Made by a program: the position numbers and the translations under genes. Source: Chromatiales bacterium (GTDB taxonomy: Bacteria > Pseudomonadota > Gammaproteobacteria > SZUA-152). From it: 35,128 nucleotides of DNA. The notes under the pieces were generated by a model, which saw only the letters and a program-made list of their open reading frames with translations, was not told where the DNA came from and did not search any database. This document shows, one piece after another, positions 1-35,128 of the stretch (position 1 is the first letter of the stretch; the number at the start of each line of letters is the position of its first letter). The stretch lies in contig JALSHB010000004.1 of assembly GCA_026982475.1 (NCBI GenBank), positions 1 to 35,128 of the forward strand, read 5' to 3'.

Positions 1-3000
1 GCATGGCGTGGTCGAGATTGGTGCCGTCGGCGGCGGTGTAATAGGCGTAAGTGGTCGAGCCGATGCGGCCTTCCACGGCCAGTGGGGAGTCGACGCGCAC
101 CAGATTGTTATTGGCATAGGTGTAACGGAAAGTACGGCCGCCCCAGTCGGTAATGCGGGTGATGTGTTGATCGCCGTTATCGTAATGGAAGGTCAGGCGG
201 CGGTTGAAGTCGTCTTGTACGGAGGCGAGTTTGTCGCCCGCGTAGTTCATGCGCAGGGTGTTGCCGTTGCGGTCGATTATGCTTAGCAGGCGGGCGGTGG
301 TGCCGAGCTTGTTGCCGTATGCGTTCGTGAGCGTAGAGGGCTTGAGGGTGCCGGATACGCCCTCAAAAATGAGCGTCAATCCATTTTTTTCGCGGATGCG
401 GTAGTTACCGTTGCTCAGGCGTTGAGCCCGGACATAAATACCCTCAGGGTTGGTCAGAATTGTGCCTACATGTACGCCATACGTCGTGCCTTCCACGGAA
501 AAGGTGTTGGTGCTGGCGGTGCCGTCCACCCAAATGACGCGGTCAACACTGCCATTGTCGTCGGTGAAGAATTTCAGGTAATGGTTGAAGCTGTGGGTCC
601 AGCCGTAGCCTAACGGGCCGTCCTTGCGGACATGGGAGTTGTAGAAGCGCTCGAAGACGATGTTCAGCCCACCGCGGCCCTTGAGGTCGATGTCCCGCTC
701 CTGTTGGTACATGTTGCCGGAGACCAGGTTGACGGGGTCGCCGCCGAAGCTGGTGCTGGGTGTCAGGCCGGTGCCGGAGCCGTTGCCCAGGTTGATGACG
801 GGCGCGGTGAAGCTGCTGGTGGGGGCGCGGAACAGTTCGTTGAATGCTGGCTGGGGCGTGAGATTTTGATAACCGGTGTTGCGGGCGCTTTCATAGATCA
901 GGGGGACGGGGGTTCTGAGGGTACGACCGCCGCCGGCAACGTAGCGGCCGGAGATGGTGAAGCCTGCGGCATATGGGCGGGTAGCTTCCTTTTCTGAAAC
1001 CCATACGGCACCCAGCCAGTTATCGTAATGAATTAGACAGCTAGGCAGCGTGATTTTGGAAAATTTCTGCTCAAATAAATAGTTGAGTTTGTTTTTGTGA
1101 TTAGTGGAGTAGTTGAGATTTGTGGGACAACCCTGATTCAGCTTGGCCTCCACGTCTGTTTTACTGGTCAGGATGACCACTGAGTTATTCGGCTGGTCGT
1201 TGGCGAATTGTATTCCCCGTACTGTGCTTACTGCATCCAGGTAGGCAACCTCCTGCCAGATGTAAGCTTCGTAGGCGGAGGCGGAAAAACCGCTGAGCAG
1301 GAAAGGGGCGAAGTTAAATGCGCCGTCGTTAATGTCTGTGCTAATGGATGTTGCACGTGGTACATCGATTAGAAGTCCTCCCCGGGATATTGCAAAGGGC
1401 AGGTCGAACAGGTAGTTCACCTTCATTGCGGTGGAGGTCAGGCCGATGTGATTGTCGCTGGCGCCAGTTGCGTTATGGAGTAGACCGATCACAGTGTTGG
1501 CTTCGGTGATATAGCGCATGTATTTGAGGCCTACGAGGTGAAGGTATTCACCCAGGGTTTCGTCCTGCAAGTCATTCGGTTCCGGGGTGGCGCCGACAGT
1601 ATTCAGCAGCCTGGCGGCACGCTCTTCCAATAAACGGTCGGAGGCTTGAAAGGCATAGGCTTGCAAGGCATGGTAGTTGTGGCCGCCGATGCTGCGATAG
1701 TTAGCGTTATTGACGGTTTTGTTGCCATGGCGGATGGTAATGCCGAGTTGATTGTTGCCGACACAAAAATCGACTGCGCGGCGAATGCCTGCCGGAGTCT
1801 TGTCTACACCTTCCAGCATGAATATGGCATGCACATTGGCGACATTGCAGGGGATAGATTCGCCTTCCCAGTTGCTGTTGATCCATCTTTGGTCGGTGGG
1901 CGTTACGCCCTTGAACGACAGGGTAAGACGCCGGGTAGCCAGTGTTGGCATGTCGAGGGTGAGCTTGGGGACTAATAGGTCATCGGCCTTATTTCTGATC
2001 ACAAACTCCGCCTGAATACGATGGGCCGCCGGTAATGCCGCGGTATCGGATCGGTCGCTGCCAGCCCAGTCCTTAAAATCCTTTACTTTATAGGGCAGGG
2101 TGCTGGGCAGGAGGTCGATGTCCCGTTGCACAATGGTGCCCCGGTAGCCGCCGCCGTGTTCCAGGGATCTGCCCAGTGCTGTTTCTATCTGATCCCGCAG
2201 GGCCTCGTGGGGCATCACCGTGGTGCGGGTGCTGAGATAATCGGTGTAGTCGAATTGAAAGTCGGGGATGTCGGCCACTGTGGTGCCGTCGGTGTAGGTC
2301 ATTTCCTTGAAACTGGGATCCAGCGGAATCCAGTGAAAGCCGCTGTTGTCGCTGCCGGAACCCCGATAGTTGTTGTAAGGCACGCAGACTTCCGTCCAGA
2401 TATGGATGAGCGTATTGGTATCTGATGCGGGTACTCTGGTGTATCGCAGCCGTTCTTTTGCTGCTTCAAATGTCTTGATGCCCAGCCAATCAAGGTAGCG
2501 GTTATCTCCATCCTGAAACTGAATTTCCCCCAACACATACCGTGCCGGATACCCGGATACACGCATCAGCGCAATCAGCAGCGATGCCTGATCCGTGGCG
2601 TTGCCAGAGCCACTTTTCAGGGTGGCGAGGGCGCCTTTGAGTGAGCCGAAATAGAGCTGGAATTCGATATTGTTTTTGATCCAGGCATAGATCTTGAGCG
2701 GGGAATGATCCAGCTCTTCAGCCAGGGCCCGAATATCGGGATCCGTGATATCGACTTCCGGCAGGGCCGAGGCGGTATCGGCGGTGACATAACCGCAACT
2801 GGCGGCCTCATCGAGCGGGGTGTGAATGGGGGCGGCATGGGCGGTGGCGATGCCCATGGCCTGTAACAGCCCATCACCAAACCCGTCAGCGGGAAACGCA
2901 TCGCGGGTGGCTGTCGTGCCGGACTGTTTTATTGCCGCCAATGGCGCGGCCGGTGCGGCATAGGCCGGTGGTGGCGCATCGGGAAAATCGTCCGGCGTCA

Positions 3001-3634
3001 GTGTGGTGGGTTTGCCTTCGACGACCGTCGGCTGGGGCTCGCCACGCACGCCGATGCGCGGCGGGTGCAGGCGCTGAAAGGTTTGTTGGGCGCGAGCAAT
3101 GGCCTGGGCCTGTGATGCAGCCGTGGCATGGGTGACGGCCGAGATGACCGCTTTCACCTCATCAAAACGCTGTGCAATCAGTAATGCCTGCTCGGAATCC
3201 TGCATGCCGTGGTCGGCCAGCCAACGTTCGGTTTCTTCGCGCAGGGTCTGAAATTCAAGCTGCTTGGCGGCCAGTTGCCGATGGATGTGTTGGGCGGATT
3301 GCGGGTTGGCTTGCGACAGTTTATCCAGTAGTTGCCGGGTATCCTCCAGGTGATGATCGAGCGTTGCACTCAGCTCATTGGCCCGGTCAGGTTTGCCCGT
3401 CGCCAGCCAGGCGCCGGCAACCCGCTGGCGCAGGGTCTCCGGGTCTAGCACGGCGGCTTTTGTTTCAGCGGATTTTTCGGATTTCTCTATGGCGGCAGCT
3501 GGCGCGGGTGAAGTACTGGCGTGAGGGGCGGAGGTGTCTTCGTGCCCTGGCAGCCCAAGGGTAATGGCCGCGACCGTGATGGCGACTGTGAAGAGAACCG
3601 CCGCCGTAATCTGGAACTTGCGATTTTTCCGCAT
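1..3634 (-). CDS. Transglutaminase-like / RHS-repeat surface protein, partial (C-terminus beyond window)
   Basis: The frame is open from ATG at 3634 to the left edge, over 1211 codons with no stop; I checked its phase at several points. The start has AAGGGA about 10 bases upstream. Residues 7-28 are a hydrophobic anchor or signal, followed by an Ala/Gln/Glu-rich, probably helical stretch to about residue 190. A transglutaminase-like core lies at about residues 290-445: the His of HIWTEV is H411 and the Asp of WIPLDPS is D439. The expected nucleophile Cys is Ala346, in SGNATDQASLLIAL, so crosslinking activity is doubtful. From about residue 960 a DUF6531/RHS section begins (GGDPVNLVSGN), followed by RHS-type YD repeats (FHYDNGDQHITRITD). 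RHS proteins form large beta-shells and often carry a variable C-terminal toxin, which here would lie off the window. It is divergent from the secreted proteins downstream. Function unknown; export across the inner membrane is likely. Confidence 0.85.
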   Translation of the reverse strand, partial: MRKNRKFQITAAVLFTVAITVAAITLGLPGHEDTSAPHASTSPAPAAAIEKSEKSAETKAAVLDPETLRQRVAGAWLATGKPDRANELSATLDHHLEDTRQLLDKLSQANPQSAQHIHRQLAAKQLEFQTLREETERWLADHGMQDSEQALLIAQRFDEVKAVISAVTHATAASQAQAIARAQQTFQRLHPPRIGVRGEPQPTVVEGKPTTLTPDDFPDAPPPAYAAPAAPLAAIKQSGTTATRDAFPADGFGDGLLQAMGIATAHAAPIHTPLDEAASCGYVTADTASALPEVDITDPDIRALAEELDHSPLKIYAWIKNNIEFQLYFGSLKGALATLKSGSGNATDQASLLIALMRVSGYPARYVLGEIQFQDGDNRYLDWLGIKTFEAAKERLRYTRVPASDTNTLIHIWTEVCVPYNNYRGSGSDNSGFHWIPLDPSFKEMTYTDGTTVADIPDFQFDYTDYLSTRTTVMPHEALRDQIETALGRSLEHGGGYRGTIVQRDIDLLPSTLPYKVKDFKDWAGSDRSDTAALPAAHRIQAEFVIRNKADDLLVPKLTLDMPTLATRRLTLSFKGVTPTDQRWINSNWEGESIPCNVANVHAIFMLEGVDKTPAGIRRAVDFCVGNNQLGITIRHGNKTVNNANYRSIGGHNYHALQAYAFQASDRLLEERAARLLNTVGATPEPNDLQDETLGEYLHLVGLKYMRYITEANTVIGLLHNATGASDNHIGLTSTAMKVNYLFDLPFAISRGGLLIDVPRATSISTDINDGAFNFAPFLLSGFSASAYEAYIWQEVAYLDAVSTVRGIQFANDQPNNSVVILTSKTDVEAKLNQGCPTNLNYSTNHKNKLNYLFEQKFSKITLPSCLIHYDNWLGAVWVSEKEATRPYAAGFTISGRYVAGGGRTLRTPVPLIYESARNTGYQNLTPQPAFNELFRAPTSSFTAPVINLGNGSGTGLTPSTSFGGDPVNLVSGNMYQQERDIDLKGRGGLNIVFERFYNSHVRKDGPLGYGWTHSFNHYLKFFTDDNGSVDRVIWVDGTASTNTFSVEGTTYGVHVGTILTNPEGIYVRAQRLSNGNYRIREKNGLTLIFEGVSGTLKPSTLTNAYGNKLGTTARLLSIIDRNGNTLRMNYAGDKLASVQDDFNRRLTFHYDNGDQHITRITDWGGRTFRYTYANNNLVRVDSPLAVEGRIGSTTYAYYTAADGTNLDHAM

Positions 3635-3925
3635 AGTTGTTCATTCCCTTGATGCGTTTTTGTCTTTCCGTTGCCTGCCTGGCTGCTTCCGTCAGGCCGG
3701 TATTGGTGCGCGGCAACGGGCGTTTGGCCGAAACATATCACAGGATTTGTGGTGATTTAGCGGTAATATTCACACTTCCCCTGTGTGGCGGGTTGTCGTA
3801 TTTTTTGGGCAACGGAGTGCCGTTATGTTGTGCGAGCCATGTCTGGATATGGAGAGGCAGGTTTGTTACGCAGTGGATCCGAAAGGCTGAATTATTTGAC
3901 CAATAGCAGACAGGGGAGGTTGGCG
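3635..3925. other. Divergent intergenic region between RHS gene and small secreted protein gene
   Basis: This 291-base gap must hold the promoters for both divergent genes. I could not assign a convincing -35/-10 pair to either strand. Open frames cross it but have no ribosome binding site and no recognisable protein. Confidence 0.4.
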
Positions 3926-4306
3926 ATGTTGACGTGTAAGCAATGGAAGAAGAAGGTGCTCCGGTGTTCGGTAGTGGCTTTGTTGGCGCTGGGGGTGGGA
4001 AGCGTGAATGCAGGAACGGTATGGATTGGTGAGGCCAAAGTGGTTCGGACGCTTAGCGACTCAACTGCATTTGGCAACTGCATGGCCTTGCTCAACAAAC
4101 CCCTAAGTGACTTTATCGGCAACTGCCCCGGCAACTGGGTAACTTTCAGCTGCAATGGCACCTATAACAGCAAGGATGCCGGCCAGCGCAAGTTCGAATC
4201 GGCGCAGCTGGCCATGGCGCTGGGCTATCGGGTCAGCCTTGTTGTGGACAATACCAAAAAACACAATGGCTATTGCTATGCGCGGCGGATAGATATCTAT
4301 AAATAG
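3926..4306 (+). CDS. Small secreted cysteine-containing protein, uncharacterised
   Basis: It encodes 126 aa. The ATG at 3926 is chosen over an upstream in-frame ATG at 3785 because AGGGGAGG lies 6-7 bases before it and a clear signal peptide follows (KKK, then SVVALLALGVGS, cleavage near VNA). The mature part is about 100 aa with four Cys (FGNC, GNCPGNW, FSCNG, NGYCYARR), enough for two disulfides. The pattern NWVTFSC, SAQLAMALG, KKHNGYC and RIDIY resembles a family of small secreted hypothetical proteins I recall from Vibrio and Xanthomonas relatives; this is from memory. The fold may be a compact beta-barrel (inference). It is probably monocistronic, since a repeat-bearing gap of 265 bases follows. 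Confidence 0.75.
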   Translation: MLTCKQWKKKVLRCSVVALLALGVGSVNAGTVWIGEAKVVRTLSDSTAFGNCMALLNKPLSDFIGNCPGNWVTFSCNGTYNSKDAGQRKFESAQLAMALGYRVSLVVDNTKKHNGYCYARRIDIYK

Positions 4307-4391
4307 TGATCAGACTGATTTGGCGCAAAGAGACGCTTGGGGGCTGCCCATTGGGCGACGCGGCGCTGGCGGTTATGCAAAACACATAAAG

Positions 4392-4515
4392 ATTCACCAC
4401 AGAGTTCACAGAGGTGCTTCACAGAGGTACGTAGAGTGTTTCGAGTGTTTGTAGAAACACTCAAGCCGAGACTGGTTTTCTCTGTGTTCCTCTGTGCGCT
4501 CTGCGGTGAGTAAAT
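4392..4515. repeat. Imperfect inverted repeat with CACAGAG motifs
   Basis: The left arm starts ATTCACCACAGAG at 4392. The right arm, ending at 4515, reads on the other strand ATTTACTCACCGCAGAG and then CACAGAGG, so the ends pair imperfectly. In the centre GAGTGTTT (4443-4450) and AAACACTC (4455-4462) form a perfect 8-bp stem with a 4-base loop. CACAGAG recurs several times inside. The same 13-base end recurs at 35069. It looks like a palindromic intergenic repeat, not a gene. Confidence 0.7.
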
Positions 4516-4571
4516 TCTGTGGCCAATAAATGATGTTGTTGATGCCGGCTCTGCCGGATTAGGGACAGGCG

Positions 4572-6668
4572 ATGAAACAGGGAACGGAATGCCGAATTTG
4601 CCGGCCCGGGAGGCTGGCGCTTTTATTCATGGCCGCGGTGCTCTGCCTGGGGGTGTTGTCCGGGCTGGCGTCGGCCGCTGCTGTGGATACGGCCCGTGAG
4701 CGGGGCCTTGCCTGGTTGCTGCAGGCGCAGAACCGGGACGGCGGCTGGGGAGCAACACGGGAAACAGCGGCGGACGAGGGCGGCGCGACGGTCGCGGCCA
4801 CTGCCGAGGCCCTGGCGGCCCTGCGTCGTGCCGGTGTCGGTCACGGGGTGGCCTATTCGCGCGGGCTCTCCTGGCTGGCCAATGCCCGCGCCGGCAGCGT
4901 CGATGCCCTGGCACGCAAGATCATCGCCCTGGAGACGGCGGGGCTGGATGCCGGGGCCGCCGGTCTGCCCGCTGAGCTGCTGGCGTTGCGCAATGCGCAA
5001 AAGGGCTGGGGGACGTTCGATGGCTACCAGAACGGTGCGCTGGATACGGCGCTGGCGATGGAGGCGGTGCGTGTCTCCGGTATCGCCTACCCGGACACAA
5101 ATGCCTCTCTTGGCATTCTCCGTAATTTGCAAAAGGCGGGAAATGCCGGCTGGACCTATGGCGCCAAAAGCCAGTCTTCTTCGGGCCATATTTTTCCCAC
5201 CAGTCATGCGCTGGTGACACTCAGTCACTCTCTCAACCGGTATGCCGGCAATGCGACCCATATCCGTCGCGGCGTCAATTGGTTGCTGGGCCGGCAACAG
5301 GCCAATAACGCCTTTCTCGATACTGACGGCATTGTTACGGGTGAAATCCAGCAGACGGCGCTGGCCTTGATTGCCCTGGAGGCCGCGGCGGCGGCCAATA
5401 TCGCCGAGGCGGTGAATGCCGCAACACGGATGGCGGCGGCCCGCGATTTTCTGGCGGCCCGGCAAGATGCCGATGGCGGCTGGAATGGTGATGCCCTGCA
5501 AACGGCGCTGGCCCTGCGCGCCCTGCCGGCCGTGAAGCTGGCGGATGGCGATGGGGACGGTATCCCCGATGTGGTCGAGCCTTTGCTGGGTACCGATGCC
5601 GCGGTGGCCGATGGCTGGCGGCTGGGCCAGGCTGACCCGGACAGCCTGCGGGGACTGTCTTTTGTGCGGGAAGCGCTGGTCAATCGCAATTTCGCCTTTA
5701 CGCCCACCATGAGCGGTGGCCAGGCACCCTACGCCTGGGGCCTGGCGGGCGGGCATTTGCCGCCGGGGATTGCGCTGAATGTGGCAACGGGGCGGCTGGC
5801 TGGCAAACCTTCTGTGGCCGGGACCTTTCCTGTCAGTCTTTCCATTACCGATGCGGCGGTCAACAGTGTGATTGTTCCAGGGCAGATCCGCGTGCTGGCG
5901 GTGAACGAGACCGGCGTGGATACGGACCGTGACGGCATGCCCAGTGTGTGGGAGTTACAGCAGGGGTTTAATCCCACCTACGCAGGTGACGCGGCGGCCG
6001 ATGCCGATGGCGATGGCCTGAGCAATCTGCGGGAGTACCGGAATGGCACCGATCCGCGTTCTTCTTCCGCAGACAGTGATGGTGACGGCATGCCCGACGG
6101 GTTCGAGATATTGCACGGTCTGAATCGTCTCGACCCTGCCGATGCCGGCCTGGATAAAGACGGCGATGGCGTGAACAACCTGGCGGAATACCAGCAGGGC
6201 CGGAACCCGAGCGTGAACGAGGCGGCGGTGTTCGCGGTGGTGTTGATGGGTGATGGTATGGGTGACACGGACAACGATGGCCTGCCGGACAGTTTTGAAA
6301 ACGCCTACGGCCTCGATGTGAACGTGGATGATGCCGACGGGGACGCCGATGGTGACGGCCTGAGCAATATCGATGAATACCGTCGCGGCACGCGCCCGGA
6401 CAGGGCGGACACGGATGGCGATGGCTTGTCCGACGGCTTTGAGGTGCGTCATGGCTTCAATCCGCACAATCCGGCCGATGCGGCGCAGGATGCCGATGGC
6501 GATGGCTTGAGCAATCTTCAGGAATCGCAGTGGGGCAGTGATCCCGGAAAGACGGACAGTGATGCCGATGGTGTGACGGATGGCGCAGAGGTGGGCGCGG
6601 GCAGGAATCCGGCGGTCAATGAGGCGGCGGTGATGCGGCTGCTTTCCGGTGACAGGGGGAATCCATGA
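4572..6668 (+). CDS. Secreted protein: terpenoid-cyclase-like toroid, putative Ig domain and Ca-binding aspartate repeats
   Basis: It encodes 698 aa; AGGGA lies 6 bases before the ATG. Residues 1-36 are a signal peptide (LALLFMAAVLCLGVLSGLASA). Residues about 40-320 hold prenyltransferase/squalene-cyclase-type helical repeats, with QW-like motifs such as QAQNRDGGWGA and QDADGGWNGD. The DxDD acid motif of squalene-hopene cyclases was not seen, so this is likely a structural or binding toroid, not a cyclase. Residues about 363-443 look like a putative Ig (He_PIG) domain (LPPGIALNVATGRLAG). Ten DxDxDG-type thrombospondin-3/EF-like calcium motifs are present, one at 325 and nine from about 449 to the end, in units such as DADGDGLSN. 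The phrase NPSVNEAAV/NPAVNEAAV occurs twice. The stop overlaps the next start (ATGA), so the two are translationally coupled. Role unknown, probably extracellular and calcium-stabilised. Confidence 0.8.
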   Translation: MKQGTECRICRPGRLALLFMAAVLCLGVLSGLASAAAVDTARERGLAWLLQAQNRDGGWGATRETAADEGGATVAATAEALAALRRAGVGHGVAYSRGLSWLANARAGSVDALARKIIALETAGLDAGAAGLPAELLALRNAQKGWGTFDGYQNGALDTALAMEAVRVSGIAYPDTNASLGILRNLQKAGNAGWTYGAKSQSSSGHIFPTSHALVTLSHSLNRYAGNATHIRRGVNWLLGRQQANNAFLDTDGIVTGEIQQTALALIALEAAAAANIAEAVNAATRMAAARDFLAARQDADGGWNGDALQTALALRALPAVKLADGDGDGIPDVVEPLLGTDAAVADGWRLGQADPDSLRGLSFVREALVNRNFAFTPTMSGGQAPYAWGLAGGHLPPGIALNVATGRLAGKPSVAGTFPVSLSITDAAVNSVIVPGQIRVLAVNETGVDTDRDGMPSVWELQQGFNPTYAGDAAADADGDGLSNLREYRNGTDPRSSSADSDGDGMPDGFEILHGLNRLDPADAGLDKDGDGVNNLAEYQQGRNPSVNEAAVFAVVLMGDGMGDTDNDGLPDSFENAYGLDVNVDDADGDADGDGLSNIDEYRRGTRPDRADTDGDGLSDGFEVRHGFNPHNPADAAQDADGDGLSNLQESQWGSDPGKTDSDADGVTDGAEVGAGRNPAVNEAAVMRLLSGDRGNP

Positions 6669-7270
6669 AGAATAAAGGGTCAATCATCGTTGTCTTGTTC
6701 ATCGGCTGGGCGGCCGGGGCCGGGTCGTGGCACTTCTTCGTCGGGGGTCAGGGCGCCGTCAGTGAGCAGGGGATGGCGGGTACGCTGTCTTCTGTATCCA
6801 ACCCGTTGGCTGGCGGGGAGGGGGGCGAGCGGCTGGCTGTTTCGCCGCAGCCTGTCGGGTCGGTGGATCTGCCGGGGGATTCCCGTCAGGCTGCCTTGCC
6901 GCCGGCGGTTCATGAGGTGCCGCCGGACATGTCCGCGTTTCTGCTGGAGGGTGTGGATGAGGCGGGGTTTTCTGCGGATGATGGTGTGGAGCAGGATACC
7001 GGCGAGTTCATCGATGCCGATGATCCGCGGGCCTATGTTGCCTACTTGAATGCCCACTCAGACGGCGATACGGTGCAGGATACCGGTGAATTCATCGATG
7101 TCGAGAACCCATCGGCATATGCAGGCAGTGACTCTCCGCCCCGGGACACCGGCGAGTTCATCGATGTCGATGATCCGCGGGCCTACGCGGCGTACTGGGA
7201 CGGGCTGAGCGATGGCGTGGTGCGCGATACGGGCGAGTTCATCGCGATCGACGCAGGACTGGTGCCCTAG
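6665..7270 (+). CDS. Membrane-anchored protein with four DTGEFI repeats, uncharacterised
   Basis: It encodes 201 aa. The ATG overlaps the previous stop by four bases and has AGGGGGA upstream. Residues 5-26 form one hydrophobic segment (IIVVLFIGWAAGAG) with a short basic N-terminus, so the rest is probably periplasmic. Residues 30-105 are low-complexity, rich in Gly, Ser and Pro. The C-terminal half has four copies of DTGEFI at residues 111, 139, 161 and 188. Three are followed by DADDPRAY, DVENPSAY or DVDDPRAY; the fourth is degenerate. Spacing is 28, 22 and 27 residues. I do not recognise a named family. Coupling to the toroid/aspartate-repeat gene suggests a partner or anchor role (inference). 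The acidic repeats could bind calcium or serve as a docking peptide. Confidence 0.75.
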   Translation: MKNKGSIIVVLFIGWAAGAGSWHFFVGGQGAVSEQGMAGTLSSVSNPLAGGEGGERLAVSPQPVGSVDLPGDSRQAALPPAVHEVPPDMSAFLLEGVDEAGFSADDGVEQDTGEFIDADDPRAYVAYLNAHSDGDTVQDTGEFIDVENPSAYAGSDSPPRDTGEFIDVDDPRAYAAYWDGLSDGVVRDTGEFIAIDAGLVP

Positions 7271-7326
7271 GCCACTGGCCGGTCATTTTCCACAAAGACG
7301 CCCCCTTTCCAAGTGGCTGCCGGGGC

Positions 7327-7346
7327 AGGGGCAGTCCCCTCTTTTT
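7327..7346 (+). terminator. Probable weak intrinsic terminator after DTGEFI gene
   Basis: AGGGG, CAGT loop, CCCCT, then CTTTTT. The stem is only five base pairs, but it lies 57 bases after the stop and before the groE promoter. Confidence 0.5.
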
Positions 7347-7389
7347 GTTCCGCTGCGATGAAATCCGGCTGCGATATTGTCTTCTTCCC

Positions 7390-7417
7390 TTGATTTTCAC
7401 ACATTCATCACTATTAT
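7390..7417 (+). promoter_or_regulatory. Candidate sigma-70-type groESL promoter
   Basis: TTGATT at 7390-7395 and TATTAT at 7412-7417, 16 bases apart. The -10 box abuts the CIRCE operator, the usual layout for HrcA repression. CCCTTGATT also partly resembles a heat-shock sigma-32 -35 box, so dual control is possible. Confidence 0.55.
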
Positions 7418-7443
7418 TAGCGCTCACTCAACGCGAGTGCTAA
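7417..7443 (+). promoter_or_regulatory. CIRCE operator (HrcA binding site)
   Basis: TTAGCGCTC, nine bases, then GAGTGCTAA. This matches the consensus TTAGCACTC-N9-GAGTGCTAA with one difference in the left arm. It lies 80 bases before groES. HrcA bound here represses groESL until heat shock; hrcA is not in the window. Confidence 0.93.
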
Positions 7444-7523
7444 TTTCATCCCCTTTGCGGGCCGATGTGCGGCTCGTGGAAAACTCTTTTGTAGTAACAC
7501 CTGTAAATTTGAGGAGATAGTAA

Positions 7524-7814
7524 ATGAACATTCGTCCTTTGCATGATCGCGTGCTGGTTCGCCGCATGGAGGAGGAGACCACCACCGCTGGTGGTATCGT
7601 CCTGCCAGGCTCCGCCGCCGAGAAGCCCAATCAGGGCGAAGTGCTGGCCGTGGGCAATGGCAAGATCCTGGAAGATGGCAGTGTTCGCCCCATGGACGTG
7701 AAAGTCGGTGACAAGGTCCTGTTCGGTCAGTACGGCGGTACCCCCGTCAAGGTCGACGGCGAAGAGCTGCTGATGATGCGCGAAGAAGACATCCAGGCCG
7801 TTATCGAAGACTGA
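7524..7814 (+). CDS. groES: Co-chaperonin GroES
   Basis: It encodes 96 aa, the usual GroES length, with GAGGAGA ahead of the ATG. The protein opens [18 protein letters not shown]. The mobile loop is [14 protein letters not shown], which contacts the GroEL apical domain; the roof and end motifs ([14 protein letters not shown] and EDIQAVIED) are intact. It forms the heptameric lid of the GroEL folding chamber in the cytoplasm. It is first in a two-gene operon controlled by the CIRCE site upstream, with groEL 71 bases downstream. Confidence 0.98.
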
Positions 7815-7867
7815 TTGGCGGCGCTGAACGCGCTCCCGCAACTGATCTGTTTTACCCAAAATATTAG

Positions 7868-9538
<1,671 letters not shown>

Positions 9539-9577
9539 GCAGCTCCTGCCCCGGCTGTCACCAGCCGAGTGTGAAAG

Positions 9578-9607
9578 GCCCCGCCGGGAGACCGGCGGGG
9601 CTTTTTT
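9578..9607 (+). terminator. Strong intrinsic terminator of groESL
   Basis: GCCCCGCCGG, GAGA loop, CCGGCGGGGC: a perfect ten-pair GC stem followed by six T. Confidence 0.95.
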
Positions 9608-9779
9608 ATATCTGCCTGGGGCATCACGATGGCTTGCGTGGCGGTCTCAAGCCGCTACTGCGGGGCAGCTTGTTGTATGGAAACGGCTCGATCGTGCTAG
9701 CCTGAATGTTATCGACCCGGCTGAACACGACAGGGTTAGTTTCCGGTTAATGCAAATCTGTGAGCAATGGAGGTATGTA

Positions 9780-10217
9780 ATGGCTGCCTACAAAAAGATT
9801 CTGGCGACGATCGATTTGGGTCGTGATGGCGAGGCTGTCTGTCAGCGGGCCGCTGAGCTGGCGGAAAGATATTCCGCCAAACTGCTGCTGTTGCATGTGG
9901 TGGAGTATGTGCCCATGGACCTTGGCAGTGACCTGATGCTTCCCCAGCCCATGGAAATCGAGGAATCCCTGGTGGCGCGGGCAAAGGATTATCTGGCAGA
10001 CAGGGTAAAAGCGCTGGATGGCCTTGATGTCGTTTCAGATGTCGAGGTGGGGGCGACAAAGTCGGAGATCATTCGCTATGCCGATGAAAACCAGGTGGAT
10101 CTGATCGTCATCGGCCGTCATGGCCGGCATGGGATCTTCAGATTGCTGGGTTCCACCGCAAATGCGGTTTTGCACAGCGCTCACTGTGATGTGTTGGCCG
10201 TGAATATTGAGGATTAG
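9780..10217 (+). CDS. Universal stress protein, UspA family
   Basis: It encodes 145 aa. The ATG at 9780 is preferred over an upstream in-frame ATG at 9750 because GGAGGT lies five bases before it and the protein then begins MAAYKKILATIDLG, the standard UspA first strand. The ATP-binding pattern G-2x-G-9x-G-S/T is seen near the end (GRHGRHGIFRLLGSTANAV), followed by the terminal strand CDVLAVNIE. It is likely a cytoplasmic ATP-binding homodimer induced in stationary phase or stress. It stands alone, downstream of groESL but separated by the groESL terminator, so it needs its own promoter, which I could not define. Confidence 0.93.
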   Translation: MAAYKKILATIDLGRDGEAVCQRAAELAERYSAKLLLLHVVEYVPMDLGSDLMLPQPMEIEESLVARAKDYLADRVKALDGLDVVSDVEVGATKSEIIRYADENQVDLIVIGRHGRHGIFRLLGSTANAVLHSAHCDVLAVNIED

Positions 10218-11067
10218 TGAGCCGGCGACAATAAGTCTATGTCGTGTTTCGGACCGTTCCTGAAGCATCTTGCAGTGAGTAACAAGGCAAGGCCAGTGAG
10301 GTCGGCTGTTTCGAGGAACGATTTGACATCCATGGCAGTGCATCGGTAAATCTGCCCGGCACCTTCCTGGCGCGAAGCGGAAAAGGCAATCAGCTTTTTT
10401 GCCGAACGAAAATCAACAATTCTTGTTTTTCTTTTGCGATAAATCAAAGGCTTGCTGTGTTTGGTTTTGGCGATAAGTCCCTTCGGGCAACAGGTGGTTG
10501 AAAGCGCCGTTTTTCGCGACTCGCTTGGTTAAAGGCGCAGTCTGTGCGCGGAAGATTTTTCTGCAAGCCGTTCCGCTTGCACCAAAAAGTTCTATGAAAT
10601 AAGGGGTTTGCACGAATTGGGTGCGTTTGTCTGGCGCTTGTTTGGCGCCGGTCTATTAGTTGATCTTTTTCATCAAATATACGTTGACACTCGTGTTCGG
10701 ATTGTTCTAGCATCGATAGCCATAGATATTATTGATATCTGGAATTACCAAACTAATAAAAAATAATCAAATACTAATATAGTTAGCGTTCCGCTGTTGG
10801 TGACAACCAACGGGGGTGCGGCCAGGCAACAACAACCATAATGGCGCTTGTCCGCAGAGCTTGACTGACAATAAATATTATTGAGTGAGAGGGGGAGCAC
10901 CGCGTTAGCGGTCATCCCAAATATCGCGGCACCGCCCGCGAATCTTAAACATTTCCGAGTTGTACTTTATAGGCGCTTTGTTGGTGTTTCCAGCAGGGTG
11001 GTGGCGTTTCTGTTTTCGGGTTTTTTGCCCGCGGAGCGGAAGCAATCAATATGCACAGAGGATTGTT
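10218..11067 (+). other. 850-base non-coding stretch before actA
   Basis: No credible gene: the short open frames on both strands lack ribosome sites and family features. Composition drops to AT-rich at about 10720-10790. Structures seen are GCGCA-GTCTG-TGCGC in 10536-10552, an operator-like repeat and promoter at 10660-10713, a near-palindrome AGATATTATTGATATCT around 10730, and a hairpin GTTGGT-GACA-ACCAAC at 10796-10811. It probably holds the act operon promoter and a long 5' leader; a small RNA cannot be excluded. Confidence 0.5.
10660..10713 (+). promoter_or_regulatory. Candidate act operon promoter with upstream inverted-repeat operator
   Basis: TTGACA at 10684-10689 is a consensus -35; TAGCAT at 10708-10713 is a moderate -10 after 18 bases. 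Just upstream is TTGAT-N7-ATCAA at 10660-10676. The spacing of seven rules out a standard FNR site, which has four. The leader to actA would be about 350 bases. Confidence 0.4.
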
Positions 11068-11679
11068 ATGGCTGTGAATAAGCGAATTCCTGCTCGTAAT
11101 CGCCGTCGGCGCGTGGGTCTTGCCTGGGTGCTGGGACTGGTTGCCTGTTTGTTGGCGGCGCCGATGGCGATGGCCGCGAAATACGACGTGGTTGCCCCGG
11201 GTGGAAGCCACGATGGCGATGATGTAGAGCAGCCCATCGAGTTTCCGCACAACGTTCATGTCAAGGATAACGACATCAACTGCATGTACTGCCACACCTA
11301 TGCGCGGCGTAGCACGGTGGCAGGCATCCCGCCAACCAGCAAGTGCATGGGGTGTCACAAGATGGTGGCGACGGACAAGCCACGCATCAAGGCATTGACC
11401 GAGTATTGGGAAAAGAAGGAGTCACCCCCGTGGAAGAAGGTTAGCGACTTGCCGGATTTCGTGCACTTCACCCACGAAAAGCATCTGAAGACGCTGCTGT
11501 TCGATCGTGAATTTCCGGTGGAAGATGTCAAGGAGGTTTGTGCCCTCTGTCATGGCGATGTGGAAAACATGACCGTGGCAAAGAAGGTGAAACCGCTGAA
11601 CATGGGCTGGTGTGTCAATTGTCACATCGAGAACAAAGAGCTGGGCGCGCCGGGCGATTGCTGGAAATGCCACAAGTAG
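11068..11679 (+). CDS. actA: Alternative complex III pentaheme cytochrome c subunit ActA
   Basis: It encodes 203 aa from the ATG at 11068, preceded by AGAGGA. Upstream in-frame extension is possible, but only this start puts a basic Arg-rich N-terminus directly before the signal helix (VGLAWVLGLVACLLAAPMAMA). The mature protein has five CxxCH haem sites, at C72, C93, C158, C182 and C198, the last almost at the C-terminus. In ACIII, ActA is the periplasmic multihaem subunit that takes electrons from the iron-sulfur subunit and passes them to a soluble or membrane carrier. It is first of seven act genes, with actB1 31 bases downstream. Confidence 0.9.
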   Translation: MAVNKRIPARNRRRRVGLAWVLGLVACLLAAPMAMAAKYDVVAPGGSHDGDDVEQPIEFPHNVHVKDNDINCMYCHTYARRSTVAGIPPTSKCMGCHKMVATDKPRIKALTEYWEKKESPPWKKVSDLPDFVHFTHEKHLKTLLFDREFPVEDVKEVCALCHGDVENMTVAKKVKPLNMGWCVNCHIENKELGAPGDCWKCHK

Positions 11680-11710
11680 TGGGCCGCGGGCCAATAGAGT
11701 GAGTGATCTG

Positions 11711-13924
11711 ATGTCTGGAAAAATGAACCGTAGAAGTTTCATGAAAATGATGGGCTGGGGTGGCGCGGGTACGCTGCTGGCGGGTTGTGACATGCCCAGC
11801 ACGGTGACACTGGAAGAGGGGCGAGAAGAAGTCATTTCCTATCTGTCGCCGGAAGAGTACGTGATCCCCGGCGTTGGCGTCTGGTATGCCTCGACATGCA
11901 CTCAATGCGCTGCTGGATGCGGCATCCACGGCCGCGTGCGTGAAGGCCGCGTGCTGAAGCTGGAGGGGAATCCCGTTTCGCCGGTCAACAAGGGCAAGCT
12001 GTGTCAGATGGGGCAGGCAGGCGTTCAGGGTCATTACAATCCCGATCGCATCACCACGCCGCTGTTGCGCAGTGGCGGCAGCCTGTCGCCGGTGTCCTGG
12101 GAGAAGGCCGAGCAGGTGCTGGCTGAAAAGCTGGGCGGCGTGAAGGGAGATCGCTTTGCCTGGTTTACCGGCAGCATCAGTGGTCACCAGTTATCGTTAG
12201 TCTCCAGTCACCTCGATGCCATGGGATCAACCAATCACTTTGTGCACGAAGTGGTTAACAACAGTGTTGCGCAGTCGGTGTATGCCGACATGTTTGGTGA
12301 CGATGCGCCCCGTCTGCGTATCGACAAGGCGAAGATGGTGCTGTCCTTTGGCGCCGATTTCATGGGTGCCAGCGAATCGCCGCTGCTTTATTCCGGCGAC
12401 TATAGCCGTTTCCGCACCGCTGAGACACGTGGCCTGTTGGTGCAGGTGGAGCCGAAGATGTCGCTGACCGGTGGTAGCGCGGATCTGTGGATGCCCATCA
12501 GGCCGGGCACTGAGGGTGTGCTGGCGCTGGGTATCGCCAACCTGTTGCTGAACAAGCTGAAAATGAGCGATGCCGGTATCCCCGCTGACGTGCGCGAAAT
12601 GATCAACAAGTACGACGTGACCTCGGTGGCGCGTATCACCGGTGTTGCCGGGCATCGTATTCAGCGTGTCGCTGCCCTGCTGCAGGAGCGTTCGCCGAGC
12701 CTGGTACTGGCTGGTGCAACCGTCGAGGGACATACTCATGGTTATGCTTCGACCGCTGCGGTAATGATGATCAATCACATCCTTGGCAATGTCGGCAAGA
12801 CCATCGAGCCCGGTGCCAGGGTGCCTTTCCCGCAGCTGGCGGCGAAGCGTGGCGGCACGGCAGATCTTGCTGCCTTTGCCGAGGCCGCCAAGGGGCAGCA
12901 GTTGGATGTGGTGATCTTTCACGGCAGCAACCCCGCCTATACCGCGCCCGCCTCGCTGGGCCTTGATGATGGTCTGGCCAATATCGGCTTCAAGGTCGCC
13001 ATTGCCCAGTTCCCGGACGAGACCGCCATGGCGGCGGATCTGGTATTGCCCGTGGCGTCCTACCTCGAAGACTGGGGTACCCTGGCGCCGGCCTTCCTCG
13101 GCGGCGAGGCCGCGCTGCAAGTGCAGCAGCCGCTGATGGAAAAACTGCATGCCGAGACGCGTGGTTTTGGCGATATCGTGCTTGCCCTACTCAAGCAGCG
13201 CAAGGCCGCTGACTTCGACAAGTTCGAGGATTACTACGGCTATCTGCGCAATGCCTTCGCCGCGCTGCCGGCTTCGGTCAAGGGCGGCGCCGACAGCGAT
13301 GAGGCCTTCTGGAATGGCGCCTTGCAGGCTGGCGTGGTGATGCTGCCGGCGGATACCGCGCCCTTGCGATCCACGGTGGTTGCCTTTTCCGAGCCCAGGG
13401 AGGCGGACGATGCCGCCGGCGGTTTGATGCTGATCCCCTCGCCGCGCATGGGCCTGTGGGATGGGCGTCACGCCAATCTGCCCTGGCTGCAGGAAGCGCC
13501 GGACCAGATCAGCAAGGTGGTGTGGGACAGCTGGGCGGAAATTCATCCGGAAACCGCGCAGAAAAATGGAATTTCCCAGGGTGATCTGATCAGTGTCAGA
13601 TCCGCCCATGGCGAGATCCGGACGCGCGCGGTGTTGCTGAAGAGCGTGCACCGGGATGTCGTGGCGGTCCCGCTGGGCCAGGGTCATGAGGTCTACGGTC
13701 GTTATGCGGAAGGCATTGGCGCCAACCCGCTGAAGATCATCGACCCCGCACGGGATGCGAAAACCGGCGAGCTGGCCATGTATGCCACCCGGGTCAGTAT
13801 CAAACACGTTGCCGGGCCGGAACAGTTCGGCCTGGTCAAGGCGGGTGGCAGTGACACCCAGGCCGGCCGCAAGCTGGTGGTAACGGTGTCGGCCAAACAG
13901 CTCAGACGTACGGAGGGGGCGTAA
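11711..13924 (+). CDS. actB1: ACIII ActB N-terminal half as separate protein (molybdopterin-oxidoreductase-like, Tat lipoprotein)
   Basis: It encodes 737 aa from the ATG at 11711. Longer in-frame starts would overlap actA and bury the signal, and an ATG at 11723 is an alternative. The N-terminus has a Tat motif (NRRSFMKMM) and lipobox LLAGC at C26, so export as a folded lipoprotein is likely. C63, C66, C70 and C98 form CxxCxxxC-27x-C, the Fe4S4 site typical of MopB enzymes. MopB pterin-binding signatures follow (LVQVEPKMSLTGGSADLWMPIRPG), and the C-terminal domain (HPETAQKNGISQGDLISV) is intact. In ACIIIs studied structurally, ActB fuses this domain to the iron-sulfur domain and the domain binds no molybdenum. 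Here it is a separate gene, two bases from actB2. Whether it binds a cofactor is open. Confidence 0.85.
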   Translation: MSGKMNRRSFMKMMGWGGAGTLLAGCDMPSTVTLEEGREEVISYLSPEEYVIPGVGVWYASTCTQCAAGCGIHGRVREGRVLKLEGNPVSPVNKGKLCQMGQAGVQGHYNPDRITTPLLRSGGSLSPVSWEKAEQVLAEKLGGVKGDRFAWFTGSISGHQLSLVSSHLDAMGSTNHFVHEVVNNSVAQSVYADMFGDDAPRLRIDKAKMVLSFGADFMGASESPLLYSGDYSRFRTAETRGLLVQVEPKMSLTGGSADLWMPIRPGTEGVLALGIANLLLNKLKMSDAGIPADVREMINKYDVTSVARITGVAGHRIQRVAALLQERSPSLVLAGATVEGHTHGYASTAAVMMINHILGNVGKTIEPGARVPFPQLAAKRGGTADLAAFAEAAKGQQLDVVIFHGSNPAYTAPASLGLDDGLANIGFKVAIAQFPDETAMAADLVLPVASYLEDWGTLAPAFLGGEAALQVQQPLMEKLHAETRGFGDIVLALLKQRKAADFDKFEDYYGYLRNAFAALPASVKGGADSDEAFWNGALQAGVVMLPADTAPLRSTVVAFSEPREADDAAGGLMLIPSPRMGLWDGRHANLPWLQEAPDQISKVVWDSWAEIHPETAQKNGISQGDLISVRSAHGEIRTRAVLLKSVHRDVVAVPLGQGHEVYGRYAEGIGANPLKIIDPARDAKTGELAMYATRVSIKHVAGPEQFGLVKAGGSDTQAGRKLVVTVSAKQLRRTEGA

Positions 13925-13926
13925 TC

Positions 13927-14778
13927 ATGTCGCTTGATAATATTCTCAACAATTGGTCCGACTACCGCAAGGCTGCCGAAGAGGGCGGTTTCTACGACCC
14001 CGAGGGCAATCATCCCTACGAACACCGTTGGACCATGTCCATCAACCTGGACCTGTGCAACGGTTGTAACGCATGCTCTACGGCCTGTTATGCCGAGAAC
14101 AACCTGGCCTTCGTCGGCAAGGAGCGTTTCGAGAAAGGCCACGCCATGAGTTGGATGCGCATCGAGCGCTACTGGGATGACCAGGACAAGGACTATCCGG
14201 AAAAGGGCGCCAGCTTTCTGCCCATGATGTGCCAGCAATGTGGTGCCGCCACTTGTGAACCGGTGTGCCCGGTGGCGGCGACCTATCACACCCCGGATGG
14301 CCTCAATGCGCAGGTCTACAACCGCTGCATCGGTTCGCGCTACTGCTCCAACAACTGCCCGTACCGCGTGCGCTATTTCAACTTCTATTCCTATTACGAC
14401 GATGCCTGGCCCGAGCCCATGCAGCAGCAGCTCAATCCGGACATCACCGTGCGTGACAAGGGTGTGATGGAAAAGTGCACCTTCTGCGTGCAGCGCATTC
14501 GCAGCGCCAAGGACAAGGCGCAGATGGAAGACCGTCCGGTGCGGGACGGCGAGGTGATGCCGGCCTGCGCCCAGTCCTGCCCGACCTCTGCCATCGTCTT
14601 CGGCGATACCCTGGACGAGAACAGCGCCATCAGCAAGTTGTGGAAGAAGCACCAGGTCAAGCGCAACGTGACGCAACAACACAAGGAAAACCCGGAACTG
14701 CGCGGTTACCGGATTTTCGAGGAACTCAATGTGGATCCCTCCGTGATGTATCTGGAGCGGGTGCGCGAAGAGGTCTAA
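13927..14778 (+). CDS. actB2: ACIII iron-sulfur subunit (ActB C-terminal half, four-cluster ferredoxin type)
   Basis: It encodes 283 aa; GGAGGGGG precedes the ATG and the previous stop is two bases away. Four cysteine groups are seen: C44/C47/C50/C54, C102/C105/C110/C114, C134/S137/C140/C144 and C184/C187/C214/C218. Ser137 replaces one Cys in CIGSRYCSNNCPY, which predicts one Fe3S4 and three Fe4S4 clusters, as known for ACIII ActB. It has no signal peptide, so it is probably carried across the membrane with the Tat substrate ActB1 (inference). The protein bridges the quinol-oxidising ActC side to the ActA haems. It resembles the NrfC/PsrB family, but the operon identifies it as ACIII. Confidence 0.9.
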   Translation: MSLDNILNNWSDYRKAAEEGGFYDPEGNHPYEHRWTMSINLDLCNGCNACSTACYAENNLAFVGKERFEKGHAMSWMRIERYWDDQDKDYPEKGASFLPMMCQQCGAATCEPVCPVAATYHTPDGLNAQVYNRCIGSRYCSNNCPYRVRYFNFYSYYDDAWPEPMQQQLNPDITVRDKGVMEKCTFCVQRIRSAKDKAQMEDRPVRDGEVMPACAQSCPTSAIVFGDTLDENSAISKLWKKHQVKRNVTQQHKENPELRGYRIFEELNVDPSVMYLERVREEV

Positions 14779-14826
14779 CCAGTCATCGAGTCGCGAATGT
14801 GACGCACAACGTATGGTGAAACGACA

Positions 14827-16236
14827 ATGATGGTGAATGAGAAAGACATCAACGAGCAAATTGCCTGGGCGAAGATCAATACCGACGTCCTGCGCAGCAT
14901 GGAAAATCCGCGCAAGAGTTACTGGGTGGCAGTGGCGGTGTGCCTGGCGATGGTAGCCTGCGCGATGCTGGCCGAGTACATCCAGTACACCGTTGGCATG
15001 GGTGTTTCCAATCTTAACAATCCGCACATGTGGGATATGTACATCGCCACCTTCGTGTTCTGGATCGGTATGAGCCACTCCGGCACGCTGCTGTCGGCAA
15101 TACTGCATTTACTGCATGCCGACTGGCGAAAGCCAATTTACCGCTTTGCCGAGGCGATGACCACGTTTTCGCTGCTCACCGCAGGCCTGTTTCCCATTAT
15201 CCACCTGGGGCGCGTGTGGAACATGTATTGGGTGCTGCCGTATGTGAGTGATCGCGGCATCTGGCCCAACTTTCGTTCACCACTGGTGTGGGACGCCTTT
15301 GCCATCAGCACCTATCTATCGGCCTCCATGCTGTTCCTGTTCATCGGCATGATCCCGGATCTGGCCATTTGTCGTGACAACACCACCGGCTGGCGCAAGA
15401 AGCTTTACACCGCCTTGTCGCTGGGCTGGGAAGGCAATGATCGCCAGTGGCGCAACTTCCGCAAGGTCTACTTGCTGATGGCGTGCTTCCTGATTCCGCT
15501 GGCGGTGTCGGTGCATTCCATTGTCTCGGCGGACTTTGCCATGTCCATCATGCCCGGCTGGCACGTCACCAGTTTCCCTCCCTACTTTGTGGCGGGCGCC
15601 CTGTACTCGGGCTGCGCGGCGATCATCACCCTGTTCATCATGCTGCGTTACTTCTTCCGCTTCGAGGAATACATGACGCTGCCGATCATGGAGAAGACCG
15701 CCAAACTGACCTTTGCCATCGCCATGGTATGGACCTACCTGAACCTGATCGAGTTCGCCTCGGTATGGTATGGGCATGATATGTATAACAAGGAATTGCT
15801 GATCGCCAAGGCGACCGGCCCCTATGCCTGGGTCTTCTGGACCATGCTGTTTTGTGGCTCGGTGGTGCCCTTCGCCCTCGCCATCCGCAAACTGCGCCGG
15901 CACATGCCGACCATGTTCGTGGTCTCCATTCTCCTCAATGTGGGCATGTTCTTCGAACGATGGATGATCGTTGCGCCGACCCTGTCCCTGTCGCATGAGC
16001 CATGGCAGTGGGACGTGATGTGGGGAAGCATTGTCCAGTGGGCGCTGGTATTTGGCAGCTTTGGCTGGTTCGGCCTTCTGTTCCTGGTGTTCGTCAAAGT
16101 CTTTCCCTCGGTCTCCATGTACGAGGTCAAGGAAATGGTTTTCCATCGCAACATGACCGCAGGCCAGCGGGATGTTCTGCGCATGACCGACCATGCCAAG
16201 CCCGTTAAACAAACCCCCGGCGTGGAGGGCGCATAA
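14827..16236 (+). CDS. actC: ACIII NrfD-like quinol-binding membrane subunit ActC
   Basis: It encodes 469 aa, the usual ActC length. The start is ATGATG at 14827, with only a weak ribosome site. There are about ten hydrophobic helices, including SYWVAVAVCLAMVACAMLAE and AALYSG-type helices through the middle. The signature of the family is SHSGTLLSAILHLLHADWR then FPIIHLGRVW, next to the quinol pocket on the periplasmic face. It oxidises menaquinol or ubiquinol and hands electrons to the iron-sulfur subunit. The stop is immediately followed by the actD ATG, so the two are coupled. Confidence 0.93.
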   Translation: MMVNEKDINEQIAWAKINTDVLRSMENPRKSYWVAVAVCLAMVACAMLAEYIQYTVGMGVSNLNNPHMWDMYIATFVFWIGMSHSGTLLSAILHLLHADWRKPIYRFAEAMTTFSLLTAGLFPIIHLGRVWNMYWVLPYVSDRGIWPNFRSPLVWDAFAISTYLSASMLFLFIGMIPDLAICRDNTTGWRKKLYTALSLGWEGNDRQWRNFRKVYLLMACFLIPLAVSVHSIVSADFAMSIMPGWHVTSFPPYFVAGALYSGCAAIITLFIMLRYFFRFEEYMTLPIMEKTAKLTFAIAMVWTYLNLIEFASVWYGHDMYNKELLIAKATGPYAWVFWTMLFCGSVVPFALAIRKLRRHMPTMFVVSILLNVGMFFERWMIVAPTLSLSHEPWQWDVMWGSIVQWALVFGSFGWFGLLFLVFVKVFPSVSMYEVKEMVFHRNMTAGQRDVLRMTDHAKPVKQTPGVEGA

Positions 16237-16764
16237 ATGAGTAAACGACGCATACTTGCCTTGTTCGGTGATTTTGCCGAAGCCCATGATGCAATCGCCG
16301 ACATCCGTCGCAATGAAGTACCGGGCGTGACGGTGGACGATATCACTATGAAGTCGCCCATTGAGCACCCTGAGGTGGAAGAGGTGCTGGGAGACCGCCC
16401 TGTGCATATCCAGAAGTTCACCCTGTTCGGTGCCATTTTCGGACTGGTGTTCGGCTTTCTGTTTCTCGCCAGTGCCCAAGCGACCTTTCTGGTGCAGCCA
16501 CAGGGTGGCAAGGCGGTGATTCCATTGCCAGCAAACTTTGTGCTGGTCTATGAAATGGTGATTTTCTTCGCCGTTTGGATGACCTTTTTGTCATTCCTGT
16601 TTCTGTCGGGGCTGTTCAAGAAGCGCAGCCGCCTCTACAGCGAAAAGGTCAGCCTGGATCAGGTTGGTCTGATGCTGGAAATCGATGAGAGCATCGCCGA
16701 ACCGCTGAGGGATCTGTTCAAAAAGCACAAGGTTCTGGAGATTCGTGAAGAGGTCATCCAATGA
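16237..16764 (+). CDS. actD: ACIII subunit ActD (DUF3341)
   Basis: It encodes 175 aa with GGAGGG upstream. The soluble N-terminal part (RRILALFGDFAEAHDAIADI) is typical of DUF3341. Two transmembrane helices follow, at about residues 67-90 (FTLFGAIFGLVFGFLFLASA) and 104-126 (YEMVIFFAVWMTFLSFLFL), then a cytoplasmic tail. The family is a structural ACIII subunit without cofactor, and it anchors next to ActC. It overlaps actE by ATGA. Confidence 0.92.
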   Translation: MSKRRILALFGDFAEAHDAIADIRRNEVPGVTVDDITMKSPIEHPEVEEVLGDRPVHIQKFTLFGAIFGLVFGFLFLASAQATFLVQPQGGKAVIPLPANFVLVYEMVIFFAVWMTFLSFLFLSGLFKKRSRLYSEKVSLDQVGLMLEIDESIAEPLRDLFKKHKVLEIREEVIQ

Positions 16765-17297
16765 AAAAGACAAGCCTGATTTTTGCAGCTTTGCTGGCGC
16801 CGGGCGCCGCCTTGGCATGGCCGTGGTCGACAGACATGATGAACCAGCCCAGCATCAAGCCACAGGAGGGCGTTATGACGCCCTTTCCTTCTCGTTCGGT
16901 GCCGGTGACCGGTATTCCGACCATAGTCGCAAACCGTGAAGAAACACGTGGCATGGTCAATCCGGTTGACGCTTCCGAGGCCTCGATCAAGCAGGGGAGG
17001 AATCTCTACATGATCTATTGCGCGGTCTGTCATGGGCGAACTGGGAAGGCGGATTCGCCCGTCAGTTCCAAGGTTGGAGCCATTGATCTGACGGATGCCT
17101 ACGTGCAGAACGATCTTAGCGAAGGGTGGCTTTGGGGAACGATCACCTTTGGTAGTTATGTGATGCCATCCTACGGCGTTGTTACCGAAGAGGGTGGCTC
17201 AAACGATCTGTCGGTTGAGGAGCGCTGGCACGTGGTCAACTATATCAAGCATGCATTGGTCGAGGATGCAGCGGCCGCCGCCGTTGCCGCCAAATAG
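16761..17297 (+). CDS. actE: ACIII monohaem cytochrome c subunit ActE
   Basis: It encodes 178 aa and starts in the four-base overlap with actD. The signal peptide ends near ALA-W20. One haem site, C87-A-V-C90-H91, lies in YMIYCAVCHGRTGK, and the likely distal Met ligand is in the SYVMPSYG stretch. In some ACIIIs ActE is a lipoprotein; no lipobox is seen here. It is periplasmic and presumably an exit point for electrons from ActA. The C-terminus is Ala-rich and probably disordered. Confidence 0.92.
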   Translation: MKKTSLIFAALLAPGAALAWPWSTDMMNQPSIKPQEGVMTPFPSRSVPVTGIPTIVANREETRGMVNPVDASEASIKQGRNLYMIYCAVCHGRTGKADSPVSSKVGAIDLTDAYVQNDLSEGWLWGTITFGSYVMPSYGVVTEEGGSNDLSVEERWHVVNYIKHALVEDAAAAAVAAK

Positions 17298-17339
17298 CGC
17301 GCGGAGCCAATAGCCGGATAACGATAGGGGTAACGGTTC

Positions 17340-18374
17340 ATGGAAAATTTCGGAAGCTGGTCTGTATTGACCACAAACTTTCTTGTTGTTTTGTATTTGG
17401 CCCTGGCGGGCGTAACGTTCGCTTCGATCCTTCATTTGACCAATGGCAAGTGGCGGTTCCAGGTTCGCTATTATGCCGTTTCGCTGGCAGCGCTGTTCCC
17501 TCTGGCCTTTGTGCTGTTGTTGGTATTGCTGGGTGGCGGTGAGCATACCTTTCCCTGGCTGGCGCAGGCACATGACGATGGCGCGCATTTGGGGGGGTGG
17601 CTCAATTATCCCTTTCTGGTAGTTCGTGAAATTCTGGGTTTTATCGTCGTTGCTATATTGTTTGGCCTGTTTATCAAGTATCAGCACTTGACAGCCGTAA
17701 GCGACGACCCTGTGGTGCATCGGCGCTTTCGCAATATTGCCCTGCTGATTCCCTTCGCCTATGTCCTGTATGGCACCATGGTGGCCTGGGATTTCGAGAT
17801 GACCCTGCTTCCAGGCTGGCATAGCGCAAGCTTTGGTATTTATCAGTTTGTCAGCATGTTTCATGGGTTTCTCGCTTTTTTCGCGCTGATGCTGATCATG
17901 CTCAAACGCTCCGGCAAGCTGACCAGTGAGTACAAGCCCTTCGTGTTCAATTACATGGCTCAACTGATCCTGGCCTTTACCATCCTCTGGGCATACTTCT
18001 ATTTCACCCAGTATCTGATCATGTGGTACGGCCGCCTTCCGGAGGAAATGGATCGCTTTGACAACATGATGCTCTATGGCCTGGCGCCCATCTGGTGGCT
18101 GTTCCTGGTGCTGAAGGCCTTTATTCCCTTCCTTACCTTCGCCACCTGGACGCCGAACCGGCACAATCCGGCGGTGATTGGTTTCGTGGCGATTTGCATT
18201 CTCGTCGGTACCTGGCTGGAGCGTTATACCTGGATTTCCGGCTCGGTATCGCCAGAGTATTACCATATCCCCATGAGTTCGATTTTCGACATTGTGGTGA
18301 CGCTGGTGATCTTTGCGGTGGGCTGGTTTTCTGTAAAAAAGGCGCTCAATCACTACGGATTGGTTCGTGCCTGA
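17340..18374 (+). CDS. actF: ACIII NrfD-like membrane subunit ActF
   Basis: It encodes 344 aa with about ten transmembrane helices and is a diverged paralogue of ActC. Recognisable features are SVLTTNFLVVLYLALAG at the N-terminus and the conserved FWWLFL-like region (YGLAPIWWLFLVLKAF) late in the protein. The ribosome site is weak (GGGG), 42 bases after actE. In ACIII structures this subunit sits opposite ActC and has been proposed to carry a proton path. It is last in the operon, and a hairpin and terminator follow. Confidence 0.9.
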   Translation: MENFGSWSVLTTNFLVVLYLALAGVTFASILHLTNGKWRFQVRYYAVSLAALFPLAFVLLLVLLGGGEHTFPWLAQAHDDGAHLGGWLNYPFLVVREILGFIVVAILFGLFIKYQHLTAVSDDPVVHRRFRNIALLIPFAYVLYGTMVAWDFEMTLLPGWHSASFGIYQFVSMFHGFLAFFALMLIMLKRSGKLTSEYKPFVFNYMAQLILAFTILWAYFYFTQYLIMWYGRLPEEMDRFDNMMLYGLAPIWWLFLVLKAFIPFLTFATWTPNRHNPAVIGFVAICILVGTWLERYTWISGSVSPEYYHIPMSSIFDIVVTLVIFAVGWFSVKKALNHYGLVRA

Positions 18375-18378
18375 AGCT

Positions 18379-18433
18379 GCCTGACTGTCGGTCAGGCGCA
18401 CACGAGAAAGCCTCCTCTTCAGGGGGCTTTTTT
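18379..18433 (+). terminator. Tandem hairpin and intrinsic terminator of act operon
   Basis: The first hairpin is GCCTGAC-TGTCG-GTCAGGC at 18379-18397. The second, at 18410-18427, is GCCTCC-TCTTCA-GGGGGC followed by six T. The second is a standard Rho-independent terminator; the first may protect the transcript end. Confidence 0.88.
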
Positions 18434-18629
18434 GTGCGCTTCTATTCAGCTTTTGCTCAGGTTTGGCTGGTTAGCATCCAAAATGTGGAGTTGTGTGTCA
18501 TGATTAGCTTATAATAATATTAATATTTAGTATGCGAAATCCCGAGCAATTTTGTTATGCTCCGATGCCACCCGATTATTTATGGGCTAACATGTCGCGC
18601 GAAAATACCCTGTTACCAGAGAGGTAGAG
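18434..18629 (+). promoter_or_regulatory. petABC upstream region
   Basis: It contains TATAAT at 18510-18515 within a very AT-rich stretch and a 12-base perfect palindrome AATATTAATATT at 18516-18527. No good -35 box is at the right distance, so this is only a candidate promoter for the bc1 operon, separate from the act operon. Confidence 0.35.
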
Positions 18630-19226
18630 ATGAGTTCGGATGAAATCGACTACGGTCGGCGTCGTATGCTTGTGGCTGCGACAACGGCCATGGGGGGAGT
18701 CGGTGCAGCTTATGTTGCTACTCCATTTATTCTTTCCATGCATCCTTCGGCCAAGGCGCAGGCTGCTGGCGCGCCTGTAGAGGTTGATGTCAGCAAACTC
18801 GAACCGGGCCAGTTGCTGACCGTCGAGTGGCGCGGAAAACCGGTATGGATCTTACGCCGCGACAAGGAAATGCTGGAAAACATGAAGAGCCTCGAGCCGC
18901 TTTTGCGTGATCCGCATTCGGACGATTTGGCTCAACAGCCGGCGTATGCAAAAAACGAATACCGTTCCATCAACCCTGAATACATGGTGATGATCGGTAT
19001 TTGTACCCATCTGGGGTGTGCGCCGACTTTCCGACCGGAAGTTGCGCCGGAGGATCTTGGCCCCGAATGGAAGGGTGGTTTCTTCTGTCCCTGCCATGGC
19101 TCGAGCTATGATCTTGCTGGTCGCGTATATGCAGGTATGCCGGCACCCACGAACCTCGTTGTCCCCCCTTATCACTTCACTCTGAGCACCCGCTTGGTGA
19201 TCGGTGTTGATCCGGAGGCTGTGTAA
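18630..19226 (+). CDS. petA: Cytochrome bc1 Rieske iron-sulfur subunit
   Basis: It encodes 198 aa with AGAGAGGT before the ATG. The N-terminus carries a Tat-type arginine motif (YGRRRMLVAATTAM) and one membrane anchor, as in proteobacterial Rieske proteins. The two cluster boxes are C125-T-H127-L-G-C130 and C153-P-C155-H156-G-S-S-Y: Cys125, His127, Cys153 and His156 bind the Fe2S2 centre and Cys130-Cys155 form the disulfide. It takes the first quinol electron at Qo and delivers it to cytochrome c1. Its stop overlaps the petB start by one base. Confidence 0.97.
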   Translation: MSSDEIDYGRRRMLVAATTAMGGVGAAYVATPFILSMHPSAKAQAAGAPVEVDVSKLEPGQLLTVEWRGKPVWILRRDKEMLENMKSLEPLLRDPHSDDLAQQPAYAKNEYRSINPEYMVMIGICTHLGCAPTFRPEVAPEDLGPEWKGGFFCPCHGSSYDLAGRVYAGMPAPTNLVVPPYHFTLSTRLVIGVDPEAV

Positions 19227-20464
19227 TGTCCAACCGTCTATCAGACCGCTTGTTGTCCCTGCGCGATTGGGTGGATGCCCGCTTTCCCCTGATGCATTTG
19301 TGGGAAGATCATCTGACCAAGTACTACGCGCCTAAAAACCTGAATTTCTGGTACTATTTCGGTTCTCTTGCCCTGCTTGTGCTGGTTATTCAGATCGTTA
19401 CCGGCATCTTTCTGACCATGAACTACAAGCCGACCGCAGAGACGGCCTTCGCCTCGGTTGAATACATCATGCGTGATGTAAACTGGGGCTGGTTGATACG
19501 CTATCTGCATTCCACGGGCGCCTCTTTCTTTTTTATTGTTGTCTATCTGCATATGTTCCGAGGTCTGTTGTATGGTTCATACCGGGGTCCGCGCGAGCTG
19601 CTGTGGGTGATTGGCATGGGGCTATTCGTGGTGCTCATGGCTGAGGCCTTTATGGGTTACCTGTTGCCTTGGGGGCAGATGTCTTTCTGGGGTGCGCAGG
19701 TCATCATTTCCCTGTTCGGCGCCATTCCCTATATTGGTGAAGACTTAGCATTGTGGATTCGTGGCGACTATGTGGTTGCTGATGCCACCCTCAATCGGTT
19801 CTTTGCCTTTCATGTGATTGCTGCACCTTTGGTTCTGATCGGGCTGGTGGTGTTGCACATCGTTGCTCTGCATTCGGTAGGTTCTAATAATCCTGATGGT
19901 ATTGAAATCAAGGATAAGAAGGGTCCCGATGGTGTGCCGCTGGATGGTATTCCTTTCCACCCTTACTATACCGTGAAGGATCTAGTGGGAGTGGCTGGTT
20001 TTCTGCTCATTTTTGCGGCAGTGGTTTTTTATGCCCCTGAGATGGGCGGCTATGCCTTGGAGAAAGACAACTTTACACCTGCGGATCCGCTGAAGACGCC
20101 GGAGCACATTGCACCTGTTTGGTACTTTACGCCTTTCTATGCCATTTTGCGTGCGGTGCCGGATAAGTTCCTTGGTGTTCTTGCCATGGGGGCAGCCATT
20201 CTGGTGTTGTTCCTGCTGCCTTGGTTGGATCGTAGTCCGGTAAAATCCGTTCGTCAGCGTGGCACTCTGTTTAAAGTGATTTTGGGTGTCTTCGTGGTGA
20301 GCTTTATTAGCCTGGCTTACTTGGGGACGGTGCCTGCGACACCGATCGCAACGCTGTTCTCGCGCATCTTTACCGTACTGTACTTTGCCTTTTTCCTGCT
20401 CATGCCGTTTTATTCCCGGTGGGATAAGACCAAGCCGGTTCCAGAGAGGGTGACATTCAAGTGA
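19226..20464 (+). CDS. petB: Cytochrome b subunit of bc1 complex
   Basis: It encodes 412 aa, a full-length cytochrome b with eight predicted helices. Haem-ligand histidines lie in helix B (RYLHSTGASFFF and YLHMFRGL) and helix D (FFAFHVIAAP and LHIVALHSVGSNNP). The Qo-site motif, normally PEWY, is PVWY here, at residues 297-300. The central part of the bifurcation loop, GQMSFWGAQVI, is conserved. It sits in the inner membrane and oxidises quinol at Qo while re-reducing quinone at Qi. Its stop overlaps the GTG start of petC. Confidence 0.98.
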   Translation: MSNRLSDRLLSLRDWVDARFPLMHLWEDHLTKYYAPKNLNFWYYFGSLALLVLVIQIVTGIFLTMNYKPTAETAFASVEYIMRDVNWGWLIRYLHSTGASFFFIVVYLHMFRGLLYGSYRGPRELLWVIGMGLFVVLMAEAFMGYLLPWGQMSFWGAQVIISLFGAIPYIGEDLALWIRGDYVVADATLNRFFAFHVIAAPLVLIGLVVLHIVALHSVGSNNPDGIEIKDKKGPDGVPLDGIPFHPYYTVKDLVGVAGFLLIFAAVVFYAPEMGGYALEKDNFTPADPLKTPEHIAPVWYFTPFYAILRAVPDKFLGVLAMGAAILVLFLLPWLDRSPVKSVRQRGTLFKVILGVFVVSFISLAYLGTVPATPIATLFSRIFTVLYFAFFLLMPFYSRWDKTKPVPERVTFK

Positions 20465-21204
20465 GATATCTAATTTTTGTTATAGCCCTGTTGGGCGCTC
20501 CGCAGGTGGTGTTTGCGGCTGGTGGCAGTGATGTGCAACTGGACGAGGTGGATATCGACCTCAGGGACAAGGAGTCGCTGCGTAATGGTGCCAAGCTGTT
20601 CGTGGACTACTGTCTGAATTGTCATGCCGCGGCGCTGATGCGCTACTCTCGTATCGGCCAAGATCTTGGCATGAGCGAAGAGGAGGTGATTACAGAGCTG
20701 ATGCCGGCGGGCGGCAAGATCGGCGATACCATGACGGTCGTCATGCAGCCGGAGGAGGCTGCCGAGTGGTTTGGTATCGCTCCGCCGGATTTGTCTGTGT
20801 TGACGCGTGTGCGTGGTGCGGATTGGGTATACACCTATCTGCGCGCTTTCTACCGTGACGATTCGCGTCCATGGGGTGTAAACAATGCGGTGTTCAAGGA
20901 TGTAGCCATGCCTCACGCCTTGTGGGAATTGCAGGGTCTGCAAGAGGCCAAGGTCGAGACGCATGTCGATGCGGATGGTCATGAGCGTGAGACTATTACG
21001 GGTTTTACCCTTGTCGAGCAGGGCTCAATGAGTCCTGAGGCCTATGATGCCGCCATGCGTGACTTGGTGAATTTCATGGTCTACCTCAGTGAGCCGAGCA
21101 AGCTGCAGCGCCTGGAGTTGGGCAAGTGGGTGCTCGGCTTCCTGTTTGTTTTCTTTATCCTGGCTTATTTGCTGAAAAAGGAATACTGGAAGGATATTCG
21201 CTGA
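20461..21204 (+). CDS. petC: Cytochrome c1 of bc1 complex
   Basis: It encodes 247 aa. The start is GTG at 20461, overlapping the petB stop (GTGA), which implies translational coupling. The signal peptide ends near FAA. The haem site is C51-L-N-C54-H55, with the family sequence CHAAALMRYSRIGQDL. A single C-terminal anchor (WVLGFLFVFFILAYLL) and a basic tail hold it in the inner membrane. It accepts electrons from the Rieske centre and reduces soluble cytochrome c. Confidence 0.97.
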   Translation: MRYLIFVIALLGAPQVVFAAGGSDVQLDEVDIDLRDKESLRNGAKLFVDYCLNCHAAALMRYSRIGQDLGMSEEEVITELMPAGGKIGDTMTVVMQPEEAAEWFGIAPPDLSVLTRVRGADWVYTYLRAFYRDDSRPWGVNNAVFKDVAMPHALWELQGLQEAKVETHVDADGHERETITGFTLVEQGSMSPEAYDAAMRDLVNFMVYLSEPSKLQRLELGKWVLGFLFVFFILAYLLKKEYWKDIR

Positions 21205-21218
21205 TCCTGTCCCCCGGA

Positions 21219-21253
21219 CTCACCGGCCTGCGGGGCCGGTGAGCCTCTTCTTT
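21219..21253 (+). terminator. Intrinsic terminator of petABC
   Basis: CTCACCGGCC, TGCGG loop, GGCCGGTGAG: a perfect ten-pair stem followed by CCTCTTCTTT. It separates petABC from the ssp promoter. Confidence 0.85.
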
Positions 21254-21311
21254 GTGGTGTCTACCGCAGGCCGGAATTTCCTTAATATTCAATGCCTTGC
21301 CCCTGTTTCCG

Positions 21312-21338
21312 TTGATTGTTGCGGTTTTCGGGTATAAT
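21312..21338 (+). promoter_or_regulatory. Candidate sspA promoter
   Basis: TATAAT at 21333-21338 is a perfect -10 box. TTGATT at 21312-21317 is the best -35, but the spacer is only 15. The palindrome ATCAA-G-TTGAT (21348-21358) lies just downstream, about where transcription would start. Confidence 0.5.
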
Positions 21339-21439
21339 TCCCCGTTCATCAAGTTGATTATTCCGGCGTCTGCCTGCATGGCCTACATTTCTGGTTATGC
21401 GACAAGGCGGCTGTAATGCAGTGCAGGGAGAAAACAGTA

Positions 21440-22066
21440 ATGGCAGTTGTGGCCACTAGAAAATCGGTAATGTCACTTTTTACCGGCGCATCGGACGTTC
21501 ACAGTCATCGCGTGCGTATCGTACTCGCGGAGAAGGGTATCAACTTCGACACGGTCAACGTCGATTCTGCCAGCCCTCCCGAGGATCTCATGGAGCTGAA
21601 TCCCTACGGCAACGTACCTACCCTGGTCGACCGCGACCTGGTGCTGTACGACTCGCAGGTGATCATGGAATATCTGGATGAGCGTTTCCCGCACCCGCCA
21701 CTGATGCCGGTCGACCCGGTTTCCCGTGCCCAGAGCCGCATGACCCTGCGCCGCATCCAGCGCGACTGGGACAGCCTGCTGGGCAAGGTGGCCGGCAGCG
21801 GCAAGGAGAGGACCAAGGCGGTCAAGGAATTACGCGAAAGCATGACCGTGGTCGCTCCCATCTTCGAGCAAAAGCCCTATTTCCTGAGCGACGAGCTGTC
21901 GCTGCTCGACTGTGCGGTGGCGCCGATCCTGTGGCGTCTGCCGGAATACGGCATCGAGCTGCCGCCGGCCGCCAAGCCGATGCTGGACTATGCTCAGCGC
22001 CTGTTCGAGATGGAATCCTTCCAGGCCAGTCTGACCGAAAGCGAGCGGGAAATCCGCGAAGCCTGA
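21440..22066 (+). CDS. sspA: Stringent starvation protein A
   Basis: It encodes 208 aa. The ATG at 21440, with GGGAG about ten bases upstream, is preferred over an in-frame ATG at 21416 because SspA normally starts close to the VMSLFTGASD strand. It has a glutathione-S-transferase fold: a thioredoxin-like N-terminal domain (LFTGASDVHSHRVRIVLAEKG, then NPYGNVPTLVDRDLVLYDSQ) and a helical C-terminal domain. It lacks the catalytic residue of true GSTs, as SspA does, and acts by binding RNA polymerase during starvation. It is followed by sspB, a common gammaproteobacterial arrangement after petABC. Confidence 0.95.
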   Translation: MAVVATRKSVMSLFTGASDVHSHRVRIVLAEKGINFDTVNVDSASPPEDLMELNPYGNVPTLVDRDLVLYDSQVIMEYLDERFPHPPLMPVDPVSRAQSRMTLRRIQRDWDSLLGKVAGSGKERTKAVKELRESMTVVAPIFEQKPYFLSDELSLLDCAVAPILWRLPEYGIELPPAAKPMLDYAQRLFEMESFQASLTESEREIREA

Positions 22067-22092
22067 GTGGGGATTTTCAAGGGTATATTGCC

Positions 22093-22503
22093 ATGTCGGA
22101 AATGACATCCAGCAGGCCTTATCTCCTGCGTGCCATCCATGAATGGATCGTTGACAACGGTCTGACGCCGTACCTGCTGGTCAATGCCGACTATCCGCAT
22201 GTGCAGGTGCCTGTCGAGCATGTCAACAACGGCAAGATCATCCTCAACGTGGCGCCGGAGGCGGTGCAGGCGCTCGACCTGGGTCCCACGGACGTGCGTT
22301 TCAATGCCCGCTTTGGCGGCCGACCGATGAATCTGTTTTTTCCCGTGGCCGCCGTGCTGGCCATCTATGCGCGCGAAAACGGCCGTGGCATGGTCTTCAG
22401 TGACAGCGACGACAATCCGCCGCCGACGCCGCCGGAACCGCAGAAGGGCGACAAGGCTGAAAAGGACAGGCCCGCCCAACCGACCCTGCGGGTGGTGAAG
22501 TAG
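22093..22503 (+). CDS. sspB: ClpXP specificity-enhancing factor SspB
   Basis: It encodes 136 aa. The ATG at 22093 has AAGGGT upstream, and only this start gives the family N-terminus (SSRPYLLRAIHEWIVDNG). The ssrA-tag binding domain is intact (TPYLLVNADYPHVQVP, then FNARFGGRPMNLFFPV). A flexible Pro/Lys linker (NPPPTPPEPQKGD) leads to the terminal ClpX-binding tail PTLRVVK. It delivers ssrA-tagged peptides to ClpXP. It is 26 bases after sspA, in one operon with it. Confidence 0.96.
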   Translation: MSEMTSSRPYLLRAIHEWIVDNGLTPYLLVNADYPHVQVPVEHVNNGKIILNVAPEAVQALDLGPTDVRFNARFGGRPMNLFFPVAAVLAIYARENGRGMVFSDSDDNPPPTPPEPQKGDKAEKDRPAQPTLRVVK

Positions 22504-22518
22504 GGCCAGAGCGGCGGC

Positions 22519-23025
22519 ATGATCGAGGTCATTCAGGCCGACATCACCACCCTTGACGGCGTACTTGCAGTCGATGCCATTGTCAACGCCGCCAATGAGT
22601 CCCTCCTGGGTGGCGGCGGCGTCGATGGCGCCATTCATTGTGCGGCCGGACCGGAACTGCTGGCGGCCTGCCGGGCCCTGGGCGGCTGTCCCACCGGCGA
22701 GGCGCGGATAACCCCCGGCTTTCGCCTGCCGGCCCGCTGGGTGATCCACACCGTGGGGCCCGTATGGCACGGCGGTACCCGCCACGAGGCCGAATGTCTC
22801 GCCGCCTGCTATCGAAACAGCTTCGAACTGGCCCTGCAGCACGGTCTGCGCAGCATCGCCTTTCCGGCCATCGGCACCGGGGTCTACGGTTACCCCAAGC
22901 GCCAGGCGGCAAGCATCGCCATGGCCGCGATGCGCGAGTTTTCGCCGCGTTTTGCCCGCATCATCGCCTGTTGCCATGGTGAGGAAGATCTGCGGATCTA
23001 CCGTGAATTGTTGGCCCTCGGTTGA
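22519..23025 (+). CDS. Macrodomain ADP-ribose hydrolase (YmdB/MacroD type)
   Basis: It encodes 168 aa. The ADP-ribose-binding motifs are clear: [20 protein letters not shown] (with the Asn and glycine-rich loop of MacroD enzymes) and [12 protein letters not shown] near residue 115-126. It likely removes ADP-ribose from proteins or deacetylates O-acetyl-ADP-ribose in the cytoplasm. It starts 16 bases after sspB with a weak ribosome site and is probably in the ssp transcript. No ADP-ribosyltransferase gene is next to it, so a toxin-antitoxin role is not indicated. Its 3' end overlaps the convergent rhomboid gene by 28 bases. Confidence 0.92.
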
Positions 23026-23606
23026 GTCGGCGCCTTGCGCGCAGGCAACAGGAGGACCAGCAGTCCGCCCAGGGCGCCATAGAGGTGGGCATCCACAATC
23101 ACCGTGCCACCGGCGCTGGCCTCGGAGCCGGGCAGCGGCCCCGCCATCTGCTCCCAGCCCAGCTTGAACGCCACCGCGCCCAGCAGCAGCCAGGCGCCGC
23201 GCTGGCCGCCGCGGATATCGGCGATGGCCCCTGCCACCAGCAGACCGTGCAGGACGCCGGACAAGCCCACGTACCAGCCCAGCTGGGGATTGAGGATCAG
23301 CAGCGCCATACCCGTCGTCAGGGCATCGGCGAGCAGCAGGATCAACCAGTTCCGCGCTGACAGGGCGGGGCCGACCAGCAGCCAGACCAGCCACAGTCCG
23401 GCCAGGTTCATCAGCAGGTGGGACGGGCCGAGGTGCACCAGGTGGGCGCTGAGCAGGCGCCACCACTGGCCGTCCTGGATGGCGCCGCGGTCGTAGCGCA
23501 GCGCTTGTTGCGCGGTATCGCCGAACAGGCCCAGGCCAATGATGAGCGCCGACAGGATCAGCGGGATCTGGAATCGATGCAACCAGTGTCGGTAGGGTGA
23601 TGTCAT
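22998..23606 (-). CDS. rrtA: Rhombosortase (rhomboid-family GlyGly-CTERM serine protease)
   Basis: It encodes 202 aa from the ATG at 23606. A longer frame to 23735 would be coded by the adjacent repeat element and lacks sense. About six transmembrane helices are seen. The catalytic serine motif is GLSGVLHG (Ser116) and the partner histidine is in [11 protein letters not shown] (His174); [20 protein letters not shown] is the helix-2 motif. This combination is typical of rhombosortase, not GlpG. In Vibrio, RrtA cleaves the GlyGly-CTERM tail of type II-secreted proteins at the inner membrane. No GlyGly-CTERM tail was seen in this window. A neighbouring gsp operon fits the role. The start codon lies at the left end of the repeat element. 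Confidence 0.82.
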
Positions 23607-23887
23607 AGGGCCTGTTAATATTGATTCCGTCGCTGCGTTGCTGCCCCAAAACGGGCCAGGCAAGGCGCGAGGAGAGAAGTTTGGTGGTTCCAAAGGAACG
23701 ACGAGCAACGCTGCATGGCCTGTTTTGGGGCGCAACCCGGAGGCACGGGGCCGTTTTCTTTGATAAAGAGTCCGCGGGGCGACGTTGCATCTCGCTCATG
23801 GACGGCAAGTACACCGCGCTCGATGCGCCTTGCCCCACGAAAAAACGGCCTCCGTCGCAGCGATGGAATCAATGTTAACAGGCCCTA
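23606..23887. mobile_element. 282-bp MITE-like element with 23-bp terminal inverted repeats
   Basis: The ends TAGGGCCTGTTAA...ATTCC (23606-23628) and their reverse complement (23865-23887) match at 22 of 23 bases. A nested inverted repeat is seen inside: CCCCAAAACGGGCC near 23642 and GGCCTGTTTTGGGG near 23725. No transposase is encoded. Both ends carry TA, so TA could be a target duplication, as for IS630/Tc1-type transposition (inference). Short open frames inside are not credible genes. Confidence 0.8.
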
Positions 23888-24007
23888 CTTGTCGTTGGAC
23901 AGGGGTGGGCGATGAAACGTGATCAAGCCCAAAGCCTGAACTCACGGATTCAGGTTTAGAACATTTGTTATCATTGAGCGATCACATCACGGAACCGGAG
24001 TCGATAC
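23888..24007 (+). promoter_or_regulatory. gsp operon upstream region
   Basis: This 120-base gap is the only space for a gspG promoter. It contains an inverted repeat CCTGAA (23935-23940) / TTCAGG (23949-23954) and a possible -10 TATCAT at 23969, but no clear -35 box. Confidence 0.3.
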
Positions 24008-24460
24008 GTGAAGCATAATTCCCTACACAGTCAGCCATTGTCCCGCCTTCAGCGCGGCTTCACCCTCATCGAAGTGATGGTGGTGGTGGTCATCCTCGGC
24101 ATTCTCGCCGCCATCGTCGTTCCCCGTGTCATGGACCGTCCGGACGCCGCGCGCATCACCAAGGCCAAGCAGGACATCCGCGCCATCGAGAGTTCGCTGA
24201 ACCTGTACAAGCTGGACAACTTCGTCTATCCCACCACCGATCAGGGCCTGGAGGCGCTGGTCAGCAAGCCCGAGGGCTCGCCCGAGCCGCGCAACTGGAA
24301 GCCTTACATGGATCGCCTGCCCAAGGACCCCTGGGGCAATCCCTACCAGTACCTGTCGCCGGGCGTGAAGGGTGAGGTGGATATCTTCTCTCTCGGCGCC
24401 GATGGCCAGCCGGGCGGCGAGGGCGTGAATGCCGACGTCGGCAACTGGGACCTGCAGTAA
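24008..24460 (+). CDS. gspG: Type II secretion major pseudopilin GspG
   Basis: It encodes 150 aa with a GTG start and GGAG about ten bases upstream. The prepilin signal is basic, then RG17-F18-TLIE22, where PilD cleaves after Gly17; Glu22 is the +5 residue. The rest matches GspG closely: [48 protein letters not shown] and the calcium-loop end [13 protein letters not shown]. It polymerises into the periplasmic pseudopilus. It is first of eight gsp genes. Confidence 0.97.
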
Positions 24461-24527
24461 GCGGCAAGGCAGCGCGTCTCTCTTTCGCGCCACTGCCGGC
24501 GGATTTGCCGTGCCCTTCATCCCGCCC

Positions 24528-25079
24528 ATGCCGCGTCAGCGGCCAACCGCCGGCCCGCGTCCCCGCGGGCCGTATGCCGTCTGTCGAGGCTTTACCCTGC
24601 TGGAACTGCTGGTGGTGATTCTCATCATCGGCATCGTCATCAGCTTCGCCAGTCTCTCTGTGGGCCAGCATGCCAGCCGCGCCCTGCAGGACGAGGCCGA
24701 GCGCATCCACAGCCTGTTGCGCCTGGCCGCGGAAGAATCGGTGTTGCAGGGGCGGGAGCTGGCCATGCAGTTCGGCCCCGGTGGCTATCTGTTCGTGACC
24801 CTCGACGGCGCCGACTGGGTGCCCGTGGAGGAAGACCGTCTGTTCCGCGAGCGGGAATTCCCGCCTGGCCTGAGCCTGGATCTGAGCCTGGAAGGCGTGG
24901 AGGTGGATCTGCTCGACAGTGAAAACCCGCCGCGTATCTTCGTGCTTTCCAGCGCGGAAATGACCCCCTTCGAGCTCACCCTCGGTAACGATGAGGGTGA
25001 GGCCTATACCCTGCGTGGTGACTTGACCGGCAGGCTTGCGCTGGCGCGCACGGGGGAGGCCGATGATGACGTCTGGTAA
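24528..25079 (+). CDS. gspH: Type II secretion minor pseudopilin GspH
   Basis: It encodes 183 aa from the ATG at 24528. The start is uncertain: a GTG at 24510 and an ATG at 24429, which would overlap gspG, are in frame, and none has a strong ribosome site. The cleavage site is CRG-FTLLELLVVILIIG with Glu at +5. A GspH-type beta domain follows (SVLQGRELAMQFGPGGYLFV). The pre-cleavage leader of about 21 residues is long and Pro/Arg-rich. It is a minor pseudopilin of the tip complex with GspI, J and K. It overlaps gspI. Confidence 0.88.
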   Translation: MPRQRPTAGPRPRGPYAVCRGFTLLELLVVILIIGIVISFASLSVGQHASRALQDEAERIHSLLRLAAEESVLQGRELAMQFGPGGYLFVTLDGADWVPVEEDRLFREREFPPGLSLDLSLEGVEVDLLDSENPPRIFVLSSAEMTPFELTLGNDEGEAYTLRGDLTGRLALARTGEADDDVW

Positions 25080-25440
25080 CCGCCAGCGCGGCTTCACCCT
25101 GCTGGAGGTCATCGTCGCCCTGGCGGTGATTGCCTTCGCCCTGTTGGCCGCGGTCAGCGCCGTGTCCGGCAACACGCGCAACGCCACCGGCCTGCAACAG
25201 CGCACCTACGCCCACTGGGTGGCCATGAACCAGATGGCCGAGCTGCACGCCAGCCGCCGCTGGCCGAGCACGCGCACCACCCGCGGCAGCAGCCTGATGG
25301 CGCGCCACGAGTGGTATTGGTCGATGAAGGTATCCACCACCCCGGACAAGAATGTGCGACGGGTGGATATCACCGTGCGTGCCGATGAAGACGACGAATC
25401 GCCGTTGGTGACCTTGACCGGCTTTGTGGGGCGTCAATGA
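25063..25440 (+). CDS. gspI: Type II secretion minor pseudopilin GspI
   Basis: It encodes 125 aa. The ATG at 25063 has GGGGGAGG just upstream, inside the end of gspH. Processing site RG10-FTLLEVIVALAVIAFALLA. The family features are the short length, NTRNATGLQQRTYAHWVAMNQ and the W at ASRRWP. It nucleates the pseudopilus tip with GspJ and GspK. It ends in an ATGA overlap with gspJ. Confidence 0.93.
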   Translation: MMTSGNRQRGFTLLEVIVALAVIAFALLAAVSAVSGNTRNATGLQQRTYAHWVAMNQMAELHASRRWPSTRTTRGSSLMARHEWYWSMKVSTTPDKNVRRVDITVRADEDDESPLVTLTGFVGRQ

Positions 25441-26051
25441 ACCGTCGCCACGGCCAAGGCGGATTCACCCTGCTGGAGCTGCTGGTGGCGCTGTCCATCT
25501 TCGCCCTGCTGGCGGCCATGGCCTACGGCGGGCTGAACACGGTGATGCGCTCGCAGCAGATCACCACCCAGCAGGCCGAACGGCTGGCACAGTTGCAGAA
25601 GACCTTCTTCTGGCTGGAGCGGGACATTACCCAGGCCGTCGACCGCCAGATTCGGGGCGAGTTTGGCGACCCGCAGCCGGCCATGGTGGGGCTCACCCTC
25701 GGCGAGCGCCGCCTCGAACTGACCCGCAACGGCTGGCGCAATCCCGTCGGCCGGCAGCGCAGCAACCTGCAGCGCGTGGCCTGGGGCGTGCGCGATGGCA
25801 AGCTGGTGCGCCTGTACTGGAACGTGCTGGACCGCGCCCAGGACAGCAAGCCGCTGGAAACCGAGATGCTGGACGACGTGGAGAAACTGGAGCTGCGCTT
25901 TCTCGATGACAAGCAGAAGTGGCACGACGTCTGGCCCGCCCTGAATCGCGGCGTGGTGGCCAGCATCAGCCTGCCGATGGCGGTGGAGGTCACCCTGGAG
26001 ACCGGCCGCGAGGGCCGTATCCGCCGCGTCTTCGAGGTGGCCGGCGGATGA
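25437..26051 (+). CDS. gspJ: Type II secretion minor pseudopilin GspJ
   Basis: It encodes 204 aa. The prepilin site is GG9-F10-TLLELLVALSIFALLAAM with Glu14 at +5. It has the GspJ patterns FFWLERDITQAVDR and LVRLYWNVLDRAQDSKPLE, followed by VEKLELRFLDDKQKWHDVWP. It is part of the tip complex that recruits secreted substrates. It starts and ends in ATGA overlaps with its neighbours. Confidence 0.95.
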   Translation: MNRRHGQGGFTLLELLVALSIFALLAAMAYGGLNTVMRSQQITTQQAERLAQLQKTFFWLERDITQAVDRQIRGEFGDPQPAMVGLTLGERRLELTRNGWRNPVGRQRSNLQRVAWGVRDGKLVRLYWNVLDRAQDSKPLETEMLDDVEKLELRFLDDKQKWHDVWPALNRGVVASISLPMAVEVTLETGREGRIRRVFEVAGG

Positions 26052-27013
26052 TCCCTTGCCGGCGCAGACAATCCGGCGTGGCGCTGATCACCGCACTGCT
26101 GATCACCGCCCTGGTGACCGTGGCCGCGGTGGCCATGGCCAGCCGCCAGCAGCTCGACATTCGCCGCACCGGCAACCTGATGGAGGCCGACCAGGCCTGG
26201 CAATACGCCCTCGGCGTCGAGGCCTGGGCGCGCCAGATACTGGCCGCGGACGACGCCTCGCGCGACACCCTCGACTATCTGAAGGATCCCTGGGCCGCCC
26301 CGGTGCCGCCCCTGCCGGTGGAGGGCGGCTCGGTGCAGGGCACGGTGGAGGACCTGCAGGGGCGCTTCAACCTCAACAACCTGGTCAAGGGCAATGGCGA
26401 ACCCGACCCGGCGCAGGAAAAGATCCTGCAGAACCTGCTTGGCCGGGTGGCGCTCACCGATGCCAAGCTAAACCTGGGCCCCTACCTGGTCGATGCGGTG
26501 GTGGACTGGCTGGACACGCGCCCCGACGTCTATCGCAACGGCGCCGAGGATGGTGACTACCTGAGCCTGACGCCGCCCTATCGCGCCGCCAACCGGCCCA
26601 TGGTCAGTCCCAGTGAAATGCTGGCGGTGGCAGGCTTTTCCGCCCCGGCGGTGGCGAAGCTGACGCCATTGATCGCCACCCTGCCGGTCGCCTTGGAGCC
26701 GGTCAAGCTCAACGTCAACACGGCGCCGGAGATGGTATTGATGAGCCTGGACGCGCAACTGACGCCACCCATGGTGCAGCAGATCGTGGCCTACCGGAAA
26801 AAGACCCCCTTCGACTCGCCGGCGGACTTTGCCCAGTACGTGAAGAGCGAGTTCGGCATCACCGTGGCGCCGAATCTGGTGGACGTGAAGAGCGAGTATT
26901 TTCTCGTCAATGCACTCGCCAGCATTGGCCGTACCAAGGTACAGTTATACAGTTTGCTCAAACGCAGCAACAACAAGATCACCACCCTTCAGCGCAGCAT
27001 CGGAGTCTATTAG
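26048..27013 (+). CDS. gspK: Type II secretion minor pseudopilin GspK
   Basis: It encodes 321 aa from the ATG at 26048, which overlaps the gspJ stop. Leader then SG10-VALITALLITALV; the +5 residue is Thr, not Glu, as is normal for GspK. LQGRFNLNNLV, the substrate-exposed middle domain and KLNVNTAPEMVLMSLD with its helix-hairpin-helix-like end are family signatures. It caps the pseudopilus. Its TAG stop shares a base with the GTG start of gspL. Confidence 0.95.
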   Translation: MIPCRRRQSGVALITALLITALVTVAAVAMASRQQLDIRRTGNLMEADQAWQYALGVEAWARQILAADDASRDTLDYLKDPWAAPVPPLPVEGGSVQGTVEDLQGRFNLNNLVKGNGEPDPAQEKILQNLLGRVALTDAKLNLGPYLVDAVVDWLDTRPDVYRNGAEDGDYLSLTPPYRAANRPMVSPSEMLAVAGFSAPAVAKLTPLIATLPVALEPVKLNVNTAPEMVLMSLDAQLTPPMVQQIVAYRKKTPFDSPADFAQYVKSEFGITVAPNLVDVKSEYFLVNALASIGRTKVQLYSLLKRSNNKITTLQRSIGVY

Positions 27014-28290
27014 TGCGTAAACAACTGTTCCTGCAACTGCCGGCAGACGACCCAGGCGAGGCCGGTGACTGGTGCTGGGTGGTGCGTGACGACGAGCGCC
27101 CCGGCGGCAGCCTGTTTCGTGGCCCCCTCGCCGACAGCGTGAAGCAGGCCGCCGGCGCGCGGGTCGTGGTGCTGGCGCCGGGGGTGGACGTGGTGTTGGC
27201 CAGCGCCGAGCTGCCCGGCCTGAACCGCCAGCGCCTGGCGCGCGCGGTGCCCTTCGCCCTGGAGGAACAGCTGGCCAGTGACGTGGAAACGCTGCACTTT
27301 GCGGTGGGCCAGCGCGACGAGGATGGCCGTATTCACAATGCCGTGGTGGCGCGCGAAAAGATCACTGCCTGGCTGGAGCAGCTGCGCGCCGCCGGCCTGC
27401 AGGCCGACGTGATGCTCTCCGAGGTGCTGGCGGTGCCGCGCGAGGCCGCCAACGACGCCGGCCGCCACTGGTCGCTGCTGATCGACGGCGCGCGCTGCCT
27501 GCTGCGCACCGATGCCCAACAGGGACTGGCGCTGGACCTGGACAACCTGGCCATCGTCCTGCAGGCGGCCGTGGACGAGGCCGGCGACGCCCTGCCGGCC
27601 CGCCTCGACGTCAAGCTCTGCGGCGATGAGGGTTTCTCCACCAGCGAGCACTATCGGCGGCTGGGCGAGACCTGCGCGGCGGCGGGCATCGAGCTGGCGC
27701 TGCAACCCCAGGACGACGATGGCGCCCTGCTGCTGGCGCGCGGTTTCGACGAAAAGGCGGCCATCAACCTGCTGCAGGGCGACTACAGCCGCCGCGGGCA
27801 ACTGGAAAAACTGCTGCGTCCATGGCGTCCGGCGGCCCTGCTGCTGGGCCTGTGGCTGGTGATCCAGCTGGGTGCCATGGGGCTGGAATACCAGCGCCTG
27901 TCGGCACAGAACGAAGCCATGCGCGCACAGATCACCGCCCTCTATCGTGAGGCCTTCCCGCAGGCGCGCAAGGTGGTCAACCCGCGCGTGCAGATGGAGC
28001 GCGGGCTGGCCAAGCTGCGCGGCAGCGGTGGTGGCCAAACGGACCTGCTCGGCCTGCTCGCCAAGGCCGGCCCCGTCCTCAAGGACAACACCGGGCTGAA
28101 GCTGCGCAGCCTGCGCTACAAGGAAAACCGGCTGGACATCGACCTGGAAATCGGCACCCTGCAGGCCCTCGACAAGCTCAAGCAGCGCCTCGGCGACGAG
28201 GCCGGGCTGACGGTGGAGATCGTCTCCGCCTCCTCGCGCGATGGCAAGGTGGAAAGCCGCATCGCCCTGCGCCGTGGAGGTGAAGCATGA
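27013..28290 (+). CDS. gspL: Type II secretion inner-membrane platform protein GspL
   Basis: It encodes 425 aa with a GTG start overlapping the gspK stop. Residues 1-260 form an actin-like cytoplasmic domain (VVVLAPGVDVVLASAELPGL, ARAVPFALEEQLASDVETLHFAVG). One helix at about residues 272-292 (AALLLGLWLVIQLGAMGLEY) precedes a periplasmic ferredoxin-like domain. It links the GspE ATPase to the periplasmic machinery. The expected partner gspE is not in this window. Confidence 0.95.
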   Translation: MRKQLFLQLPADDPGEAGDWCWVVRDDERPGGSLFRGPLADSVKQAAGARVVVLAPGVDVVLASAELPGLNRQRLARAVPFALEEQLASDVETLHFAVGQRDEDGRIHNAVVAREKITAWLEQLRAAGLQADVMLSEVLAVPREAANDAGRHWSLLIDGARCLLRTDAQQGLALDLDNLAIVLQAAVDEAGDALPARLDVKLCGDEGFSTSEHYRRLGETCAAAGIELALQPQDDDGALLLARGFDEKAAINLLQGDYSRRGQLEKLLRPWRPAALLLGLWLVIQLGAMGLEYQRLSAQNEAMRAQITALYREAFPQARKVVNPRVQMERGLAKLRGSGGGQTDLLGLLAKAGPVLKDNTGLKLRSLRYKENRLDIDLEIGTLQALDKLKQRLGDEAGLTVEIVSASSRDGKVESRIALRRGGEA

Positions 28291-28781
28291 AGGCCTGGTT
28301 CGAGACCCTGGACCCGCGCGAGCGGCGCATGCTGATCATCGGCGCGGCGCTGCTCGGCGTGATGCTGTTCTATGTGCTGGTGTGGGAGCCGCTGGAACAT
28401 GGCGTCGAGACCCTGCGCAAGAGCAACGCCGAACAGCAGGCCCAGCTGCAATGGATGCAGCAGGCGGTGGCCGAGGTCAAACGGCTGCGCGGCAGCAGCG
28501 GGCGATCCGCACAACTGGCCAAGGGGCAATCGCTGCTGGCGGCCATCGACCGCGCCGCGCGCGCCAACCAGCTCGGCGACGCCCTCAAGCGCGTGCAGCC
28601 CGACGGCAGCGAGCGCGCCCGGGTATGGCTGGAAAACGCCAGCTTTGACAAGATCATGCGCTGGGTGGACAGCCTGCAACGCCAGCAGGGCGTGCGCGTG
28701 GTGAGCAGCGTGTTCGAGGCGCGGGAAGAAAAGGGCCGGGTCGACGCGCGCCTGGTGTTCGAGAGCGGTGGCGGGGCATGA
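28287..28781 (+). CDS. gspM: Type II secretion protein GspM
   Basis: It encodes 164 aa and starts in an ATGA overlap with gspL. One N-terminal helix (MLIIGAALLGVMLFYVLVW) precedes a periplasmic coiled-coil and ferredoxin-like domain (LRKSNAEQQAQLQWMQQAVAE). The NASFDKIMRWVDSLQ segment is typical. It binds GspL in the inner-membrane platform. Confidence 0.92.
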   Translation: MKAWFETLDPRERRMLIIGAALLGVMLFYVLVWEPLEHGVETLRKSNAEQQAQLQWMQQAVAEVKRLRGSSGRSAQLAKGQSLLAAIDRAARANQLGDALKRVQPDGSERARVWLENASFDKIMRWVDSLQRQQGVRVVSSVFEAREEKGRVDARLVFESGGGA

Positions 28782-29563
28782 GGCTGCGACTCAACTGGCG
28801 CTATCTGCTCATCGGCCTGCTGGCCTATGTCGCCTTTCTCATCGTGCAGTTCCCGGCCGATCGTGCCTATGCCTGGTGGAAGGCCGGCCCCGGCGCGCAA
28901 CAGAAGGTGGTGCTTACCGGACTTTCCGGCAGCGTCTGGCAGGGCAGTGCGCGACAGGCGTTGATCGGTGACCAGCGCCTGCAGGGCCTGGAATGGCACT
29001 TCAAACCCTGGACCGTGTTGCTCGGCAAGCTGGCGCTGGACTATGAGCTCCGTCTCCATGACGGTTTCATGCGCGGCTCCGTGGCGGCCGATCCGCAGGG
29101 GGCGGTAGACGTTACCGCGCTGGAGGCCAAGCTGCCCCTGGCGCAGCTGTCACTGCCGGCGATTGCCGCGCTGCGGCCCTCCGGGATGGTCAATCTCAAC
29201 CTGCGGGACGTGGACTGGAACGGTGAGGCCCTGCTCTCCGCGCAGGGGCGCGTGGTGTGGACGGATGCCGGCATCAGTCTGTTGCAGCCCTTGCAGTTCG
29301 GCGACCTCGCCCTGACCCTGGAGACCCGCGACGACGGCGTGGTGGGTGAACTCAGCGATGCCGGCGGCCCCCTGCAGGCCGAGGGCCTGCTCACCCTCAA
29401 GGCCGATGGCAGCTACCAGTTCACCGGCAGGTTCAAGGCCCGCGAGGGTGCACAGTCCCCCCTCGGTCGAGCCCTCAGCGCCCTGGGCCGCCCTGGCGCG
29501 GACGGCAAGATCCCGGTCAACCGCACCGGGCGGCTGGCGGATCTGGGCATCGCGTCCAGGTGA
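28778..29563 (+). CDS. gspN: Type II secretion protein GspN
   Basis: It encodes 261 aa, with a start overlapping the gspM stop (ATGA). One N-terminal helix (YLLIGLLAYVAFLIVQFP) and a beta-rich periplasmic domain follow, with the GspN pattern LTGLSGSVWQGSAR and LEWHFKPWTVLLGKLALDYEL. GspN is an accessory subunit absent from many systems; its role is unsettled. It is the last gene of the operon, and no clear terminator was found before the convergent toxin gene. Confidence 0.92.
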   Translation: MRLRLNWRYLLIGLLAYVAFLIVQFPADRAYAWWKAGPGAQQKVVLTGLSGSVWQGSARQALIGDQRLQGLEWHFKPWTVLLGKLALDYELRLHDGFMRGSVAADPQGAVDVTALEAKLPLAQLSLPAIAALRPSGMVNLNLRDVDWNGEALLSAQGRVVWTDAGISLLQPLQFGDLALTLETRDDGVVGELSDAGGPLQAEGLLTLKADGSYQFTGRFKAREGAQSPLGRALSALGRPGADGKIPVNRTGRLADLGIASR

Positions 29564-29614
29564 TGGGCCGCTCCAGGGGCTTTGATTCTCATGACCTTTC
29601 CGGCCATCGGCTCA

Positions 29615-29890
29615 CTACCGGTGTTCCCGAGTGTGCCAGATTCTGAGTACATACAGGGTATTGCCCGTTAGATCATAACGCATCTCGTAATGCCCGATCA
29701 GAAAACGGCGTACTTCACGGGTTGTAAATTCATCGAGGCGCTCCCCGATACGGGGCTGATGAATGATGCGGGTAGGGGCCTTCGTCAAGGATTGAACGGT
29801 TTGGGCCGCAGCTTGCGGATTCACTGATGCAAGAAATTCATGGCGGCGGCTCAAGTCGGAAATCGCCCTGTGAGTCCATTTGATTTCCAT
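29615..29890 (-). CDS. ParE/RelE-family toxin
   Basis: It encodes 91 aa. The fold pattern is that of ParE/RelE: a first strand and helix (MEIKWTHRAISDLSRRHEFLA), then IGERLDEFTTREVRRFLIGHYEMRYD, then a terminal strand (LYVLRIWHTREHR). The conserved Arg and the terminal H-R-x-H-like end are present. ParE members inhibit gyrase and RelE members cut mRNA; the sequence alone does not separate them, though the RRFLIGHYEMRYD core looks ParE-like. Its ATG shares a base with the antitoxin stop (TGATG), so the pair is coupled. Confidence 0.88.
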   Translation of the reverse strand: MEIKWTHRAISDLSRRHEFLASVNPQAAAQTVQSLTKAPTRIIHQPRIGERLDEFTTREVRRFLIGHYEMRYDLTGNTLYVLRIWHTREHR

Positions 29891-30150
29891 CAGCGGGGAG
29901 GTGGCAGGGGATTGTCGCTTTCAAGGCTTTCAGCCCAGGCTTGAACGGCCTGGTGGTCGATGACGTCGCCGCGGTCGATGTCGGCCAATGCCTCCAACGT
30001 CAGCCGATGGCGTTCTTCTTCCTGATCGACCCATGCGGCCAGTGCCTGTTTTACGACCCAGGCCTTGGAGCGTTCGAGGCGCCGCGCCAAGTCTTCAACC
30101 TTTTCAGCCAGGGCCAGGGGCACGTGTGCCGTGACAACCTTGGTCTCCAT
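29890..30150 (-). CDS. Ribbon-helix-helix antitoxin
   Basis: It encodes 86 aa from the ATG at 30150, with GGAGA upstream; an earlier in-frame ATG at 30186 would lie in the operator. The N-terminus METKVVTAHVPLALAEKVEDLARRLERS is a ribbon-helix-helix DNA-binding domain (CopG/ParD type). The C-terminal half is acidic and probably unfolded until it binds the toxin (DRGDVIDHQAVQAWAE). It neutralises the downstream toxin and represses its own promoter. Confidence 0.88.
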   Translation of the reverse strand: METKVVTAHVPLALAEKVEDLARRLERSKAWVVKQALAAWVDQEEERHRLTLEALADIDRGDVIDHQAVQAWAESLESDNPLPPPR

Positions 30151-30174
30151 GATGATTCGTCTCCAGTCAGTAAT

Positions 30175-30214
30175 AATCATATTCAATCATAGTCAATCAC
30201 TCATGGCTGGGCAA
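30175..30214 (-). promoter_or_regulatory. Toxin-antitoxin promoter and operator with 10-base phased repeats
   Basis: Reading on the minus strand, TTGCCC (30214-30209) and TATGAT (30191-30186) are 17 bases apart, a good promoter. Three AATCA copies on the plus strand, at 30175, 30185 and 30195, are spaced exactly ten bases apart across the -10 region. This fits cooperative binding of ribbon-helix-helix dimers on one DNA face. Confidence 0.65.
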
Positions 30215-30302
30215 TGTGGGGCGGCAGGTTCGCGGCCCATTCGCGTAAATGCTAATATTCGCGCCAGATTTTTCCCTTTTGTTACCGTTTACTGGAGTTT
30301 TC

Positions 30303-31559
<1,257 letters not shown>

Positions 31560-31694
31560 ATTTCATGTGGTTTTTCTCTTCGTGCAGTGCGGTGCCGGGC
31601 GAACCTTGGCGGCGCTGCGCGGTCTTATCCGATAAGCAAAAAAGCAGGTTCCGCCGTACGCGCGGGCCGCTTCATCGACTAAACTCAATAACGT

Positions 31695-32024
31695 ATGGCT
31701 AAGGAAGACGATACCCTTGACGGGGGGCATGACGACGGCTTGGCGGTGGAAGAGGCGCGCCCGCGCCTGAAGAAGCCGCCCATGTACAAGGTGCTGTTGC
31801 TGAACGACGATTTCACACCCATGGAGTTCGTCGTCCATGTGCTCGAGCGCTTCTTCCGCATGGATCGCGCCAAGGCCACCCGCGTGATGCTCAATGTGCA
31901 CACGCAGGGCAAGGGGCTGTGTGGCGTGTTCGTGCGCGAGATCGCCGAGACCAAGGTGGCGCAGGTCAACGACTATGCGCGCAGCAACAACCACCCGCTG
32001 TTGTGTTCGATGGAAGTGGCCTGA
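31695..32024 (+). CDS. clpS: ClpA adaptor ClpS
   Basis: It encodes 109 aa. The N-terminal tail is acidic and flexible ([11 protein letters not shown]). The core [20 protein letters not shown] binds N-degron residues, and [20 protein letters not shown] and [13 protein letters not shown] complete the ClpS fold. It hands N-end-rule substrates to ClpAP in the cytoplasm. No clear ribosome site precedes the ATG. clpA is 53 bases downstream. Confidence 0.97.
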
Positions 32025-32077
32025 GATATGCAAGCGGATTGCCTGTGTGATAGAGCAAGACCACGAAGAGGTGAACC

Positions 32078-34351
<2,274 letters not shown>

Positions 34352-34406
34352 CGCCCTTGCCCGGCACGTCGGCAAGGGGCCGTGCCAGTTCCGGCGCCTG
34401 AAACAC

Positions 34407-34432
34407 AAACGCCCGGCATGTCCGGGCGTTTT
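34407..34432. terminator. Bidirectional terminator between clpA and infA
   Basis: AAACGCCCGG, CATGT loop, CCGGGCGTTT: a perfect ten-pair stem with T on one side and A on the other, serving clpA (plus) and infA (minus). Confidence 0.85.
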
Positions 34433-34451
34433 GCTGTGTGGCGCTTTGTCG

Positions 34452-34670
34452 CTAGCGGGCGCGGAAGGTGATGCGTCCCTTGGACAGGTCGTAGGGGGTC
34501 AGCTGCACGGTGACCTTGTCGCCGGTGAGTATGCGGATGTAGTGCTTGCGCATCTTGCCGGAGATGTGCGCGGTCACGATGTGGCCATTTTCCAGTTCCA
34601 CCCGGAACATGGTGTTCGGCAGGGTCTCGATCACCGTGCCTTCCATTTCGATGCTTTCTTCTTTCGCCAT
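34452..34670 (-). CDS. infA: Translation initiation factor IF-1
   Basis: It encodes 72 aa, the standard length. The ATG at 34670 gives [14 protein letters not shown] longer frame to 34826 is rejected because IF-1 begins here. It has an S1-like OB fold: [20 protein letters not shown], then [19 protein letters not shown] and [13 protein letters not shown]. It binds the 30S A site during initiation. It is convergent with clpA, as in many proteobacteria. Confidence 0.98.
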
Positions 34671-35068
34671 TGCTTGATTTGAACCAGTCTGCTGTCGTGG
34701 GCGGGGAGGGTCTGGCCTGCTGGCGCGCCCCGCCGGGATAAAATTCAGGGCGGCATGATGCCTGAAAATGCGCCAATAAGGAACCTTTGATTGGCCCTGG
34801 GGGGAAAAGATCGTGAATCGTAACACCCAGATCCGGGGCGCAACTCATGCACAGTGGCGAGGATTCCTCATGCGGTAGTCGGGGGGCTGGAGGCGAGGTT
34901 TCCGCTGCCGACGTAAGTCAGGCTTCGCTTGGGAACCTTTTGCCGGGAGATGGCGTTATGGGGGGGCGGGATGATGGTTGTACCGATGGCTGGAAGGCCG
35001 TTGCAATGCCGCCAAAGACATGACCTGGCAATCATTCGACTCGCTACAGCGTTCACGGAGAAGTATCT
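34671..35068. other. Gene-poor stretch upstream of infA
   Basis: About 400 bases. No credible gene, tRNA or promoter pair was found. Open frames on the minus strand at 34868-35077 lack a ribosome site and any family likeness. It should hold the infA promoter on the minus strand. Confidence 0.4.
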
Positions 35069-35128
35069 ATTCACCACAGAGGCACAGAGAACACAGAGAA
35101 TGCGCCTTTGCGGCCTCTGCGTTTCATT
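35069..35128. repeat. CACAGAG repeat, truncated by window edge
   Basis: It begins ATTCACCACAGAG (35069-35081), identical to the left end at 4392, and continues with further CACAGAG units and GCGGCCTCTGCG. It is another copy of the repeat family at 4392-4515, cut off at the right edge. Confidence 0.7.

What the first reader, a model, noticed from the sequence alone, without database searches (positions are those of the whole stretch)
1..3634. RHS protein with a transglutaminase-like domain that lacks the nucleophile cysteine
His411 and Asp439 of the triad are present, but the Cys position is Ala346 (GNATDQ). A retained fold without catalysis suggests a binding or structural domain, or a different chemistry. 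The C-terminal tip, where RHS proteins carry toxins, is off the window.
Basis: partly seen in the sequence, partly recalled or inferred. Interest (0 to 1): 0.55.

Follow-up and report, generated by a model that had tools for sequence, protein, structure and literature searches.

The report
Dead-transglutaminase RHS toxin with pseudocyclase partner
The gene at the window's edge encodes an exported toxin-delivery-type protein whose enzyme-like front domain has lost its key cysteine, as have its close relatives, and it sits beside a gene for a second exported protein that also looks like a disabled enzyme, which suggests the two work together as a binding pair.

Summary
ORF 2-3634 (-) has Ala346 where transglutaminase-like (TGL) enzymes have Cys, with His411 and Asp439 intact, a Transglut_core match and a confident TGL model. 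It is neither a frame error nor an isolated loss: among 91 distinct relatives from several phyla the position is Ala 50, Asp 22, Pro 10, Ser 8, Gly 1, Cys 0, while His is kept in 88 and Asp in 91. The domain type is already published: inactive TGL domains N-terminal to RHS in polymorphic toxins, proposed as peptide-binding anchors (Zhang et al. 2012, PMC3482391; passages seen). Not found described: (i) a neighbouring exported alpha/alpha-toroid protein (window 4572-6668, +) of terpene-cyclase fold, also without its catalytic Asp (0 of 68), linked to this TGL in 72 of 80 loci and present in 18 of 24 TGL-positive genomes; (ii) members without detected RHS repeats. Best reading: a two-component, surface-exposed polymorphic toxin system in which the dead TGL is a docking module, probably for or alongside the toroid partner. 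Binding is inferred, not shown. The toxin tip lies off the contig.

The parts
2..3634 (-). RHS-type protein, first 1211 aa; no stop before the contig end
   Evidence: open frame; DUF6531 and Transglut_core matches
3545..3634 (-). N-terminal basic plus hydrophobic segment (residues 1-30), signal peptide or membrane anchor
   Evidence: read from the sequence; no signal-peptide predictor was run
2285..2764 (-). Cys-less transglutaminase-like domain (residues 291-450)
   Evidence: Pfam PF01841 312-440; model pLDDT about 97 and TGL structural matches
2597..2599 (-). codon of Ala346 at the nucleophile position
   Evidence: 0 Cys of 91 relatives
2402..2404 (-). codon of His411 (triad His)
   Evidence: His in 88 of 91
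2318..2320 (-). codon of Asp439 (triad Asp)
   Evidence: Asp in 91 of 91, 18 of 20 in a set not chosen by peptide patterns
2306..2314 (-). codons of Ser441-Phe442-Lys443, family signature next to the Asp
   Evidence: Ser and Lys 91 of 91 (inflated by the search pattern); 17 of 20 and 19 of 20
755..2284 (-). shared core after the TGL (residues 451-960), present also in members without detected RHS
   Evidence: alignment A2, near-invariant Pro514, Ser786, Glu789, Ser803; model
500..742 (-). DUF6531, entry into the RHS shell (residues 965-1045)
4572..6668 (+). partner gene: exported toroid protein, 698 aa, transcribed divergently
   Evidence: linkage; co-occurrence
4677..5531 (+). alpha/alpha toroid domain of terpene-cyclase fold
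   Evidence: model pLDDT 93.7; Z 27.2 to drimenyl diphosphate synthase, 265 aligned, 24% identity
5040..5042 (+). codon of Leu157, at the position of the central Asp of the DxDD motif of squalene-hopene cyclase
   Evidence: alignment; no Asp in 68 rows
5685..5867 (+). He_PIG Ig-like domain of the partner
6408..6473 (+). best of five TSP3_bac repeats of the partner

Best explanation
The gene encodes the N-terminal part of an exported RHS polymorphic toxin whose TGL domain is a pseudoenzyme: the cleft is kept, the nucleophile is not, and the domain serves to bind. The co-inherited neighbouring gene encodes an exported pseudo-terpene-cyclase toroid fused to adhesive modules (Ig-like and TSP3 here; VWA, CarboxypepD_reg or cadherin-like in relatives). 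Most likely the two act together outside the cytoplasm: the toroid protein provides the surface anchor or receptor-binding platform, the TGL-plus-core module docks to it (or to a peptide or glycan ligand that it presents), and the RHS shell carries a variable C-terminal toxin. SHOWN: absence of Cys, retained fold (predicted), linkage and co-occurrence with the toroid gene, absence of the central DxDD Asp in the toroid, known toxin or pretoxin domains at the C-terminus of several relatives. INFERRED: loss of catalysis, docking as the function, the toroid as docking partner, surface location, antibacterial role.
For: Cys 0 of 91, His 88 of 91, Asp 91 of 91; in 22 strong matches from a profile search of 369 genomes Cys 0 of 22, His 21 of 22. 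Toroid gene in 72 of 80 loci, 41 of them upstream on the same strand within 100 bp or overlapping; all 8 without it have a contig end within about 1.1 kb of the TGL frame on at least one side. In 369 genomes of the class: TGL family (E<1e-20) in 24, toroid (E<1e-25) in 22, both in 18, of which 15 on one contig; Fisher p 6e-22. Distances of the two domains correlate at r 0.87 over 63 loci, 0 of 2000 permutations reach it; paralogous pairs within one genome diverge in step. Partner modules: VWA, CarboxypepD_reg, CARDB, Big_9, cadherin-like, TSP3. C-terminal toxin or pretoxin domains in relatives: AHH nuclease with PT-HINT, PT-HINT, SLT; Tox-URI2, NucA/NucB, HNH with PT-TG, Ntox43, PT-HINT. Precedent for a dead transglutaminase relative: EPB42 named 'catalytically inactive' (PMC10318531, passage).
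Against: No interaction was measured and no complex was modelled. Six of 24 TGL-positive genomes show no strong toroid match, and four toroid-positive genomes show no strong TGL match. The r of 0.87 includes shared descent of the host species, and nearest neighbours agree in only 35 of 63 loci. His and Asp are kept more strictly than a pure scaffold would seem to need. Five of ten RHS tips examined had no toxin or pretoxin domain match, that of the closest complete relative (L059) included. The tip and any immunity gene of the window's own protein were not seen.
Confidence: 0.5

Rival explanations
1. The dead TGL is a general surface anchor that binds cell-wall or envelope peptides of its own cell, as proposed in 2012, and the toroid gene is a second, independent surface protein of the same operon.
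For: Position after a signal or TM segment and before RHS; proposal in PMC3482391 section 19 (passage). Structural neighbours include enzymes acting on wall-like peptides (PeiP and PeiW, Z about 9.9).
Against: The stable pairing with one partner fold across phyla, often with overlapping frames, is more than co-location of two unrelated surface proteins would predict. The partner's adhesive modules could themselves anchor.
Confidence: 0.25
2. The TGL domain has a Cys-independent activity: His411, Asp439 and the family-specific Ser441, Lys443, Arg424 and Asp348 form a re-purposed site.
For: Near-invariance of these residues over phylum-level divergence (identity to the window's core down to 22%).
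Against: No alternative nucleophile at the Cys position (Ala, Asp, Pro, Ser, Gly). In two of the more distant members even the Asp is lost (Thr, Ala). The same residues could be structural or ligand-binding.
Confidence: 0.1
3. The Cys loss is decay of an unimportant domain in a degenerating or orphan RHS gene.
For: The frame is cut by the contig end, and other RHS pieces lie at contig edges of the same genome.
Against: Strong conservation of the rest of the domain in 91 relatives; congeners read the same motif.
Confidence: 0.03

Closest known systems
Inactive transglutaminase domains of polymorphic toxins (Zhang, de Souza, Anantharaman, Iyer, Aravind 2012, PMC3482391; passages seen)
   Same: N-terminal TGL after a signal/TM segment, triad incomplete, RHS repeats follow, variable toxin tips
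   Different: The paper says RHS repeats follow; 8 of 8 shorter members given to Pfam here show no RHS or DUF6531. The words prenyltransferase, squalene, toroid and terpene do not occur in the held text (first 300,000 of 357,715 characters).
PF01841 Transglut_core enzymes (e.g. 3isr, Cytophaga hutchinsonii)
   Same: Fold; His and Asp of the triad, Trp and Glu of the HxWxE motif
   Different: No Cys at the nucleophile position in any of 91 rows; family-specific S-[FY]-K after the Asp
Squalene-hopene / class II terpene cyclases (for the partner gene)
   Same: Toroid fold and QxxDGSW-type motifs; Z 27.2 to 7xqz, 265 aligned; last Asp of DxDD kept in 62 of 68
   Different: Central Asp of DxDD absent in 68 of 68; exported and fused to adhesive modules
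Alpha-2-macroglobulin / complement thioester domain (TED)
   Same: Weak toroid match (PF07678, 23.5 bits against cut-off 22)
   Different: The only column with more than 5 Cys is position 181 (25 of 74 rows); no CGEQ seen in the window protein
EPB42 (erythrocyte protein 4.2)
   Same: Transglutaminase homologue without catalysis (PMC10318531 passage); it appears among the fold matches (7tvz_E, 7uzs). That its Cys is Ala and that it acts as a scaffold is recalled, not from a call.
   Different: Eukaryotic membrane-skeleton protein, not a toxin carrier

Membership tests
Transglut_core enzyme (active) | Cys-His-Asp triad | tested here: not met
   Ala346; 0 Cys of 91
Transglut_core superfamily (fold) | Profile match over the curated cut-off and TGL fold | tested here: met
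   56.6 bits against cut-off 23; VIA Z 10.2, rmsd 2.7, 133 aligned
Inactive-TGL RHS polymorphic toxin | N-terminal signal or TM, TGL lacking triad residue(s), then RHS | tested here: met
   signal read by eye only
Inactive-TGL RHS polymorphic toxin | Variable C-terminal toxin domain with immunity gene | tested here: inconclusive
   Tip of this protein is off the contig. Relatives' tips: 5 of 10 with a toxin or pretoxin match. Immunity genes not examined.
Class II terpene cyclase (partner) | DxDD motif with central catalytic Asp | tested here: not met
   Leu157; 0 Asp of 68; the catalytic role of the central Asp is recalled knowledge
Thioester (TED) protein (partner) | CGEQ thioester motif | tested here: not met
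   No such Cys column in 74 rows

The most novel reading that the evidence does not exclude
A widespread, undescribed two-pseudoenzyme export system: a dead transglutaminase on the toxin recognises a dead terpene cyclase on the partner, possibly with the retained His-Asp-Ser-Lys set forming a new, Cys-independent site that links or releases the two proteins at the cell surface.
Probability: 0.12. Interest if true: 0.82.

Novelty: new variant of a known kind. Interest (0 to 1): 0.5.

Why it matters
How exported RHS toxins of Gram-negative bacteria that carry a signal or anchor segment are displayed or delivered is poorly known (recalled knowledge). A co-inherited partner with adhesive modules gives a concrete, testable candidate for the missing surface component. 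A domain in which the nucleophile alone is gone while the rest of the catalytic frame stays under constraint is also a good case for studying how enzymes become binding modules. The dead TGL itself is not news.

Tried and rejected
Frame error: rejected, since congeners and distant relatives read through the same motif. A Cys elsewhere in the active site: none among the conserved columns. Thioester protein for the partner: no CGEQ-type Cys column. Active terpene cyclase for the partner: central Asp absent. Part of the T2SS operon at 24429-29563 in the window: no direct link, as GroESL-type and respiratory genes lie between; one plasmid relative (L055) has pseudopilin and GspE/F-type genes beside its RHS gene, a lead only.

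Bias: the 80 loci were picked by two peptide patterns, one of which includes W435, D439, S441 and K443, so their invariance is inflated; the Cys position lies in neither pattern. The check without peptide patterns (22 strong matches, some on the same contigs as the 80 loci, e.g. equal contig lengths 41659, 38905 and 301446) gave Cys 0 of 22, His 21 of 22, and among the 20 that span the C-terminal part Asp 18, Ser441 17, Lys443 19. Thresholds 1e-20 and 1e-25 for the co-occurrence count were set after seeing the score gap, and the toroid profile was trained on loci of this family. Without the window's own genome the count is 17 of 23.

Rows dropped before the count of 91 (106 rows): three canonical rows with Cys (L032, L033, L034; frames of 297-304 aa, N-terminal half only), two divergent rows (L055, L056; Ala), partial rows and identical duplicates. 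Of six weak matches fetched for contrast, four have Cys and two do not. For structure and mirror analysis 80 and 68 rows were used, 63 loci having both. The regular-expression count of RHS repeats was too crude and is not used.

Searches that led nowhere: papers on dead TGL with RHS beyond PMC3482391 and PMC10318531 (passages seen) and PMC13274458 (passages seen, not relevant) (listings seen); papers joining squalene cyclase or prenyltransferase with RHS, TGL or polymorphic toxins (none relevant in the listings). NCBIfam gave nothing for the RHS protein. Folds of the core after the TGL (about residues 570-960) were barely tested, as the tool itself notes.
Full report
Observation. The window is contig C4 of a 224-contig genome from base 1. 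The minus-strand frame 2-3634 gives 1211 residues and runs off the contig. Residue 346 is Ala in GNATDQ, 411 is His, 439 is Asp. Pfam places Transglut_core at 312-440 and DUF6531, which introduces RHS shells, at 965-1045. The genome's two other Transglut_core places keep their Cys (FCEHYAS and YCYAKSH), so Cys loss is a property of this protein and not of the genome's TGLs.

Is the Cys always absent? A profile from eight sequences was used to scan a collection of 84,980 species genomes; 311 relatives were confirmed and the best 80 kept. In 91 distinct complete rows the position is Ala 50, Asp 22, Pro 10, Ser 8, Gly 1 and never Cys. His411 is kept in 88, Asp439 in 91, Trp435 in 91, Arg358 in 91, Arg424 in 90, Trp383 in 90, Ser351 in 90, Asp348 in 90, Ser441 and Lys443 in 91. 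Because one search pattern contained W435-K443, I checked 22 strong matches found by profile in 369 genomes of the class: Cys 0 of 22, His 21 of 22, and of the 20 that span it Asp 18, Ser441 17, Lys443 19. So the nucleophile is missing throughout while the rest of the frame is under constraint; the Asp is lost in a few distant members. Weak matches that keep Cys (GDC, GVC) are ordinary TGLs.

Structure. The model of residues 284-975, built on 80 related sequences, has mean pLDDT 86.8 and about 97 over the TGL. VIA-align gives 3isr_A (Z 10.2, rmsd 2.7, 133 aligned), PeiP 8z4f_A (9.9, 3.0, 131), PeiW 8jx4_D (9.8, 3.2, 133), TglA 9crn (9.8, 3.4, 141); these are tied. Foldseek alone had nothing at E <= 0.001 for the whole model. 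Sequence search against solved structures with the profile finds only 3isr, and its aligned stretch carries Cys where this family has Ala (GVCRDFAHL against GNATDTASL).

Surroundings. The divergently transcribed gene 4572-6668 encodes a protein with an N-terminal hydrophobic segment, a toroid domain (squalene-hopene cyclase C-terminal match 5e-10; TED 23.5 bits), a He_PIG domain and five TSP3 repeats. Its toroid model has pLDDT 93.7 and matches terpene cyclases at Z 27.2 (265 aligned, 24% identity). Aligned with squalene-hopene cyclase, the central Asp of the DxDD motif falls on Leu157; none of 68 toroids has Asp there, 62 keep the last Asp. That the central Asp is the catalytic acid is recalled. 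So the partner is probably also a pseudoenzyme.

Linkage. Of the 80 loci, 72 hold a toroid gene: 41 immediately upstream on the same strand (at most 100 bp or overlapping), 8 upstream within 2 kb, 6 upstream further, 15 downstream, 2 divergent (the window's own clade; the window itself is a further divergent case). All 8 without it have a contig end within about 1.1 kb of the TGL frame on at least one side. Hosts of linked pairs range over Gamma- and Betaproteobacteria, Geobacter, Nitrospirae, Zixibacteria, Bacillus, Ruminococcus and Marinifilum (titles; linkage). Two plasmid relatives (L055, L056) had no toroid by the profile; the plasmid of Spartinivicinus has it 42 bp upstream, annotated 'prenyltransferase/squalene oxidase repeat-containing protein'. 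In 369 class genomes: TGL 24, toroid 22, both 18, 15 on one contig; Fisher p 6e-22. Among the 78 genomes with only weaker TGL matches, 2 have a strong toroid (G103, G113). Distances of the two domains correlate (r 0.87, 63 loci, 0 of 2000 permutations); this includes host phylogeny, but paralogous pairs inside one genome diverge together (TGL/toroid distances 0.89/0.97, 0.18/0.31, 0.74/1.10, 0.92/0.73).

Architecture across the family. Eight proteins of the shorter type (977-1471 aa) were scanned: all eight have Transglut_core and none shows RHS or DUF6531; two carry PT-HINT (one of them followed by an AHH nuclease), one has an SLT transglycosylase match. Of ten RHS tips (last 350 residues), five show toxin or pretoxin domains (Tox-URI2, NucA/NucB, HNH with PT-TG, Ntox43, PT-HINT), one only an RHS match and four nothing, including the closest complete relative L059. 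Toroid partners carry VWA, CARDB, CarboxypepD_reg, Big_9, cadherin-like, SBBP and TSP3 modules (eight scanned). This is the profile of a polymorphic toxin with a surface partner.

Literature. Zhang et al. 2012 (PMC3482391; passages seen) report inactive transglutaminase domains N-terminal to RHS in polymorphic toxins, with one or more triad residues lost, and suggest peptide-binding anchorage. So the finding as stated is known. The toroid association was not found in searches of the held library, nor by find in that paper's held text; subscription papers are mostly not held.

Mechanism. The data favour a binding role for the TGL cleft with a dedicated partner. Shown: missing nucleophile, kept fold (predicted), gene pairing, missing central Asp in the partner. 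Inferred: no catalysis, docking, surface display, antibacterial use. A Cys-independent chemistry is possible but has no candidate nucleophile.

Noticed in passing
window 3785-4306 (+): Small protein, signal-peptide-like start inside the frame, between the divergent pair; relatives only in the window's clade (L023/L057, L025/L059).
   Followed up: partly
window 6665-7270 (+): 201 aa protein with N-terminal hydrophobic segment and repeated DTGEFID motifs, overlapping the stop of the toroid gene; same clade only.
   Followed up: partly
L029 10706-16973 and L027 5773-9075: Tandem partial TGL copies that start within the domain, downstream of an intact copy, resembling displaced cassettes.
   Followed up: no
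G000 contigs C101 (left edge) and C139 (right edge): L051, L050: RHS pieces 67% and 38% identical to parts of L059's RHS region and core end; candidate tail pieces of the window gene, compared apart and not joined.
   Followed up: partly
L023 end, L024 both ends, window base 1: Contigs of three congeneric genomes all break inside the same RHS gene, which suggests repeats or strain variation there.
   Followed up: no
L055 323-6861: Methylomonas plasmid with pseudopilin, GspE/F-type and PilN/O-type genes next to a divergent TGL-RHS gene.
   Followed up: no
window 1226-1279 (residues 786-803 of the RHS protein): Near-invariant residues in the core after the TGL (Ser786 and Glu789 80 of 80, Ser803 78 of 80), of unknown role.
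   Followed up: no
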